From NCBI RefSeq assembly GCF_011044495.1, contig NZ_CP049143.1:7440001-7504000 (forward strand): 64,000 nt of DNA. The letters run 5' to 3'. Source of the DNA: Roseimicrobium sp. ORNL1. GTDB lineage: Bacteria; Verrucomicrobiota; Verrucomicrobiia; Verrucomicrobiales; Verrucomicrobiaceae. The notes under the pieces are model-generated. The model did no database searches. It saw only the letters and a list, made by a program, of their open reading frames with translations, and was not told the origin of the DNA. Position 1 is the first letter of the stretch; every line of letters begins with the position of its first letter. The position numbers and the translations under genes are program-made. This document shows positions 1-64,000 of this stretch, in pieces.

Positions 1-1414
1 GCAGCAGGCGCGTGATGAAGACCGCGGCGCCGAGGGTGAGAGGCGCCATGACGAGAAGCTGCGCCCAAGCCGGCACCTTGAAGAGCAACATGCCCTTCAC
101 GAGAACGATATTCGCCACGATGCCGCCGATGCAGTCCATGAGGTTCATGGCGGAAAGGATGCGGCCACGTTCCTCCGGCTTGCAGCGATCCTGCACAAAC
201 GCATAGAGCGGGGTCATGAAGGCGCCACCCGCCATGCCCACACCGACCAGCGCCATGTAGATGAAGGGATGCACCGGCTGGAGACCACTCCAGAGCAGCG
301 AGGCCGCCAGGAAATAACCCGAGAGCGGCACCAGGCCCAGCTCTATCTTTCTCCGGCACACATACCCCGCCAGCACACTTCCCAGCATGATGCCGATGCC
401 GAGTGAGGCGGGCATCATCGAGAGCTCACGCGACACTGCAGCGGCATCTGACGGGTGGAGTTCATTGGCCAGGGTCACCAGGATGCTGCCGACCGCATTC
501 GACATGAACCAGAAGTACGTGACCCCGAGTGCGGCAAGCTTGATGGACCGCTGGGCGAAGAGCAGCTTGAGGTGCGCCACGTGCTCCGTCCAGATGCCCT
601 TGTGAAACTTGAGCGCCTCATGTGAAGGCGTCTTTTTGATCAAAAGCGAGCCCACGATCTGCAGGCCTGCAACGCCGGTGACGATCCACAGGAGCACCGT
701 CACGGCATGCCAGGAGACGTCATGGAGCTGCTGCACCGCGGCAGCATGGAAGGAATGCCAGAGAGCCGCGGTGGACGGATGCGTATTGGCCAGCGGCTGC
801 ATCTGGTCCGCGAACTTCATCAAATCGGTCGCCGGCTGGATCTTCGCAGCGAACCAGAATCCCGCGAGCCCCATCCCGGCGAGGATGCCCACGAAGTTCG
901 TCATTTGCAGCGTGCCGCTCGCCGAGCCCATGCGGCGGGAGCCCACGAGTTCCTTCACAATGCCATACTTCGCCGGGCTGAAGAAGGCGGCCTGAGTGGC
1001 CAGCAGGAAGAAACAACCCAGGCTGAGCCACAGGGTCCACTGCGTGTCATGCAGGCCATGCACCACGAGGAACAGGATGAAGATGGCCACCTGCACCACC
1101 TGCATCCAGAACATGACCTTCGTCTTGGAAAACCGGTCACTCAGCCAGCCCGTCACCGGCGCAAAGAGCACATACGGCACGGAGAAGATGGCGCCGAGAT
1201 ATACCTGCATGGAGCCGCCAAGGTCCGTTCCTTTCGCCACCACACCAGCGAAGGCCACCAGCAGGATTTTTACGAAATTGTCATTGAAGGCATTCAGCGC
1301 CTGCACCGCGATCATGGCCCAGAAGGACCGCCGGTTCTCGGCCGGCAGGTGGACGGCATTGTCCAGCTCTGGAGTGGCCGTGGTGTCAGAGGTGGGGGCG
1401 GGGGCTTCAGACAT
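1..1414 (-). CDS. MFS transporter, LplT-like (3' end outside window)
   Basis: Reading the minus strand from the ATG at 1414 gives an open frame of about 471 codons that runs off the left edge, so the C-terminus is missing. After a short Ala/Thr/Pro-rich N-terminus come many hydrophobic helices. The segment NAFNDNFVK near residue 38 is the NDN signature typical of lysophospholipid transporter LplT and of the MFS domain fused to Aas-type acyltransferases, and a GWLSDRFSKTKV loop follows helix 2-3 as in the MFS family. The likely role is inner-membrane lysophospholipid flipping for phospholipid repair. In related bacteria this domain is often fused to an acyltransferase, which could lie beyond the edge. 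The MFS assignment is strong; the substrate is inferred. Confidence 0.8.
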   Translation of the reverse strand, partial: MSEAPAPTSDTTATPELDNAVHLPAENRRSFWAMIAVQALNAFNDNFVKILLVAFAGVVAKGTDLGGSMQVYLGAIFSVPYVLFAPVTGWLSDRFSKTKVMFWMQVVQVAIFILFLVVHGLHDTQWTLWLSLGCFFLLATQAAFFSPAKYGIVKELVGSRRMGSASGTLQMTNFVGILAGMGLAGFWFAAKIQPATDLMKFADQMQPLANTHPSTAALWHSFHAAAVQQLHDVSWHAVTVLLWIVTGVAGLQIVGSLLIKKTPSHEALKFHKGIWTEHVAHLKLLFAQRSIKLAALGVTYFWFMSNAVGSILVTLANELHPSDAAAVSRELSMMPASLGIGIMLGSVLAGYVCRRKIELGLVPLSGYFLAASLLWSGLQPVHPFIYMALVGVGMAGGAFMTPLYAFVQDRCKPEERGRILSAMNLMDCIGGIVANIVLVKGMLLFKVPAWAQLLVMAPLTLGAAVFITRLL

Positions 1415-1539
1415 GCTGCGGCCCGCACCTAGGCACAGGTTTCCTTTTCAGAAAGGGAAATCCGGGCAGAGGGGTGCGTGCAGGGGATTGAAAAAATCGA
1501 TGGCTCGACAAGTTTTCGGTATTCCGATAAAGTTTCTCC

Positions 1540-2058
1540 ATGCACGGCGCACTTGCTCTTGATCGCGGTGTCAAAAGGCCCTGGCAGGCACCCTTGGCCA
1601 TCGACTCGCTGCTGCACTACAGCATGCTCGGAAGCTGCTTCGCCTGTCTCCTCGCCAGCCTTGTCGGCTTTTCATCGGTTTGGCTGGATGAGGAGGACCT
1701 GCTCATCAGCAAGCCCAAGTTTCCATTCGTCCGAACCAGTGAGGCGGAGACGACATCCGCGCTCGCCTCTCCCGCAAGAGGCGTCATTCAACTGCAGGAA
1801 GACTACAGTGTGATGCTCGACGGAAGGACCGTGGGAACACCGGTCGATGCGAAGCTGCAGCAGCTCACGTCTGCCATCTGGATCCGCAAGAAAGAGTCCT
1901 CTGCCGAGACACCGCTCGTCATTTTCGTCCCCTCACAAGTCAAGTATGTACGCGTCGTCCAAGTGCTCAATGCCCTCGATCGTGCCGACACGCGTGACTA
2001 CGTCCTGCTCTTTGAAGGGCAGTCCCAGGACGAGCCTGTGTGGAAGGGGCGGCGATAA
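1540..2058 (+). CDS. ExbD/TolR-like membrane-anchored protein (copy 1)
   Basis: A 172-residue protein with one hydrophobic helix at about residues 25-45 and a soluble C-terminal domain. The pattern VIQLQEDYSVMLDGRTVG followed by LVIFVPSQVKYVRVVQVLNAL resembles the ExbD/TolR periplasmic domain (a beta strand with a Gly turn, then the strand-helix around vvqvLnal). It is paralogous to the next gene, which has the same layout. The membrane helix lacks the aspartate that ExbD and TolR use for proton flow, and no ExbB/TolQ gene is near. It is probably an inner-membrane protein with an ExbD-fold domain used for something other than energy transduction. A later Met at residue 28 is an alternative start. 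Confidence 0.6.
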   Translation: MHGALALDRGVKRPWQAPLAIDSLLHYSMLGSCFACLLASLVGFSSVWLDEEDLLISKPKFPFVRTSEAETTSALASPARGVIQLQEDYSVMLDGRTVGTPVDAKLQQLTSAIWIRKKESSAETPLVIFVPSQVKYVRVVQVLNALDRADTRDYVLLFEGQSQDEPVWKGRR

Positions 2059-2141
2059 TGCAGGTAAACCCAGCCACTCTAAGCTGGATCTGTAACCTCC
2101 CGTACGGATTCTACTTTCTCGACAAGTAGTCAGGACCACGC

Positions 2142-2648
2142 ATGGATCACGCCATGAAGCTCGCACGGCGTCATGCGCTTCGGCGCATCGAGGATCCCCC
2201 TCCGCTGGATGGCCTCATGCGGTATGTGATGTTGGGGAGCACCTTTGGCAGCCTTCTGGCGTGCCTGTTCTTGGTGCGTTTCATCTTGGAGTCTCCGACA
2301 GTGGAAGTGTTCCTGCCGATGAAGCGCATCACCCAGGAGGAACTGGCTGACGCGTTGGCCTCTGCGAAGAGCGACATTATCACCATCGCTGCAGACGGGA
2401 CCGTCCTCCTGGGAGGGAATGTGATTGGAAATCCTAAGGACTTGACGCTCTTCTCCCTGTCTCTGGCCGTCCTCCACCGCAGAGTGAAGGACAAGAACGC
2501 AGCTCCCCTGATTATCCGTGTGTCGCCGCAGACCACCCATGCGCGAATGATGGCGGTCATCAACGCCTTGGCCGCGGTAAGGGAAAAACGCTATATCGTC
2601 ACCTTTACCGATTCACCCGCCACCGAGCTGTCTTGGAGGGAGGGGTAA
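2142..2648 (+). CDS. ExbD/TolR-like membrane-anchored protein (copy 2)
   Basis: 168 residues: a basic N-terminus, one helix at about residues 28-48 (MLGSTFGSLLACLFLVRFIL), then a periplasmic-type domain. The segments VEVFLP, IITIAADGTVLLGGNVIG and PLIIRVSPQTTHARMMAVIN follow the ExbD/TolR pattern closely. It lies 83 bp after its paralogue on the same strand, so the pair probably arose by tandem duplication and is co-transcribed. As in copy 1, no acidic residue is present in the membrane helix, so a proton-channel role with ExbB is unlikely. The family link is inferred from the pattern; the function is unknown. Met-5 is an alternative start. Confidence 0.65.
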   Translation: MDHAMKLARRHALRRIEDPPPLDGLMRYVMLGSTFGSLLACLFLVRFILESPTVEVFLPMKRITQEELADALASAKSDIITIAADGTVLLGGNVIGNPKDLTLFSLSLAVLHRRVKDKNAAPLIIRVSPQTTHARMMAVINALAAVREKRYIVTFTDSPATELSWREG

Positions 2649-2658
2649 CCTCTCTCAC

Positions 2659-2982
2659 TCACTCAGCACTCGTCATCTCCCGCACCCACTGCGCATACGC
2701 GGGATGCACGTTGCTCGCGGGAACGGCCACAATCTCCGGCACCTCATACGGGTGCAGTTCTTTGAGACGCGTCTCCAGCGTGGGATACATGGCTGTGGTG
2801 GTCTTGATGAGGCCCAATACTTCACTGGCGGACTCCAGCTCGCCTTTCCACTGGTAGATCGACTCCACGCCCGGCAGCACATTCACACAGGCGGCGAGGC
2901 GGCTCTTCACCAGTTCCTGCGCGATGCGCTTCGCCACATCCGAATCCGGGAAGGTGCAAAAGACCACGACGATGTCCTCCAT
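2659..2982 (-). CDS. cutA: Divalent-cation tolerance protein CutA
   Basis: 107 residues, the usual CutA length, starting at the Met that gives MEDIVVVFCTFPDSDVAKRI. The frame is open 23 codons further upstream, but that extension has no family character. Typical CutA motifs are LAACVNVLPGVESIYQWKGE and HPYEVPEIVAVP near the C-terminus. CutA is a small cytosolic trimer linked to copper and other divalent-ion tolerance; its exact biochemical role is debated. It converges on the ExbD-like pair with 10 bp between stops and is divergent from the histidine kinase downstream. Confidence 0.93.
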   Translation of the reverse strand: MEDIVVVFCTFPDSDVAKRIAQELVKSRLAACVNVLPGVESIYQWKGELESASEVLGLIKTTTAMYPTLETRLKELHPYEVPEIVAVPASNVHPAYAQWVREMTSAE

Positions 2983-3170
2983 GCCGCACCATTCACACTG
3001 GACGCGCGATTTGTGCAATGAAAGATTCCACCCACCTCTCCCCACTCCCACGCCTTAGATCAGGCGATCAACGATCAGCGATAGACCATCCACCCCTTTG
3101 CTGCTTCGTTGCTTTGCGTTTCCATTTGCCCAACGTTCCCTGGCTCCCCTGATTCCCTGCTCTTCTCCAC

Positions 3171-4325
3171 ATGAAATCCGGCTTCTTCGACAAGATCGTC
3201 AAGCGCATGGACCGGCTCGAGCCGGCGGAGGTGCAGCGCTACCTGATCCGGCTGGTGCAGGAGAAGGGCTTCTTTGAAAAAGTCTTCGAGGCACTGCAGG
3301 AGGGCGTGATCCTGCTCGATGGCGAGGGCACGGTGACCTATGTGAACCGCGCCGCCTGCGGCTTCTTCGGCTTCGAACGGGAATTGATCGTGGGCCGGAA
3401 ACTGGCGGAGGGCCTGCGCGGCTTCGACTGGGAGGCGCTGGCGCACACCGGGGGCTCCGTGAGCCGGGATCTGGAGGTCTTCTACCCGGAGAACCGCTAC
3501 CTGAATTTCTACGTCACTGCGATCGATGAGCACGAGGACCTCGGCTTCGTGATGCTCATTCGCGACATCACCCAGTTCCGCAAGCTCACGGAAGAGAAGA
3601 TCGAGAGCGAACGCATCACCGCTCTCACCCTGCTGGCCGCCGGCGTGGCGCATGAGCTGGGGAATCCGCTGAACTCCCTCACCATCCACCTCCAGCTCAT
3701 GGAGAGGAAGCTGCGGAAGATCAAAGGCAAGGAGGCGCCGCAGCTCCTGGAAATGCTCTCCGTGGCGCAGGGCGAGATCAAGCGGCTGGACTTCATCATC
3801 GGCCAGTTCCTTGCCGCCATCCGGCCCACCCAGCCGCAGCTCCAGCGCGCCCAGGTGAATGACCTCATCCAGGAGGCCGTGAAATTCCTCACGCCCGAGC
3901 TGGAGCAGGGCAAGGTGAAGGTGAAGCTCGACCTCGCCACCAGCCTGCCCGCCACCCCACTGGACGCCGGCCAGATGAAGCAGGCCTTTTACAACCTCAT
4001 CCGCAACGCCGCCCAGGCCATGCCGAATGGGGGCACGCTCACCATCTCCAGCATCTTCAACGACTACGAGATGCGCCTCAGTTTCGCCGACTCCGGCAAG
4101 GGCATCTCCACCTCCAACATGAGCAACCTCTTCCAGCCCTTCTTCACCACCCGGAAGACCGGCACCGGCCTGGGCCTGCTCATCATCCGCCGCATCATCC
4201 GCGAGCACGGCGGTGAGATCGAACTCGAGAGCCGCGAGAAGGAAGGCACCACGGTGAACATCTACCTGCCACTGGGGGAAAAACGTGTGCGATACCTTGC
4301 GGGTCCGCCGGTGGAGGAACCGTGA
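3171..4325 (+). CDS. Sensor histidine kinase, PAS-HisKA-HATPase (NtrB type)
   Basis: 384 residues with no membrane segment, so cytosolic. A PAS-like domain covers about residues 35-135 (GVILLDGEGTVTYVNRAACG). The H box is GVAHELGNPLNSL with His161 as the probable phosphorylation site. The ATPase domain has an N box around NLIRNAAQAMP (277-285), the G1 box FADSGKGIS (305-313) and FFTTRKTGTGLGL (324-336). The H box matches the NtrB/AtoS group, whose partners are usually sigma-54 activators. No response regulator is adjacent, so it is an orphan here and its partner cannot be named. It is transcribed alone, divergent from cutA and convergent with the SUKH-like gene. Confidence 0.93.
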   Translation: MKSGFFDKIVKRMDRLEPAEVQRYLIRLVQEKGFFEKVFEALQEGVILLDGEGTVTYVNRAACGFFGFERELIVGRKLAEGLRGFDWEALAHTGGSVSRDLEVFYPENRYLNFYVTAIDEHEDLGFVMLIRDITQFRKLTEEKIESERITALTLLAAGVAHELGNPLNSLTIHLQLMERKLRKIKGKEAPQLLEMLSVAQGEIKRLDFIIGQFLAAIRPTQPQLQRAQVNDLIQEAVKFLTPELEQGKVKVKLDLATSLPATPLDAGQMKQAFYNLIRNAAQAMPNGGTLTISSIFNDYEMRLSFADSGKGISTSNMSNLFQPFFTTRKTGTGLGLLIIRRIIREHGGEIELESREKEGTTVNIYLPLGEKRVRYLAGPPVEEP

Positions 4326-4370
4326 GGAATGGGGCAGCGGACATTGCCAGGACAGCTCTCTGTGCGAGGG

Positions 4371-5021
4371 CTATGCTGGGTCCAGATAGGTGTCCCCATT
4401 CTCGCACCAGAAGTGATCATTAACACCATCGCTTTCCACCAACTTCCTGAGCCATTCATGGAATGAAGGGCCAAGGATATAAATGGGGTCCATCGTGTCT
4501 GAGTCATATTCGTCGTCATTGGTTTCGACGTCTGTCACCACAACTCGCCATACACCGCTGCCGAGTTTCTCCTGCCATAGACCAAAATGCTGCGCAGGAT
4601 GATCAAAATAGCTGCCAAATCGAAAGAAGCGAATGGGTCGCTGTTTGCGTAACCGCCACCCTTCGGCTTCCTCAACGATTTTTGACTCATCCCAGAGATG
4701 GATTGGAAAGGATCTCGTTACCACCAGGGCTTGAGCGTAGTGCCGGTAAAACTTCGCAAAATCGTTCGGAAGTTCGTTCCCTAGAAAGGCTCGCAGTCGA
4801 TCCAGACTGGTCCCTCCGCGAGCCGCGTAGTTGCTGGTTTCAATGATCGCCTCATCTTCGTCTGTATCGGACTTCCAGATGACTTGGGGACTGACGGACA
4901 ACTGCTCAGGAGAACTAGCTTCGACCGCGCCACGCAGGATATGGAAGGGAAAGCAGAACTTTGTGCGCAGCCTGCGGACCTTGGTCAGCGTTTCTTCAAA
5001 GAATGAGTAGTCACAGTTCAT
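4371..5021 (-). CDS. SMI1/KNR4 (SUKH)-like protein
   Basis: 216 residues, cytosolic. The central and C-terminal parts fit the SUKH fold: LPNDFAKFYRHY (the usual LP-x-D-aa-x-aa start helix), then RPIRFFRFGSYFDHPAQHFG, and a closing helix ILGPSFHEWLRKLVES. SUKH proteins are often immunity proteins against polymorphic contact-dependent toxins, but many are free-standing. No toxin gene is visible nearby; the next gene on the same strand resembles another immunity family. Assignment is by pattern only. Confidence 0.6.
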   Translation of the reverse strand: MNCDYSFFEETLTKVRRLRTKFCFPFHILRGAVEASSPEQLSVSPQVIWKSDTDEDEAIIETSNYAARGGTSLDRLRAFLGNELPNDFAKFYRHYAQALVVTRSFPIHLWDESKIVEEAEGWRLRKQRPIRFFRFGSYFDHPAQHFGLWQEKLGSGVWRVVVTDVETNDDEYDSDTMDPIYILGPSFHEWLRKLVESDGVNDHFWCENGDTYLDPA

Positions 5022-5056
5022 GTGAGCAATCGGTGCACAGCTTGGGGAAGATTTCG

Positions 5057-5707
5057 TTATATACCTCTGCCCGGCCAGTTCCCCGGCATCACCAACCGGG
5101 TAAAGTCCGTATTGGTCCAGCCTTCCTTCGCGGCGAGTTCTTTCACGCGCTCCGTGCAGTACAGGCCTGTGTGAGGGACATCTGCCGAGCTGATGGTGTG
5201 AACGTCAAAGAGGTCGGTGCCATTCCATGACTCAGGCCGATAGCGATAGGTCGAGGGCCACGGCCTGGGAAGGGGATTCAAGATCGCCTTGCCATGGGCA
5301 TCCAGCTTGAAGCCCGTAGCCGCCAAATCGACTTCAATGCCGGGGATGGTCTCGATAACAAAGTACTTCGGAGGAGGTTGGTTCTTGAGAGCCTTGGCGT
5401 TGATCTCGGCCATGGGCATCTCTGTAATCCTGCCAATGGGTGCGCCGATGGAGCGAAGTGATGCGACGACGCGTTCACTGACCAACATGTGGGGCGGGCC
5501 CCCATAGTTGGCCAGGAAATCAGGCCATGACTTTGCGTTTGATTCTATGTAGAGGCCAGGTGAGCGCGGACTTATCTGCCAGGAGGCACGAGCTCGTTCC
5601 AGAAACGCGGGGGCGAGAAACCACAAGTCCGAAACCGGACCCCAATCGCTTGCTGCTGCAAAGCCGCCACGTCGATAGGTGGCCGTGGAGAGACGGTACA
5701 ACTTCAT
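5057..5707 (-). CDS. Hypothetical protein, Imm11-like
   Basis: 216 residues without signal peptide or membrane segments. The organisation recalls the Imm11 (MXAN_0049, DUF1629) immunity family: an N-terminal YRL strand, a central PKYFVIETIPGIEVDL strand pair, and a C-terminal SERVKE-type helix, here TERVKELAAKEGWTNTDFTR. The stop is 35 bp upstream of the SUKH-like gene, so the two probably form a small operon. If both are immunity-type genes, no cognate toxin is within reach of the window. The family assignment is tentative. Confidence 0.5.
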   Translation of the reverse strand: MKLYRLSTATYRRGGFAAASDWGPVSDLWFLAPAFLERARASWQISPRSPGLYIESNAKSWPDFLANYGGPPHMLVSERVVASLRSIGAPIGRITEMPMAEINAKALKNQPPPKYFVIETIPGIEVDLAATGFKLDAHGKAILNPLPRPWPSTYRYRPESWNGTDLFDVHTISSADVPHTGLYCTERVKELAAKEGWTNTDFTRLVMPGNWPGRGI

Positions 5708-5753
5708 GGATGGGAGTTAAAGCCTTTCACGGAGAGTGGTAGCAAGCAGTTGG

Positions 5754-6569
5754 TCATTGCGTCACCTTCCCGAATACCGTGGATTCGTAGGGGCGACTTT
5801 GTTGTGAGGTTCTCGGTGTTGCCAGGGTGCCTTTCGCTGCCGCGAAGAGGCCCGCGAGTTGGCTTTCATATTGGGATGTCACCTCAACGAAGGACTGATT
5901 GGTACTCTCCAGACGAAACACGCGCCGCTTAATCTCCTTTCGACCCTGGCTGTAGTGGAGCAACTGTTGCTCGACCAGGAGTTCTTTGCGACCGTCGCCA
6001 TTGATGTCGTGGAAGTAGAGAGTGCTTTCGATTCCGGGCTCGCCGGGGAAGTTGGTGTCTCCACAGGTGAACAGCTCGCGTGGTTTATCCTTATCAAGCG
6101 TGCGCACGCTTACCGAGCCGGGTGTTCCGCGTCCTGCGGGAGACGACATGGCGATCACGTACAAGCTGGGCGCCATCTCCACCACGATGGCCCCAGTGAA
6201 GCAGCCATCCAAGACCCTTTCCCCGCGGAACGCATCGGGATGCTTGAAAATCTCTTCCCCGCTCTCTGAAAGGAGCACGATGCGCCCGAGCTCCGTCATC
6301 GATTTCCCTTTGAGCTCGCCGATGCCGAGACCGACCAGCCACGCCTTTCCCCCATTCCGGTAGTCGATGGCGGGTTTTGCAAAGAGCTGGTGGTAATTGA
6401 AGTAGAAGTCCGCCTTCTTTCCCTCCTGAATCTCAGGCTCCGCGGCCAGCCGCGCTGGAGCCCCATCCAAATACGCTTGAACCGGTCCCGGGAGAACCTG
6501 TGCTCCCGCTCTTGAAAGGAACAGGGCGATGGTTGCAGCTACGAGAGCCAATCGTTTGGAAGAATTCAT
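5754..6569 (-). CDS. Exported hypothetical protein with FG-GAP-like motif
   Basis: 271 residues with a signal peptide (residues 1-23, ending SRAGAQ). A C-terminal segment HDINGDGRKELLVEQQ has the DxNxDGxxE/D calcium-binding loop typical of FG-GAP/VCBS beta-propeller blades; an earlier partner blade may be GKAWLVGLGIGEL. This suggests a periplasmic or cell-surface beta-rich protein. The start lies 2 bp after the stop of the MORN-repeat gene, so the two are translated together. I do not recognise a specific family. Confidence 0.6.
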   Translation of the reverse strand: MNSSKRLALVAATIALFLSRAGAQVLPGPVQAYLDGAPARLAAEPEIQEGKKADFYFNYHQLFAKPAIDYRNGGKAWLVGLGIGELKGKSMTELGRIVLLSESGEEIFKHPDAFRGERVLDGCFTGAIVVEMAPSLYVIAMSSPAGRGTPGSVSVRTLDKDKPRELFTCGDTNFPGEPGIESTLYFHDINGDGRKELLVEQQLLHYSQGRKEIKRRVFRLESTNQSFVEVTSQYESQLAGLFAAAKGTLATPRTSQQSRPYESTVFGKVTQ

Positions 6570-6571
6570 AG

Positions 6572-7447
6572 TTATCGAGCAAGGGCTGGCTCGCCCTCCT
6601 GATTAAACTGCAGCGGGATTTTTACCGGTGGCATCGTGCGGTATTTTTCCAACCACTCCCGCATGTCTTCTCCCACCCTATATTTGTACTCGCTGAGGTC
6701 CGGATAGTACCGCGGCAGACTCGGGTCTTTCAAAGCCACCGCTGCGTATTGGGCCTCAGAGACCTCCTGACCGCTTAGATGCCATGACGCTCTGGTCCGC
6801 GTACCATCTCGCGAGAATGTGACCACCGGCCCATTCGGTTGCCCATTGTTCGAAAAAAACCCAATTGTGGCCAGCTCTCCGTTCTCGTAGAAATCACATC
6901 CTTTGCCAAGGAGGTGCCCACCCTTTGACCACGTAAGGCTGATTATCTCCGTCAACCGTTCCATGCGCAGCCCGTCTCTTTCGTTGTTCTTATAATGATC
7001 CTCGCGAAGCAACCGGCCAGTGGAATCATAAACTTTGACCACCCCGGTTCCCTTTGACATCGAGTACTGGCCGACCAAATCGCCGTTTTCATTCCACTCC
7101 TTGAACGTTCCTTCCATGCTCCCCTCCCGGTAGGGAGCTTCCAGCTTTGGCCTGCCATTGGGATGCCATTCGCGCTGGATGCCGTGCTTCTTGCCGTCCT
7201 TGAGCAACTCTCGTTTGACGACCACTTCGTGGTCCATCAGCTCGATGGCGACAAGATTCTCGCGGGTCTTTTCAGGACCGGGAGCAAAGTATAAACACTC
7301 CTGCTTTTCCGGATCGCGCGTGGTATGAGGTCCGGTTTTCGTGGATCCAGCAGGGATACCATAGGTCAGATGGTCTTCATTCTCCGCCGCCAACATCGCG
7401 CTGGAAAGAAGGATACTGAACACAAAAATGTGACGCGTAAGTTTCAT
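6572..7447 (-). CDS. Exported MORN_2-repeat protein (YwqK-like)
   Basis: 291 residues beginning with a signal peptide (MKLTRHIFVFSILLSSAMLA). The middle contains MORN-variant repeats of the YwqK type: HGIQREWHPNGRPKLEAPY, EGTFKEWNENGDLVGQY, GVVKVYDSTGRLLREDHY, and later KGCDFYENGELATIGF. Such repeats form a beta-hairpin array. Database names call YwqK-like proteins antitoxins, but the present protein is exported and no toxin is adjacent, so a surface-binding or structural role is more likely. It is 2 bp upstream of the FG-GAP-like gene on the same strand. Confidence 0.75.
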   Translation of the reverse strand: MKLTRHIFVFSILLSSAMLAAENEDHLTYGIPAGSTKTGPHTTRDPEKQECLYFAPGPEKTRENLVAIELMDHEVVVKRELLKDGKKHGIQREWHPNGRPKLEAPYREGSMEGTFKEWNENGDLVGQYSMSKGTGVVKVYDSTGRLLREDHYKNNERDGLRMERLTEIISLTWSKGGHLLGKGCDFYENGELATIGFFSNNGQPNGPVVTFSRDGTRTRASWHLSGQEVSEAQYAAVALKDPSLPRYYPDLSEYKYRVGEDMREWLEKYRTMPPVKIPLQFNQEGEPALAR

Positions 7448-7526
7448 GGTGAATGAATGAGCCGCTGTCTAAGGTTGATCGCTCCTGCGCATGGACATCG
7501 AAAGGTGAAAGCCATAGGTCCTGATG

Positions 7527-8348
7527 CTACCATTTTCTCCTCCCGGACCATAAGTGAGTCGCGGCCGCCGCCGAGAAGAACAAATTGCCGAGAACGATCC
7601 ACAACGTTGGAAATTTCGACCAGTCATGGGATGCCATGACGGCTGCAGTATCGGTAGCTCTGGCATTCTTGGCATGCGGCATTTTGGCCGTGCCGCCGTA
7701 TGTCTCGTCGAAGCTCATGTCCACGTGCTCGTAACCCGCAGGTGGCTCCACAGGGGTTTCACGAAACCCGATCTCCCGGCCCGGCCAGTGCAGTTCAACG
7801 ACCACGGAAATCGTCAACGGCCGGCCACCCTGCATGGTGTGCCGGAAGTAGTAACTCACACTTCGAGTGCCATCAGCACTTCGCCACTTACGACCCCAGA
7901 GATCACCTGACGGCGATGGACTGGGATAAAAATCGATCCACTTCTTGAGCGCTTCGAGGTCTCCGCCCATGGCTGACTCCAATCCTTTGGTCTTCTCAAA
8001 TGCCTCGGCCTTGGTCCACGCTTCCTCGACAGAGCCCTGAATGGACAACAGCTGATCGTTTCTGCCCACCATGAAACGCCAGGGCGCCTTTGTCGGGGGA
8101 ATGAAAAGTGACTCCACTCGGAACCCCAAAGATTGCGCTGGCCGTATGACCAGAAATCCATCGCCCCCATTGCGAAAGGCCCGCCTGGGATGGGCACCGC
8201 TTTCAAACAAGGCGAGGAGCGTGTCAGGCTTATTGAGGTCCACTACAGCCGGTTCCGCAGCGTAGCCAACCCATGCAAACGCCAGGCATAAAAATGCGAT
8301 GAGCCGACGCGTGGCCCAGCTCGGTAGATGGTGGCGCAGAACAATCAT
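7527..8348 (-). CDS. Exported hypothetical protein with C-terminal membrane anchor
   Basis: 273 residues. An N-terminal hydrophobic stretch (RLIAFLCLAFAWVGYAAEP, about 15-32) looks like a signal peptide, and a second one near residues 246-263 (LWIVLGNLFFSAAAATH) is followed by basic residues, as expected for a C-terminal anchor facing the cytoplasm. The region between would be periplasmic. The start overlaps the stop of the upstream gene by 4 bp (ATGA), so they are probably translationally coupled. No family recognised. Confidence 0.6.
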   Translation of the reverse strand: MIVLRHHLPSWATRRLIAFLCLAFAWVGYAAEPAVVDLNKPDTLLALFESGAHPRRAFRNGGDGFLVIRPAQSLGFRVESLFIPPTKAPWRFMVGRNDQLLSIQGSVEEAWTKAEAFEKTKGLESAMGGDLEALKKWIDFYPSPSPSGDLWGRKWRSADGTRSVSYYFRHTMQGGRPLTISVVVELHWPGREIGFRETPVEPPAGYEHVDMSFDETYGGTAKMPHAKNARATDTAAVMASHDWSKFPTLWIVLGNLFFSAAAATHLWSGRRKW

Positions 8349-9793
8349 GGAGATTTCCGAATTGCTTCCTTCGCCAAACTCTCAATTTCATCGTCGCCAC
8401 GAGTGTGGGCGTTCTTCACGATCTCGCCGAGCGCAGCCTTTGCTTCCGGCCCACCGGTCTGGAGCAACTTCTCGATCAGGGCTTTCAGAATCACGGGATC
8501 CGATTCACCCACGCGAGCACCGAGCAATGCCACCGCAGCAGTTCGATTTTTGATGACGCGATCCATCTCACTGATGGCAAGCAACCGGAAAATGGGATTG
8601 GGGCTTTCGCTCAGTGTCTTCCAGGGGGCAGCGACCACGGACTGCGCTTGATCGATCACGCTCGGATATTCACGCACAAGCATCCTGACCGACGTGTAAG
8701 TGATGAAATCGAGTTCGCTTGGTTCCGCATTTTTGGCAATTCCCGCAACATGCCACAGAGTCTCGCAGACAGAGCCCTGTCCCAGGACCGTCCTCCATTG
8801 GGCGTCGAGCGAGGCGCTGTCGGGCGATAGCCCATCGATAATGCGGTCGTGCCCGCTGTTCTCATCCTTGAGGTAAGCGCTGAACTCTTTTGGGAGAGTC
8901 TTGCCAGCCCCATCTACTGAGGCCTCGGGCAACGCGGTGGCTTTTGCCAACTTGCGGTAAGCCAAAGCGGCCGCTTCCTGTTGCGCGACCCAGTTCTTCA
9001 GTTCCACGAACTGCGCGTCTATCATCGCCCTGTTCTGGGTGTATTTCGTTTTCAGGACCACAAGACCATCACCACCGGGGGCATAGCGGGCAAAGCAGCT
9101 CTTTGCATCATCGACGCCGCCAAGGAACATGTGAGCTTCCTCCCAAGGCCCCGCTCTCAACTGGGCTACGACGGCAGGCGCATCGAGAATCATCACCCCT
9201 GCGGCATCGATGGGCGGAGGCCGATCCTCCCAATCCGGCTCGGAGGTATAGCCGTGACCGACGCGGAACACCAGGGCGGCGAGAGTCGTGTCCGCAACGT
9301 TGGCGTCACGCTGTTTTACATGAAAAGCGGCCGTCTCACGGAAGCATACACTCAAGTTTGCGAGGTGACCGAAGGCTCCATTTACGAAGGCCGGTACATC
9401 TTGCGGTCGAAAGATCTCAGCCAGCAATGGCACCGAGGCGAAAAGGTCCGTTTGCTCTTGTGAGGCTGCTGCCCGGTCCAGCTGGGTTTTGATGGCCTTC
9501 AGTCTCGCGAACCAGGGCGAGCTCTGCCCATCCGGCCCCACCGGAACGGACGCAAGCACCTCGGCAAGCCCCTTGCGGGCCCGGTCCACACTATCCAGGT
9601 CGAGTTTCCGGATCTTGCCCAGTGGTGGATCCGCCAGCTCCTCGGGTGTCGCCACAGCCTCTGCTAGGCGGCCAATGGGTTCCCCAGTGCCCGGATTCGC
9701 CGTGGATGGGGGCGTCACACCTTGTGCGTACAGACTGGCGCCCGTGATCTGCATAAAGATCGCGAAAGCAAAAAGAAGAGACCGCATACCCAT
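8345..9793 (-). CDS. Exported hypothetical protein, helix-rich
   Basis: About 482 residues when started at 9793 (MGMRSLLFAFAIFMQITG), which gives a clean signal peptide ending near SLYAQG. An ATG 41 codons earlier (9916) overlaps the stop of the upstream gene by ATGA, so coupling to that start cannot be excluded, but it would bury the signal peptide. The mature protein is Ala/Leu-rich; the C-terminal part (LRVLAISEMDR, DPVILKALIEKLLQTG, EAKAALGEIVKNA) looks like HEAT-type helical repeats. Part of a run of co-directional exported proteins from 10950 to 5754. Function unknown. Confidence 0.6.
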   Translation of the reverse strand: MGMRSLLFAFAIFMQITGASLYAQGVTPPSTANPGTGEPIGRLAEAVATPEELADPPLGKIRKLDLDSVDRARKGLAEVLASVPVGPDGQSSPWFARLKAIKTQLDRAAASQEQTDLFASVPLLAEIFRPQDVPAFVNGAFGHLANLSVCFRETAAFHVKQRDANVADTTLAALVFRVGHGYTSEPDWEDRPPPIDAAGVMILDAPAVVAQLRAGPWEEAHMFLGGVDDAKSCFARYAPGGDGLVVLKTKYTQNRAMIDAQFVELKNWVAQQEAAALAYRKLAKATALPEASVDGAGKTLPKEFSAYLKDENSGHDRIIDGLSPDSASLDAQWRTVLGQGSVCETLWHVAGIAKNAEPSELDFITYTSVRMLVREYPSVIDQAQSVVAAPWKTLSESPNPIFRLLAISEMDRVIKNRTAAVALLGARVGESDPVILKALIEKLLQTGGPEAKAALGEIVKNAHTRGDDEIESLAKEAIRKSP

Positions 9794-9912
9794 ATCTGTT
9801 GATCCAGGATTGTGTGTCTGTAGTAGCAGTCGAGGAGAACTCACAGGCGAGGCCTCCGCAGCGTGAGCGGCACCGTGAACATGCCGACATTGAGCAACAT
9901 ACGCCGTTCGAT

Positions 9913-10950
9913 TCATCTGATAGAAGCCGTCCGCTCGTTGATCCGCTTCTTGTAGTCGTATTCCAGGTTCCGGCTGCCGGAGGGATTGAAGTAGATTTCC
10001 ATCTGCACCTGGGCGCTCGGGCCATTGTGCTGCGCTACTTGCGCCGTGATTGCGGCATATTTGTTGTCCGGGGTCCTTAGGTAAAACCGGAGCTTTTGCA
10101 CGCCAAGGTAATCCGGTGGACCGGACTTTTGTGCAATCGTGATCGATGGCACGTAGCCGTCATCTGGCGCGGTGAACATGGGGTCGTCCTTCGTTTCTGC
10201 AATGCCTCCGCCGCTACCGGCCTGGACGGTCAGCGTGTAGTCAAAGGTGCCCGGTTTGGTTTGATTGGTGCGCGTGACTGTGAAAATCAAATCGCCTCCC
10301 CCTGCCTGGCCCATCTTGACATTGAAGGGGTGTGGCTTCCCGTCCACCGTCAGATCGCTGGCCAGGGCCCAAAGGTACATCGGCTCCGGAGCGATCAGCT
10401 TCCACAGTTGGAAGACCACTGGGTCGGCCGGGTCGGGCAAATGGAAGTGAGGTTCAAAGAAGGCTGCGTACTCAAAACTGGCCCGCGACTTCGGTTGGCC
10501 GACGTGGTCCTCTTTGTAGACCGTGACGGTAAGGCCCTTCCCCTGCACTCCAGAGAACAGGAAGCTTCCATCAGCACCCGTGGTCAGCTTGCTTTCGTTT
10601 GGCCGACCTCCGAGAGGCGACCAGGAAAGGTCCACCCGTGCTCCATCGACCGGCGCATGATTCTGGTCCACGACTTTCCCGTAAAACTCAATGGGGGTCT
10701 TCCACTCGAAGCTCCGATCTACTTTCTGCATGTAGTTCCACCACTCCCACATGGCCTTTTCATCAGCCGTCTTGGGAGGGTAGACAGTAGATTTGAAGAG
10801 CCTGGGCTTCGGCACACGCACGCCAAACCAGAAGACACCTCCCGCCAGCAACAAGACCGCCAAGACGGCCATCACCACACGCTGTTTCATGCGCTTGCGT
10901 GAGCGCGATGCGGCAGCGTCGATGGAAGGGCGATTGGGGTTGATGGACAT
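9913..10950 (-). CDS. Membrane-anchored protein with carboxypeptidase-regulatory-like domain
   Basis: 345 residues. A basic N-terminus (SRKRMKQR) precedes one membrane helix at about 22-45, so most of the protein is periplasmic. The segment IEFYGKVVDQNHAPVDGARVDLSW ... GADGSFLFSGVQGKGLTVTV at about 90-145 has the form of a carboxypeptidase-regulatory-like (CarboxypepD_reg) beta-sandwich. The rest is beta-rich without a recognised family. It is the first gene of the co-directional group of exported proteins and is coupled or closely spaced to the next. Confidence 0.65.
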   Translation of the reverse strand: MSINPNRPSIDAAASRSRKRMKQRVVMAVLAVLLLAGGVFWFGVRVPKPRLFKSTVYPPKTADEKAMWEWWNYMQKVDRSFEWKTPIEFYGKVVDQNHAPVDGARVDLSWSPLGGRPNESKLTTGADGSFLFSGVQGKGLTVTVYKEDHVGQPKSRASFEYAAFFEPHFHLPDPADPVVFQLWKLIAPEPMYLWALASDLTVDGKPHPFNVKMGQAGGGDLIFTVTRTNQTKPGTFDYTLTVQAGSGGGIAETKDDPMFTAPDDGYVPSITIAQKSGPPDYLGVQKLRFYLRTPDNKYAAITAQVAQHNGPSAQVQMEIYFNPSGSRNLEYDYKKRINERTASIR

Positions 10951-11291
10951 CGGGTAGAGAAAAGGCCGGATTTTGCAACAAACGCCACCAAGAAGGTCTT
11001 CATTTGTTTTCGAGAGCGGCTCTCTAAATGACTGCTCCTGACGCCTTTGTCTCGGGTGAGACGCCGACTGCGCCGCCCCTTTTCAGTCCCCAAATCCACT
11101 GGGGCCAGCCCTCCGCCGGGGGCTCCTATCCCCATCGCTCCTCCAGATCGTACCCATTTCAGAGCAACTGTGCCAGATCGGCCGTTTGGCCCCCCAACGG
11201 GACGACGCCGCGCCTTGCACTCCCCTGCTCCGTGCGCTACGTCCAGATCCCCACTCACACAGGACACTTTCCCTTCTACTGACTACTCATC
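10951..11291. other. Gene-free interval upstream of lpdA
   Basis: 341 bp between two divergently transcribed genes. Several overlapping open frames exist on both strands, but all are Pro/Arg-rich, conflict with one another and show no domain character, so I call none. It should contain the promoter of lpdA; I see no confident -35/-10 pair or operator. Confidence 0.5.
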
Positions 11292-12674
11292 ATGACCTAC
11301 GACCTCATCGTCATCGGCGGCGGCCCCGCGGGATACGTCGGCGCCATCCGCGCCGCCCAGCTTGGCAAAAAAGTGGCCTGCGTGGAAAATGACCGCGCCG
11401 GCGGTACCTGCCTGAACTGGGGCTGCATTCCCACCAAGGCGCTCCTGAAGAACGCCGAGCTGTACCACACCCTCACGCATCGCGCGGACGAGTTCGGCTT
11501 GAAGATTGACGGCATCTCCTATGACTGGAGCAAGATCGTCGGCCGCAGCCGCAAGGTGTCCGACAAGCTCTGTGGCGGCATCGAGTTCCTCTTCAAGAAG
11601 AACAAGGTGGACTACATCCGCGGCACCGCCGCCATCCCTGCCGCTGGCAAGGTGGAAGTGACGGACAAGGACGGCAAGAAGACCTCCTACGACACCCAGA
11701 AGATCCTGGTGGCCACCGGCGCCAAGTCCCGCCCCATGCCCGGCCTGCCCTTCAATGGCAAGACGGTCATCGGCAGTCGCGAGGCGCTCACCCTGGCCGA
11801 GCAGCCCAAGGAAATCCTCATCGTGGGCGCTGGCGCCATCGGCATCGAGTTTGCCTACTTCTTCAATGCCTACGGCACGAAGGTGACCGTGGTCGAAATG
11901 ATGCCCCGCATCCTCCCTGTGGAAGATGAAGAGGTGAGCGCGGCCCTGGAAAAGAGCCTGAAGAAGGCCGGCATCCGCATCCTGACGAACACCAAGGTCA
12001 CCGCCTCCAAGGATCACGGCGACAAGGTGAGCCTCACGGTCGAAGGCGCCGCCAATGAAACGCTGGAAGCCCCCATGTGCCTCGTGGCCATCGGCGTGGT
12101 GCCCCTGCTGCCGGAAGGCGTGGAGCTCAAGAAGTCCGAAAAAGGCGGCTGGCTCGACACCGACGCCAACTACGAGACCAATGTGAAGGGCATCTACGGC
12201 GCCGGCGACATCATCGGGCCGCCCTGGCTCGCCCACGTGGCCAGCTACGAAGCCGTGCATGCGGTGGAAGGCATGTTCAAGCCCGGTCACAAGCCGAAGA
12301 AGGTCACCACCTTCCCGGGTTGCACCTACTGCCAGCCGCAGGTCGCCAGCATCGGCCTTACCGAAGCCCAGGCGAAAGCCAAGGGCCTGAAGTACAAGGT
12401 CGGCAAGTTCCCCTACCAGGTCAGCGGCAAGGCACTCGCCATCGCCGAGACGGAAGGTTTTGTGAAGATCATTTACGGAGAGCCCCACGGCGAAATCATC
12501 GGCGCCCACATCATCGGCGCCGAAGCGACCGAGCTCATCGCCGAGATGAGCCTGGCCGTGACCCTGGAAGCTACTGCAGACGAAATCGAAGCCACCATCC
12601 ACGCGCATCCGACCCTGGCCGAGATGCTGAAGGAAGCCACCGAAGTGGCCGAGGGGCATCCGATTCATATCTAG
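11292..12674 (+). CDS. lpdA: Dihydrolipoyl dehydrogenase (E3)
   Basis: 460 residues, full length for the family. The FAD-binding GGGPAG is at 9-14; the redox disulfide is in GGTCLNWGCIPTK (Cys40/Cys45); the NAD-binding motif GAGAIGIEFA is near 180; a second FAD motif is GIYGAGDI; the active-site HPTLAE (His439, Glu444) is at the C-terminus. It reoxidises the lipoyl group of 2-oxoacid dehydrogenase complexes. It stands alone with its own terminator, while pdhA and pdhB are about 45 kb away in this window and no E2 gene is present, so E3 is probably shared by several complexes. Confidence 0.97.
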   Translation: MTYDLIVIGGGPAGYVGAIRAAQLGKKVACVENDRAGGTCLNWGCIPTKALLKNAELYHTLTHRADEFGLKIDGISYDWSKIVGRSRKVSDKLCGGIEFLFKKNKVDYIRGTAAIPAAGKVEVTDKDGKKTSYDTQKILVATGAKSRPMPGLPFNGKTVIGSREALTLAEQPKEILIVGAGAIGIEFAYFFNAYGTKVTVVEMMPRILPVEDEEVSAALEKSLKKAGIRILTNTKVTASKDHGDKVSLTVEGAANETLEAPMCLVAIGVVPLLPEGVELKKSEKGGWLDTDANYETNVKGIYGAGDIIGPPWLAHVASYEAVHAVEGMFKPGHKPKKVTTFPGCTYCQPQVASIGLTEAQAKAKGLKYKVGKFPYQVSGKALAIAETEGFVKIIYGEPHGEIIGAHIIGAEATELIAEMSLAVTLEATADEIEATIHAHPTLAEMLKEATEVAEGHPIHI

Positions 12675-12709
12675 TCGCGGAAAGGCGAATCAGCACTTCC
12701 TGCAAAAAG

Positions 12710-12735
12710 GCACCGGCGAGAGCCGGTGCTTTTTT
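12710..12735 (+). terminator. Rho-independent terminator of lpdA
   Basis: A perfect 8-bp GC-rich stem GCACCGGC/GCCGGTGC with a GAGA loop is followed by six T residues, 35 bp after the lpdA stop. This is the best intrinsic terminator in the window. Confidence 0.92.
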
Positions 12736-12768
12736 GTTTGCGTCATGACTCCTGCTCCACGGGTACGC

Positions 12769-13194
12769 TCACGCCGGAACAAACTTCCGCACCTGACGCC
12801 GGACGTACGCATCCGACAATCGCGCATCCTTCAATCCTGCATTGATGCGCATGATGTACTCCTGCTTGGGTGTACCTTCTTTAGTGATGGGATCAACATA
12901 GACGAGCGCAGTCTTATCTTGATTCTCACATCGTACCGTCATCTCCACTTTCAGGTAGGATCCGGAGCTGACTCCTTCAAATCCATCCAACGCATCTTCG
13001 TCTGTCGGCGAGACTTCGAACAACACGCCTTCGACCTCATCACCCGGTGAAGGGAACACACTGGCATAGCCCCGCGTCGTGATGATCCACCGGTATCCAG
13101 GCAGCACCGCATGTCCCACTTTGCGGTGTTGGGGACACCGCTTCTTCATTTGCTCGTCCCACATGTTGGACCCGTACGCGAAATAGAATCTCAT
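12769..13194 (-). CDS. Gamma-glutamylcyclotransferase-like protein
   Basis: 141 residues from the Met of MRFYFAYGSNMW; the open frame extends 14 codons upstream, but YGSNM normally lies a few residues from the start. The YGSN loop that binds the gamma-glutamyl group is present, and FPSPGDEVEGVLFEVSPTDEDALDGFEG fits the central beta-barrel with the acidic catalytic position in DGFEG. Enzymes of this family release 5-oxoproline from gamma-glutamyl compounds; the natural substrate here cannot be told. It converges on lpdA. Confidence 0.82.
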   Translation of the reverse strand: MRFYFAYGSNMWDEQMKKRCPQHRKVGHAVLPGYRWIITTRGYASVFPSPGDEVEGVLFEVSPTDEDALDGFEGVSSGSYLKVEMTVRCENQDKTALVYVDPITKEGTPKQEYIMRINAGLKDARLSDAYVRRQVRKFVPA

Positions 13195-13239
13195 GGTCGT
13201 GGTGCCGTGCTCGTTTCGTCCCAGGAAATCCAACAAGCA

Positions 13240-13632
13240 TCAATGCCAGTTATTCATATTCCTGAGCCCGGGCCCAAGATGCATGGCACAACCAGAAATC
13301 GACATCAACAATGCGACCACGAGTATCCACCAGATCCGGCGGAGCTTTCTTGCTGGCAGTGACTTGCAACCCGAGAGACCCGTAAACAGCAAAATCCAGA
13401 AGGCCCCGTGGGCGACCAATCCGAAGGGCCACCACTCCTCATACGAGTTCATCGTGACCTTGGTGAAGCATCCGATGATGCCCAATGGAGCGTTGAGTAC
13501 GACCATGGGAACAAAGATAGCGCCGTAACCCAAAATCGGCACGGCGACGAGGTATGCCACCACCGGCAGCAATATCCAACACCACGGGGTACGAAGAGCG
13601 CTGTCCGAATCGTGAGGCGGTTCATTATTCAT
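13240..13632 (-). CDS. Small integral membrane protein, unknown
   Basis: 130 residues from the ATG at 13632 (MNNEPPHDSD); a TTG 11 codons upstream is less likely. Three to four hydrophobic segments are visible (WCWILLPVVAYLVAVPILGYG, IFVPMVVLNAPLGIIGC, GAFWILLFTGLSG, IWWILVVALLMSISGCAM). No family recognised. It lies 45 bp upstream of the GGCT-like gene on the same strand. Confidence 0.5.
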   Translation of the reverse strand: MNNEPPHDSDSALRTPWCWILLPVVAYLVAVPILGYGAIFVPMVVLNAPLGIIGCFTKVTMNSYEEWWPFGLVAHGAFWILLFTGLSGCKSLPARKLRRIWWILVVALLMSISGCAMHLGPGLRNMNNWH

Positions 13633-13767
13633 CAGGCTGCCAGATGTAGAAACCCCTGTAGTCAAAATGTTGAATCAACCCTCCGCTGGTGAAAACAGCA
13701 CCTCTTTTTCGCGCGGTCCGTCATGGTATGCACGCGCTCCAATCGAGTATTCATGAGAGGGGCATGG

Positions 13768-14190
13768 TCACAATCCTTCTTCGGTCGGCGACGCTATGCT
13801 GTGGTGCCTATTGTCTTCCCACCACTCCCGCAATCCCGGATTCCACCGCTGCCAGAAGATACCGTGATAGCTCTTCTGTTTCGTCTCACGCCAGATGAAG
13901 AAGGTGCTCAAACAGACACAGCCGATGAAGACCGCAGGCCATCCGGGCCAGTCTGTCAGCAGGGTGCATGCTGACAGCACCACAAATGTCCCGGCCCAAA
14001 TGAATTCGGAGTTACGCGCGATGCGGAACACATTGCAGAATAAGAAGAAGTGTCCCACGACGCAAACCACTGCGGCTCCAGCCCACCAGATCACGGATCC
14101 CATCAACCACGCAACCACAGCACCGAGGACGAGCACAACAGCGTCCATGACTGAGCAGCGAAAGCCGGGGCGGAAGTGATGCTGGGGCAT
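13768..14190 (-). CDS. Small integral membrane protein, unknown
   Basis: 140 residues with about four hydrophobic segments, arranged as two pairs: VMDAVVLVLGAVVAWLMGS and AGAAVVCVVGHFFLFCNVF, then WAGTFVVLSACTLL and PAVFIGCVCLSTFFIW. The loop FRIARNSEFIWAG joins the pairs. The C-terminus is polar and Trp-rich. Met-15 is an alternative start that would put the first helix at the N-terminus. No function can be assigned. Confidence 0.5.
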   Translation of the reverse strand: MPQHHFRPGFRCSVMDAVVLVLGAVVAWLMGSVIWWAGAAVVCVVGHFFLFCNVFRIARNSEFIWAGTFVVLSACTLLTDWPGWPAVFIGCVCLSTFFIWRETKQKSYHGIFWQRWNPGLREWWEDNRHHSIASPTEEGL

Positions 14191-14223
14191 AATCTTCGAA
14201 GCAGCACGCTCGTCCGTCTTCCA

Positions 14224-14982
14224 CTACGTGTCCGTCGAGATATCATCCCACGCCTGGTCCATATATCCGATGAGCCAGTTCAGCACGTAGTGCCGTTCCT
14301 GCACCACACCGCCTTCGAGCTTGGCGGGTGCCTCCTGGTTCTTCAGCCGGGCGCTCGTCACCGCCCAGTGATAACGATAGATCAGGTCCGCTTCATCCAA
14401 GAGCTCATTCAGTGGGCGAAGCTTGGCGTCCTTGATGAACTGCGCTGTGTCGCGATCCTTGAGGAAACTCACCGCTTTGGGAACATCGCAGATGCCCTCG
14501 GGACGTTCGAGATTATCCACGTAGCCCAGGGACCAGAGCAGCACCCACAGGCATTCATAGCGCCAGGAGAACTTGATGCTATCCTCCCGCGCCGGTGATG
14601 GATCCTTGATGAAGGCCGCTTCTTCTGGTGTGAAGAATTTCTCCGCACCGAATTTCGTCACCAGCGAGTCGATGACTTTCTGCTCTACTCCTTCTCCCTT
14701 CACCGCTGTCAGGCAGACCGCGATGGCGCGCTGCGCGATCTCCTCTTTGGTACGCGTCTTTGCCTCTTGGGAATCCTCGATGACCGGGAGGCTATCCAGG
14801 ATGGGCACGCCTTCCTTCTTCAGCCTATCCAAGGAACGCGTCTTGCGCTCCGCCGCCTCCTTGGAAGGAGTGGTCGCTTCACGCTGCTGAATCTTTTCTT
14901 TTCGTTCTTCGGCGGTCTGGCACATGACAGGCGAGATTGAGACCGCAAACAGGAAGACTGTAAGAGCATGCACGCAGTTCAT
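14224..14982 (-). CDS. Exported DUF4272 protein
   Basis: 252 residues from MNCVHALTVFLFAVS, which begins a signal peptide; the frame is open 31 codons further but that part has no signal character. After a charged, helical segment (about 25-75) comes a DUF4272 domain: FSWRYECLWVLLWSLGYVDN, FIKDAKLRPLNELLDEADLI and HYVLNWLIGYMDQAWDDIST at the end are characteristic. DUF4272 proteins are widespread and uncharacterised, and some are found with polymorphic toxin loci. The signal peptide is unusual for this family. Confidence 0.8.
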   Translation of the reverse strand: MNCVHALTVFLFAVSISPVMCQTAEERKEKIQQREATTPSKEAAERKTRSLDRLKKEGVPILDSLPVIEDSQEAKTRTKEEIAQRAIAVCLTAVKGEGVEQKVIDSLVTKFGAEKFFTPEEAAFIKDPSPAREDSIKFSWRYECLWVLLWSLGYVDNLERPEGICDVPKAVSFLKDRDTAQFIKDAKLRPLNELLDEADLIYRYHWAVTSARLKNQEAPAKLEGGVVQERHYVLNWLIGYMDQAWDDISTDT

Positions 14983-15071
14983 GATGATGCGGAGCGTAGT
15001 GTTAAAATCAGCACGCAATCTCTTCAAGCGTTGGGTGCGCAAACTTCTGCAATGGCACACGCTTTCACACA

Positions 15072-15470
15072 TCACCCTTCCGGGATGATCCAGAGAAATA
15101 TCAGTTTCCCACTCTTCTGATCCACATACGCCTCGAAGCCATTGCCGATGTCACCCGGGTTGGTGATCGCCCACACAGGTCGGTCAGGCTCCAGGTCCTT
15201 GAAGGTACCGTAGACGATGAGCGCGCGTCGTTCACTTTCACTCAAGGCACTGCTAACAAGCTTCAGTCCCGCCGCGGAGGTCATGCTGCGCGCACCCACT
15301 CTGCCAGGCTCCGTCACCTGATGGTTCAGCAGCTCGAAGTGGGGATGCTTTGCGAGGGTCTTTGCCAGCGAGTCCTTCCAGAGGGTCTGAAACGCCGCCA
15401 GCGGATCCTCTGCCCGTGATGACGTGACAAGGAGGAGGAATAGCAGGCATGTCACGAAAGCGGCTCTCAT
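15072..15470 (-). CDS. Exported hypothetical protein
   Basis: 132 residues from MRAAFVTCLLFLLLVTSSRAE, a clear signal peptide. The frame is open 23 codons upstream (from 15539), but that extension would hide the signal. The mature part ends in a beta-hairpin FEAYVDQKSGKLIFLWIIPEG. Same strand as the DUF4272 gene and 89 bp upstream of its preferred start, so likely one transcript. No family recognised. Confidence 0.55.
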   Translation of the reverse strand: MRAAFVTCLLFLLLVTSSRAEDPLAAFQTLWKDSLAKTLAKHPHFELLNHQVTEPGRVGARSMTSAAGLKLVSSALSESERRALIVYGTFKDLEPDRPVWAITNPGDIGNGFEAYVDQKSGKLIFLWIIPEG

Positions 15471-15611
15471 ACGTGGCAGGATATTGTCACTCAACTTCGT
15501 GGCCGTAAAGCACGCAAACTCGCGAGCACGGACTCTCACGTTCCCCGCTCAAACACCAGTTACCAACGCTTCGGAAATCCAGCCCAGACTGAACCGCACG
15601 CCATGCGTCGC

Positions 15612-16025
15612 TCAATTCTTGAGTTTCTCTTCCCAACCGTCCTTCACCCCACACCCAGCGATCGGCCTCACCTCCACTGCCATGCGGTGGTCCAGGCCCG
15701 GGCAGGCGCGCGCCAGTTCCACGGCTTCCTCCAGGTCCCTGGCAGTGATCATCACATATCCACCGATGATTTCCTTCGACTCGATGAGCGGGCCATCGGT
15801 CATCATCGCGCCATGGGAACCCCGCAGCACCTTGCCGGTTGTCTCCAGGCCATTGGTGCCAAGAACGTGCCCCCTCGCATACATGGATTCCATCCATTCC
15901 CGGAAGTGTACCATGATCCGCTCCAGTTCCACGGGCGAGGGAGGCGGCCCATCACCATGCGGCTGGCGAAAGAGGAACATGAACTTGGGCTGGGACTCAG
16001 TAGCGGAGGTGGACGAGGTAGGCAT
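15612..16025 (-). CDS. YCII-related protein
   Basis: 137 residues from the Met at 16025. The segments KFMFLFRQPHGDG, FREWMESMYARGHVLGTNGL, GPLIESKEIIGGYVMITARDLEEAVELARACPGL and VEVRPIA are the standard YCII/DGPF layout: a ferredoxin-like dimeric fold with a conserved pattern of GP-x(2-3)-E-x-KE. Members are small proteins of unclear enzymatic role, often near sigma factors; none is seen here. The first ~15 residues are a Ser/Thr-rich tail. Confidence 0.85.
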   Translation of the reverse strand: MPTSSTSATESQPKFMFLFRQPHGDGPPPSPVELERIMVHFREWMESMYARGHVLGTNGLETTGKVLRGSHGAMMTDGPLIESKEIIGGYVMITARDLEEAVELARACPGLDHRMAVEVRPIAGCGVKDGWEEKLKN

Positions 16026-16105
16026 GATGGATGACGGATGGACTGCTGCTCTCATACGCATGACGAATCCGTTCGTACCGTCAGGACACATCGTGCAGCA
16101 ATATT

Positions 16106-16135
16106 TGTAGAAGGCTTCTGAAGAAGCCTTCTACA
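16106..16135 (-). terminator. 13-bp perfect hairpin downstream of the ferredoxin gene
   Basis: Two perfect 13-base arms (16106-16118 and 16123-16135) enclose a TGAA loop, 13 bp past the ferredoxin stop. No run of T follows on either strand, so it may be a Rho-dependent or bidirectional terminator, an mRNA-stabilising hairpin, or a member of a dispersed repeat. Confidence 0.6.
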
Positions 16136-16147
16136 TTCCACGCCGCC

Positions 16148-16375
16148 TCACTCCCTGCCGATGGATTCGGACGGACACCCTTCCATGGCTTCGATGGCCT
16201 GCGCGATTTCTTCCTCCGTTACCGGCTGCGTGTGAACGATGCTGTAGCCACCTTCATCCCAGCGGGTGAAGAATTGCGGGGCGTGGTCCCGGCATTGGTC
16301 GCAGTCGATACAGGTGTTGTCGACGTAGAAGGAGCCGGAGACATTTTCAGGATTGCGGTCGAGTGGGTGGGGCAT
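16148..16375 (-). CDS. Single-cluster ferredoxin
   Basis: 75 residues from MPHPLDRNPENV. The motif CIDCDQC at 22-28 with a distant Cys67 followed by Pro gives a one-cluster ferredoxin of the C-x2-C-x2-C...CP type, expected to hold a [4Fe-4S] or [3Fe-4S] centre. The acidic character (EEEIAQAIEAMEG) is typical. It would shuttle electrons to an unidentified partner. It is divergent from the LysR gene across 90 bp, which suggests control by that regulator. Confidence 0.9.
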   Translation of the reverse strand: MPHPLDRNPENVSGSFYVDNTCIDCDQCRDHAPQFFTRWDEGGYSIVHTQPVTEEEIAQAIEAMEGCPSESIGRE

Positions 16376-16435
16376 GGTGGGATGAGTTTGTTGTTTGTTG
16401 TTTTTCAAGCGCCCCACCCTGCCCCGGCGGTGGCC

Positions 16436-16464
16436 TTGCGTGAAATGCATTAATGCCATACATT
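16436..16464 (+). promoter_or_regulatory. Sigma-70-like promoter with palindromic operator for the LysR gene
   Basis: TTGCGT at 16436-16441 and TACATT at 16459-16464 are separated by exactly 17 bp. The spacer carries the perfect palindrome GCATTAATGC at 16447-16456, a plausible LysR site shared with the divergent ferredoxin gene. The -10 box ends one base before the annotated ATG, so transcription would begin near 16471 and the first usable start would be the second in-frame ATG at 16472 on a leaderless mRNA. Confidence 0.4.
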
Positions 16465-16465
16465 C

Positions 16466-17386
16466 ATGCATATGGCGCATGACTACCTCGCCACAGCTCC
16501 TTTTGACCTGCGCGACCTGCATCACTTCCACGCGTTGGCGGAGAGTGGCAGCTTCACCATGGCGGCGCGGAACGTGGGGCTGACCCAGAGCTCGCTCACC
16601 CGCGTGATCCAGGGCATGGAGGAGCGCCTGGGTGTAGCTCTCTTCGAGCGCACCACCCGGCGCGTCACGATGACCGAGGCGGGTCTTTATTTGAAGCAGC
16701 ACTCCCGCCGTCTGGTGGGTGATGTGGATGCGGTGCTGAAACGCATGCGGGAAGAATTCACCGAGGCACGGCGCGAGGTGAAGGTGGGCATCTCACGCGG
16801 CGTCACGCTGGCACATCTCCCCGGCATCTTCTCCGCGAGTCAACGGCACCAACCGGAGGTCTTCACGCGGGTGTATCATCAGGACAGCGCGACGCTCATC
16901 GAGTCGCTGGATCAACGCGAGCTGGATCTCGGCATTCTCACCGCGCCCCGGCGTCTGCCCACCAGCCTGGAAGTGACCCACCGGTTCGGGGATGTCTTCA
17001 CACTGATCGCCGCGCGAGAGCATGTCCCTCCGCCCACCACAGCGAACGCCCGAGCCTGGAAATCGTGGCTGTGCACCCAGCGCTGGCTCATGCTGGACTC
17101 GGCCATGCAGACGGGCCGTGCCATCCATGCGTGGCTCAGGGATCAGGGACTGGAAATAGAACCTGCCATGGAGCTCGACAGCTTCGATGTGATCATCCAG
17201 CTCGTGGCCACCGGCATGGGCATCGGCCTTGTGCCACGTCGCGCCCTTGCCACCTTCGCACGCAGGCAGGCACTTCAACGCCTCACCTGGAAGCCCCGCT
17301 TCACCCGCGAACTGGCCGTGCTCGCACGCAAGGAACGCAAACGCGCCGCACATGTGCAGGCCTTTGTGGATCACATCCTGTTTTGA
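16466..17386 (+). CDS. LysR-family transcriptional regulator
   Basis: 306 residues. The N-terminal winged helix-turn-helix spans about 14-75 (LHHFHALAESGSFTMAARNVGLTQSSLTRVIQGMEERLGVALFERTTR shows the LysR pattern in pieces); an effector-binding domain of the PBP2 type covers about 95-300 with the closing GMGIGLVPRRAL motif. It probably controls the divergent ferredoxin and itself. The ligand cannot be inferred. The second Met, at 16472, may be the true start (see the promoter entry). A ~200-bp hairpin repeat lies 46 bp after its stop. Confidence 0.93.
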   Translation: MHMAHDYLATAPFDLRDLHHFHALAESGSFTMAARNVGLTQSSLTRVIQGMEERLGVALFERTTRRVTMTEAGLYLKQHSRRLVGDVDAVLKRMREEFTEARREVKVGISRGVTLAHLPGIFSASQRHQPEVFTRVYHQDSATLIESLDQRELDLGILTAPRRLPTSLEVTHRFGDVFTLIAAREHVPPPTTANARAWKSWLCTQRWLMLDSAMQTGRAIHAWLRDQGLEIEPAMELDSFDVIIQLVATGMGIGLVPRRALATFARRQALQRLTWKPRFTRELAVLARKERKRAAHVQAFVDHILF

Positions 17387-17432
17387 TCCGGCGCGATCTC
17401 CTGCATGACCGTGCGCAAAGGATAAGGAAACA

Positions 17433-17630
17433 GTGCCGAAGGCCCTGGACTGCGTGCAGCCCTGCTGCCGCTTTGAAGAGTCTGCAGCCTGCTGCAGCGA
17501 TGGTCATACTCGCCTCTGGTGTGATAGGTCCATAAAGTTTGGCGACTTCGTCGCGATGGAGCGTGCAGCAGGCTGCACTTTAGGAAAGCGGCAGCAGGGC
17601 TGCGCGCAATCCAGGGACGCTTCGCGTCAC
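17433..17630. repeat. 198-bp hairpin element, copy A
   Basis: The element is a long imperfect inverted repeat: the 19-bp arm GCAGCCCTGCTGCCGCTTT at 17456-17474 is repeated exactly in inverse at 17585-17603, with inner arms around GCAGCCTGCTGCA (near 17483) and TGCAGCAGGCTGCA (near 17564). A second copy is at 43791-43989. Both begin GTGCCGAAGGCC and end GCGTCAC, but the core is in opposite orientation in the two. It has no transposase; Cys-rich open frames crossing it are spurious. Confidence 0.88.
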
Positions 17631-17688
17631 GGTTTCTGGATCACTCGGGTGCATCCTCTCCATCATTGCCCGTTTGAGGCCTCGCTGG

Positions 17689-18735
17689 CTACTCCACCAC
17701 AGTCACCTCCGCCTTCACTTCAGGCAGGGTGCTCAGCAATCCAAGTGTCGCCCAAGCGGAGGCCCAGTAGGAATAGATGCCATCCACCTTGGGCTTCTCT
17801 TCTTTGCGGATCTTGTTGCTGATGCGCTTGTGGTCCTGGTACCAGGAGCCGTCTTCGCTCTGCGCTTTCAGCAGATAAGCCACCGCGCGTGGCGTCACGG
17901 TGTCCATGGCCTTCGCTTTGGCCTTCGCGGAGTTCAAGGTGTAAAGCACCTCACCAGTAGTGATGGGATCGCTCCCGTCCGCGTCCATCTTCCAACTCCA
18001 GCCACCGTCGGGCTTCTGCAGGGCGATGAGTTTCTCGCTCAGTGCCGCCGTCTGTTCGGCAGGTTCGTTGGTGTGCACGGCATACGCGAGACGCGTGGCA
18101 TAGCTGCGGGTGCTCTTCGGCTCACCTTTGGACGATTCCGCATCGCGCGACTTCAGCCAGGCGACGGCGCGCTCGCGGTTGGCCTTGGTTATTTCCGCAT
18201 CTGCCCACGGCAGGTTCAGGCTTTGCAGCATGAGCCGCGTCGTGGCTTCATTCGCTTCGGTCTGCGGCCAGCCCTCCGCGTGGAACTGACCCGAGGCAGC
18301 CCATGATCCATCGGGCTTTTGGAAGCTTGCGATCTGGGTCGGCAAGGTCTCCAGTTTCTTCTGCGCTTCTCCGGGTGGCACCATGTCCCGCGAGAGGAAC
18401 ACCATCAGCTCGGCCAGCACATCATTGCCACCTTTGGGTTCTGCACGTTCCACGCACCAGCCCACCCACTCATCGAGCTTCTTCTGGTCCACAGGAAGGC
18501 CTCGCCGCTGGGCTTCGCGATGCGCCCGGACTTGGAAAGGAGTGTGGTGGCAGGAGAGGCAGTTCTTTTCTTCATACCAGACCGCGCCCTCCTTCTCCAA
18601 AAAGGCGAGTCCTTTCTGCGCGGCGGCCGTTACTGCAGCCGGCGACGAATCATCCACCGCATGAGTACGGGAGAGTGGTGTCATGGCGAGAACGCCAAGC
18701 AACAACCAAAGGCAGCGCGCAGGGTGAGGAACCAT
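17689..18735 (-). CDS. Exported terpene-cyclase-like toroid protein with CXXCH motif
   Basis: 348 residues with a signal peptide (1-26, ending SRTHA). A CLSCH haem-c attachment motif (Cys59, Cys62, His63) sits near the mature N-terminus. The rest has QW-type repeats of the squalene-hopene cyclase/prenyltransferase alpha-alpha toroid: SFQKPDGSW, ALQKPDGGW and KAQSEDGSW. The catalytic DXDD of squalene-hopene cyclase is not seen, so terpene cyclisation is unlikely. A periplasmic protein that binds one haem c, or a metal, on a toroid scaffold is the best reading. Similar fusions occur among planctomycete and verrucomicrobial exported proteins. It is transcribed alone. Confidence 0.8.
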   Translation of the reverse strand: MVPHPARCLWLLLGVLAMTPLSRTHAVDDSSPAAVTAAAQKGLAFLEKEGAVWYEEKNCLSCHHTPFQVRAHREAQRRGLPVDQKKLDEWVGWCVERAEPKGGNDVLAELMVFLSRDMVPPGEAQKKLETLPTQIASFQKPDGSWAASGQFHAEGWPQTEANEATTRLMLQSLNLPWADAEITKANRERAVAWLKSRDAESSKGEPKSTRSYATRLAYAVHTNEPAEQTAALSEKLIALQKPDGGWSWKMDADGSDPITTGEVLYTLNSAKAKAKAMDTVTPRAVAYLLKAQSEDGSWYQDHKRISNKIRKEEKPKVDGIYSYWASAWATLGLLSTLPEVKAEVTVVE

Positions 18736-18941
18736 GATGGATGGGAGCCGACACGGCTACCCCTCTCCTTTCCCATCAAACGTGCCTGCCACATGGAACT
18801 TTGCAGCGGTCTGCAATTCCGAAGAAGGCGAAATGATGGGGCTCAGGCGCGTTCTCGCAAAGTTACCTTGGAAACCAGCGCCAGTTTGCACTAAACTGCC
18901 TGCCCTTTGCCACTAACCGCCCGCCGCTTCTCATTCCGCCC

Positions 18942-19622
18942 ATGAAACGACCCATCCCCGGAGGACTCCTTATCGCCGTGGAAGGCATCGATGGCGCAGG
19001 CAAGACGACGGTGGCCGCCACCCTGGCGCAGTGGTGCGGGGAACGCGGCCTGCTGTGCGCGCTCTCGAAGGAACCGACCAGCCTGGAATGGGGCACAAAA
19101 CTCCGCGAGTCCGCCTCTGCCGGCCGCCTCACCCTGGCCCAGGAGTTGGACATGTTTCACAAGGACCGGGCCCAACACACGGAGCAATCCATCGGCCCCG
19201 CGCTGGAGGAGGACGGCATCATGATCCTGGACCGCTACTACTGGAGCACCGCCGCCTACCAGGGCGCGCGCGGCGCCGTGGTGAAGGACGTGCTGGAGCA
19301 CAACGAGACCAACTTCCCCATCCCCGATCTCATCCTGCTGCTGGACCTGCCGGTGGAAGTGGGCCAGAAACGCATCCGCGTGCGTGGGGACCAGCCGAAC
19401 TCCTTCGAAGACGCCACCTACCAGCAGAAAATCCGCGACCTCTTCCTGAAGCTGCCCAGCCAGAGCCAGGCACGCTCGGTGATCGTGGATGCCTCCCAGC
19501 CCTGGCGGGATGTCTCACGCGAATGCCTGAGCCTTTTCAAAGACGCCGCTCTGCAGAAGCTGTGGAAGACGGCCAACCCCGGCTCACTGGGCACGGGGAC
19601 GCTGGGAATTTTCGGGGGCTGA
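18942..19622 (+). CDS. tmk: dTMP kinase
   Basis: 226 residues. The P-loop GIDGAGKTT is at 15-23; the DR motif DRYYWSTAAYQGARG near 98-112 binds the dTMP phosphate and base; KEPT follows the P-loop region as in the family's substrate loop. It phosphorylates dTMP to dTDP for DNA synthesis. The C-terminal ~30 residues (from KLWKTANPG, Gly-rich) extend past the usual end of the family. No DNA polymerase delta-prime gene follows, unlike in many bacteria. Confidence 0.9.
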   Translation: MKRPIPGGLLIAVEGIDGAGKTTVAATLAQWCGERGLLCALSKEPTSLEWGTKLRESASAGRLTLAQELDMFHKDRAQHTEQSIGPALEEDGIMILDRYYWSTAAYQGARGAVVKDVLEHNETNFPIPDLILLLDLPVEVGQKRIRVRGDQPNSFEDATYQQKIRDLFLKLPSQSQARSVIVDASQPWRDVSRECLSLFKDAALQKLWKTANPGSLGTGTLGIFGG

Positions 19623-19645
19623 AGAAGGAAGCAAAGCACCCCTTC

Positions 19646-21382
19646 TCACGGCTTCTGTTCTCTTGCCGTCCGCCGTTGCTCCACCTCTGACATCCCCAGC
19701 GAGTGGAATCCCTTCAACTCCGGCCACCAGACCTGCACCCGCACGTTTGAGATCCACTGGTCCCGCGTCAGGCCGGCGAGTCTCAGCCGAACCCGTGGGC
19801 CGTCCACCCGCATGCTCTCAAAGAGTGAGTCCGTGGAGAAGCTTGTTCCAAAACTGCCGGTCGCATAAGGGTTCCCCGTGATCGCGGGGCTCACCTCCAC
19901 CTGGGCTGTCTTGCGGGAGTCATCCAGCAGCAGCACATACAGCTTCCGCTCCAGCCTCCCTTGACCAAAGGTGACGCTCCGTCCGTAGGAACGCTTCGCC
20001 AAAATCGGCCGGCGATCCACCGTCTGCATCCACAATTTCATGAAGGCTTGGGAGCTTTTGGATTCGCCAAGCGCCACACACAGGCCGGGCTCCAGAAGGA
20101 ACTGCTTCTCACGGCCGATGATCTCCCGCAGGGGAAATTCCGCGACCAGGCGCGGCTCCAGGATCGCCAGATACAACATCCATGTATCCCAGTCCTGAGC
20201 CCGCGACGAATTCAGGGAGCTCAGCAGGAATGCTTCCGGGCGGGACCCGCTTGGACTGAGATTGCCGTCATCGGAAATGAGCCAGCCTTCGGGCAGAGAG
20301 CTACTGATCGAACGCACCATGTCCACGTTCACACCGGTGCGTCTGCTTCCAAGCTGGTTATCCACCGGACTTCCCACCGCCGCGGCTGAGAACGAAGCAT
20401 CATATCGGAGACCCCGGTGAAAAAGTTCCGTGACCACCGCCGCTTCCCCTGGTTGCAAACCTTCCACTACCACACCTTCCCATAGACGGGTCGTGCCGGG
20501 ATGACTTCCACGGTCAGGTCCATGCACGACCAGCTTGGGAGTACCACTCGTGTACGGCAGGGGATCTGCCTTAGTCCAGTTCCATGCCCAACCCTCGGTA
20601 ATCAACGCCAGTGCCAGCCCACCCGCCAGAGCCGCGTAGAACATGACCCGACGACGATGCAGGAGCGACTGGACGATCCACAGCGCCAAGCCAAGCAACC
20701 CAGCGCCGATGAGAAACACCCTGGTCTGCTCCGCGGAATCGACATTGTCGGATTCCAGCCAGCCCAGAAGATCCGCTCTCGCCATCTCGGTGAGAAGCTG
20801 TCCTGCCACCCACCAGGTAAGTAGCGCGACGGTAAAGATCACCCCCTGCTGCCTGTAGGTGCGTGCCGCGGACATCCACGCCGCACTGAGCCCAATTGGC
20901 AGGCCTGCCATGAGCAGACTGCCCAGCACCAACTGGAACCACTGGGTGCCGCTGAACCCGAAGCCAAGGCCCGCAATCACATCCAGCAGCACCCAAGGAA
21001 CAACCGCCGCTACGACAAAAAACGCGCCCTGACTGAGGAGCAATGCCCACCGGCCCACCGGTTGGGTGTGCACCAATATTTCCGCCCGCGCTGCGGAAGA
21101 CGCCCACACGCATCTGCACACCAGCACGACGCAGCAAACCACCGAGATCGCCCCGATGAGAAACCCTAACGCGATATGATTGGCGAAACTGGCACTCCTG
21201 CACGCCAGTGACGCCACAGGTAGCAGCCACATGAGCAGCACCAGCCACCGCTGACGCCGCAGCTCGTGCGCAAACTGATGCCGCACGCGTGAGCCCAGCG
21301 GCCGAGCATGCACCGCACGCTGCAGGATGCTTGCAGGCCGGCTGGCGGATTCTGGTTCTGGCAGAGTGGCAACCATGTTCAT
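19646..21382 (-). CDS. Large integral membrane protein, probable ABC permease subunit
   Basis: 578 residues. About six hydrophobic segments occupy residues 45-275 (for example VLLMWLLPVASLAC, FLIGAISVVCCVVLVC, GAFFVVAAVVPWVLLDVIAG, LGLALWIVQSLLH), then a long, probably extracytoplasmic domain of about 300 residues with no helices. Together with the upstream gene and the ATPase it forms a GntR-regulated ABC locus, so it is read as a permease-like subunit. The large soluble C-terminus is not typical of ABC-2 permeases. Stop-to-start spacing to the upstream gene is 13 bp. Confidence 0.65.
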   Translation of the reverse strand: MNMVATLPEPESASRPASILQRAVHARPLGSRVRHQFAHELRRQRWLVLLMWLLPVASLACRSASFANHIALGFLIGAISVVCCVVLVCRCVWASSAARAEILVHTQPVGRWALLLSQGAFFVVAAVVPWVLLDVIAGLGFGFSGTQWFQLVLGSLLMAGLPIGLSAAWMSAARTYRQQGVIFTVALLTWWVAGQLLTEMARADLLGWLESDNVDSAEQTRVFLIGAGLLGLALWIVQSLLHRRRVMFYAALAGGLALALITEGWAWNWTKADPLPYTSGTPKLVVHGPDRGSHPGTTRLWEGVVVEGLQPGEAAVVTELFHRGLRYDASFSAAAVGSPVDNQLGSRRTGVNVDMVRSISSSLPEGWLISDDGNLSPSGSRPEAFLLSSLNSSRAQDWDTWMLYLAILEPRLVAEFPLREIIGREKQFLLEPGLCVALGESKSSQAFMKLWMQTVDRRPILAKRSYGRSVTFGQGRLERKLYVLLLDDSRKTAQVEVSPAITGNPYATGSFGTSFSTDSLFESMRVDGPRVRLRLAGLTRDQWISNVRVQVWWPELKGFHSLGMSEVEQRRTAREQKP

Positions 21383-21395
21383 GCGGAAGCAGAGG

Positions 21396-24110
21396 TTAGC
21401 GTTGCGGTGGCGCGGGAGCTTGGGGAGCCGGGCTTGCTTGCCCTGAGCGCAGCCACACGCGCGCCTGGTCGTCGAAGCGGAAATCCTCAGGACGCAGGAC
21501 TTCCAATAGCGATAGCAAGGCCTTGTTCTGCGGCCGCATCCCGGGAGGCTTGCTGGCTTCTTGAGGAACCCCGAAGGCCTCCGGCAGGCTGGTCACCGAG
21601 AGCAGCTGGTCACGCTCCTCCGGGTTTATCACCTTTATCAGATGCAGCACACGGTGCAGCGCTTCAGGAAGGCCTGCTCGCAGCCCCAGCGGCAGGGCAT
21701 GAAAGGTGGCTGAGGGATGTCCATTGGCGAACGGTCCCGAAATTTGCATGTCCGCCAGCACGGCACGGCGTGCCGCGACGTCTGCGGCTTCACGATACTC
21801 AGGGAAGGAGCGGCAGTACAGGTACAGATCCGGGTCCAAACCCGACTCCATCACGCGGAGCAGCCATGGTACATGGGCCGGGTCCCGCCAGGTCATGAAG
21901 AGTTTCGAAAAATAGACTCCATCTTCAGGAGACACGGTACTCATGATCCCGGGAGCCCGCTCGCGCAGGAGTGGCTGCCATTCTGACTGATCACCCACCA
22001 CCGAGCCCAGCCACGGCTTTGCCGGCATCTCCGTGAGGATGGCATCACGCAACTGTGGAGCTGCGATGAGTCTGCGCAGAATGGATGGCCATGGCTTCTC
22101 GGCGCTGACCTTGAGCAGCAGCGTGGGATGCATGCGCGCCAGGGGCTCAAGCTTCTCCACGACCACCGCGTTCAAGGGCTCGCTCCACGAACGCTTGTAG
22201 ATGGGACCCAAAGTATCGAGGACGTCCGCGAAATACAGCTTCGCTTCTTCCCTCGTGGCGCCCTCTTTGAGTTTTGGCAATTCCCTGATGCGCGACAGGA
22301 ACGGTTCATCCTCCAGCACCGAATCAGCGTCGAGTTCGATGCTCGAGTCAATTCGTGGCGGTGTCATCGGAGGCAGTTTTCCTTCCCATGTGGAAGTGCC
22401 CGCGAAGGTTCTTCTCAGCACCACGAGGCGGAGCTGCGCCAATTCGTCCGCTGAGGAGGGCTCCTTCGGATTGAGCACTTCTTCCCACGCCATGCGGAAG
22501 ATCCGGCGCTGCCATCCCGTGGACTCCGCGCGGACGCCCACCTGAAACTGTGTACCTCGAAGTGTACCCTCCTCATCCTGGCCCTGCCATGGGGTGAACA
22601 CAACGCCCAGCCGCGGGTCATGCAGCACCTGTGCAAACTCCTCGGTCCAGTCCCAAGGCGGCGCACCAAAACCCTGCGCCCGATGCTCCAGTCGGAGGGT
22701 CACACACACCACGCCACTTTTTGGGGTGCCCCAAGGGGCCTTGTGGGCGTCCACCGCCAGGACCGTCCACTTTGCCTCGGGTGATGAAGCCGTGCTTCCC
22801 GCCTTCAGTGGCAGATCCGCCGTCTTCTCCCATTTGAGCCAGTCGATCGCATACTTCCCCTCCACGGAAATGGTTTTTGGATCGCGCAGCCACGAGTCCG
22901 GAATCTCAAGCGCGCCGGCATCCACCCCACGAGTGAACACGCCGCGATAGCGGTCTCTCCACAAGGTGTCCTTGGGGAAGAAGCTGAAGAGGGCGCGATG
23001 CACCCCGATGCTGCGCCACGGATGGAGTGCCGTGCCAAAGCCTGCTGCCGCGGCTCGTGCCGTTTCTCTGGTGGTGTCGCCATCGTGGAGCGTGACCTTC
23101 TGCCTTCTCCAATGCGGCGTGTACTCCGCAGGAAACCCGTCCACCACACCCTTCATCCAAATCTCATAGTCCCGTTTCGGCCCCGGGGAGTGGCGGTTGA
23201 ACTCGTATCCGGTGAATGCCGTTTGCTGAAGCGGGGCAATGCGATCCACGTCCTGCTGCGCGGTGGGCCGCAGGGCAGGATTGGGCAGGGGCACATGCGC
23301 GATCAGCATCATGGTGCCAGCCCCGAGTACAAACACGCCCGCCAGACGCAGGGCCAGCTTCCCTCCCCGGTGGAGATATACCCACGCCATCACCGAGAGG
23401 ACCAGCGTTCCGATGAGAACCGAGCCAGGCCACTGCAGGGCGTTCTTCAGCGCCAGTACTACCTCGGGCAGCGGATCGGGGCCGTACTGGAGTTCGTCGG
23501 ATGACCCGTGCGTCCATCCCAGAATAAAGAACTCTCCCACGAAGAAGCCCCCAACGATGCCCGCGAGCACGGCTCCCAACCCGAACCACATCTCACGGGC
23601 GCGCCGCCACAGCAGGGAGAAAGGCAGCCACCATCCCAGGAAGGCGCAGGCCCGGAACGCGGCTTCAGACGCGCCCATCAGCACTTCACTCCAAGGGCGG
23701 CCGGAAAACACCAGGTACAGCGCCTCCTGCACGGCAAATGGCACCACGATGAGCACCAGGAAAGTCAGCACCCTGCCAAGTACGTAGCACCACGTCGAAA
23801 GCGGTCGCGTTCCCAGGAATCGATCCGGGTTCCCGGGTCGATCCTCCGGCGCGCTGGACACCACCAGCCAGAAGGCCACAGCCCAGATCACGGGCCTGAC
23901 CACGAAAAGCCAGGAGGGATTCACCAGGCTGTTGTCCCATTGGAAATCCGGCGGCATGGGCGCGATCCATTCCAGATTCACCGCCATCTGCACTGCCAGC
24001 AGCGCCAGCCAGAGCAGCCAACGCAGCCGCACGTGGGACACCTCTTTGCGGAAATGGTGCAGGGCGAGCTTCATGACATCATGGTGTGATAGGGTATACC
24101 CATTTCTCAT
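21396..24110 (-). CDS. Very large integral membrane protein, probable ABC permease subunit
   Basis: 904 residues. N-terminal half-dozen helices from residue 28 (RLRWLLWLALLAVQMAV; AVAFWLVVSSA; VLTFLVLIVVPFAVQEALYLVF; LAGIVGGFFVGEFFIL; VLIGTLVLSVMAWVYLH; LAGVFVLGAGTMMLIA), then about 600 soluble residues. The start at 24110 overlaps the ATPase stop by ATGA, which favours coupling; MKLALHHFRKEV at 24074 is an alternative start that looks more like a permease N-terminus. It is presumably the membrane partner of the ATPase. The C-terminal domain is not recognised. Confidence 0.65.
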   Translation of the reverse strand: MRNGYTLSHHDVMKLALHHFRKEVSHVRLRWLLWLALLAVQMAVNLEWIAPMPPDFQWDNSLVNPSWLFVVRPVIWAVAFWLVVSSAPEDRPGNPDRFLGTRPLSTWCYVLGRVLTFLVLIVVPFAVQEALYLVFSGRPWSEVLMGASEAAFRACAFLGWWLPFSLLWRRAREMWFGLGAVLAGIVGGFFVGEFFILGWTHGSSDELQYGPDPLPEVVLALKNALQWPGSVLIGTLVLSVMAWVYLHRGGKLALRLAGVFVLGAGTMMLIAHVPLPNPALRPTAQQDVDRIAPLQQTAFTGYEFNRHSPGPKRDYEIWMKGVVDGFPAEYTPHWRRQKVTLHDGDTTRETARAAAAGFGTALHPWRSIGVHRALFSFFPKDTLWRDRYRGVFTRGVDAGALEIPDSWLRDPKTISVEGKYAIDWLKWEKTADLPLKAGSTASSPEAKWTVLAVDAHKAPWGTPKSGVVCVTLRLEHRAQGFGAPPWDWTEEFAQVLHDPRLGVVFTPWQGQDEEGTLRGTQFQVGVRAESTGWQRRIFRMAWEEVLNPKEPSSADELAQLRLVVLRRTFAGTSTWEGKLPPMTPPRIDSSIELDADSVLEDEPFLSRIRELPKLKEGATREEAKLYFADVLDTLGPIYKRSWSEPLNAVVVEKLEPLARMHPTLLLKVSAEKPWPSILRRLIAAPQLRDAILTEMPAKPWLGSVVGDQSEWQPLLRERAPGIMSTVSPEDGVYFSKLFMTWRDPAHVPWLLRVMESGLDPDLYLYCRSFPEYREAADVAARRAVLADMQISGPFANGHPSATFHALPLGLRAGLPEALHRVLHLIKVINPEERDQLLSVTSLPEAFGVPQEASKPPGMRPQNKALLSLLEVLRPEDFRFDDQARVWLRSGQASPAPQAPAPPQR

Positions 24111-25039
24111 GCCACCACCGCGGCGGTGGCCATGCCCTCCAGCCGGTAGGCGCGGGCCAGTGCCACGAAGATCTCGCGCAGGCTCATGGCATGCGCCGTG
24201 TGTGTCACCAGTTCCGGGAAGTGCTGGTGGATCTGCTTCTCCAGCGCAGCGCTATCTGCATAGCGTGTCTCCACGAACCGCACGGTGCGGCCCGCCTGCT
24301 CCACCTGCAGCCAGGTCGAGGGCATTTGGGGTGGGGTCTTCGCACCGTCCGGCAGCACCACTTCCACGGCACGAAATCTCGCCTGCAGTGCCTCCGCATC
24401 CTCATCCAACGCGAGGCGGCCACGATTGATGATGGCGATGCGATCCGCGAGGCGTTGCACCTCCTCAATGTCATGGGAGGAGACAAACACGGTCCAGCCT
24501 TCTTCCTCCGTGAGCTCCAGCAGGCCGCGGATGAACTCGTCCCGCACCAGCGGATCCAATCCAGAGAAGGGCTCGTCCAGCACCACGAGCTTCGGCCGAT
24601 AAGCGAGACTGCTCAGCAGTGCCGCCTTCATGCGCATGCCGCGCGAGAGGGCGCGCAGCTTGGTCTTTAGCGGCAGCTCGAACTGCTGCATGAGCCGCTT
24701 CTCAAATGCGGCGTCCCACTGCGGATACAGCGGCCGGCAGTAGTCCAGAAACTGCGCCACCGTCATCCAAAGCGGCAGCTCCATGCTCTCTGCCACATAA
24801 CCGATGTTCACAAACTGCGCGGGGCCGAGCTTCCGTGAATCGCAACCCAGCACGGTGGCTGTGCCGCCATCTGGCCGGTACAGGTTCAGCATAGAGCGAA
24901 TGGTGGTGCTCTTCCCGGCGCCGTTCGGTCCGAGGAAGGCCGTCACGGCACCCTCCGGTACGGAGAGGGTGAGTCCATCCACCGCCATGGTGCGGCGGAA
25001 CTTTTTGCGCAGATCGTGAAGTTCGATGAGAGCGCTCAT
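24107..25039 (-). CDS. ABC transporter ATP-binding protein
   Basis: 310 residues. Walker A GPNGAGKST at 37-45, a degenerate signature LSRGMRMK near 130, Walker B LVVLDEPFSGLDP near 150-162, and the switch His in VFVSSHDIEEV. The form with LSRGMRMK and an ~80-residue C-terminal extension matches YtrB/YhcH-type exporters that act with ABC-2 permeases. It is the second gene of the regulator-ATPase-permease-permease operon, 38 bp after the GntR gene, and the substrate is unknown (lipids, peptides and antibiotics are usual). Confidence 0.92.
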   Translation of the reverse strand: MSALIELHDLRKKFRRTMAVDGLTLSVPEGAVTAFLGPNGAGKSTTIRSMLNLYRPDGGTATVLGCDSRKLGPAQFVNIGYVAESMELPLWMTVAQFLDYCRPLYPQWDAAFEKRLMQQFELPLKTKLRALSRGMRMKAALLSSLAYRPKLVVLDEPFSGLDPLVRDEFIRGLLELTEEEGWTVFVSSHDIEEVQRLADRIAIINRGRLALDEDAEALQARFRAVEVVLPDGAKTPPQMPSTWLQVEQAGRTVRFVETRYADSAALEKQIHQHFPELVTHTAHAMSLREIFVALARAYRLEGMATAAVVA

Positions 25040-25077
25040 GAGCGTTGGGTGTTGCGGTGCAGTTCTCAGTTCTGGGT

Positions 25078-25500
25078 TTACACGGGCGCGCGATCACCAG
25101 CCTCGGGAGTAGCATCCAGCAGGTCCCTTGCAGGTGAGCGGGTGTGTTGCAGGGCTTCGAGCACCTGGTCAAAAGTGAGGCCGAGGTCTGCCGCCTCCTG
25201 CAGCAACCGATCACACGAGGGCTGGATCTGGGCCAGGCGCTCTTTCACGGTCGGAAGTGAGGGCGCAGTGACCACCATGCCGCGGCCGGGCTGCGCGGCG
25301 AGATAGCCGTCGGACTTGAGCTGCAGCACGACCTTGTGCGCAGTGGTGGGACTGATTTGCAGTTCCTGGCCGAGCACACGCACCGAGGGAAAGGTGTCTC
25401 CCGCCTTGAGTTGCCCCGTCAGCATGGCCTTGCGCACAGCCTGCAGAATCTGGTCTGAGACTGGGACGTTATCCTGAAATTGGACGGAGAACGGCAGCAT
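25078..25500 (-). CDS. GntR-family regulator, YtrA type
   Basis: 140 residues: an N-terminal winged helix (VPVSDQILQAVRKAMLTGQLKAGDTFPSVRVLGQEL and ISPTTAHKVVLQLKSDGYL, quoted as two parts of one domain at about 12-75) with only a short C-terminal helical tail. This short layout is the YtrA subfamily, which normally represses an adjacent ABC operon and is relieved by cell-envelope stress or antibiotics. It is the first gene of the operon that continues into the ATPase and the two large membrane proteins. Confidence 0.88.
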   Translation of the reverse strand: MLPFSVQFQDNVPVSDQILQAVRKAMLTGQLKAGDTFPSVRVLGQELQISPTTAHKVVLQLKSDGYLAAQPGRGMVVTAPSLPTVKERLAQIQPSCDRLLQEAADLGLTFDQVLEALQHTRSPARDLLDATPEAGDRAPV

Positions 25501-25517
25501 GGCAGGATCTGTATCAA

Positions 25518-25540
25518 CTGTACCAGTATAACTGTTACAG
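25518..25540 (-). promoter_or_regulatory. Candidate operator/-10 region of the GntR-ABC operon
   Basis: Two related nine-base boxes, CTGTACCAG and CTGTTACAG, flank AGTATAACT's centre; on the minus strand TATACT lies between them and could be the -10 box. Start of the regulator gene is 18 bp away. This fits autorepression by a YtrA-like dimer. Pattern reading only. Confidence 0.4.
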
Positions 25541-25686
25541 CCGCAAGATCGTTTTTGAGAAAATTGGATTCCGCCTCCTTCCCCTGACCCCGGCCCGCTC
25601 CTGGCCCCCTTTCCCGCGGGACACCTTTTCTCTTGTCCCTCTGCCCATTGCAGTCACACTCCGGCCTAATTTCACATCCATTTCCC

Positions 25687-26595
25687 ATGTCCGCACGCAA
25701 AGGCATCGTTCTCGCTGGAGGTTCCGGCACCCGGCTCTACCCGCTGACCATCGCTGTGAGCAAGCAGCTCATGCCGGTCTATGACAAGCCGATGATCTAC
25801 TACCCGCTCTCCGCGCTGATGCTGGCGGACATCCGGGAGATCCTCATCATCTCCACCCCGCACGATCTCCCTGGCTTCCGCAAGCTGCTGGGCGATGGCT
25901 CGCAGTGGGGCGTGAAATTTGAATACGCGGAGCAGCCGAAGCCCGAGGGGCTCGCGCAGGCCTTCCACATTGGGGAGGAATTCCTCGCCGGCAGCGCGGC
26001 CGCCCTCGTGCTGGGGGACAACCTTTTCTACGGCACGCAGTTCCGCAAAGCCGTGGAACGCGCCGGGGCCAAGGGCAAAGGCGCCACCATCTTCGGCTAC
26101 TACACGGCGACCCCGGAGATCTACGGCGTGGTCGAGTTCGACAAATCTGGCAAGGCCATCTCGCTGGAGGAAAAGCCCAAGCAGCCGAAGTCGAACTACG
26201 CCGTGCCGGGCATCTACTTCTACGACGAGAACGTGTGCAAGCTGGCCCGCAGCATCAAGCCCAGCCCGCGTGGTGAACTGGAAATCACCGACCTGAACCG
26301 CCTCTATCTCGAAGCCGACCAACTCCACGTGGAAGTGCTGGGACGCGGCGTGGCCTGGCTCGACACGGGCTCACCGGATTCCCTGCTGGAAGCGGCGGAG
26401 TTTGTGAAGGTCATCGAGCACCGTCAGGGACTCAAGATCGCCTGCCTCGAAGAAATCGCGTACAACAAGCAGTGGATCTCCAAGGCGGAGTTGCTGGCCA
26501 CCGCCGAGCGGCTCGGCAAGACGGAGTACGCCGTCTACCTGCGCAAGATGGCTCAGTACGAGCACACCACCGCGGCGCACGGACCGATAGCGTAG
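25687..26595 (+). CDS. rfbA: Glucose-1-phosphate thymidylyltransferase
   Basis: 302 residues from MSARKGIVLAGGSGTRL; 18 further upstream codons are open but not part of the family. The nucleotide-binding GGSGTRLYP is at 11-19, followed by SKQLMPVYDKPMIYYPL, the GDNLFYG metal site and the LDTGSPDSL sugar-binding loop. It makes dTDP-glucose, the first step towards dTDP-rhamnose and related surface sugars. Here it stands alone; rfbB, C and D are not in the window. Confidence 0.95.
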   Translation: MSARKGIVLAGGSGTRLYPLTIAVSKQLMPVYDKPMIYYPLSALMLADIREILIISTPHDLPGFRKLLGDGSQWGVKFEYAEQPKPEGLAQAFHIGEEFLAGSAAALVLGDNLFYGTQFRKAVERAGAKGKGATIFGYYTATPEIYGVVEFDKSGKAISLEEKPKQPKSNYAVPGIYFYDENVCKLARSIKPSPRGELEITDLNRLYLEADQLHVEVLGRGVAWLDTGSPDSLLEAAEFVKVIEHRQGLKIACLEEIAYNKQWISKAELLATAERLGKTEYAVYLRKMAQYEHTTAAHGPIA

Positions 26596-26627
26596 TTCAC
26601 AACACACAATACCAGCGGGCAACAGGC

Positions 26628-26655
26628 CGTGAGTGTTTGATAGAATACACTCACG
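26628..26655 (+). terminator. Hairpin after rfbA
   Basis: Perfect 9-base arms CGTGAGTGT (26628-26636) and ACACTCACG (26647-26655) with a 10-base loop lie between the converging rfbA and coiled-coil genes. No clear U-tract follows on either strand, so function as terminator is likely but not certain. Confidence 0.5.
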
Positions 26656-26710
26656 CCTACCGTCCCGCCGGTCTTCATCCGGGCTGCGTTGCGCTGCCGC
26701 CGCAAGGGCC

Positions 26711-27520
26711 TCACTTGGGCATTCTGCGTTTGATCCCCGTGCCCTCACGAAATTCGTCCAGCTCTTCGCCGAGTTTCAGGGCCTTTTTTTCCACCTTGAG
26801 TTGCTCCTTCAGTTGCTTGCGCACGGAAGTGAGCCCAACGCCCTCTTCCACCGCACGCTCGGCCTTCTCCCGGTCTTCCGGTTTGAGCCGGTTGGAAGGC
26901 ATGCTCTCCTCAAGGCGAAGCCCCACGACATGACCGGCACGCTGATCCAGCCTCTGCCGGTTCTCCGCCAGCTGAGCTTTGATCACATCCACCTTCTCCC
27001 TGCGATGCTCCGGTGTGAGGCAGGCTTTCAAGTCGTCGAGCGCCAAATCCGTAGCCGCAATCTTGCGATTGACGCTCTCGATCTCGCCATCGATGCCCTT
27101 GGCGCCGTGCTTGAAGAAGGCCTTGATCTTGTCCTTCCAGCTCGGGTGCTCAAGTTTCTCAAGCTTCTTCTCCAGCAGTGCCTTGCTTCTCTCAAGCTTC
27201 GTCACCGAGACCTGCGTCACGGCGTCGTATTCGTTCTCGTATTTCCTGGTCCACTCGTCCTTCTCGTCCTCCTGCACCCCTGGCAATTCCTTCTCCATGC
27301 GGTCCGTGATGTCGTCGAGCGCCTTGTCCTTCTCCGCTTCGATGACATGCAGTGAGAAGTCCTCCGAGAGCAGCTTTTCAAGTTCGTCGATATCCGTCAT
27401 CACTTGGTTGGACTCGAGAATATTCTCCAGATCCTCAACATCCTTTTTCCAATCGGGGACATCCTGCTTGCGGCCCGTGGTCTTGGTGTTGTCGTCTTCG
27501 TTTTCGTTTCCGTTGGGCAT
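26711..27520 (-). CDS. Charged coiled-coil protein, unknown
   Basis: 269 residues, about half of them Glu, Asp, Lys or Arg, with no signal peptide or membrane segment. Heptad-like helices dominate: residues 25-95, the Lys/Leu-rich LERSKALLEKKLEKLEH, and RKQLKEQLKVEKKALKLGEEL near the end. A short basic patch PSWKDKIKAFFKHGAK interrupts the coils. No family recognised. It could be a cytosolic scaffold; nothing in the context points to a role. It converges on rfbA. Confidence 0.6.
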   Translation of the reverse strand: MPNGNENEDDNTKTTGRKQDVPDWKKDVEDLENILESNQVMTDIDELEKLLSEDFSLHVIEAEKDKALDDITDRMEKELPGVQEDEKDEWTRKYENEYDAVTQVSVTKLERSKALLEKKLEKLEHPSWKDKIKAFFKHGAKGIDGEIESVNRKIAATDLALDDLKACLTPEHRREKVDVIKAQLAENRQRLDQRAGHVVGLRLEESMPSNRLKPEDREKAERAVEEGVGLTSVRKQLKEQLKVEKKALKLGEELDEFREGTGIKRRMPK

Positions 27521-27781
27521 GGCAGTGGGTTGGTCTGGGTTTGGCTAAGCTTGTGGTCTGTATTGAAGGATTCGACCTCCCAAGGAAAAAGTTACGATGG
27601 CATTCCGCGGGGTCAGGCGCGGCAGCAACAGGGCGCTCCAGTCGTCCGGTGAAATCATGCGCGATACAGGGAGCCGCACGTACCACGGGAGCCGTAACTC
27701 TCTTTGCAGAGCCTTCACCGCGAAGCCGTTTGCTTCACGGGCAATTGAGGACTAGCCCTTTGCTGCCGCTCGCTTCCCGCC

Positions 27782-28909
27782 ATGCCAGATTCCAAACTCC
27801 CCGACCCACAGCCCCAGGAAAAGGACTTCACCGCTGGGGGTATTTTCGATCTCTCGGAGCGGCCCCGCAACACCACGGGTGACACAGCTCTGGATGACCG
27901 GCTCAAGGAACTCGCCGGTCACTGGGTGAAGGAACCGCGCAAGCGCGACCTCATCGCCGGCATGCTCATGACGAGCCTGAAGATCGGCCGCGACGACGCG
28001 GGCATGGGCGATCTGAAGATGCTGCATCGCGCGCTACGCGAGATGCGGTATGCAAACAAGATTTTTCAGAACTACCGCCACTGCCGCAAGGTCAGCATCT
28101 TCGGCTCGGCCCGCACGCAGCCGGACAATCCCGCGTACCAGGCGGCTGAGCTCTTCGGCAAACGCATGGTGCAGGAGGGCTACATGGTCATCACCGGAGC
28201 AGGCGATGGCATCATGGGCGGAGCGCAGCGCGGCGCGGGACGTGAGAAGAGCTTTGGTCTCAACATCAGACTCCCCTTCGAGCAGAGCGCGAATGACACC
28301 ATCCTCGGCGACGAGAAGCTCATGAGCTTCAACTATTTCTTCACGCGGAAGCTCTCCTTCGTGAAGGAGGCGGATGCGTTTGCGCTCTTCCCCGGTGGTT
28401 TCGGAACCATGGATGAATTGTTCGAGGGGCTCACGTTGATCCAGACGGGCAAGGCCAACATCCTGCCCATCGTGCTGGTAGATGTGCCCGGCATGGAATA
28501 CTGGAAGACGTTCCTGGCATTTGTCGAAAGCCATCTCCTGACTCACGGACTCATCTCGCCGCTGGACCTCACGCTCTTCCGCCGCGTGGAAGATGTGGAG
28601 GAAGGGGTGCAGGAGATTCTGCAGTTCTACCGCATCTTCCACTCTTACCGCCATGTGCGGGATAGGGTGGTATTCCGCCTGAAGCGCAAGCTCTCTGCCG
28701 CCGCGGTGAAACAGCTCAACGAAGACTTCAAGGATCTGATCATCGAGGGCAGCATCGAGCAGGGTGTGGCACTGCCGGAAGAGGCGAATGAAGAAGGCAT
28801 CTTCCACCTCCCGCGTCTCATCGCGCATTTCCGGCGCGGGGACTTTGGACGCTGGCGGCAATTCATCGATGCCATCAATTCTTCTGCGGTGATATTGGCA
28901 AAGTTGTAG
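27782..28909 (+). CDS. LOG-family protein (possible cytokinin-type phosphoribohydrolase)
   Basis: 375 residues. The central domain (about 95-290) is the TIGR00730 Rossmann fold: KVSIFGSARTQPDNPAY, VITGAGDGIMGGAQRGAG and the signature PGGFGTMDELFEG. Enzymes of this group hydrolyse nucleoside 5'-monophosphates to free base and ribose 5-phosphate. The ~95-residue N-terminal extension and ~85-residue C-terminal part place it in the long, mostly uncharacterised group rather than with the ~190-residue LOG enzymes. It is followed after 48 bp by an SLC13 carrier. Confidence 0.85.
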   Translation: MPDSKLPDPQPQEKDFTAGGIFDLSERPRNTTGDTALDDRLKELAGHWVKEPRKRDLIAGMLMTSLKIGRDDAGMGDLKMLHRALREMRYANKIFQNYRHCRKVSIFGSARTQPDNPAYQAAELFGKRMVQEGYMVITGAGDGIMGGAQRGAGREKSFGLNIRLPFEQSANDTILGDEKLMSFNYFFTRKLSFVKEADAFALFPGGFGTMDELFEGLTLIQTGKANILPIVLVDVPGMEYWKTFLAFVESHLLTHGLISPLDLTLFRRVEDVEEGVQEILQFYRIFHSYRHVRDRVVFRLKRKLSAAAVKQLNEDFKDLIIEGSIEQGVALPEEANEEGIFHLPRLIAHFRRGDFGRWRQFIDAINSSAVILAKL

Positions 28910-28918
28910 CTGGCGGTA

Positions 28919-28961
28919 TCATCAGGCGGCTGAGAGCTGAACCTGACGTCACGCCTGATGA
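28919..28961 (+). promoter_or_regulatory. Inverted repeat covering the start codon of the SLC13 gene
   Basis: Perfect 10-base arms TCATCAGGCG (28919-28928) and CGCCTGATGA (28952-28961) are separated by 23 bases. The right arm contains the ATG at 28958, so the hairpin would sequester the start codon in the mRNA. It could act as a translational switch or simply end the upstream transcript. Confidence 0.45.
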
Positions 28962-30790
28962 ACGGAGAACTGATCTGGGTGCTGGTGCTGCTGGCCGGTT
29001 GTGTCGCGATGTTCGTGGCCAACCGGCCGCGTGCGGATGTGGTGGCGCTGCTGGTGCTGATCCTCCTGCCGCTCAGCGGCGTGATCACCGTGCCCGAGGC
29101 GCTGGCGGGTTTCAGTGATCCGAATGTGCTGCTCATCGCCGCTCTGTTCGTCATCGGCGCTGGCCTGGTACGCACCGGAGTGAGCCACCACGTGGGAGAC
29201 TGGCTCATCCGGAAAGCGGGCAAGAGCGAGAAACGTCTGCTGGTGCTGCTCATGCTGTCCGTGTCTGCGCTGGGCGCCTTCATGAGCTCCACCGGCGTGG
29301 TGGCCGTGTTCATTCCCGTGGTCCTCAGCATCACGCGTCACCTGCGCATTTCTCCCAGCCGGCTGATGATGCCGCTGAGTTTCGCCGGCCTCATCAGCGG
29401 CATGCTGACCCTGGTGGCCACCGCGCCAAACATGGTAGTGGATTCCACGCTCAAGCATGCCGGGCGGCCGGGATTCTCCTTCTTCAGCTTCACTCCCATC
29501 GGCCTCGTCGTGCTGGCCATGGGGATAGGATACATGCTGGTCGCGCGGCGATGGCTCGGCGGAAAAACGGAAGCCACGCAGAAGACCGGACGGCGCGGCC
29601 TCACCCACCTCATCCAGGAGTATCATCTGGAAACGCATGGCCGGCGGCTGCGCATCCTTCCCGGCTCACCGCTGGACGGACACCAGCTCAAGGCAGTATC
29701 CATGCGAGCAGACTACGGCTGCAATGTGGTGGCCGTGGATCGCAAGACGGGGTTCCGGCGTCAGCTCTTCAATCCCGGCGCCAACATGGTGCTACAGGCC
29801 GGAGATATCCTGCTGGTTGATGTCTCGGCGGCCGAAGCGCTGGAGAAGATGGAAGCGGACTTGAAGCTGCAAAGCCAGCCGCTGAGCGGGCACTACTTCA
29901 TGCAGCACTCGCGTGAAGTGGGCATGGCAGAAGTGCTGGTGCCACCGGAATCCGCGCTGATAGGAAAGTCGATCATCCAGGCTACCTTCCGCCGGAAGTA
30001 TGGACTCACGGTGGTGGGCCTGCGCCGCTCCGGAAAAGCCCTGCAAGGCTCCGTGCTAGATGAGAAACTCAAGCTCGGAGATGTAATCCTCGTGGTGGGT
30101 CCGTGGACCTCCATCCGCAAGCTCCAGTCGCAGGTGCAGGACTTCATCGTGCTGAGCCTGCCTGCCGATGTGGAAGAAGTGGCGCCCGCAGCAAGCCAGG
30201 CGTTCTACGCGGTACTCTGTCTAGCCATCATGGTCACGCTGATGGTGACCGGTCTGGTGCCGAATGTCCTCGCGGCATTCATCGCCTGCCTGCTGATGGG
30301 CGCCTTCGGGTGTGTGACCATGGACACAGCGTACAAGTCCATCCACTGGCAGAGTCTCGTGCTCATCGTGGGCATGATGCCCTTTGCCCGCGCGCTGGAG
30401 ATCACCGGCGGGGTGGATCTCGCGGTGCAGGGCCTTTCACAGCTCACCGGCGGCGCGGGACCGCGCGTGTTGATCGGGAGTCTGTTCGTCCTGACTGCCG
30501 GCATCGGACTCTTCATCTCCAATACCGCCACCGCCGTGCTCATGGCGCCAATTGCGCTGAGCATGGCCAGCCACCTGGGTCTGTCCCCCTACCCCTTTGC
30601 CATGACGGTGGCCATCGCTGCCTCGTGTTCCTTCATGACGCCGGTCTCCTCGCCGGTGAATACCCTGGTGCTCGGACCGGGCCAGTACCGCTTTGGCGAC
30701 TTCGTGAAGGTGGGCGTACCCTTCACCCTTCTCGTGCTGCTGGTCACCGTGCTGCTGGTGCCGTTGTTGTTCCCGTTGAAGGGAAGTTGA
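28958..30790 (+). CDS. SLC13-family permease with RCK/TrkA-C domains
   Basis: 610 residues. Two blocks of membrane helices (about 1-195 and 405-610) flank a soluble region with two TrkA-C-like domains (about 220-305: PGSPLDGHQLKAVSMRADYGCNV in part; and about 330-410: PPESALIGKSIIQATFRRKY in part). SNTATAVLMAP and TPVSSPVNTLVLGPG are SLC13/ArsB-type motifs. Such carriers import sulfate, dicarboxylates or similar anions with sodium or protons, and the TrkA-C domains suggest gating by a nucleotide or other ligand. The start codon is inside a hairpin. Confidence 0.88.
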   Translation: MNGELIWVLVLLAGCVAMFVANRPRADVVALLVLILLPLSGVITVPEALAGFSDPNVLLIAALFVIGAGLVRTGVSHHVGDWLIRKAGKSEKRLLVLLMLSVSALGAFMSSTGVVAVFIPVVLSITRHLRISPSRLMMPLSFAGLISGMLTLVATAPNMVVDSTLKHAGRPGFSFFSFTPIGLVVLAMGIGYMLVARRWLGGKTEATQKTGRRGLTHLIQEYHLETHGRRLRILPGSPLDGHQLKAVSMRADYGCNVVAVDRKTGFRRQLFNPGANMVLQAGDILLVDVSAAEALEKMEADLKLQSQPLSGHYFMQHSREVGMAEVLVPPESALIGKSIIQATFRRKYGLTVVGLRRSGKALQGSVLDEKLKLGDVILVVGPWTSIRKLQSQVQDFIVLSLPADVEEVAPAASQAFYAVLCLAIMVTLMVTGLVPNVLAAFIACLLMGAFGCVTMDTAYKSIHWQSLVLIVGMMPFARALEITGGVDLAVQGLSQLTGGAGPRVLIGSLFVLTAGIGLFISNTATAVLMAPIALSMASHLGLSPYPFAMTVAIAASCSFMTPVSSPVNTLVLGPGQYRFGDFVKVGVPFTLLVLLVTVLLVPLLFPLKGS

Positions 30791-30811
30791 TGGTCGTTGT
30801 AGCAGTTGATG

Positions 30812-30960
30812 GTCTATGGTTGATAGTCGATAGTCTGACTGCGTAACGCGCATTCCCGCGTGCAACGCGTTCTCAATTGCCCATCAGCTTCAGGCTATCG
30901 ACTATCAACCATAGACTATCGACTACCTCAGGCTATCAACTCTCAACTATCAACTATCAA
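30812..30960. repeat. 22-bp perfect inverted repeat with trailing tandem ATCAACT units
   Basis: Perfect 22-base arms at 30812-30833 and 30895-30916 are separated by 61 bases. The right arm is followed to 30960 by degenerate tandem units of the form CTATCAACT. The block fills the space between the SLC13 gene and the DUF1802 gene. Confidence 0.8.
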
Positions 30961-30965
30961 CCTTC

Positions 30966-31541
30966 GTGCCCCCCATCGGTTTCAAAGAATGGTCTTTTGT
31001 GTGTGAAGCCCTCGGCCAGGGGGTGCAAACGCTGATCCTGCGCAAGGGCGGCATTCATGAGGGCAAGAGTGGATTCCACTTTCAACACGATGCGTTCTGG
31101 TTGTTTCCCACCGGCTTTCATACGCAGGCCGAGTCCTTGAAATGGATGCCGGAAAATGCCGGAGAAGTGACCGTGCCGCAGGATGAGCAGCGCGAGCGTG
31201 TGGATGTGCATTACTTTGCCAAACTGCACCAGGTCTGGCGCATCACCGATTGGGACAAGGTTGCTGCACTCGAGCCTCTCCACGTGTGGAAGGATGAAGT
31301 CGTGCGTGAGCGCTTCGCCTGGAATGAAGAGAGCTGCCTGCATGTGGCCCTCGTGCGCATGTACGCGCTGCCGGAGATCTGGAGCTTCCCCTACGAGCGC
31401 GGCTACGGCGGCTGCCGGAGCTGGGTGAAGCTGCCTGCGGAGGGCGAAGCGAAAGAGCAAGTAGCGCTGCAATACCCCGTGATGAATGATGACACGTGGG
31501 AAGATGCGGCGCATACGGTGCGGGGAATGCTGGGAAGCTGA
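30966..31541 (+). CDS. DUF1802 protein
   Basis: 191 residues starting at GTG (30966), 5 bp after the repeat block. The motifs KEWSFVCEALGQGVQTLILRKGGI (shown partly) and FWLFPTGFHTQAE at residues 7-60 are diagnostic of DUF1802, a cytosolic family of unknown role found in cyanobacteria, planctomycetes and deinococci. The second half (RERFAWNEESCLHVALVRMY) is also conserved. It may share a transcript with the next gene, 19 bp away. Confidence 0.85.
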   Translation: MPPIGFKEWSFVCEALGQGVQTLILRKGGIHEGKSGFHFQHDAFWLFPTGFHTQAESLKWMPENAGEVTVPQDEQRERVDVHYFAKLHQVWRITDWDKVAALEPLHVWKDEVVRERFAWNEESCLHVALVRMYALPEIWSFPYERGYGGCRSWVKLPAEGEAKEQVALQYPVMNDDTWEDAAHTVRGMLGS

Positions 31542-31560
31542 GCCCCCTTGCTGTCTTCCC

Positions 31561-32067
31561 ATGGCCCAGTTCATCCATCTCACCGACGAGCGGATCATCC
31601 GCAAAATCGAAAAGTCGGGCATCAAGACCGGTCAGACTTGGGGAGGAAGAATCCGGTATGTCTTTGCGACACCCGTGCTGCAAGACTTCATGATCTCACA
31701 CCAATGGCTGCGGGAACTCAAGAGACGCGGCTCGCGCACGATCTCCGCGGTACAGTTCCGCATTCCGGATGAGGAACCGGTCATGGTCGGACACTACGGC
31801 AAGGAGCATGTGGAGACCACCGCCGCGGGCGCCTTTCACATTTTCAATGAGCATGCTTCGGGGATGGGATTGCAAGTATTGATACCGCGCAAAATCTCAG
31901 CTTCAGAGATCATGCGCATCTATCAGCCACCCCAGTTGACGGGCTGGCGTTACTATCCTGAAGCCAAAGGTAAGAAGCCGTGTGGATGCCCTGCATGCCA
32001 GCGCGGCGATATCAACTCCCGGAAAATCCGCGAGGCCTATGAGCGGGATCTGCGTGGTCTGGGATGA
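31561..32067 (+). CDS. Hypothetical protein with C-terminal CGCPAC motif
   Basis: 168 residues from MAQFIHLTDERIIRKIEKSG. The N-terminus (IHLTDERIIRKIEKSGIKTG) recalls the way KptA and DarT-like ADP-ribosyl folds begin (ligand-binding His followed by an ile-rich helix and SGI/SGL), and GRIRYVFATPVLQDFMISHQWL might be the following strand-helix, but this is only a hint. A CGCPACQRGDINSRKIREAY segment at about 141-160 could bind a metal. I do not recognise the family. It is followed closely by a VOC protein and preceded by the DUF1802 gene. Confidence 0.55.
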   Translation: MAQFIHLTDERIIRKIEKSGIKTGQTWGGRIRYVFATPVLQDFMISHQWLRELKRRGSRTISAVQFRIPDEEPVMVGHYGKEHVETTAAGAFHIFNEHASGMGLQVLIPRKISASEIMRIYQPPQLTGWRYYPEAKGKKPCGCPACQRGDINSRKIREAYERDLRGLG

Positions 32068-32076
32068 AGCTTGAGC

Positions 32077-32466
32077 ATGTCCCCTTCCTTCCACATTCAC
32101 GGCCTCGATCATGTACAACTGGCCATGCCTGCCGGTGAAGAGGATGCCGCACGTAGCTTCTACGCTGGCATTCTCGGCCTCGTCGAAGTGCCCAAGCCAC
32201 CAAATCTCGCCAAGCGCGGTGGCGTGTGGTTTGAAGGTGGCTCGTTGCGGCTGCATCTGGGTGTGGAGAAGGAGTTCCTTCCCGCACGAAAAGCGCATCC
32301 AGCACTGTTGGTGAAGGATCTGCCTGCGCTGAAGGAACATCTCACGGCGGCCGGAATCGGCGTGGTGATTGATGAACCGCTCGAAGGTTACGACCGGATT
32401 TATGTTGCGGACCCGTTTGGCAATCGTATCGAGTTACTCGAACCGATGCCCGAAATTGCTGACTGA
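32077..32466 (+). CDS. VOC/glyoxalase-family protein
   Basis: 129 residues from MSPSFHIHGLDHV. The bleomycin-resistance/dihydroxybiphenyl-dioxygenase fold is clear: LDHVQLAMP, ARSFYAGILGLVEVPKP, GVWFEGGSLRLHLGVE, HPALLVKDLPALKEHL and YVADPFGNRIELLEP. His10, the His of HPALLV and the Glu of RIELLE are the expected metal ligands. The substrate is unknown. It sits in the small plus-strand group 30966-32768. Confidence 0.88.
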   Translation: MSPSFHIHGLDHVQLAMPAGEEDAARSFYAGILGLVEVPKPPNLAKRGGVWFEGGSLRLHLGVEKEFLPARKAHPALLVKDLPALKEHLTAAGIGVVIDEPLEGYDRIYVADPFGNRIELLEPMPEIAD

Positions 32467-32522
32467 TTTGCCGGGCAATGGCGGTTCAGCCCCCTGCATT
32501 CATTCGTTCAGTTCCCGCTGCC

Positions 32523-32768
32523 ATGAAAAATCCGATTGTCGCATTGCTCCTGAGCTTCTTCATCCCCGGCGCCGGCCTGGCCTATCTCGGAAACTGGAAG
32601 GATGCGATCATCAACTTCGTGATCGTGTTCGTCATCGGAGTCGCCGCGTTCTTCCTTCTTCCTGCAGAGACGTGGGCGCGATTCGGTCAGTACATCATGT
32701 TCGCATGTGCGGGTGGATCAGGAGGAATTGCCTACGGTAGGGCGAAGGCGATGCAGGCAAAACGGTAA
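32523..32768 (+). CDS. Small membrane protein, TM2-like
   Basis: 81 residues from MKNPIVALLLSFFIPGAGLAYLGNW; 15 upstream codons are open but lack character. The LLSFFIPGAGLAYLG helix is followed by a short turn and a second helix (INFVIVFVIGVAAFFLL), then a third weaker one. This recalls TM2-domain and DUF5683-type proteins. No function can be given. Confidence 0.65.
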   Translation: MKNPIVALLLSFFIPGAGLAYLGNWKDAIINFVIVFVIGVAAFFLLPAETWARFGQYIMFACAGGSGGIAYGRAKAMQAKR

Positions 32769-32799
32769 CGTCGTGGGGCAAGAGACGTGGCCCCACTTC

Positions 32800-33990
32800 C
32801 TACTCCACCACCGCCCTCTCCTTCTCCCCGCTGATCTGATTCCCCTCCAGCTTCTGCGTGGTGCCGTTCAGCGAGATGCCGTTCTTGCCGGGATTCACGA
32901 TCTCATTTTTAGTCACCTCATTGTCCTTGGTGCCTTTGCCGAACTGAAGGGCGTTTCCTTCCATGCCGGTGAAGAGGTTGTTCACGATCTTGTTCCGCTC
33001 GTTGATGCCGTTCTCCTGCTTGCACCAGCGCCAGAGATTCACGCCGATGCCGCAGTCGCGCACTTCGTTCGCTTCCACCACACAGGCGATGGCGTCATTC
33101 ATCTCCACGCCGATGCGTGCGCGCGCGATGTGGTTGTGCTTCGCCACACAGTTCTCGGAGAAGTGATCAAAGTTGATCGCCTCGTCGCTGATGTCCATGA
33201 AGGTGCAGCGGGTGATGCTGCTGTTCTCCACACTATAAAATGATACACCACGGCCGAAGCAGTTTTGGATGATGCAGTTGTCGAGGGTGATGCCCTTCAC
33301 ACGTGGTCCGGTGGGACCCTTTTCATAGGTGTAAGGTCCGGCCACATGCACGCCGGTCAGCTCCGCGTGGCCGTGAATCACCGGGTCCTTTTCCGTGCGT
33401 CCGCCATCGAGGGTGAGATTGCGGATCGTGACGTTCTCTGACGCGCCGCGGATCTCGAACAGATTCGCGGCGTCGGCATCCCGGATGGTGGTCTTCGCCG
33501 GTACGGCAAACTTCAGCGGTGCTTCCAGCAGCAGCTTGTCCTTCTCCACTGCCTTCACCTTGGCGAGATGGTAGTTCGTGGGTTTCTTCGTGAAGGAATC
33601 CACCGCGCCCGCCGCCTCGATGCGAAGCTGCATGCCGGGCTTCACGTTCTGCAACCGCACCACGGGAATCTCCGCACCACCCGCCGCCGTATCCTGCGCG
33701 CACTCCGCGTAGGCCACGGGAGGGAGCTTCAAGATGCACGCCTCGCGATCCAGTCCGGCAATGGTGATGTCTTTCGCATCCTTCAGGAAGATACCCTTCT
33801 CCAGCACCCAGGTACCCGGCGGAACGATCACCTCGCCTTTCCCTGAGGCGATGGCTTCATTCACGAACTTCTGGAAGTCCATCGCAGGCGCCTTGGCCTC
33901 CTGTGCCATCGCGTGAATGGCCAAGCCGGCCAGCGACAAAAATCCGGCGGCTAAGAGTGAGGGGGAAGCGAAAGGGAAACGGCTGGGCAT
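32800..33990 (-). CDS. Exported right-handed beta-helix protein
   Basis: 396 residues from MPSRFPFASPSLLAAGFLSL, with a signal peptide ending at about AMAQ. The second half has regular beta-helix coils: NVTIRNLTLDGG, GITLDNCIIQNCFGRGVSFYSVENSSITRCTF (in pieces), NCVAKHNHIARARIGVEMND, and VTKNEIVNPGKNGISLNG. It resembles pectate-lyase-fold/NosD-type proteins that bind or cleave polysaccharides. No catalytic residues can be named. It is divergent from the DASS carrier. Confidence 0.85.
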   Translation of the reverse strand: MPSRFPFASPSLLAAGFLSLAGLAIHAMAQEAKAPAMDFQKFVNEAIASGKGEVIVPPGTWVLEKGIFLKDAKDITIAGLDREACILKLPPVAYAECAQDTAAGGAEIPVVRLQNVKPGMQLRIEAAGAVDSFTKKPTNYHLAKVKAVEKDKLLLEAPLKFAVPAKTTIRDADAANLFEIRGASENVTIRNLTLDGGRTEKDPVIHGHAELTGVHVAGPYTYEKGPTGPRVKGITLDNCIIQNCFGRGVSFYSVENSSITRCTFMDISDEAINFDHFSENCVAKHNHIARARIGVEMNDAIACVVEANEVRDCGIGVNLWRWCKQENGINERNKIVNNLFTGMEGNALQFGKGTKDNEVTKNEIVNPGKNGISLNGTTQKLEGNQISGEKERAVVE

Positions 33991-34118
33991 GAGCTTGAGG
34001 TAACGAAGCGTGGGCACGGGAATTCAGGACAAATCGTCATCCATTGCCTGAACTTGCTGCCCGACCCCGCGCATTTGTCACTTTGCCCAATCGTGGTTTC
34101 CCCATAGCATCGCGGCCC

Positions 34119-35654
34119 ATGAGCATGAATGACGACGCGCGGCCGGACCAGCTGGTGGATGAAGAGGGCAACCTCCTGGAAGGTGGCTATGGCTTGCGCC
34201 AGAAGATTGGCCTGTTCCTGGGACTGGCGCTGCTGCTGTGCACCATCTTCGCCCCGCCCATTTTTGGCCTTGCGGCACCCGCGTCCAAGGTCGCACTTCT
34301 GGCCGCCACCATGGCCGTGCTGTGGGTGACTGAGGCGGTGCCCATTCCCGCCACCGCGCTCATGCCGCTGGTGCTGCTACCGCTGCTTGGCGTGTCCCCA
34401 ATCAAGGACGCTTCCGCTCCCTACGCGGATCCCATCATCTTCCTCTTCATGGGTGGCTTCATGCTCGCGCTGGCCATGGAGCGCTGGAACCTGCACCGCC
34501 GCATCGCACTAAGCATCATTGATACCGTAGGTACCAAACCCCGGGCGCTGGTGCTGGGCTTCCTGCTCTCCGGCACCTTCATCAGCATGTGGACCAGCAA
34601 CTCGGCCACGGCCATGATGCTGCTGCCCATTGGCGTTTCCGTGTATGGACTGCTGAAGCAAAGTGGCGGTGCCATCGGCATCGGCACGAAAGAATTTGGC
34701 GCAGCCCTGGTGCTGTCCATTGCCTACGGTGCGAATATTGGAGGTCTCGGCACGCTCATCGGCACGCCGCCGAATGCGTTGCTCGCTGCCCACATGAACA
34801 AAACCCACGGCATCGAAGTGGGCTTTTTCCAATGGATGAAGCTGGGAGTGCCGCTCATCCTCGTCGCACTGCCTTTTGTATACTTCATCCTCACCCGCGT
34901 GAGCTTCAAGGTGCCCAATGTCGAAGTGCCCGGACTGCGCGAAGCCCTGCACGGCGAGCGCTCCAAGTTGGGCAAGATGAGCAAGGGCGAATGGGCGGTG
35001 CTTTTCGCCTTTGGCATGGCCATTGTGCTCTGGGTTTCGCGCGAACTCTGGAAAGCTGAACCTCCCAAGCCAGGAGAGGCGGCACTCCTGGGCTGGCTGG
35101 TCACGGACGACGTCATCGCCATGGGCGCGGCGCTTTTACTGTTTTTCATCCCGGTCGACTTCAAGAAGGGCGTCTTCGTGCTCGACTGGCAGTGCATCAA
35201 GAAGCTGCCGTGGGATGTGCTCGTGCTCTTCGGCGGCGGCCTGAGCCTGGCAGAAGCATTCAAAAAGACCGGATTGGTAAACTCCATGGCCACCTCTATG
35301 CAGGAGATGGCAGGCTGGCCTCCCTTTGTCATCGTCTTCCTCGTGGTGGCCGTCATGACCGCCGCCACTGCCCTGACCAGCAATACCGCCACCACCGCCG
35401 CCTTCCTGCCGGTGATCAGTGGTCTGGCAGTTGCGGTCAATCAACCCGCCATCCTGCTCTGCGTGCCGGTGGCCATCGCCGCCAGTGCGGACTTCGCCCT
35501 GCCCGTGGGCACCCCACCCAATGCCATCGCCTACGGTTCCGGCCTCGTGAGCCTGCCACGCATGGTGAAGGCGGGCATCTGGGTGGACCTGCTCTTCGTG
35601 ATCCTCATCCCGATCATGATGTGGACCGTGGGACGCTGGGTGTTTGGGGTGTAG
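34119..35654 (+). CDS. DASS (SLC13) sodium/dicarboxylate symporter
   Basis: 511 residues from MSMNDDARPDQ; the frame opens further upstream without an ATG of equal quality. Twelve or so membrane segments with the DASS motifs: FMGGFMLALAMERW, SMWTSNSATAMMLLPIG (first SNT-like), NIGGLGTLIGTPPNALL, and SNTATTAAFLPVISGLA followed by PVGTPPNAIAYGSG. It should import C4-dicarboxylates or citrate with sodium. It is a different subfamily from the TrkA-C-bearing carrier at 28958. It is followed by two hairpin repeats. Confidence 0.92.
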   Translation: MSMNDDARPDQLVDEEGNLLEGGYGLRQKIGLFLGLALLLCTIFAPPIFGLAAPASKVALLAATMAVLWVTEAVPIPATALMPLVLLPLLGVSPIKDASAPYADPIIFLFMGGFMLALAMERWNLHRRIALSIIDTVGTKPRALVLGFLLSGTFISMWTSNSATAMMLLPIGVSVYGLLKQSGGAIGIGTKEFGAALVLSIAYGANIGGLGTLIGTPPNALLAAHMNKTHGIEVGFFQWMKLGVPLILVALPFVYFILTRVSFKVPNVEVPGLREALHGERSKLGKMSKGEWAVLFAFGMAIVLWVSRELWKAEPPKPGEAALLGWLVTDDVIAMGAALLLFFIPVDFKKGVFVLDWQCIKKLPWDVLVLFGGGLSLAEAFKKTGLVNSMATSMQEMAGWPPFVIVFLVVAVMTAATALTSNTATTAAFLPVISGLAVAVNQPAILLCVPVAIAASADFALPVGTPPNAIAYGSGLVSLPRMVKAGIWVDLLFVILIPIMMWTVGRWVFGV

Positions 35655-35676
35655 CGAACCAGTCTGGGAAGCTCCT

Positions 35677-35761
35677 ACGCCGAAGGTGTTCCACAAAAGT
35701 GGCATCATGGTAAGAAACACTGCGCACTCCATGGGTCGCTTTTGTGGAACACCTTCGGCGT
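35677..35761. repeat. 23-bp perfect inverted repeat
   Basis: Arms at 35677-35699 and 35739-35761 match over 23 bases (ACGCCGAAGGTGTTCCACAA and on). The 39-base loop contains ATCATGG/CCATGGG. It lies 22 bp after the stop of the DASS carrier gene and may act as its terminator, but no T-run follows. Confidence 0.85.
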
Positions 35762-35781
35762 TCCTTGATTGCCCATGAACA

Positions 35782-35824
35782 CCCAAGGTGGCGCTTGCCG
35801 CTTCGCGGCGGCGCTGACCTTGGG
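35782..35824. repeat. REP-like palindrome
   Basis: CCCAAGGT (35782-35789) and ACCTTGGG (35817-35824) frame a GC-rich inner hairpin around GCCGCTTCGCGGC. It follows the 23-bp inverted repeat by 20 bp, and a small ACGCCTTCGGCGT stem (35838-35851) follows, so 35677-35851 is a composite palindromic block. Confidence 0.65.
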
Positions 35825-35896
35825 CTAGACGATGTGTAACGCCTTCGGCGTAAGAGCTTCGTCAGTTCTTGCCGCGGATGAATCAATCACACCCCC

Positions 35897-36136
35897 CTAC
35901 CGGGGAATCTCCCCTTCCGGCAGGGTGTGCCACTCTTCCGGAAAGCGGGCCAGTTCCTTTTCGGCTGCTTCGAGGCGGTCGAGGTACTCCTCCTCATCAT
36001 GTGCCCACGCCGCCGAGCCCCGTTTCGGGGAGGTCTGGTGCATCTGCAGCAAATGCCGGAGGAACTGCACCCGCCAGCGTGCATGAGCAAAGTCGTCCCA
36101 GTTGCGTTTGTTAAGCTGCAAGCGTGCAACCTGCAC
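35897..36136 (-). CDS. Small hypothetical protein
   Basis: 79 residues with GTG start; polar and helical (WDDFAHARWRVQFLRHLLQM, then DEEEYLDRLEAAEKELARF). The amphipathic pattern and the balanced charge look like a real soluble protein, but the only usable start is GTG and there is no clear ribosome site. The frame is open to 36184. No family known. Confidence 0.4.
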   Translation of the reverse strand: MQVARLQLNKRNWDDFAHARWRVQFLRHLLQMHQTSPKRGSAAWAHDEEEYLDRLEAAEKELARFPEEWHTLPEGEIPR

Positions 36137-36235
36137 GCAGCAGCAGTTCGTCGCAATGAAGGGCCGGAAAGCTAGGGCCGATTACCTAGGCCCAGCTAAA
36201 GGGCAGATGGCAGGCATGGATGCCTCGAGTAGGGG

Positions 36236-36913
36236 CTATTCCGCCGCATCTCCTGCTGGCTCAATGGAATGATACAGCACCACGCCGTAAGCGTCGAAAA
36301 TGATGTCACCGACCTTCTTCGTTCCGAACCAATGCACAATGGCATCGTGAGCGGCATTGGGCCGCTCCCAGAATGCATTGTCGAGCTTCTCGGGAAGACG
36401 TCGGCCATTCTCGAGATAGTAGGCGGCCACGTGAGCGGGAGATTGCTCCAGCTGAGCCAAGTACGGTCGGACATCGAGTCCCATGTGGGCGATACCGCAC
36501 AGCCAGCTATCGATTGCGTAACCACTATCCTGTTCACACAGGAGAGACGAGATCTTCCTCTCCAGGACAGCCTGCAGCGCAACCAGCCTCCGAGGTGACC
36601 AAGTGAGAGGTACGGTGTTCGCGATAGCTCGTCCTGTCACTTCGATTTCCGGCCACCACCCATCGTTCGTCACGGAAATCTCCAGGATGCGTGGGAGGAA
36701 ATAGAGGTAGTCGGCCACATCTCCCACGGTGAGAAAGGCTGAGAATGCGTAAGAGCTGAGCTGTTCCCCAGAAAGACGGCGCAGGGGAGTCGAAAGAAGC
36801 GTGCAAATTTGCTTGTTCTCGATGCAGCATGGGCAGCCGTCGATGTGCCGGGGTTTTGGCACATCCGCGAAGGCGGCATACAGGGCTTCGATGCTCTCTT
36901 GAAGTGGATTCAT
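36236..36913 (-). CDS. Hypothetical protein with CPCC motif
   Basis: 225 residues from MNPLQESIEALYAAF, chosen because ATG at 36913 overlaps the stop of the upstream gene as ATGA. The N-terminal segment RHIDGCPCCIENKQICTLLS has a Cys cluster of the type that could bind zinc. The middle is helical (SYAFSAFLTVGDVADYLYFLPRIL) and the end is Asp/Glu-rich. Its size and cysteine cluster resemble orphan proteins found near polymorphic toxins, but there is no toxin in this window. Function unknown. Confidence 0.6.
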   Translation of the reverse strand: MNPLQESIEALYAAFADVPKPRHIDGCPCCIENKQICTLLSTPLRRLSGEQLSSYAFSAFLTVGDVADYLYFLPRILEISVTNDGWWPEIEVTGRAIANTVPLTWSPRRLVALQAVLERKISSLLCEQDSGYAIDSWLCGIAHMGLDVRPYLAQLEQSPAHVAAYYLENGRRLPEKLDNAFWERPNAAHDAIVHWFGTKKVGDIIFDAYGVVLYHSIEPAGDAAE

Positions 36914-37290
36914 TCCCATGGCTCGGCATCTCCAGCATCGGGGCTGTCTTCTGGGACAGCCTGAAGCCACTCCCTCAGAAACTCCAGAACATCGGAGGAA
37001 TCGACGTCCGCGCTCCCATAAAAGTGATGTCCCATCCCGCGCACCCATTCATAGCGGATCTCCGTGCCCCGTTCACAGAGAATGAGTTCGCCCACCAATT
37101 GCATGGAGAAGGGGTCTGCAGAAGCCTCCAGTTCGATGAATTCGCCATCGATCCGGCCCACCACGCGCGAAGTTTTGGGGCGAAGCCCCAGACCGGAGAA
37201 GAACGTCTTGCGTTCTACCTGTTCATCCAGAATCTCCCGGCACTCGTCCGGAGACAGGGGTGTGAAAAGCGACGGCATGGTATTAGCCAT
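36910..37290 (-). CDS. Hypothetical protein, coupled to the CPCC protein
   Basis: 126 residues, acidic, without membrane segments. SRVVGRIDGEFIELEAS and ADPFSMQLVGELILCERGTEIRYEW (in pieces) make a likely beta-sheet, followed by a helix DVLEFLREWLQ and an acidic tail. It is translated into the next gene through an ATGA overlap, so the two products are probably made in similar amounts and may interact. No family recognised. Confidence 0.6.
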   Translation of the reverse strand: MANTMPSLFTPLSPDECREILDEQVERKTFFSGLGLRPKTSRVVGRIDGEFIELEASADPFSMQLVGELILCERGTEIRYEWVRGMGHHFYGSADVDSSDVLEFLREWLQAVPEDSPDAGDAEPWE

Positions 37291-37457
37291 TTTCCACCAC
37301 GCCCCGGCTAGCGCCGCACAGGTCTTCGAGGCTCTCCTTCAAGGAACTCACGTACGCAAGATATCCTAAAGTGTCAGACCCTCCAGGCCAAATCGCCCGT
37401 TTGCAATCGAGGAGAATTGAGTAACCCGCTGTTCATAAATCGGATCAAGCGACTCCG

Positions 37458-37823
37458 TCAAAAGTACTCCGACTCTGCCACCACCTGAAATTCATCCTCA
37501 TAGAGAATCGTCCCGGGCTGGTCAGTGACAAGGGTTCTGACCGGCCGGCCGTATTCCTCGAGAAGGGCCACGAGTTCGCGGAAGGTCCGGATCATGTCCT
37601 GGGCACTGTCCTTGAACCATGAAATCGCCTCCGGGGACCAGTCGTTGGCCTCAAATGGAGGGCAAGGGAGAACTTCATTGATGTGCTCAAAAATCTCTTC
37701 CACGTGCTCCACCTCGTAGTCGGGAAGCCTGCCGGAGTCACGGAGCATGCGGAGTTCGGCAACCACGCCAGCCTGCGTGGTCGGGCAATCCCGGTTCGTG
37801 CCGACGACAAATCGAAGGTACAT
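37458..37823 (-). CDS. Hypothetical protein
   Basis: 121 residues, cytosolic. MYLRFVVGTNRDCPTTQAGVVAEL at the start and the helix WFKDSAQDMIRTFRELVALLEEYG precede a short beta end (VRTLVTDQPGTILYEDEFQVVAES). I have the impression that this form is widespread as an orphan near contact-toxin loci, but cannot support a named family. Its stop-to-start distance to the DUF4177-like gene upstream is 3 bp, so they form an operon. Confidence 0.6.
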   Translation of the reverse strand: MYLRFVVGTNRDCPTTQAGVVAELRMLRDSGRLPDYEVEHVEEIFEHINEVLPCPPFEANDWSPEAISWFKDSAQDMIRTFRELVALLEEYGRPVRTLVTDQPGTILYEDEFQVVAESEYF

Positions 37824-37826
37824 GCC

Positions 37827-38027
37827 CTACGCCACCACCGGTCGTTTGAACACTGCCACCACGTCCCGGGTCACGCCGCCGGACTGGTTGGTGTCGAAAG
37901 CGGAAACCAGTTCCCAACCGTCCCACCCAAGGCCGTTGAGCACGTTCTCAAACGCGGCGGTATCGAGTAAGCCGCCGAGAAAGCCGGTGGCGGCGAGCTT
38001 GATGGTCTTGTACTCCCAGCGTGTCAT
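37827..38027 (-). CDS. DUF4177 protein
   Basis: 66 residues from MTRWEYKTIKLAATG; the open frame continues 32 codons upstream without character. WEYKTIKL, LNGLGWDGWELVSAF and VVAVFKR are the hallmarks of DUF4177, a small beta-beta-alpha-beta protein family of unknown role. It directly precedes the hypothetical gene at 37458 on the same strand and is divergent from rseP. Confidence 0.85.
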   Translation of the reverse strand: MTRWEYKTIKLAATGFLGGLLDTAAFENVLNGLGWDGWELVSAFDTNQSGGVTRDVVAVFKRPVVA

Positions 38028-38151
38028 GGCCAGAATGTGAGGGAAAAGGCACAAATGACAAGGTGTCTTGTGTTGAGCAAAACCCCCCTCTGACTGGTCA
38101 AATCCCGCTCGTTTGCGCTGCATGGCGCGTAATGCTAGACTCTAACCCCCT

Positions 38152-39660
38152 ATGGATCTCCTCCTCAACGCGCTCCGGGTCGCCGGACTGATTTTCCTGG
38201 TGCTGCTCGTCTTCAACCTCATGATCGTGGTTCACGAGTGGGGTCACTTCCTTGCGGCACGCTGGCGCGGGCTGAAGGTGGAGAAATTCTACGTGTGGTT
38301 CGGCAAGCCCATCTGGAAGAAAAAGATCAACGGCGTGGAGTACGGCCTGGGCAGCATTCCCATGGGCGGCTTCGTGGCCCTGCCGCAGATGGCGCCGATG
38401 GATGCCATCGAAGGCAAAACCGAGGAAGGCCGCGAAGTGCTGCCGCCCATCACGCCGCTGGACAAGATCATCGTGGCTTTCGCCGGCCCGCTTTTCAGCT
38501 TCCTGCTCGCGGTACTGTTTGCCGTGGTGGTCTGGAAGGTCGGTCTCACCGAGCACCAAATCGACACGGAGAAGCGCATTGGCTACGTGGCGAAGGGTTC
38601 CCCTGCCGAGCGCGATGGCCTGAAGGTCGGCGATGAAATCCTGACGATCGACGGCAACAAGATCCGCGGCTTCCGCGGTCTGGTGGAAAGCGTGACCTGG
38701 TACGTGGTTTCCAGCGAGAACGATGTCATTAATTTCAAGGTCAATCGCCCCGGTGTTGGGGAAATGACCATCCCCGTGAAGTCGGAGAAGCCGAAGCAAG
38801 AGGGCAAAACCTCGTGGTGGACGGGCATCTTCACCCGCCCCGCATTCCGCCAGGTGGGAATCGGTCCCGTGATGACTCTCAAAGTGGAAGAATTCGCGAG
38901 CGATGGCGAACACACCCCCGCCCAAGAAGGGGGCATGAAAAAGGGCGATATCTTGCGCACCATCAATGGTGAGAAGGTGCTTAGCAACGGGGTCCTCGGC
39001 GACATTCTGGAAAAGAATGTGGGCAAGCCCATGGCTGTTGAAGTGGAACGCGACGGGAAGATGGTGCTGCTCACCATCACACCGCGCCTGCCCGACCAGC
39101 GCCCGGCCGATTTCAACCTGGAACAGGAGTCCATTGCCACCCTCGGCGTTTCCGTCTGGGACATCCTGGGACCTGAGAAGAAAAGATTCCCCAGCCCTCT
39201 CAGCCAGATCAAGGACGCCGGCCGGACCATCTATGACACGCTGCGCAAGCTCTCCCCCACTTCCAAATCCGACATTGGCGCCAGCCACCTGAGCGGCTTC
39301 ATCGGCATTGCCAATGTGTACTACAACCTGCTGCAGGATCCCAATGGCTGGGAACGCGTGCTGTGGTTCAGCGTGGTGCTCAATGTGAACCTCGCGCTGC
39401 TGAACATGCTCCCCTTCCCCGTGCTGGATGGCGGTCACATTGTGATGGCGCTCTATGAGTGGGTCCGCCGCAAGTCGATCAACCTCCGCATCCTGGAAGT
39501 GGTGCAGACCGCGTGCGTGATTCTGCTCTTCGGCTTCATGATCTTCATCAGCTTCAAGGATACCGGCGATGTGATCGGTGTGGGCCGCAAGGGCGACGAC
39601 GTCCCTGCGGAACGCGTGCCGTCCAAGTTCCTTGCCCCGGAGAAGCGCGTTGCTCATTGA
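38152..39660 (+). CDS. rseP: Site-2 protease RseP
   Basis: 502 residues. Zinc ligands are in VVHEWGH (His28, Glu29, His32) within the first membrane helix, and in NMLPFPVLDGGH near residues 418-429, in the third or fourth helix. Two PDZ-like domains lie between (around residues 145-180 with SPAERDGLKVGDEIL, and around 255-310 with AQEGGMKKGDIL). It performs the intramembrane cut of anti-sigma factors and signal-peptide remnants. It precedes ispG after 69 bp, an arrangement seen in many bacteria where both sit with dxr; dxr is not in this window. Confidence 0.96.
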   Translation: MDLLLNALRVAGLIFLVLLVFNLMIVVHEWGHFLAARWRGLKVEKFYVWFGKPIWKKKINGVEYGLGSIPMGGFVALPQMAPMDAIEGKTEEGREVLPPITPLDKIIVAFAGPLFSFLLAVLFAVVVWKVGLTEHQIDTEKRIGYVAKGSPAERDGLKVGDEILTIDGNKIRGFRGLVESVTWYVVSSENDVINFKVNRPGVGEMTIPVKSEKPKQEGKTSWWTGIFTRPAFRQVGIGPVMTLKVEEFASDGEHTPAQEGGMKKGDILRTINGEKVLSNGVLGDILEKNVGKPMAVEVERDGKMVLLTITPRLPDQRPADFNLEQESIATLGVSVWDILGPEKKRFPSPLSQIKDAGRTIYDTLRKLSPTSKSDIGASHLSGFIGIANVYYNLLQDPNGWERVLWFSVVLNVNLALLNMLPFPVLDGGHIVMALYEWVRRKSINLRILEVVQTACVILLFGFMIFISFKDTGDVIGVGRKGDDVPAERVPSKFLAPEKRVAH

Positions 39661-39729
39661 TCGATCCATCGCTTCCGCCCCCTACCCCTCCGCTTCACTC
39701 ACCCGAAGTCCGACTTCTCCACCCTGCTC

Positions 39730-41538
39730 ATGTCCGACCGCTCCGCGCAGCCCCTGCTCAGCTACTGCCCCGATCTGTACCACTACCAGCGCCGTGAAAC
39801 GCGCGAGGTGATGGTGGGCAAGGTGGGCATTGGCGGCAAGAACCCGATTCGCGTGCAGTCGATGATCACCAGCGACACGCGTGACACGGAAGCGAGCGTG
39901 AAGCAGGTGTTGGATCTCGCGGCTGCTGGCTGCGAGATCGCGCGCATCACGGCGCAGACACGGCAGATTGCGGAGAACCTGGAGCACATCGCCTCCGGCG
40001 TGCGCGCCGCAGGTTGTGATATCCCCCTGGTGGCGGACATCCACTTCAAGCCGGATGCCGCCATGGAAGCGGCGAAGTGGGTGGAGAAGGTGCGCGTGAA
40101 CCCCGGGAACTACGTGGACAAGAAGAAATTCGCCGTCCGCGAGTACACCGATGAGGAATACGCCGCCGAGGTCGCGAGCATTGAGGAGGAGTTCATTCCC
40201 CTCGTGCGCCTCTGCATCGAGAAGCAGCGCGCCATGCGCATCGGCACGAACCATGGCTCGCTGAGTGATCGCATCATGAACCGCTACGGTGACTCACCGC
40301 TGGGCATGGTGGAGAGCGCGCTGGAGTTTGCCCGCATCGCGCGGCGTGAAGGCTTCCACAACTTTGTCTTCTCCATGAAGGCAAGCAATCCCAAGGTGAT
40401 GATCGAGGCCTACCGCCTGCTGGTGGCGCATCTCAATGCCCTGGGTGGCGACTGGAACTATCCCATCCACCTCGGCGTGACCGAGGCTGGCGATGGCGAA
40501 GATGGCCGCATCAAGAGTGCCATCGGCATCGGTTCGCTGCTGGCGGATGGCATCGGCGATACCGTGCGTGTGAGCCTCACGGAAGATGCCGTGTATGAAA
40601 TCCCCGTCGCCCAGGCGCTGGTGAAGCCGTACAACGACGGCGTGCCCGCGCGCTTCCCGCGTGTGGAGAAGGCGCCGGCGGTGAGTTATGATCCCTTCGA
40701 CTACGAGCGTCGCGAAGCGACCGTGGTGAAGGAGAACGACGTGAAGATCGGCGGACATGAAACCGTGGCCGTCTTCACCAGCCGCAGCAAGTGGGATGCC
40801 GTGGCGCACAAGCTGGACAAGCTCGGTGACTACAAGCCCGAAGTGGTGCTGGAAGACAGCGCCGTGGTAGCCGTGGATCCGCGCGATGAAAGCCAGTTCG
40901 ACGGCCTCAAGGATTCTGAAGTCGTGACGGTGCAGGATGGTCTCGATCTTCCCGTGATCCCCGCGTATCGACTGCTCGCCGCGCGCCTCAAGCAGCTTGG
41001 CCGCACGTCACCGATTTTGCTGAAGGACACCCTGCAGCCCGCCACTCAGCCCGGTGCGGATTTCCTTCCGACGATGCTCAAGGCAGCGACGAACATCGGT
41101 TCGCTGCTGTGCGATGGCATTGGCGATGCGGTGGTCGTGCAGGGTGAAGAAGCTCCCGGTCAGTCCCTGCGCCTGAGCTACAACATCCTCCAGGCCGCGG
41201 GCACCCGTATCTTCAAGACGGACTATGTGGCCTGCCCGAGCTGCGGACGCACGCTCTTCAATCTACAGACCACCACGCAGGAGATCCGCGCTGCCACCGG
41301 TCATCTCAAGGGCGTGCGCATCGCGGTGATGGGTTGCATCGTAAACGGCCCCGGCGAAATGGCCGATGCCGACTTCGGCTACGTGGGCGGCGCCCCGGGC
41401 AAGATCAACCTCTACGTGGGCAAGACCGCGGTGAAGTTCAACATTCCCCAGGCAGAAGCCGTGGAGCGTCTCAAGGACCTCATCAAGGAACACGGCCGCT
41501 GGGTGGATGCGCCTGCGCAGGTCGCGGAGGCGGTGTAG
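39730..41538 (+). CDS. ispG: 4-hydroxy-3-methylbut-2-enyl diphosphate synthase (long form)
   Basis: 602 residues, against ~370 for the E. coli enzyme. The TIM-barrel domain occupies the N-terminal half (VMVGKVGIGGKNPIRVQSM, DIHFKPDAAMEAA), and the [4Fe-4S] ligands are Cys502, Cys505 and Cys536 in CPSCGRT and GCIVNGPGEM near the C-terminus. The ~230-residue insertion between them (from about 270) is the A* domain known from Chlamydiae, plants and other PVC bacteria. It makes HMBPP in the MEP isoprenoid pathway. Co-directional with rseP. Confidence 0.97.
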   Translation: MSDRSAQPLLSYCPDLYHYQRRETREVMVGKVGIGGKNPIRVQSMITSDTRDTEASVKQVLDLAAAGCEIARITAQTRQIAENLEHIASGVRAAGCDIPLVADIHFKPDAAMEAAKWVEKVRVNPGNYVDKKKFAVREYTDEEYAAEVASIEEEFIPLVRLCIEKQRAMRIGTNHGSLSDRIMNRYGDSPLGMVESALEFARIARREGFHNFVFSMKASNPKVMIEAYRLLVAHLNALGGDWNYPIHLGVTEAGDGEDGRIKSAIGIGSLLADGIGDTVRVSLTEDAVYEIPVAQALVKPYNDGVPARFPRVEKAPAVSYDPFDYERREATVVKENDVKIGGHETVAVFTSRSKWDAVAHKLDKLGDYKPEVVLEDSAVVAVDPRDESQFDGLKDSEVVTVQDGLDLPVIPAYRLLAARLKQLGRTSPILLKDTLQPATQPGADFLPTMLKAATNIGSLLCDGIGDAVVVQGEEAPGQSLRLSYNILQAAGTRIFKTDYVACPSCGRTLFNLQTTTQEIRAATGHLKGVRIAVMGCIVNGPGEMADADFGYVGGAPGKINLYVGKTAVKFNIPQAEAVERLKDLIKEHGRWVDAPAQVAEAV

Positions 41539-41591
41539 GTGAGGCGTTCCCCTGGTTGACAGCGCCGTTCAGCGGCGCATGAAAGGCTTCG

Positions 41592-42194
41592 ATGAAGGTG
41601 GAGCACTGCCCGCATTGCCAGAGCATGGTCATGTTCGCGGGCGACCACTGCTCCCGCTGCCGGAAGCATCGCGTCACCGGCGCGCTGATGGCACCTGATG
41701 AAATGAAGGCCCGGCTGAATGATGCGCGCAAGGTCGCGAGCATGCGCACCGCGCACGATCAGGAGGCTATCAATCAAGAGAGCAGGCTGAAGCTGGCCAC
41801 GACCCTGGCGATCATCGCCGGCATTCTGGTGGTCTTGAGCGGCATTCAGGGAAAGGCAGCCTTTGTCACCGTCACGGGAGTGGCCATGTTCTTCGCCGGA
41901 CTCCAGTTGTACCTGCGCAATGCGGTGAAGTTCATCGCGCTCTTCCTGATGCTCGCTAGCAGCTTCTTCCTGGTGCTTCGCGCCATCGATCTGGTTTTCA
42001 TTTTCTCCCAGGCCGGACTCATGGTGGCAGGCGCCATGCCCATGTGGATCCTCTGGAGCGGGCTCTTCCTGATCTTGATGGTGACCAGCTTCAAGATCCT
42101 GGTGCACGATCCCAACAAGGACGCCACGCCTCCGCCGGTGCCTATGCCGAACAGCGCACCCACCGGTAGTGCGCCGAAGCCACCCAACGAATAG
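41592..42194 (+). CDS. Zinc-ribbon membrane protein (tandem copy 1)
   Basis: 200 residues. CPHCQSMVMFAGDHCSRC at 6-23 is a four-cysteine zinc ribbon; four membrane helices fill about 68-165; the C-terminus is Pro-rich and polar (PPPVPMPNSAPTG). The next gene has the same layout and is clearly a paralogue. The cytosolic ribbon would be joined to the membrane by a helical linker (MAPDEMKARLNDARKVASM). No family with known function recognised. Confidence 0.7.
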   Translation: MKVEHCPHCQSMVMFAGDHCSRCRKHRVTGALMAPDEMKARLNDARKVASMRTAHDQEAINQESRLKLATTLAIIAGILVVLSGIQGKAAFVTVTGVAMFFAGLQLYLRNAVKFIALFLMLASSFFLVLRAIDLVFIFSQAGLMVAGAMPMWILWSGLFLILMVTSFKILVHDPNKDATPPPVPMPNSAPTGSAPKPPNE

Positions 42195-42255
42195 ACCGCC
42201 GCGATAAAAGATGCCTGCCTTGACATGCGTTTGCTCTACCTCAATGGAGAACGCC

Positions 42256-42849
42256 ATGAAGGCCGAGAACTGCCCGCACTGCCACAGCATGGTGTTGTTC
42301 AGGGAGGGACGATGCCCGCGCTGCAAGAAGCACCGGGATCCTGCGGAAGAACTCTCGGCCCAGGAGCGCCTGCAGCTCAACAACGAGACGCGCCGCAGGT
42401 TGTACGTGGAGTCCCAGGTGACACAGCCTGCCAGCGAGCAGGCCCACCGGTTGAAGCGCATCTCGCTTCTCAGCGAAATCGCGGGTTACCTCACCACCGC
42501 CAGCGGGGCCTTGATGTTCAGCCCTGCAGGTGTGCTGGGAGGCGCCATGTTGATTGCGGCTGCGCGGTTTCTGCGTGGCGGCGCTGGAGTGAAACTGATC
42601 TGCATCTTCCTGATGCTGGCGTCCATCATCGGCGCTCTCTGGTGTGCCCTTATCCTTTATGCGTACCTCGATCGAGGAGGCAGGGCTTTCTGGTTGATTC
42701 CCCTGCTGCGGCTGGCGGCGTTGCCTTTGTTCGTGACGGTATTCGTCCTGTGCTGGAAGACAATCATCCATGGCTTCTCCAGGCAGGTGGTGCCTCCTCC
42801 CGTGCCGCTCACTCCGACTCCGCGGGAACAATCAGGCGACAAAACCTGA
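42256..42849 (+). CDS. Zinc-ribbon membrane protein (tandem copy 2)
   Basis: 197 residues from MKAENCPHCHSMVLF, chosen by alignment with copy 1; upstream in-frame ATGs at 42244 and 42211 are possible. The ribbon is CPHCHSMVLFREGRCPRC, the four helices lie at about 70-175, and the Pro-rich tail PPPVPLTPTPREQ matches copy 1. The linker differs (LSAQERLQLNNETRR). The pair results from a tandem duplication and may form hetero-oligomers. Confidence 0.7.
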   Translation: MKAENCPHCHSMVLFREGRCPRCKKHRDPAEELSAQERLQLNNETRRRLYVESQVTQPASEQAHRLKRISLLSEIAGYLTTASGALMFSPAGVLGGAMLIAAARFLRGGAGVKLICIFLMLASIIGALWCALILYAYLDRGGRAFWLIPLLRLAALPLFVTVFVLCWKTIIHGFSRQVVPPPVPLTPTPREQSGDKT

Positions 42850-42881
42850 GCTCGCGCTAGGTTGCCGTTGTACCAATATCG

Positions 42882-43712
42882 ATGAGCGGACATACGGGAC
42901 TGCAACTCACCTTTCTGGGAACGGCGACATCTGTGGGAGTGCCGATGATCGCCTGCGACTGCGAGACCTGCCGCAGTAGCGATCCCAAGGACAAGCGCCT
43001 GCGCTCTTCCATCTATGTGAAAACGCCGGAGTGCTCGTGGATTGTCGATACCGGACCGGACTTCCGCACGCAGTGCCTGCGCGAGAACATCCGGCGCGTG
43101 GATGCCGTGCTCATCACGCACCCGCACATGGATCACCTTACGGGCTTCGACGACCTGCGACGCTTCACCATTGGCGAAGATGCCCTGATGCCGGTGCATG
43201 CCATGCCCTCGTGCCTCGACGCACTGAACCGGATTTTCTATTTCAGCTTCCTGCGCGAGAACCGCTGGCGCGGTTATCTGAAGGCCGAGGCGAAACCCAT
43301 CGAAGGGAACTTCGCCCTGGGTGAAACCGAGGTGGTGCCGCTCCCCGTGGAGCATGGCAAGCATGAGACCATCGGCTTCATGTTTGTGCGAGGTGGTAAA
43401 AAGCTCGTCGCTTACATGAGTGACTGCAAAGTAGTGCCACCAGCCACGCTCGAGTTGATTCGCGGTGTGGACACCCTGATCTGCGATGCCCTGCGCCACA
43501 CGCCGCATCCCACTCACATGAATTTCGCCGAGGCCCTTGCCCTGCGCGACGTGCTGCAGCCACGCGAAACGTGGTTCACCCACATCATGTGCGAGATCAT
43601 GCACGCACGCGAAGAAGCCAAGCTGCCCGCTGGTGTGCACATCGCCTATGATGGCTTGAAGCTGCGCTGGAAAGATGATGACCTCGATCAAGCCACTGAC
43701 CCGCAGGTTTAG
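42882..43712 (+). CDS. Metallo-beta-lactamase-fold hydrolase, PhnP-like
   Basis: 276 residues. THPHMDHLTGFDDLR (near 80-95) holds the H-x-H-x-D-H metal site; an N-terminal Cys cluster CDCETC may bind a structural zinc as in PhnP; the sequence DTGPDFRTQCLRENI matches the PhnP/phosphodiesterase group. PhnP cleaves cyclic ribose phosphates in C-P lyase pathways, but no other phn genes are here, so a broader cyclic phosphodiesterase role is safer. Followed by copy B of the hairpin element after 78 bp. Confidence 0.88.
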   Translation: MSGHTGLQLTFLGTATSVGVPMIACDCETCRSSDPKDKRLRSSIYVKTPECSWIVDTGPDFRTQCLRENIRRVDAVLITHPHMDHLTGFDDLRRFTIGEDALMPVHAMPSCLDALNRIFYFSFLRENRWRGYLKAEAKPIEGNFALGETEVVPLPVEHGKHETIGFMFVRGGKKLVAYMSDCKVVPPATLELIRGVDTLICDALRHTPHPTHMNFAEALALRDVLQPRETWFTHIMCEIMHAREEAKLPAGVHIAYDGLKLRWKDDDLDQATDPQV

Positions 43713-43790
43713 CCTCGTACCGAGGTTGCTGCCTGAAGGGCAGCAGGATTCCGCAAAGCGCATGAACGTTAGGTCAAGGATGTGGAAGTG

Positions 43791-43989
43791 GTGCCGAAGG
43801 CCTTGGACTGCGTGCAGCCCTGCTGCCGCTTTCCTTAAGTGCAGCCTGCTGCACGCTTCGCCGCGACGAAGTCGCCAAGCTTTTTTGGACACGCCACCTA
43901 ACGAGCGAGTGTCACCATCGCCACAGCAGGCTGTGGACTCTGGAAAGCGGCAGCAGGGCTGCGCGCAGTCCAAGGACGCTGCGCGTCAC
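43791..43989. repeat. 199-bp hairpin element, copy B (core inverted relative to copy A)
   Basis: Outer tips GTGCCGAAGGCC and GCGCGTCAC match copy A in the same orientation; the 19-bp arms are at 43814-43832 and 43944-43962. The core between the arms matches the reverse complement of the copy A core (for instance CGACGAAGTCGCCAA here against TTGGCGACTTCGTCG there). An overlapping minus-strand Cys-rich reading frame is spurious. Confidence 0.9.
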
Positions 43990-44148
43990 AGTATCCGGAT
44001 CCTTTGCAAACGTGCCTCAGTCCCTGGTGTCACAGTTCTCCTCCGCCACTCCGTGGCAAAACTACCTTTAGGTAAAGCACGCAACCGAGCGCCACGCCCA
44101 TTCCAGGCTTGACACGCGAATCGGTTTCTTGGGAGGATAGTCATCGCC
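43990..44148. other. Gene-free interval with promoter potential
   Basis: The 159 bp after repeat B, and the 78 bp before it, hold no recognisable gene. An SD-like GGAGG at 44131-44135 precedes the ATG at 44149 by 13 bp. I see nothing else. Confidence 0.4.
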
Positions 44149-44703
44149 ATGCAGCGATTCCTTTGGATCCTGATTCCCTGCGGCATGATCGCCGCGGCGG
44201 TGGTCGCTGGGACCATGGACATCGAAACCGGTCCCCGGCCGGAGATTCGCGTGGTGCAAGCTCCAACACAAGCGGAAGGTCCGCGCTATGTGCTTGAGAT
44301 CGTAAATCCAACCTCCAGGGAACTGGTGTATTGGGGTTATGGAGCCAATAGCCCCATGTACCAGATGGAGATCCTTGAGGGCGGAAAATGGACCAATGCG
44401 ATGCTGGGCTGGTGCGGCACTGGCGCCACGGCGGAGCGCATTCCTCCCCACAGTACCCAGCAGTTTGAAGTCTCCATCCGTGACACCCCTTCCAAAATCG
44501 GTCTCCTGCTTCTGCCTCGAGGTTTCAAACGTAGCGAGGCATTTCAGTTCGAGTGGCTGCCTTACGCAGTGCGCGCCAAGCTCGTGATGTGGCAGAACGA
44601 TCGCCTGGACGCAAAGCTCAAGAAGAAGGTGGTGTGGAGTGAACGCCTGGACCCGTTGCCACCGCAGCCATCCAGTGTCGCCTACCTTCATGCAAGAGAC
44701 TGA
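44149..44703 (+). CDS. Exported or membrane-anchored hypothetical protein
   Basis: 184 residues: an N-terminal hydrophobic segment (RFLWILIPCGMIAAAVVAGTM) that is a signal peptide or anchor, then a beta-rich domain (RYVLEIVNPTSRELVYWGYG, MYQMEILEGGKWTN) closing with a basic helix RLDAKLKKKVVW. The beta part with NPT and YWG recalls immunoglobulin-like ligand domains, but no family fits. The next gene overlaps its end. Confidence 0.55.
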   Translation: MQRFLWILIPCGMIAAAVVAGTMDIETGPRPEIRVVQAPTQAEGPRYVLEIVNPTSRELVYWGYGANSPMYQMEILEGGKWTNAMLGWCGTGATAERIPPHSTQQFEVSIRDTPSKIGLLLLPRGFKRSEAFQFEWLPYAVRAKLVMWQNDRLDAKLKKKVVWSERLDPLPPQPSSVAYLHARD

Positions 44704-45145
44704 AACCGGCATGTGGATCCTCGAAGTAGACGAGAGCCCCACGATATTCCCATCAAAACAGGAACTCATCCCGGCACTGGCCGCGGCCCTGCAATCCCGC
44801 AGCCGTGGCCGTGTGGATATCTCGGAGGACTATGGCAAGCGATCCTGGTGGGGGCGGTTCCTGAGTATGGCACCACGCATGATCCAGATGCACGTGGCCA
44901 TCGAATGGTGTAATGGCTGTGCGGCCCTCATTTTCTTCGATGATGCGGTGAACGAGCATCGCGCCATGGATCGCGAGCAGCCGGTGTTGGTGGATGCACA
45001 GGTCCGACGCCAGATCTCCCACGGAGAGCAGACGCCCGCTGCGGAAGACGAATGCATGTCCCTGCCACGTGCACAGCAGGCCATCACGGAATACCTCCAG
45101 ACCGGAGAGCGCCCCCCGTGGCTGCAGTACAGGGTGGTGAGGTAG
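44690..45145 (+). CDS. Hypothetical protein
   Basis: 151 residues, cytosolic, starting at 44690 inside the previous gene (overlap 14 bp); ATG at 44711 (MWILEVDESP) is an alternative that avoids the overlap. WILEVDESPTIFPSKQELIPAL and a later HVAIEWCNGCAALIFFDDAVN suggest an alpha/beta domain. Near the end RAQQAITEYLQTGERPPWLQY is a helical tail. Similar proteins are usually annotated as immunity-like, but I have no firm basis for that. Converges on creB. Confidence 0.5.
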   Translation: MQETETGMWILEVDESPTIFPSKQELIPALAAALQSRSRGRVDISEDYGKRSWWGRFLSMAPRMIQMHVAIEWCNGCAALIFFDDAVNEHRAMDREQPVLVDAQVRRQISHGEQTPAAEDECMSLPRAQQAITEYLQTGERPPWLQYRVVR

Positions 45146-45156
45146 CCGTAGGGCTG

Positions 45157-45930
45157 CTACACCCACTTCTCCGCCAGCGAGTACCCCAGTCCGCGGTGCG
45201 TGACGATGGGCTCCACTTCGTTGCGTACGGTCTTCATCTTGGCACGCAGGGACTTCACATGGGCATCCACGGTGCGCTCCATGGCGGCCTCTGGTTCGTC
45301 GCTCGCATGCTCCATGAGCTGGGCGCGGCTGAAGACACGGCCGGGATGCTTGGCAAACGTTTGCAGCAGCCGGTACTCGTAGCGGGAAAGCGGCAGCACC
45401 TCGCCGAAGTAACGGATCTGGCAACGGGTCTCATCCACGGACACCGGGGTGGTATCTCCCTGAGATGACGACAATGCAGCGGCTGGAGCAGAGTCTTCCG
45501 TGGACGAAGCAGCAGTAGCAGACGACGGCGCAGCAGGTGCGCTCTTCGGCCGATGATCTGCCCGGCGCAAGACAGCACGCACACGCGCGGTGAGCTCTCG
45601 CGGGCTGAAGGGTTTGCAGATGTAATCATCGCCCCCTATCTCCAAGCCGACCACACGGTCTAGTTCTGACGAGCGCGCGGTGAGAAAGATCACCGGCACA
45701 TCCTTGAGGAGCCGCAGCTCACGGCACAACTCGAAGCCTGTGGTATCCGGCAGCCCGACGTCCAGCACAGCCAGGGCGAAGTCCTCCGCCTCTACGCGGG
45801 CCAGCGCGTCTGCACCTGTGCTGCACGCACAGGGGGCAAATCCCTCCGACTCGAGCGAGTACACAATGTTGTCCGCAATGGACGGCTCGTCCTCGACGAT
45901 CAAGATGCGTGGGCGGGCCGTGGGAAGCAT
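45157..45930 (-). CDS. creB: CreB-like OmpR-family response regulator
   Basis: 257 residues from MLPTARPRILIVEDE. Receiver domain 8-125 with Asp57 (AVLDVGLPD) as phosphoacceptor and Lys106 in KPFSP; C-terminal winged helix about 165-257 with LSRYEYRLLQTFAKHPGRVFS and THRGLGYSLAEKW. The receiver (DVGLPDTTGFELC, FLTARSSELDRVVGLEIGGDDY) and the TVDAHVKSLRAKM/THRGLGYSL end are close to enterobacterial CreB. Between the domains is an unusual ~35-residue Ala/Ser/Pro-rich linker (129-163). It is the last gene of the CreD-containing operon, and four cre-tag half-sites lie upstream of that operon. Confidence 0.88.
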   Translation of the reverse strand: MLPTARPRILIVEDEPSIADNIVYSLESEGFAPCACSTGADALARVEAEDFALAVLDVGLPDTTGFELCRELRLLKDVPVIFLTARSSELDRVVGLEIGGDDYICKPFSPRELTARVRAVLRRADHRPKSAPAAPSSATAASSTEDSAPAAALSSSQGDTTPVSVDETRCQIRYFGEVLPLSRYEYRLLQTFAKHPGRVFSRAQLMEHASDEPEAAMERTVDAHVKSLRAKMKTVRNEVEPIVTHRGLGYSLAEKWV

Positions 45931-45986
45931 GACAGAGGAAGGTGGATGAAGTGCAGGAAACAGCGTCATTGCATTGATGATCGAAG

Positions 45987-46400
45987 TCAGGCTTCGGGCA
46001 AGAGTTCCGTGTGATAACCGTCAAACTCGGTGGGCGAGCCGGTCCACGGGCGGGTCTCCACGAGGCGGGGCGGCTTTCCAGGACTGGACCACGTGGTCAC
46101 ATAGACGATTCCGTTGTCGGCAAAGTAGTAGTGGCAGTCCAGATGCAGCACGAGGTGGGTGACGCGCGTGCAGCCGTGCTGACGGATGACCTTGAGATGT
46201 GCCGCCTGCTGGAGCACGTCGAGATTCTGCGACACGGCCTCAAATGCTGGCGGCGCTTCCTCCTGCATCACCAGACCCATCACGGGATACTCAAGATCAA
46301 GGCCCACAGCCGGCGGACGCACCACGTCGTGCTTCAGGAACGTTCGCGTGGAAACCAGAACGCCCAGGATGAGGGCGAGCAGTATCAGGATCCATCTCAT
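45987..46400 (-). CDS. Small membrane-anchored protein of the Cre operon
   Basis: 137 residues: one N-terminal helix (MRWILILLALILGVLVS) and a periplasmic domain of ~115 residues with no known family. It is 16 bp downstream of the four-helix protein and 56 bp upstream of creB on the same strand. By context, it belongs to the Cre effector set. Confidence 0.6.
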   Translation of the reverse strand: MRWILILLALILGVLVSTRTFLKHDVVRPPAVGLDLEYPVMGLVMQEEAPPAFEAVSQNLDVLQQAAHLKVIRQHGCTRVTHLVLHLDCHYYFADNGIVYVTTWSSPGKPPRLVETRPWTGSPTEFDGYHTELLPEA

Positions 46401-46416
46401 AGAAACAAGGTCCTTC

Positions 46417-46827
46417 CTAGGATGAAGGAATCAGCGTAGTGCGCGGCAGCCGCAACTTGGGGAAGCGCTCCATCGCCAACTGCACCGCTCGATAGGCCAG
46501 CAACGCCACCAAAAGCCCGCCAAACGCGCCCGTCGCTCCACCCATAACGAGTATCACACCATGATGGGATATCGCCGGCCAAACGTGGGTAAGGGTCAGC
46601 GCCGTCACCGCTCCCATCATGGCCCCGGACAGTACGCCCAATTGCACAAAGAAGGCCCGTACGCCTGCCAGCGCGTTCCCACTGGAGAAACCCACAAGGA
46701 CGGAAATGGCCAGCACGCTGACCATGAGCATGGCAAAGGCAATCACGCAGAGAATCACGGCTGCCACCGCTGCCGCCGCCAACACTGCCAGAGCGATGAA
46801 GATGATGATGAGGTGGGGAATGTCCAT
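46417..46827 (-). CDS. Four-helix membrane protein of the Cre operon
   Basis: 136 residues from MDIPHLIIIFIALAVLA (Met at 46839 is an alternative). Four hydrophobic stretches: 4-45 (two helices), 58-80 and 88-115; a short basic C-terminus (RFPKLRLPR) faces the cytoplasm. It has no recognised family. It lies 27 bp after the second creD gene and 16 bp before the next gene, all co-directional. Confidence 0.6.
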   Translation of the reverse strand: MDIPHLIIIFIALAVLAAAAVAAVILCVIAFAMLMVSVLAISVLVGFSSGNALAGVRAFFVQLGVLSGAMMGAVTALTLTHVWPAISHHGVILVMGGATGAFGGLLVALLAYRAVQLAMERFPKLRLPRTTLIPSS

Positions 46828-46854
46828 GGGTATCCACAAGTAGAGGCACGATCA

Positions 46855-48096
46855 TCAGGTCGATACGGGCGCAGGCATGGGTCCGTTCTTGGGTTTACTG
46901 CCGCCCAGGAGGGTCTCACGCCCATAACGGAACACCTCCTCCCAATTCACCTTTGCCGTGGCAATCATCAACAGTGCAAGCGTGGCCACCGCGGTGATGG
47001 TGAGTGTGAGACCGGTGAAGCCATCAAAGAAGAAGCTGTAGCTGAAGAGCACCATGTAGGCGAACTGCGCCGTCACCGCAATGATGCTGATCGACTTTCC
47101 CGCCACCGCGTGAAGGTAGCCGCTCACCATCACCAGCGAGATCAACGCAGCGATGACGAAGGCCACGTGCAACGGCATCTGATCGCCCAGATACGCCAGC
47201 AACAGGTGGAACGTGAAGAACCCCGCCGCCAGGAACGCATACGTCATGGGATGGAGATTGATGCCACGCAACATGCTCGTGACCACCAGCACGCCAAAGA
47301 AGAGGACAAGCGACACCGGGGCAAAGAAGGTGATGCGCGCAATGACCGGGCCGGCATTCAGCAGCTTCGGCATGTCCACGGCGATGTCCCGTGCATCGAT
47401 GGTATCGGTGTAGTTCCACGCCAGGTCCATGCCTTCTCCCTTGGTCACGGGTTCCTCCTTCGATGGCGAAGTCGCGCCCACAGGATAGCTCACATCAGCG
47501 AAGTCCGTCACCATGGTCAGGCTGAAATTCTTCACCCGGGTACCCTGGGGAAAGGTGTAGGACCAGCGGTCCAGACCACGCGCATTGTAACGCACCGTGA
47601 GCGGCACCGTGGTGCCGGCGGGAATCAGGGTCACTGTTTCCACCATGCCGTTGTGCGGCGCGACGTCCGTCGTCTTGCCTTCGCCCAGCTGGAAGGCGAA
47701 GTTGTCATAGCTGGTGTCCTTCGTGGGCAGGGACAGTTGCACGCGCACATTGCGTGCGCTCGCCGCGGTGTTGGTGATTTCATAGCGCGCGGAGAACTCC
47801 ACGTCATACGTGCGGTGCCAGAGCAGCCCGCGTTTCTTGGGTTCATACTTGAGGCGCGCGTCCACCTTGGATGACGCAGGCAGCATGACTTCCGCCTGTC
47901 CCGAGCCTGAGACACTGTCCCCCAGAAGCACCAGATGCGGCTGCGCCAGCCCCGGCCCCCACACCTGCCGCACCTCGCTCCCCATGCGCGAAGCGGAAGC
48001 CCGCGCACGCTGGTGCAACGTGGCGCCCAGCACGAACCACGCAAACGTGGCTGCGCCGGTGATGGCGAGAATGCTGAAGAGACGTGACGAGGTCAT
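46855..48096 (-). CDS. creD: CreD-like inner-membrane protein (copy 2)
   Basis: 413 residues. One N-terminal helix (RLFSILAITGAATFAWFVLG), a periplasmic beta-rich domain of ~230 residues (KRGLLWHRTYDVEFSARYE is typical), then five or so C-terminal helices with HPMTYAFLAAGFFTFHLLLAY, and FSYSFFFDGFTGLTLTI. This is the CreD architecture and C-terminal signature of E. coli, where CreD is induced by the CreBC system and increases colicin and envelope resistance. It is about 50% shorter in its periplasmic part than some CreD proteins. A second, similar copy directly precedes it by 43 bp. Confidence 0.88.
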   Translation of the reverse strand: MTSSRLFSILAITGAATFAWFVLGATLHQRARASASRMGSEVRQVWGPGLAQPHLVLLGDSVSGSGQAEVMLPASSKVDARLKYEPKKRGLLWHRTYDVEFSARYEITNTAASARNVRVQLSLPTKDTSYDNFAFQLGEGKTTDVAPHNGMVETVTLIPAGTTVPLTVRYNARGLDRWSYTFPQGTRVKNFSLTMVTDFADVSYPVGATSPSKEEPVTKGEGMDLAWNYTDTIDARDIAVDMPKLLNAGPVIARITFFAPVSLVLFFGVLVVTSMLRGINLHPMTYAFLAAGFFTFHLLLAYLGDQMPLHVAFVIAALISLVMVSGYLHAVAGKSISIIAVTAQFAYMVLFSYSFFFDGFTGLTLTITAVATLALLMIATAKVNWEEVFRYGRETLLGGSKPKNGPMPAPVST

Positions 48097-48139
48097 GGCA
48101 GTGGGTAGTTGAAAAGAAGAAGGATAGGAGGCGCGACAC

Positions 48140-49378
48140 TCACGCAGTAGCAGGGCGACCTCCCGAAGGAGGTGCAGGCGGCGGCATCACGGGCGGGTTG
48201 GATGCAGACCGCTTCTTTTCAGCGAGCTGTTCCGCCCAGTTCACCTTCGCCGTGAACTTCATCAGCAGGGCCAGTGTGAAAATGGCTCCGATGGTGATGG
48301 TGATGCCCGTCATGCCATCAAAGAAGAAGCTGTAGCTGAAGAGCACCATGTACGCGAACTGCGCTGGCACTGCGACCATGAGCATCTTCTTTCCACCCAC
48401 GGCCATGATGTATCCGCCCACCAGTAGCAGGGAGACCACCGCCGAAATCACAAAGCTCAGATGCAACGGCACCAGGTCCACGAGGTAGGCAAACAGGAGC
48501 TGGAAGGCAAAGCAGCCCGCCGCGAGGAAGAAGTAGTTCATGGGATGCAGGTTGATGCCCAACACCACCCCCATGAGCACCAGCACCGTGAAGAAGAACA
48601 CCAGGGACACCGGCGCGAAGAACGCAATGCGCGACGCCACGGGGCCGGCATTCAGCACCTTCGGCATATCCATTCCAATCGCGGGCGCAGAGAGCACATC
48701 CGGATAGCTCCAGGTGTAGACGTGCTTGATCTCATCTCGCGATGTGGGTGAACCGGTGCCGTTGGGGAAGTTGATCTCGGCAAAGTCTGTCTGCATCACC
48801 AGCTCAAAGCCCTGCACGCGGCTCGCATCCGGGAAGGCATACCGCCAGGTCTCCATGCCCCGGGATTCATAAGAGACCTTCAAAGGGGCTGTTCCTTTGG
48901 CCGGTACCGTGAGCGCTTCCGTGATGACGCCAGCCTTCGGAACCGCACGACGGAGCGACTCATCCCCCAGGGTAAAGACGAAGTTTGTATAGCTCGCTTC
49001 CTCCGAGGGGAGCTGATACTGCACGTAGATCGTCTGCGGAATCGGCGTGGGATTGGTAAACTGATATTCCGCGTTGAACTGCACCGAATAGGTGCGGTGC
49101 CAGAGCAGGCCACGCTTCTTCGGCTCCGAAGACAGGTTGACGGTGATCTTGCTTGAGTCCGGTTGCAGCGTCACCTTGCGATTGTTTCCCGTAGGCGCGT
49201 GATAGAAGGCGGAGGGGTGAAGCTGCTTCTGCGAAGCGCCCCAGACGGCCGCCACTTCATTGCCCATGTCGCTACCGGACTCCTGAGTGCGCACTTGGAG
49301 TGTGGTCCCGAGAATGCCCCACGCCACAGCAGTGCAGAGCGTGATCAGGGCGATGGTGAAGATGCGAAGGACAGTCAT
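48140..49378 (-). CDS. creD: CreD-like inner-membrane protein (copy 1)
   Basis: 412 residues from MTVLRIFTIALITLC; ten upstream codons are open. N-terminal helix, periplasmic domain including PKKRGLLWHRTYSVQFNAEY, and a C-terminal helix bundle with LGINLHPMNYFFLAAGCFAF, LLFAYLVDLVPLHLSF and LFSYSFFFDGMTGITITIGA. The last two motifs are almost identical to the CreD family signature. It and copy 2 are about equal in length and share all motifs, so they are tandem duplicates, perhaps forming a hetero-oligomer. Its start is 56 bp after the stop of the large exported protein gene. Confidence 0.9.
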   Translation of the reverse strand: MTVLRIFTIALITLCTAVAWGILGTTLQVRTQESGSDMGNEVAAVWGASQKQLHPSAFYHAPTGNNRKVTLQPDSSKITVNLSSEPKKRGLLWHRTYSVQFNAEYQFTNPTPIPQTIYVQYQLPSEEASYTNFVFTLGDESLRRAVPKAGVITEALTVPAKGTAPLKVSYESRGMETWRYAFPDASRVQGFELVMQTDFAEINFPNGTGSPTSRDEIKHVYTWSYPDVLSAPAIGMDMPKVLNAGPVASRIAFFAPVSLVFFFTVLVLMGVVLGINLHPMNYFFLAAGCFAFQLLFAYLVDLVPLHLSFVISAVVSLLLVGGYIMAVGGKKMLMVAVPAQFAYMVLFSYSFFFDGMTGITITIGAIFTLALLMKFTAKVNWAEQLAEKKRSASNPPVMPPPAPPSGGRPATA

Positions 49379-49433
49379 GGCAGGATAATGCGAGTGGTAA
49401 GGTGACAAGAAGGTGGACGTGTGCTTGGTCTGT

Positions 49434-51137
49434 TCATTCGAGACCGCGCTTGCGATAGAAGAGTGCGATCTGAGGGCGCTCGTTGCGGCACAGCTTCTTG
49501 ATCAAGCTGAGGGTGGAAGCATTGCCGCTTGCGCTCGTGTCCGTCGCGAACTCCACATTCCCCTCCGCACCGACGGCTTCATATCCCTCTGGAATCTCCA
49601 CGTTCCAGAGCACTTCGTGAATGAAGAGCGGCGTCTGCACGAGCTCGAGCGCGGACTGGCCCTCCACGGCATCCAGCTTGCCCTTCACTTCGGTGTAGGA
49701 GAGCTGCACCTCGCTCTTGCCGTTGCTGGCAAGAGGCACCTCCAGCGCACCATCCGCACGCACAATGGGGTTCACCGGAGTGTTGTTCACCGAACACTTC
49801 AGCAGCGTGCTCTTCTCCGGCAGCTTCACCACCCAGCGCTCGGGCTGCTGATGTTCGATCTCCACCTTCGTCTCCGACAGCACGGACCCATCCGCCACGA
49901 GCTTGGTGACACACGTGCTCTTCGTGATCACCGCAGACGCGGTATCCACGCGTGGCAGCAACTTCGCCGCCACGGTGACTTCGGCTGCGCCTGCCACCGT
50001 GCCAAATTCTGGAGCCTTGCACTCCTCGGCGATCCACTTGGACAGACGCACCGGGGACACCGGCGACTGCATGTCCGGCGCACTGAATTCCACGCCGGCC
50101 TGCAGCGCGAACATGAAGAGTGACTTCGTCTTGTTCCCGCCGGCTACGGCGGGAGCACGCAGTTCCCAAGAGGTGGCGAGTGGAAGCTGGGGAAGCGCGT
50201 ACGTCAGGTGGAACTCACGCTCCATGATGTCGCGTGTCTGCCAGCGCAGGCGCAGCTCGGCACCGCCATCGGCGTTGCGCACCACTTTCCAGTCGCGGAT
50301 GTCCTCCGCTTTGGAAAGGGTGACGCCACGCACATTCGCTGGCAGGACCAGTGTCGCTTCGAGCGCCGAGCCATTCACGGCGAGCAGCCGCACACGCGCG
50401 TGGTGTTTGATTTCACCATCGCCTTCGACAGCCAGCACTTCGTTTTGCACCGTCCACTCGCTCGCTTGCAACGGCGGCGGCGGTGGATCGGGCTGCGGCT
50501 CGGAAGCAGCATCCACCAGACTCAGCACGCTCTGCCCGCCCTTGAGGGGGAGCGCGAGCTGCATGGAGCCATCCGGCGCGGCATCCACGCGCTGCTCACC
50601 CAGCTTGAGCAATTGTTTCCCCGCCACGCCGTTTACCTTCAGGGTGGCCATGGCGCTTGGCGCAGATTGCAGATCGAGGAAAGGACCACTTCCCAGGGAC
50701 GGCAGTGCGGTCTCCACAAACCGTACCTTCACGGAGGCGGCTCCCTCCGTGTTGGTGAGCAGGAAGAGATCGTCACCCTCCACCAGCAGTCGCGCATCCG
50801 CAGGCTCCACACCGGCCACGGCGGGGCCTGCGCCCATGAGGCGGATGCGTTCCCAGCGCTTGCCGAAGGACTCCACCTTGAAGTCCGCCTCCAGCTTCAG
50901 CTTGCCGGTGGAGACATCCGCGCGGAAATCGGCGGCCAGCAGCGCGCCCGGCGGCGGCTCCTTCGCATCGACGCCGTGGGCGGTCTCCCACAGCTTGCGC
51001 AGCTCCGAATAGGGGATGCGCACCTCGGCATTGTCCAACGAAGGAAGAGGTGATGTCGTTGGCACCTGCCCCGTGGAGGTGGATGTCCATGCCAGGGAGG
51101 CGGTGCAGACGAGGAGGCAAAGGCGTGCGGGAATCAT
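49434..51137 (-). CDS. Large exported protein heading the Cre operon
   Basis: 567 residues with a signal peptide (1-23, ending STGQ). The mature start has VRIPYSELRKLWETAHG, a motif typical of large planctomycete/verrucomicrobial periplasmic proteins; the rest is beta-rich without membrane segments, and includes a low-complexity Pro run (PQPDPPPPPLQ) about residue 215. There is no C-terminal anchor. No enzyme motif is visible. As the first gene after the cre-tag array it is expected to be the most strongly controlled product of CreB and may be the periplasmic partner of the two CreD proteins. Confidence 0.7.
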   Translation of the reverse strand: MIPARLCLLVCTASLAWTSTSTGQVPTTSPLPSLDNAEVRIPYSELRKLWETAHGVDAKEPPPGALLAADFRADVSTGKLKLEADFKVESFGKRWERIRLMGAGPAVAGVEPADARLLVEGDDLFLLTNTEGAASVKVRFVETALPSLGSGPFLDLQSAPSAMATLKVNGVAGKQLLKLGEQRVDAAPDGSMQLALPLKGGQSVLSLVDAASEPQPDPPPPPLQASEWTVQNEVLAVEGDGEIKHHARVRLLAVNGSALEATLVLPANVRGVTLSKAEDIRDWKVVRNADGGAELRLRWQTRDIMEREFHLTYALPQLPLATSWELRAPAVAGGNKTKSLFMFALQAGVEFSAPDMQSPVSPVRLSKWIAEECKAPEFGTVAGAAEVTVAAKLLPRVDTASAVITKSTCVTKLVADGSVLSETKVEIEHQQPERWVVKLPEKSTLLKCSVNNTPVNPIVRADGALEVPLASNGKSEVQLSYTEVKGKLDAVEGQSALELVQTPLFIHEVLWNVEIPEGYEAVGAEGNVEFATDTSASGNASTLSLIKKLCRNERPQIALFYRKRGLE

Positions 51138-51180
51138 GGCAGAGGCGGAGTGAACAACACTCCCACTCTGCCGGGCACGC

Positions 51181-51218
51181 GTGAAAGCCGCGTGAAACGG
51201 TCGTGAATTGACCGTGAA
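51181..51218 (-). promoter_or_regulatory. Array of four cre-tag half sites (GTGAA every 11 bp)
   Basis: GTGAA occurs at 51181, 51192, 51203 and 51214, each separated by exactly six bases. On the coding (minus) strand this is TTCAC-N6 repeated, giving three overlapping TTCAC-N6-TTCAC elements, the published cre/blr tag bound by CreB-type regulators in Enterobacteria and Aeromonas. The array ends 44 bp upstream of the start of the large exported protein at 51137. A fifth GTGAA at 51150 is out of phase. The sequence pattern is certain; its binding by the CreB at 45157 is inferred. Confidence 0.8.
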
Positions 51219-51251
51219 AATTCGACGCGGTGCGGCGCGAGGCGCGCCTGG

Positions 51252-52442
51252 CTAGCTGCGCTTCCTGCCGGAGGCGATGGGCATGATGCCGAAGTCCCTC
51301 GCTTCCTGGATATTGATGAGCTGGTAGTCCGTCTCCTCTTCGTCGCCGAACTTCTCGGCGTTCTCCTCGAGATCCTCGTTCGCAGTCGAGATGGCGCTCT
51401 TGAAGGTCTTCAGCGAGGTGGCAAATTCCTTCTTCTTCAGCTTCGCTTCCATACTCGGCAGTTCCTTGAGCGGCTTGAGCTTGTCGTTCCCCAGCATGGT
51501 GGTCTCCAGCCCCACGGTCGTTTCTCCCTCCGCATCGGTGTCGAAGGCGAGGTAGCAATGTCCCGGCACCATCACGAGGTAGGAAGTGATGCCAATCTTG
51601 CGCAGCAGGGAGGCCATCAGCACGGAGCCGTCCACACAGTTGGCCTGGGTGGCATCGAGGCTCTCGTCCAGGAAGCGCACGGTCTGGCAGTAGACCGTCT
51701 TCGCGCCCGGGGTGGTGGAAATGTCCGAATAGCGGATGCCCTTCCGCTGGAGCACATGCCAGATGGCAAAGACCTGGGTCAGCACCTGCTCCGAGTCCTC
51801 CGATTGGTAGCCGGTGAAGGAATCCACCAGTCCGGTCTGCAAGGCTTCCTGCAGGATCTTGTCGATCCAGGGGTGGTTTTCATTCACATAGGCGGCGAAC
51901 ATCCAGGAGAGATCCAGGGACTCGGCTTCCTCGCCATGATCCACCCAGAAGGGGCAGTCGTTCAGGCCATGCATGGTGACGATTTCATTCCGCTCTCCGA
52001 GCACCGCGCCGTTCAGGCTCACCTTGAAGGTCAGGTTCACCGGCTTCTGCTCCCGGATCTGGTGGAGCACCTCATAGTTGAAGACGGCCTTCGGGGTGAT
52101 GTAGAGGTCCTCGGTGGCCTTCTTGATTTTCACTTCCACCTGGGAGGGCTTGAGCCAGCCGTCACCCTGCACTTCGACCTTCAGCACGGAATTGGCGGGT
52201 ACATTCGAGACATTCACGCCGAACCACCCATTGGGGTCTCCGAAGGTGGGGGCATACTCTTCGCCATCTTCATCCACCTCAGCCTCAGCCTGCCAGTCCA
52301 CCGTGGCGGTGGCAATCAGGAGACTGGGGAAGACGTCCCCGCCGGTTTCCAACCAGGGTTCCCACTTCACGGGCTTGGCAGCCTGAAGGCTGCAGGCAAC
52401 AAAGAGGAGACTGGCGGCAAGGGAGGCCCGTAAGACTTTCAT
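51252..52442 (-). CDS. Exported transglutaminase-like protein
   Basis: 396 residues from MKVLRASLAASLLFVACSLQ, a signal peptide ending near QAA; the frame runs 53 codons further upstream. The transglutaminase-like core is at about 255-320: NCVDGSVLMASLLRKIGI (catalytic Cys269) and MVPGHCYLAFDTD (His295), with Glu313 in GLETTML at the usual Asp position. Family members are periplasmic proteases or peptidases. It is upstream of the cre-tag array, so probably not in the CreB operon, but it is co-directional. The region 40-250 is unassigned. Confidence 0.72.
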   Translation of the reverse strand: MKVLRASLAASLLFVACSLQAAKPVKWEPWLETGGDVFPSLLIATATVDWQAEAEVDEDGEEYAPTFGDPNGWFGVNVSNVPANSVLKVEVQGDGWLKPSQVEVKIKKATEDLYITPKAVFNYEVLHQIREQKPVNLTFKVSLNGAVLGERNEIVTMHGLNDCPFWVDHGEEAESLDLSWMFAAYVNENHPWIDKILQEALQTGLVDSFTGYQSEDSEQVLTQVFAIWHVLQRKGIRYSDISTTPGAKTVYCQTVRFLDESLDATQANCVDGSVLMASLLRKIGITSYLVMVPGHCYLAFDTDAEGETTVGLETTMLGNDKLKPLKELPSMEAKLKKKEFATSLKTFKSAISTANEDLEENAEKFGDEEETDYQLINIQEARDFGIMPIASGRKRS

Positions 52443-52510
52443 GAAGGTATTCTCTGGACGCTGAACGCAGTCGCAGGAATTTTTCAGACCGCAATTCCAA
52501 ACGTGCAAAA

Positions 52511-53131
52511 ATGAACTGGCTGGCCCACGTGCACCTCTCTCCCCCAGATGTCGAGTTTCAGCTCGGCAATCTGCTCGCGGACGTGCTGCGCCGTGAGCCA
52601 CGCGGGGTGATGGGACCCTCCTTCGAGGCCGGGCGCTGCTGCCATGCGGCGATCGACCGTTTCACGGACACGCATCCCATCGTGCACCGCAGTAAGATGC
52701 GCATCATCCCCAGCCATCGCCGCTACGCCGGGATCCTGGTGGATATGTTTTATGATCATTTCCTGGCGAAGAACTGGGAACAATTTCACGAGTCCACGCT
52801 GCGTGACTTCACGCGGCAGTTCCAAGCCGAGGCCACCAGTCGCAGGCACCAGCTTCCAGAGGATGGTGCGGATTTGATCGAGTACCTCGTGCGCGAGGAT
52901 CGGCTCTACTCGTATCGCAAGCTGGATGGCATCGAGGCAGCATTGCAACGCATGTCCCTGCGGCTTACTGCACGCTGGAAGAAGACGGTACGCATGCAGG
53001 ATGCGGTGGCGCCGGTTCGATTGCACGGTGAAGAAATGGAAAAAGATTTTCTCGAATTCTTCCCCGAGCTCATGGCTTATGTCGCCTCCGGTGAATGGTG
53101 GAGTGCGCGCAGTGCGCGTGATGCGGCTTAA
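52511..53131 (+). CDS. acpH: Acyl carrier protein phosphodiesterase
   Basis: 206 residues, the family's usual length, beginning with MNWLAHVHLS, and with LGNLLADVLR (Asp24 in the HD-type metal site), HAAIDRFTDTHPIVHRSK and GILVDMFYDHFLAKNW, all classic AcpH motifs. It removes the 4'-phosphopantetheine arm from holo-ACP. It stands alone, divergent from the transglutaminase-like gene, and is followed by a ~370-bp repeat-bearing gap. Confidence 0.93.
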   Translation: MNWLAHVHLSPPDVEFQLGNLLADVLRREPRGVMGPSFEAGRCCHAAIDRFTDTHPIVHRSKMRIIPSHRRYAGILVDMFYDHFLAKNWEQFHESTLRDFTRQFQAEATSRRHQLPEDGADLIEYLVREDRLYSYRKLDGIEAALQRMSLRLTARWKKTVRMQDAVAPVRLHGEEMEKDFLEFFPELMAYVASGEWWSARSARDAA

Positions 53132-53511
53132 TGAAGTACGCAGTACGATGCAGGGTGTGAGTGCCTGCGTGAGGGTAGTCGCAAAGCAGCAGAGCAGCAA
53201 AGAATACAGGAAGTCGGTTCTCCTGACCGGACAGTGGTTGGCGGGTTTTCCTACCCGCCATTGCCATGATCAGATAGCCGCAAAGAAACGCAAAAAGCAA
53301 AGTGACGAGCACCGCCGCTGCTGGCCTCAACATTTTTCCCTTTGCTGCTCTGCTGCTTTCGCTGCTTTGCGTTTAACAACACGAATCGGACAAATTCATG
53401 GGATCTCCGTGCGAATCGCCCGAAGTGCATTCGACACGATGGTGCAACGCAAGGCGGGGCACGCAGGCATGCGGTGGCAACCGAACCTCTCTTTGCGAAC
53501 CTCCATTACCC
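53132..53511. repeat. Gene-free region with inverted GCAGCAAAG arms and hairpins
   Basis: A 20-base arm at 53183-53202 is repeated in inverse at 53340-53359 (CTTTGCTGC type units), with TGGCGGGT/ACCCGCCA arms at 53239-53246 and 53253-53260. The right arm extends into further CTGCTTTGCG units to 53371. Similar CTTTGCTGC-CTTTGCGTTT text occurs near 3095-3122. An 87-residue minus-strand frame through the block appears to be an artefact of the repeat. The promoter of the next gene should lie within 53372-53511. Confidence 0.7.
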
Positions 53512-55020
53512 ATGAAAACCCCTTCCCTTCCGCTGCGCGGTGTTGCCCTGAGCACCGCTGCAATGATCTGTTTCTCTGCCGGTGTCGTTATCAGCACGAC
53601 ACATGCACAGGAAGTTGTGCCTGCACCACCCCCGCCTGGCAACACCGTCATCGTATCGCCTCCCGGCACACCACCGCCTGTGCCTGTGCAGGTGGAGCAG
53701 GTGCCTGTGGCTCCACCGGAACCCAAGAAAAAGGGATTCTTTGGCCGCCTCTTTGGAGGAGACAAGAAGGAACGCCAACGAGCGAAAGAACAAGATACTC
53801 CCGACAACGACGATGATGGCGACACCAAGAAGGTGCCCCAAGGACAAATGGTGATCGAACAAGCACCGCCTGGAACCACCGTGGTACCGGTCCCCGCGCA
53901 GCCGCAACAGGTACAACCGATCCAAGGACAGTCCGCGACCACGACGGAGATCCGAAAAGACCCCGTGCGCAAAAGTTCCTCACAGCGGAGTTCTACGATT
54001 GTCGAAACTGATCCTCCGTCGCCACCCAAGACACGAGTGGAGCTTCCGCCTCCCACTGGTGCAGTGACGGCTGAAGAACAGACGCGGACAAGAACGCAAA
54101 CACAGGTTGTCCGCCCCACCCCACCCGAGATCCGCACGGTTCCGTCCAGAGAAGCTGCCGTCTCAACGCAGAGCACCACGCAAATCCAGCGCGCTCCGAC
54201 CATCCGCGAGCTTCCCGCCGGTCCTGCCACGACCGCGACGACGACGAGCCGTGTCTCCGCGACAGCGCCTGTACCTTCCGATCAAGCGCTGCTGGAAGAA
54301 GCACGCGCGAAGACCGAGATGAAGAAGGCGCTCTCGGCAGAGAAGCAACAGGAGATCGAAGTTACGCGTGAACGCGCCGTAGTGCGGCCTGAAACGCCGC
54401 CGGTCCAAACACGCAGTACGACAGCCACCGTGGAATCCATCCCGCCAAGGCCAAGTACCGCCGTGGTGGAGCAACAGCGCGTGCTGTCAGAAACCAAGGA
54501 GGAACTGGCGCGTCTGAAAGGTGAAGTAGCCAACGTGAAGCAGGAGCTTGCGACCAAATCCACTCCTCCCGTGAACCTGGACAAGGTGACCATCGCCGCC
54601 CCGAATGAGGCCGCACCCATCACGCCACCAGAACCAGCGGACGCTGCCGCCACACCACCCACTCGAGCTGCTTCCGTAGCGGGTTCCGAGGCGCCCACGG
54701 ACAGGACTACAGTGAAGCCCTCCGAACCTCCGGGCGGACTTCAGCCCCCTAAGTCCCCGCCCGGCGCTGACGCTGTAACCATCGGTACCAGCGCGGCGAA
54801 GGAATCAGGTGCTTCCACCACCAAATCAACATCCATGAACGAAAACGCACCTGACTCTGCCAATGCCAATGGCAGCAGCGCGCCCACCGGTACCAAGACG
54901 GATTCACCGGACTTTGTCCGCAGTCCCTTCCCGCCGCACAACAAACTGGATGTCACCGGCATGAAGCCGGGAGCACTCGCAAAGGATCCCTCCAACGGGA
55001 AAGTGTTCCGCGTACCGTAA
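53512..55020 (+). CDS. Pro/Thr-rich exported protein
   Basis: 502 residues from MKTPSLPLRGVALSTAAMIC, with a signal peptide ending near THAQ; the open frame extends 38 codons upstream. The mature protein is low-complexity: PPPPGNTVIVSPPGTPPPVP, many repeats of Thr, Pro and Val, a Lys-rich patch KKKGFFGRLFGGDKKERQRAKE, and a helical segment around TKEELARLKGEVANVKQELA. No enzyme motif appears. A secreted or wall-spanning linker-like protein, maybe a surface or envelope structural element, is the best reading. Composition is extreme compared with its neighbours. Confidence 0.65.
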   Translation: MKTPSLPLRGVALSTAAMICFSAGVVISTTHAQEVVPAPPPPGNTVIVSPPGTPPPVPVQVEQVPVAPPEPKKKGFFGRLFGGDKKERQRAKEQDTPDNDDDGDTKKVPQGQMVIEQAPPGTTVVPVPAQPQQVQPIQGQSATTTEIRKDPVRKSSSQRSSTIVETDPPSPPKTRVELPPPTGAVTAEEQTRTRTQTQVVRPTPPEIRTVPSREAAVSTQSTTQIQRAPTIRELPAGPATTATTTSRVSATAPVPSDQALLEEARAKTEMKKALSAEKQQEIEVTRERAVVRPETPPVQTRSTTATVESIPPRPSTAVVEQQRVLSETKEELARLKGEVANVKQELATKSTPPVNLDKVTIAAPNEAAPITPPEPADAAATPPTRAASVAGSEAPTDRTTVKPSEPPGGLQPPKSPPGADAVTIGTSAAKESGASTTKSTSMNENAPDSANANGSSAPTGTKTDSPDFVRSPFPPHNKLDVTGMKPGALAKDPSNGKVFRVP

Positions 55021-55035
55021 GGAGCAATCCCACGC

Positions 55036-56994
55036 CTATTGAATTTTTGCTATGCGTTCTTCAACCCTTCCCAATGCTCGTCTGTAGAGAGCAAAGTCAG
55101 CGGAGTCCGCTGCCTTGGCGTGGGCATCAAACCTATCATTTATGATTTGGCAATTCTGCTCAAATTCCCCCTTATCACCCAGAAGCTGAGCGAACAGTGC
55201 CCACTCCTTCACAATAAGCTTAACGAGATCTGTCCAGTTAAACTTAGCAATAGCATCGTCGGCAGAGACGTGCTTCAAAGACTCCCGCTGCTTTTCCGGC
55301 AAGATCGCGATGACGCGTTCTCTAAATGTTGCTAACTTTCCGCCCTGCATCGAATCAAAACGGAGAAAATTGATCGTCAATTCTCTCAGTCTTCGTTCGA
55401 GTATATTCCTGCGTTTTCCGATTGCCGCCAATTCCTCCGCCCACTCATCATACCTCGGTAAGGCCAGAGGCGTTTTCGGGTCCGCTTCTGTGGGTACCTG
55501 GGCGGGGACAGCCAATGCTTCAAAGGCAGCTGATATCATTTGGCCAGACAATGCGTTGCCTTGTGTAAGGATCCCATATCTCCTGAGGGAACGCTTTAGA
55601 TTTTCCTGCACAACAGATGACTCTCCTTTGTGACATTTTGCCGCGGCATCTTCCAAGGTCGGGTGGACTCTAAACAGATGGCGCATAGCAACCTCCGCAA
55701 TTGCGGATCCTTCTTCCTGAACAAACGAAGCAACGAGCGACGACGCATGCTGAATCGAGATCGGTCGGGGGCGTTCGTTAATCGGAAGATGTCGATGAAT
55801 ATATGAGCAACATTTTCGCGCCCAGTAAGGCATATTTGCGGTGGAACGTGCAATATGCTCAGCAATTTCAGGTTCGAACTGCAGGCCTGCAACCCTTCCG
55901 AGTTTGCGAATCATCGCAATTGTCGCTTCCAGAGCCATTGGGCTCAGATACTCTTCAGGAACAAAATGTAACGCCGCGTTCTCAGATCCTTCAATCGACT
56001 CAACGGTGAACCAAAGAGCAGATACGCCACCTAGGAGAATCGAGAGGGTCTTCTCCTGACGCGTGCATTCCTGATAGATCGCGCGGAGGTTTCTCCAGAA
56101 TGGATTAAATTCAGTTCTCCAGTGCGCGTTTGTTGAGCTACCTGGCGTAATGTAGTCAATCTCGTCAAACACCAAGACCACTGGTCGCGAAAACCGGCTA
56201 AGAACTAGCTCTAACCGTTTGATAGCCGTACTTAAGCTATTCGTTGCCGTAGAAGCGCGCAAGTTCTGATAGCGTGAGTCGGCCGTGAGTAGTTCTTCTG
56301 CCGTCAACGCAATTGAATCTAATAGTTGTGCTGCCGTCAGTTGCCAGACTTCGTCCCGGGAGCAGTCTACAATCAGGCATGCGGCCTCGTAGCTCTGGCG
56401 AATCTCGCGAAGCACCCGATTGATAATAGATGTTTTGCCAACTTTTCTAACGCCCAAACAAGAACGGATTGCTCCCCGTTGTAGCTTTCGCGCCAAGTCT
56501 AAGGCTTCGTCGCGCCGACCATAAAAGTTTGCATCGTCAGATACCGGGCCCGTTACATCGAACGGATCGTGAGAATATAGTTCGTAGCATAGAGATCGCT
56601 CGAGAACTTGCGCATTTTGAAGATTTCCGCCTCCGTAAAGGGCCAGAATTGCGATCCCTTTGTCGCGTCCCCATACCTTTAACTTTGCACTTCCCTCGCT
56701 ATCATTGTGAAGGACAATAGCCACCGTGGGTTCGAACCGTCCCTTGGAATTTTCAATCTGTTGCCTAAGGAATTTAATTGTTCTCTGCTGTTGGTCATTG
56801 AAAGTCGATGCAACAACAAATAACTCTCTGTCAATCGACAGAGCGGACTTCATGCGCTTTGTCGGTTTTGCCACGAGGCAACCATATACCCCCTGCTCAA
56901 ACGTCACTGTAGAACGGCTCGTGACAGCAAAGAGCCCTTTGCAGGCGTACTCAAATTTTTCGACTAAAAGATTAGTTTCTTGTTGGACGTCCAT
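55036..56994 (-). CDS. AAA/STAND ATPase with HEPN-like C-terminus (candidate defence protein)
   Basis: 652 residues. The N-terminal ~145 residues form an uncharacterised alpha/beta domain (VAIVLHNDSEGSAKLKVWGR) ending in DPFDVTGPV and FYGRRDE, the layout of ATPases preceded by a sensor domain. Walker A is GVRKVGKTS (181-189), Walker B VVLVFDEID (272-280). The C-terminal domain ends with INDRFDAHAKAA, where Arg621 and His625 form a R-x3-H motif in a helix-rich region resembling Swt1-type HEPN RNases. The gene is visibly AT-richer (about 43-48% GC in sampled lines) than its >60% GC neighbours, suggesting acquisition. A good SD, GGGGAG, precedes the ATG. Defence function is inferred. Confidence 0.75.
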   Translation of the reverse strand: MDVQQETNLLVEKFEYACKGLFAVTSRSTVTFEQGVYGCLVAKPTKRMKSALSIDRELFVVASTFNDQQQRTIKFLRQQIENSKGRFEPTVAIVLHNDSEGSAKLKVWGRDKGIAILALYGGGNLQNAQVLERSLCYELYSHDPFDVTGPVSDDANFYGRRDEALDLARKLQRGAIRSCLGVRKVGKTSIINRVLREIRQSYEAACLIVDCSRDEVWQLTAAQLLDSIALTAEELLTADSRYQNLRASTATNSLSTAIKRLELVLSRFSRPVVLVFDEIDYITPGSSTNAHWRTEFNPFWRNLRAIYQECTRQEKTLSILLGGVSALWFTVESIEGSENAALHFVPEEYLSPMALEATIAMIRKLGRVAGLQFEPEIAEHIARSTANMPYWARKCCSYIHRHLPINERPRPISIQHASSLVASFVQEEGSAIAEVAMRHLFRVHPTLEDAAAKCHKGESSVVQENLKRSLRRYGILTQGNALSGQMISAAFEALAVPAQVPTEADPKTPLALPRYDEWAEELAAIGKRRNILERRLRELTINFLRFDSMQGGKLATFRERVIAILPEKQRESLKHVSADDAIAKFNWTDLVKLIVKEWALFAQLLGDKGEFEQNCQIINDRFDAHAKAADSADFALYRRALGRVEERIAKIQ

Positions 56995-57012
56995 TTTCGC
57001 TCCCCGTGTATA

Positions 57013-57025
57013 ACTTGTAACAAGT
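57013..57025 (-). promoter_or_regulatory. Palindrome upstream of the ATPase gene
   Basis: ACTTGT-A-ACAAGT, a perfect 13-base palindrome with a single-base centre, lies 18 bp upstream of the ATPase start and overlaps the likely -10 region (TATAAC on the other strand is close). It may be an operator for a repressor. Confidence 0.4.
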
Positions 57026-57126
57026 AATAGCTCATGGGCCGAGCTTAGTTGCTCTCCTCAGAGCCACACGGCACCACAATCTTTCGACACTGGATAGCGG
57101 AACTAGTAAAGGAAATCTTTCAAAAA

Positions 57127-58119
57127 CTAGCAAATGCCCAGCACCTTCGACACGATCACGTCGGGATAGGGAAGCTGGAGCTCTTCGAGCTTCGGGCTGT
57201 AGAAGGCCGGGGCGTCGAGGGAGCTGACACGCTGCACCGGAGCATCGAGATCATCGAAGCAGTGCAGGCCGATGCTGGCGGCGATCTGGGCGCTCACGGC
57301 GCAGAAGGGCTTGTTCTCATCCACACACACAGCGCGGTGGGTCTTGCGCACGGATTCGAAGATGGTGTCTTCATCCAGCGGACGAATGGTGCGGAGGTCG
57401 ACCACTTCGGCGCTGATGCCATGTTCGTTCGCCAGGATCTCAGCAGCCTTGAGGCAGGTGAGCACCGCGCGGCCATGGGCGATGAGGGAGACATCCGTGC
57501 CCTCGCGCTTCACATCGGCCACGCCGAGCGGGATGAAAAGTTCACCCTCGGGCAGCTCGGAGTTTTCCGGCACTTCCCATTCTTCACCGTAGAGCTTCGT
57601 GCTCTCCATGAACATCACGGGGTCATTGTCGCGGATGGCGGCCTTCATCAGGCCCTTCGCGTCATACGCGTTGGAGGGGCACACGCACTTCATGCCCGGG
57701 AACTGGGCCATGATGTTCTCCGGCGTGTGCGAGTGGGTGGCGCCCACGTTCGTGCCGCCGTTGGCCGGGCCACGCACCACAATGGGACAGTTGATCTGGC
57801 CGCCGCTCATGTAGCGCACCATGCCGGCGTTGTTGATGATCTGGTCCCACGCGACCGTGTAGAAGCTCCAGAACATGAGCTCCATCACCGGGCGCACGCC
57901 GAGCATGGAAGCGCCCACACCCATGCCGATGAAACCGGCTTCGCTGATGGGGGTGTCGATGACACGCTTGTCGCCCCACTTGGCCCAGAGGCCCTCGGTC
58001 ACCTTGTAGGCGCCGTTGTACTGCGCGACCTCTTCACCCATGAGCACGACCATGGGGTCGCGGGCAAGTTCTTCATCAAAGGCTTCGCGGAGGGCGTGGC
58101 GGTAGGAGAGTTTACGCAT
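57127..58119 (-). CDS. pdhB: Pyruvate dehydrogenase E1 component, beta subunit
   Basis: 330 residues. ALREAFDEELARDPMVVLMGEEVAQYNGAYKVTEGL (in pieces) at the N-terminus, DTPISEAGFIGMGVGASMLG, the HSHTPENIMAQFPGM loop and VSLIAHGRAVLTC near residue 205, then VCVDENKPFCAVSAQIAA, are characteristic of the E1 beta ThDP-binding chain. It forms an alpha2-beta2 heterotetramer with PdhA. It follows a hydrolase gene that separates it from pdhA on the same strand; the E2 gene is not in the window. Confidence 0.95.
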   Translation of the reverse strand: MRKLSYRHALREAFDEELARDPMVVLMGEEVAQYNGAYKVTEGLWAKWGDKRVIDTPISEAGFIGMGVGASMLGVRPVMELMFWSFYTVAWDQIINNAGMVRYMSGGQINCPIVVRGPANGGTNVGATHSHTPENIMAQFPGMKCVCPSNAYDAKGLMKAAIRDNDPVMFMESTKLYGEEWEVPENSELPEGELFIPLGVADVKREGTDVSLIAHGRAVLTCLKAAEILANEHGISAEVVDLRTIRPLDEDTIFESVRKTHRAVCVDENKPFCAVSAQIAASIGLHCFDDLDAPVQRVSSLDAPAFYSPKLEELQLPYPDVIVSKVLGIC

Positions 58120-58150
58120 GGGAAAGGAGATGAACCTGGAAGAAAAATGG

Positions 58151-59017
58151 TCAGAGGGATAGGGATTTGAGCCACCCCAGGGCGGCCGGGATTCCTTCCT
58201 GAATCATGGAATCGTAATGCCCTCCCTGTTTGCCGATCTTCAAGGTGACGTTGGGGTTCGTCGCTTGGAGCGATCCAGAAAATGCCTTCACCACGCTGGA
58301 GGGCACGAGCGTGTCGTCCTCAACAGCGTACAGGAATGTGGGCACTTTGATTTTTGGCGCCACCGTATGTGGCGAATAGTCGGTGCAGAATTTCGTAACA
58401 CCCGGGAGCAGGGACTCGAAACGTTCGAGGGTTGCCGCTCCAAACTTGGCGGGCAGATTGGTCACGGGTGCGTAGGCAATGCACGCCTTGATGCGGGGCT
58501 CCAATGCTGCCGCGACGAGAGAGACCGCGCCTGCAGAGCTGTGTCCGGCAACGATCATCTTCGAAGGATCGATCAACTTGATCCAGGACGCGTAGTCCAG
58601 CGCCGCAGCGAGATTGGTCATGCCGGCTTTCGCGGCGGAATACTTCGTATACCCATCCTTTACCATCGCGTCTGTCAGGCCCTGCCGTGGCACGGCGCCG
58701 CTCAGCTCATAGGCCACCACGATATACCCTGCGGCGGCATACGGGATGTGCTCCGCCTGGTCCCCCTCCGCGAGGCGCATGCCGAAAATGCTTCCACTCC
58801 CAGCAGGGGCGATGAAGATCGCCGGCACCGGCTTGGTGGGAACCGGATTGGGGGTGTAGAGCCAAATCTTGGGGCGATTGTCCCCCGCCGGAATCTCTGA
58901 AAAGAGTACGCCCTTCGCAATCTCCACCGACTTGGGACCCGTCTGCGCCGGGGCAGACGAAACCATCATGCAATTCCACGCAAGAGCGATCGACAGCAGT
59001 GATGGGACGAAGTTCAT
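58151..59017 (-). CDS. Exported alpha/beta hydrolase
   Basis: 288 residues with a signal peptide (MNFVPSLLSIALAWNCMMVSSAPA). The nucleophile elbow is GHSSAG near 158-163 (Ser), preceded by the oxyanion strand PAIFIAPAGSGS. The last part (TFLYAVEDDTLVPSSVV and GKQGGHYDSM) contains the expected Asp and His of a chlorophyllase/dienelactone-type hydrolase. The substrate is unknown. It lies between pdhA and pdhB on the same strand, with 31 and 35 bp gaps. Confidence 0.85.
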   Translation of the reverse strand: MNFVPSLLSIALAWNCMMVSSAPAQTGPKSVEIAKGVLFSEIPAGDNRPKIWLYTPNPVPTKPVPAIFIAPAGSGSIFGMRLAEGDQAEHIPYAAAGYIVVAYELSGAVPRQGLTDAMVKDGYTKYSAAKAGMTNLAAALDYASWIKLIDPSKMIVAGHSSAGAVSLVAAALEPRIKACIAYAPVTNLPAKFGAATLERFESLLPGVTKFCTDYSPHTVAPKIKVPTFLYAVEDDTLVPSSVVKAFSGSLQATNPNVTLKIGKQGGHYDSMIQEGIPAALGWLKSLSL

Positions 59018-59052
59018 GAAGGATGGCGGGCGGCGATCGTCTCGCGATACTC

Positions 59053-60129
59053 CTAGTCGTTGAAGAACAGGCGACCGGTCTGGCCAGCTTCGGTCTGGTT
59101 GTCCACTTCCCAGTAGATGTCGTCGAAGATCTCGGAGGGATCCGGCAGCGGGCTCGCCTCGGCGAATTCCCCGGAGTCGTCCGCTTCCTTCTGGGCAGCC
59201 TGGTCGATTTCCGTGGCCTGCTGCTCGGTGAGCACCTTTTCGTTGATGAGGTGCGTGCGGAAGATGATGAGCGGATCGTGCTCGCGCTCGCGGCGCTCGA
59301 TTTCCTCCTTGGTGCGGTACTTCTTGTGCATCGCATCCGCGACGGAGTGGCCGTAGTAGCGGTAGGTCAGGACTTCGAGCAGCATGGGCTTGCTCTCCTC
59401 ACGGGCACGGACCATGGCCTCATTCACCCGGGCGCGGACTTCATAGATGTCCTCGCCGTTGAGCAGTTCCCACTTCATGCCGTAGCCCTCGGCGCGCTCG
59501 GCGAGGCAGCCGGGGTAGGCGCTGGAGCGCTTCTGGCTGGTACCCATGGAGTAGCCGTTGTTCTCAATGATGTAGACCACAGGAAGGTCGAAGAGCGCCG
59601 CGAGGTTCAGGCTCTCGTGGAAGGCGCCCTGGTTCACCGCGCCGTCACCGAGGAAGCAAAGGCTGCAGCCCTTGAGACCCTTGTACTTCACGCCGAAGGC
59701 GAGGCCGGCACCCAGCGGGGTCTGGCCGGCGACGATGCCGTGGCCACCCCAGTAGTTCTTGTCCGGTGCGAAGAAATGCATCGAGCCACCCTTGCCCTTG
59801 GAGCAGCCGGTCTTCTTTCCGAAGAGCTCAGCCATGCACTCGTTCATGCCCATGCCCACGGCGAGGGCATGACCATGGTCGCGGTAGGCGGTGATGATGT
59901 GGTCATTCGCCCCCATGAGGGACACGCAGCCCACGGCCACGGATTCCTGACCGTTGTACAGGTGCAGGAAGCCACCCATCTTGCCGCTGTTGTAGTGCTT
60001 CAGCGCCACCAGCTCGAAGCGGCGAATGCGGCACATGTCCCGGTAGAGCTTGATCTTCTGCTCCGGGGTCAGCGCTTTGTTCACTGGCGCATCGGCGTGT
60101 TTTACAGGGGCGGCATTCTTTGCGGACAT
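59053..60129 (-). CDS. pdhA: Pyruvate dehydrogenase E1 component, alpha subunit
   Basis: 358 residues from MSAKNAAPVKHADAPVNK; 16 upstream codons are open. The ThDP motif GDGAVNQGAFHESLNLAAL and NNGYSMGT lie near 180-215; phosphorylation-loop-like YRYYGHSVAD follows near 275. The N-terminal ~30 residues are Ala/Lys-rich. It decarboxylates pyruvate and passes the acyl group to E2 lipoate. First gene of pdhA-hydrolase-pdhB. Confidence 0.95.
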   Translation of the reverse strand: MSAKNAAPVKHADAPVNKALTPEQKIKLYRDMCRIRRFELVALKHYNSGKMGGFLHLYNGQESVAVGCVSLMGANDHIITAYRDHGHALAVGMGMNECMAELFGKKTGCSKGKGGSMHFFAPDKNYWGGHGIVAGQTPLGAGLAFGVKYKGLKGCSLCFLGDGAVNQGAFHESLNLAALFDLPVVYIIENNGYSMGTSQKRSSAYPGCLAERAEGYGMKWELLNGEDIYEVRARVNEAMVRAREESKPMLLEVLTYRYYGHSVADAMHKKYRTKEEIERREREHDPLIIFRTHLINEKVLTEQQATEIDQAAQKEADDSGEFAEASPLPDPSEIFDDIYWEVDNQTEAGQTGRLFFND

Positions 60130-60364
60130 GGGCGGGTATAAGAGGGCGGAGTGTACCGACAAAGGAAGCCTTGGCAAGGTGTGCTTTGCCCTCGGACGGT
60201 GGACTTTCCCGACCGCACAAAGTCTGCCAGTCGTGCCGGCACATGGTGAAATCCGCGAAGCCCGTTTTTTGTAGCTTCAGGACCTCCGTAAACGGCCCTT
60301 CAAATCGCGGTGAACAATCATTTAAGCATTGTAAAATAGCTCGAGCCAGGTAAAAACTGCGCCC

Positions 60365-61294
60365 ATGCCCTCGCCCTCCCGGCATCCCAAGTTCGCCACC
60401 GTTTCGCGCTCCTTGGCAGATGCCACCATCGGCGCGCTGCTCATGCTGGCGCTGCTCTCGTGGCAGCGCATGCGGGAGGACGACGCGCTCTTCCGCCAGC
60501 TCGTGCAGGTGGCGGAGTTGAAGGCCGCGAAGATCCAGGGAGGCACCCCCTCCGACGAGACACGCGCCCTGGAAATCCTGCACACCGTCTCTGCGGAGGT
60601 GCGGGGGCGGGCAGTCTTCTTTAGCGATACGGAAGGGACTATGCCGGGCCTGTTCTGGTCCGCCGGGGACCATCTGAACCGGCCAGCTGGCGCCTCTGCC
60701 AGCTATGTGACCGTGCTGGCGAAGGCCCTGCAGACCGCCAATTTCTCCATCCGCAAGGTAGGCCTGGTGAAGAATGGCATCACCGCCTACCACCACGTGC
60801 TGGAGGCGAAGGTCAGCGGTCGCTGGGTGGTGCTGGACGCCACCTTTGACCAGCACTTCCGCCGCCCGGATGGGAAACTCGCCTGCGCGGCGGATGTCCA
60901 TGCGGACTGGCTCTACTACCGCGCCCAGATCATGCCGGGCTACTATCCCGAGTACGACTACAGCGGCTTCTATTATACCAACTGGGACCGCATCCCGGGG
61001 GCCGCGACCGTGCTGGGCTGGTTCCCGGAGGCCCGCACCTGGCTGCACGACCACGGGATTTCCATTCGCTTCTGGTTCCTGAATGTCCACGCCTGGCTCC
61101 TCGGACTCGGCCTGGGCGGGGCAGCCATCCTCCTGCTGGCACGCTGGCAGGGAGTCCGGAAAAAGCGGGCTGCTGAAAAGGCACCAGCCCCCACTCCCGA
61201 GCCCCGGGAAAAGCCCAAAATGCCCGAATGGGTGCGCCAGCAGGTGCTGGAAGCCCCCCTCCCGGCAGCGTTGCCCGCTGCAAAACGAGGGTAA
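60365..61294 (+). CDS. Membrane-anchored transglutaminase-like protein lacking the cysteine
   Basis: 309 residues. One N-terminal helix (ATIGALLMLALLSW) and a second at about 240-260 (NVHAWLLGLGLGGAAILLLA) place residues 35-235 in the periplasm. The core resembles a transglutaminase domain: ASASYVTVLAKALQTANFSIRKVGL, then AYHHVLEAKVSGRWVVLDATFD, with His143/144 and Asp158 in place. Where Cys is expected (about residue 111) there is Ser, so the protein is probably catalytically inactive or a Ser-dependent variant. The C-terminal tail is Pro/Lys-rich. It is divergent from pdhA. Confidence 0.7.
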   Translation: MPSPSRHPKFATVSRSLADATIGALLMLALLSWQRMREDDALFRQLVQVAELKAAKIQGGTPSDETRALEILHTVSAEVRGRAVFFSDTEGTMPGLFWSAGDHLNRPAGASASYVTVLAKALQTANFSIRKVGLVKNGITAYHHVLEAKVSGRWVVLDATFDQHFRRPDGKLACAADVHADWLYYRAQIMPGYYPEYDYSGFYYTNWDRIPGAATVLGWFPEARTWLHDHGISIRFWFLNVHAWLLGLGLGGAAILLLARWQGVRKKRAAEKAPAPTPEPREKPKMPEWVRQQVLEAPLPAALPAAKRG

Positions 61295-61654
61295 TATCGC
61301 CCTCCCCACCCCCGTTCCCGCAGGATGAACTGCGGCGCCTCCTCGCACTTTTTAGCAGGTCGGAAGGGACTGAGTGGCAAAAAGGGCACGATTCATGCGT
61401 TGGCAGGCGTCGAAGTCCAACTTGGACAAGGCGATGCCTTATCACTTTTGCGACATCCACATGTACACCCACAAAATCCCTATTCAAAATGATGGCGGCC
61501 CTTACCTAAATGCGCTAAGCTTACGAAGTCGTCAGAATTATTGAAAAATCGGGCGCGTTTTTGTCTGTGCTTGCACGGGAGATTTCTCCAACCAAAGACG
61601 TGTTCACCCCGCCTGGAGCGATGTTTTTGAGTACACCATCTTGACATCAACACC
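61295..61654. other. Gene-free interval
   Basis: 360 bp with no supported gene. Overlapping frames on both strands are short and conflicting. Notable only is an AT-rich stretch at about 61510-61545. A promoter for the 105-residue gene downstream is expected here, but no consensus pair is obvious. Confidence 0.4.
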
Positions 61655-61972
61655 ATGGCCAAAACCATCAGGATCGTCATCGAAGGAACCATCGAGTTGC
61701 CCGACGCAGCTGAAGTCATCAGTTTCCGTGACGAGGGCGGCTTGGAAAGCGATCACATCAAATTCAAGGGCCACATCATCCGTCCGAACATTGGATGGCT
61801 GGAGTACTTCAACCAGGCGATGATGCGGAAGAAGTACCCCAACCAGGGAGCTGACATGGGCTGGGAAAGCATCAGCAATGACATGCACAACAAGTTCTTC
61901 CTCTGTCTCGACGAGGAGTGGAACATGGAGGAACTGAAGGAGGAAGAGGCGGACGAAGGCGAACGGGAGTAG
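61655..61972 (+). CDS. Small acidic hypothetical protein
   Basis: 105 residues, very acidic in its C-terminal third (EEWNMEELKEEEADEGERE). The N-terminal half has alternating strands (KTIRIVIEGTIELPDAAEVISF), then HIIRPNIGWLEYFNQAMM. No family recognised. It may be a cytosolic adaptor; nothing nearby points to a role. Confidence 0.55.
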   Translation: MAKTIRIVIEGTIELPDAAEVISFRDEGGLESDHIKFKGHIIRPNIGWLEYFNQAMMRKKYPNQGADMGWESISNDMHNKFFLCLDEEWNMEELKEEEADEGERE

Positions 61973-62131
61973 TCCGGTGCGACAGTGAGCGGTGGGACGG
62001 TACGACGGTAGTCGCCTGATTCCGGTGGTCTATCTCTCACGACTGCAACATCAACAGGCAGGCGTCCGCTGTGCGTCTCTGCCTCCTCTGCATCGAGACG
62101 TACCAAGCTCTCGCAGCCAGTACGTTCTTTT

Positions 62132-62170
62132 TCCTCTGCGTCCTTTGCCTCTCTGCCCCTTTGCGGTTAA
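62132..62170. repeat. CTCTGCGTCC-type heptad text
   Basis: A pyrimidine-rich run with the recurring units CTCTGCG, CTTTGCC, CTCTGCC and CTTTGCGGTTAA. Runs of this type are common between genes in planctomycetes, cyanobacteria and verrucomicrobia. It lies in a 300-bp gap between converging genes. Confidence 0.5.
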
Positions 62171-62274
62171 CCCGAAACAGCCCACGACGCGGCAACCTCG
62201 ACAGCCATTCGCTGAAAGCACTGCCAACCGACAGCGCACCCACTGACAGACACGCCACCTAGCGTCCCACTGTC

Positions 62275-62883
62275 CTATCGCACCACCTTCACGGGCATGC
62301 CCACGTAGGAGTTCTCATAGAACTTGGGCACCACATTGCGGTCCATGCGAATGCAGCCGTGGCTGGCGGGATAGCCGGGCAGGAACCCTTCGTGCATGCC
62401 TACGCCATCCCAGGTGATGCGCATGAAATAGTGCATGGGCGCAGGAACATAGCGGGTGCCGGGAGGGCGGGGCGTCTTGGGCGTAGCGTCGGCATTCACC
62501 GTCTTGCCGTTGCTGTCCTCAATGATGCCGTACGAGGAAGATGCATGGTCGATGTCCTTCTCCAGGATCTTGTAATCGCCGGCGGGTGTGGCGCGGTTTT
62601 CCACACCCGAAGAAATGGCCCCCACACCAATGACATGGCCGCCACGGTAGAATTCCGCCACCTGGCGGCGCAGGTCCACCACGATGTACCCGGGGCCGCT
62701 GGTGCCGTCATCATCCCAGTAGGAGGTGTGTTCCGCCACGCCAAGGGACTGCGGCGAGTGCGGCACGGCGCTGCCGAGACCAGCCAGGTAGTCCGCACCC
62801 GCATTTTCCTGGGGCCTGGAAGCACACGAAGCCAGAAGAAATGCGCCGAGCGCACCGAGGAGAAGGGAGGATTTGCGGATCAT
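62275..62883 (-). CDS. L,D-transpeptidase lipoprotein
   Basis: 202 residues from MIRKSSLLLGALGAFLL. The lipobox LASC makes Cys20 the lipidation site. The YkuD domain (about 65-202) holds HEGFLPGYPASHGCIRM, with His164 and catalytic Cys177 in SHGCIR. It should form 3-3 cross-links in peptidoglycan or attach proteins to it. The open frame continues more than 130 codons upstream, but without family character. Confidence 0.93.
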   Translation of the reverse strand: MIRKSSLLLGALGAFLLASCASRPQENAGADYLAGLGSAVPHSPQSLGVAEHTSYWDDDGTSGPGYIVVDLRRQVAEFYRGGHVIGVGAISSGVENRATPAGDYKILEKDIDHASSSYGIIEDSNGKTVNADATPKTPRPPGTRYVPAPMHYFMRITWDGVGMHEGFLPGYPASHGCIRMDRNVVPKFYENSYVGMPVKVVR

Positions 62884-63071
62884 GACGAGCGGAAAAATCA
62901 GTGGCGTGCGCAGAGGGGGACTGCAAGCACGGATTTGTGGCGTGAATGGTACGACTTCGGATTGAGAGCAGAAACATATCCACAGTCGATCGCAGATCCC
63001 TTCTTGCGCCCCGACTTGAGTCGCCTGCCCTTCCATCTCCTCTGTGTTGAAATTCACGACCCCAACAACCC

Positions 63072-64000
63072 TCACGCAGGAATGCTGAACACTGCCCGCG
63101 CGCCCTTGCCACCATCGCGATTCTCCAGCTCCACGGTTCCCTGATGCAAGGCCGCCGCTTCCTTCACGAAACACAATCCAAGACCGCTGCTCTTCTTTCC
63201 ATTGTGAGGCCGCGGCAGGGAGTAGAAGCGCTCGAACACGCGGCCCTTCGCATAGTCCGGCAAGCCCGGCCCCTCGTCCTCCACGACGAAACATGCGCGA
63301 TCATCCACCGTCTTAAGCCCGATGGAAACGACCCCGCCCTCAGGTGAAAAATCGACAGCGTTCTGCGCAAGATTCGTGAAGGCGAGCTGCAGCAGGAAGG
63401 CATCCCCACGCACCTGCACGCCATCCTGCACCCAGCAGTCGAGCTTGAGTCCACGCTGGGCCAGTGGCGCGGTGAAGTGGTCACACACTTCGCGGGCGAT
63501 GGCGCTGAGATCCACTTTCGCCGGCTCATCGAGGGCTTTTTTGTTCTCCAATGAGGCAAGTGAAAGGAGTCGCTCCAGCAGATCCTGCAAGCGAAGAGAT
63601 TCCACCTGGATGTTGCGGAGGAAGCGCACCCGCTGCGCGCCCGGCATGGTTTCCTCCTGCATGAGTTCCGCGGCGCCGCGAATCGCGGCCACCGGGCTCT
63701 TCAGCTCATGCGTGAGCGTTTGCACATAGTGCTCCACACTTTCGCGATTTTCGAGGGAGTCGCGCATCTTTTCGAAGGCGGTGCCCAGGGTCTTCATCTC
63801 CACACCGTGCAACTTCGGCACGGGTGGACGCTCCCCACGCGTGATGGACTCCGCATAGTCCGTGAGTCGGCGGATGGGACGTGTGGTCCAACGCGCCAGC
63901 AGGAAGGACCCCAGCACCATGCACAGCACCAGGGAGCCGATGGTGCGGATGAGCCATGCCTTTGTCTCATCCCTGAACTTGAAGCTACTCCTCTGGGGCT
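63072..64000 (-). CDS. creC: CreC-like sensor histidine kinase (N-terminus outside window)
   Basis: About 310 residues visible; the frame is open to the right edge, so the sensor part and first helix are missing. A membrane helix (LVLCMVLGSFLLARW) precedes a HAMP segment (RPIRRLTDYAESITRG); the H box is YVQTLTHELKSPVAAIRGAA; then NLAQNAVDF, VVEDEGPGLPDYAKGRVFERFYSL and KSSGLGLCFV. These match E. coli CreC unusually closely. Its likely partner is the CreB-like regulator 17 kb away in this window. A GTG at 63929 is not the true start. Confidence 0.85.
   Translation of the reverse strand, partial: PQRSSFKFRDETKAWLIRTIGSLVLCMVLGSFLLARWTTRPIRRLTDYAESITRGERPPVPKLHGVEMKTLGTAFEKMRDSLENRESVEHYVQTLTHELKSPVAAIRGAAELMQEETMPGAQRVRFLRNIQVESLRLQDLLERLLSLASLENKKALDEPAKVDLSAIAREVCDHFTAPLAQRGLKLDCWVQDGVQVRGDAFLLQLAFTNLAQNAVDFSPEGGVVSIGLKTVDDRACFVVEDEGPGLPDYAKGRVFERFYSLPRPHNGKKSSGLGLCFVKEAAALHQGTVELENRDGGKGARAVFSIPA

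Follow-up and report, generated by a model that had tools for sequence, protein, structure and literature searches.

What reads the four evenly spaced copies of GTGAA in front of a creD-type operon in a verrucomicrobial genome, and does their reader switch the operon on or off? The window analyzed herein is a 64-kb stretch of DNA comprising bases 7440001-7504000 of a single-contig genome of 7.96 Mb, which, as judged from named relatives sharing CreD homology, lies within or near the family Verrucomicrobiaceae. On the plus strand of this window, GTGAA occupies positions 51181-51185, 51192-51196, 51203-51207 and 51214-51218 at an exact 11-bp period, precisely as an earlier note on this DNA had reported, and the coding strand, TTCACGGTCAATTCACGACCGTTTCACGCGGCTTTCAC, carries four head-to-tail TTCAC half sites forming the claimed three overlapping TTCAC-N6-TTCAC motifs. 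The pattern GTGAA-N6-GTGAA occurred three times in the window, each time within the array, while dinucleotide shuffles of the window (n=100) gave a mean of 0.11 pairs and never reached three. The motif had been equated with the published CreB/BlrA recognition word, and it is indeed the same as the cre/blr-tag TTCACnnnnnnTTCAC (TTCAC-N6-TTCAC) of CreB from E. coli and BlrA from Aeromonas (PMC3660660). As expected for this direct repeat, which resides in the promoter regions of the Cre regulon, the predicted CreB box array (51181..51218, minus strand), which is kept in relatives, precedes its operon directly: the downstream ATG begins at 51137, and thus 43 bp separate the array from the start codon. 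Genome-wide (7.96 Mb), the exact pair was found 37 times versus 11 for a reversed control pattern, and was therefore dropped as too noisy a marker on its own, while tandem arrays of at least three half sites were present at four places only. Across 68 family genomes, 49 exact triples were counted versus three for the control.

The operon runs on the minus strand. Its first gene (49434..51137) encodes a secreted, beta-rich protein of 567 aa whose family is unknown, no Pfam or NCBIfam match being returned by the profile search; its homologues sit ahead of creD in many Verrucomicrobiota, making it a constant partner of CreD. The structure model was all-beta (pLDDT 84, pTM 0.40), and its best Foldseek matches were to Ost1/ribophorin I, a subunit of oligosaccharyltransferase (E 4e-11, with a TM of only 0.2). 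The following two genes encode membrane proteins 1 (48140..49408; the ATG at 49378 is probably the conserved start) and 2 (46855..48096), which are 50% identical to each other and matched Pfam CreD in their C-terminal part only, with 37.4 and 51.5 bits, respectively (cut-off 23). Since both missed the NCBIfam CreD equivalog cut-off (39 and 52 bits versus 275), we refer to them as CreD-like rather than strict CreD proteins. They are followed by genes for a small membrane protein of 140 aa (46417..46839) and a small protein of 137 aa (45987..46400), whose homologues in the sister genome are 64% and 65% identical, respectively; an ORF of 152 aa at 46397-46855 was rejected as spurious, the real gene being 46417-46839. 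On the other side of the array, the minus-strand neighbour ORF at 51252-52601 gave a partial match to the NCBIfam 'anti-phage protein ProA' model (102.7 bits, cut-off 1500).

The last gene of the operon (45157..45969) encodes a response regulator with receiver and winged-helix domains (Pfam Response_reg and Trans_reg_C). It had been described as CreB-like, and its score of 303.9 bits against the NCBIfam CreB equivalog (cut-off 273) identifies it as a true CreB orthologue. The window also contains most of a gene for a sensor kinase of 477 aa (63073..64000 in the window, continuing to 64506 outside it, minus strand), the product of which scored 531.9 bits against NCBIfam CreC (cut-off 356), as befits the cognate kinase. 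This creC gene lies 12 kb from the operon and approximately 17 kb from creB; in most relatives, creC is located directly 3' of creB. The gene after creC in this locus (L389) ends in an SHGCIRM motif, which by eye we take to be typical of L,D-transpeptidases.

If the array has a function in this operon, it should be found before creD orthologues in relatives, the test that the earlier note had set, and TTCAY-N6-TTCAY was indeed present upstream of 53 of the 57 loci of named genomes having the pair of the 567-aa protein gene and creD, always on the coding strand and in no case on the opposite one. This result agrees well with the suggestion that the Cre code is shared with a distant phylum. TTCAY ranked first among all 256 NNNNY words at these loci, and its repeats were spaced by gaps of 6 (53 loci), 17 (48) and 28 (30) bases and hardly by any others, in keeping with an 11-bp phase; a set of 43 upstream regions, overlapping in part with the 57, gave the same gaps (32, 28 and 18 loci, respectively) and nearly no others. 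The named relatives, collected by CreD homology, included Verrucomicrobium, Prosthecobacter and Phragmitibacter, several being the same contigs as family members. The loci of Prosthecobacter and its relatives do not count as independent, though their spacer bases vary freely. The arrays in relatives consisted of two to five copies of the half-site consensus TTCA[CT]; because the last base may be C or T, the strict TTCAC triple proved too narrow a criterion for the phylum. CreD homologues were found in 40 of the 68 family genomes, and CreB exceeded the curated cut-off in 54 of the 388 genomes of the phylum and, among 14 control genomes, in E. coli only. The repeat was also found near the cre genes of one Planctomycetota locus (L331) and two Hydrogenedentota loci (L333, L344). 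For the CreB regions outside the family, the exact tag was absent within about 8 kb in 15 of 40, and several of these genomes bear a tag ahead of the VIT operon described below.

The position of the array relative to the promoter proved to be equally constant. A -10-like hexamer, CAGAGT (51165..51170, minus strand; pattern match at 7491165-7491207 of the contig), begins 10 nt past the last half site and would set the putative transcription start. Among 65 arrays, the last half site was followed by a [CGT]A...T hexamer at an offset of 10 nt in 31 and of 9 nt in 21, amounting to 52/65, and other offsets below 20 nt were represented by 0-4 arrays. Outside the family, this rule was obeyed in 14 of 19 arrays versus 8% by chance (p about 4e-12, a value that treats related loci as independent), the hexamers including the canonical TATGTT, TACATT and TACCTT; two further arrays fit if a degenerate extra half site, TTCAA, is counted. 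The full grammar of three half sites, 10 nt and BANNNT occurred 27 times in the 68 genomes and once as the reversed control. At the Prosthecobacter-type loci (L232-L254) and those at the level of the class, the start codon often lies about 7 nt past the hexamer, and hence their mRNAs are probably leaderless. Separately, an imperfect inverted repeat, GGCAGAG-TGGGAGTG...CACTCCGCCTCTGCC, spans 51138-51171 and overlaps the -10 hexamer and leader; it is kept in part in the sister genome and might serve as an additional operator or form a hairpin in the leader.

At class II promoters activated by PhoB, the activator site stands in for the -35 element, and the present array, lying about 10 bp upstream of the -10 hexamer like a Pho box, may work in the same manner. 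Regulators of the OmpR/PhoB type typically use 11-bp head-to-tail arrays, which makes cooperative stacking of dimers, and thus cooperative binding of CreB along the array, plausible; as to the single helix face suggested in the earlier note, however, the 11-bp period drifts slowly with respect to the helical repeat of 10.5 bp per turn.

The same signal delineates a candidate regulon. In the source genome, the full grammar matched at three sites, namely the creD operon, an operon at 3976326 encoding a VIT/vWA PEP-CTERM protein and an exosortase, and a gene at 4078049 for a membrane protein of 187 aa, the sister-genome orthologue of which (69% identity) retains the array. The VIT/vWA surface protein is TIGR03788-like (397 bits, below the cut-off of 552), and the exosortase is closest to XrtQ, likewise below cut-off. 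This VIT-exosortase operon was found in 20 of the 388 genomes, and CreB was present in 13 of these 20 carriers compared with 55/388 overall (p 9e-8). A tag lay directly ahead of the operon in 9 of the 13 carriers with CreB versus one of the seven lacking it; one genome (G112) has the tag ahead of VIT, yet no CreB over the cut-off. In three loci (L250, L254 and L257), creB adjoins the VIT operon. The operons examined included no beta-lactamase target, and a literature search found no link of exosortase/VIT to CreB. Arrays were also noted elsewhere: in two genera (L077, L080 and L087), a conserved gene for a membrane protein of about 440 aa is preceded at about 50 bp by oppositely oriented TTCAC arrays, and the array site is upstream of a gene resembling a MoxR-type ATPase. 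Another locus (L031:3500-9800) contains a tandem series of about eight paralogues of a protein of about 235 aa, one of which is preceded at 50 bp by a three-copy TTCAC array in reverse orientation.

Taken together, we consider it very probable from these sequence comparisons that the array is a CreB binding site serving PhoB-type class II activation of its own operon. In the proposed mechanism, CreC would sense an envelope or metabolic signal and phosphorylate CreB, dimers of which would dock head to tail on one 11-bp half site (TTCAY-N6) after another. With its position 10 nt upstream of CAGAGT, the last half site would substitute for the -35 element, and CreB, acting as a class II activator of the PhoB type, would touch RNA polymerase, thereby switching on the secreted beta-rich protein, the two CreD-like membrane proteins, the two small proteins and CreB itself, whose presence in its own operon would amount to positive autoregulation. 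At other places in the genome, the same module would drive the VIT/vWA PEP-CTERM and exosortase operon and the gene for the small membrane protein of 187 aa.

Alternatively, CreB might bind the array but repress the operon or modulate it both ways. In Stenotrophomonas (S. maltophilia), CreBC lowers creD expression (PMC4689548), and the sign of regulation therefore cannot be assumed; a last half site near the -10 hexamer could moreover block the polymerase. However, the -10 hexamers of this verrucomicrobial group (CAGAGT, CAGGAT and GAGGAT) look weak, and in many lineages the array sits at the -35 position with unchanged spacing, as would be expected for an activator, and thus repression or two-way modulation appears rather unlikely.

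The activator model further presumes that CreB is the reader. Since 11-bp direct repeats are usable by every regulator of the OmpR/PhoB family, the array might be read by PhoB, a CreB paralogue or another member, with the nearby creB being a passenger. Some TTCAC/TTCAY arrays do have other neighbours, and two of them precede operons with OmpR-type regulators that share about 31-33% identity with CreB (L085, L365); regulators related to CreB may thus read the same word. Against this, the Pho box has the half-site consensus TGTCA, and no half site of this type is present in the array, in which all are TTCAC, the published CreB/BlrA word. The recognition helix of the window CreB, ERTVDAHVKSLRAKM, matches that of E. 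coli CreB, DRTVDTHIKTLRAKL, unlike that of PhoB, DRTVDVHIRRLRKAL, and the helices of other verrucomicrobial CreB proteins are close variants of ERTVDAHVKSLRAKM; word and helix together disfavour PhoB as the reader. In Actinobacteria, the helix of the CreB-like protein, KTVDTHVKRLRDKL (KRLRDKL), differs, and there creD is present but the repeat was absent from the three loci with creBC-like genes. Furthermore, the strict triple tracks CreB across the phylum (9/55 genomes with CreB versus 8/333 without, p 1e-4), as do the tags of the VIT promoters, so that a reader other than CreB seems very unlikely. A chance or purely structural repeat, conceivable for half sites of only five bases, is scarcely credible now that the word, phase, strand and distance to the -10 hexamer have been found kept across dozens of genomes, the spacers of which vary freely, and became untenable with the analysis of the 57 upstream loci.

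The regulator and its DNA word, which the literature found in our search records for only a few gammaproteobacteria, appear to be read alike in a distant phylum; for CreBC in Verrucomicrobia, our literature search gave only unrelated community studies. What appears to be new, on these comparisons, is the tandem multimers, the half-site consensus TTCAY, the fixed -10 spacing, the phylum-wide use and the exosortase branch of the regulon. To our knowledge, the exosortase/VIT surface-protein pathway is not part of the gammaproteobacterial Cre regulon. The strict promoter grammar makes the regulon listable from sequence alone, the secreted CreD partner and the exosortase/VIT operon gain a predicted regulator, and CreD gains a much wider comparative base. 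Whether CreBC, with its DNA code unchanged and its promoter geometry fixed, constitutes an old circuit controlling the envelope in Verrucomicrobiota, as well as in some Planctomycetota and Hydrogenedentota, having arrays of up to five half sites and often leaderless mRNAs and coupling creD to the exosortase/VIT pathway, seems to us an evenly balanced question.

Among known systems, the closest is the cre/blr-tag of Gammaproteobacteria, with which the present one has in common the word TTCAC-N6-TTCAC, the regulator family and the target creD; in E. coli, a single such pair was located 77 bp before the creD ATG and is the published tag (PMC3660660). The verrucomicrobial side, belonging to another phylum, differs in its arrays of two to five half sites of consensus TTCAY, in the constant 9-10 nt to the -10 hexamer and in the added VIT/exosortase target. 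The Pho box with PhoB at class II promoters resembles it in having 11-bp head-to-tail direct repeats, the last of which lies about 10 bp upstream of the -10 hexamer and replaces the -35 element, whereas the verrucomicrobial half site is TTCAY instead of TGTCA and the helix is of the CreB type. Finally, the dedicated sortase system of Proteobacteria likewise combines a VIT/vWA surface protein handled by a sorting enzyme with a two-component regulator, but in the verrucomicrobial counterpart the sorting enzyme is an exosortase and the predicted regulator is CreB rather than a dedicated one.
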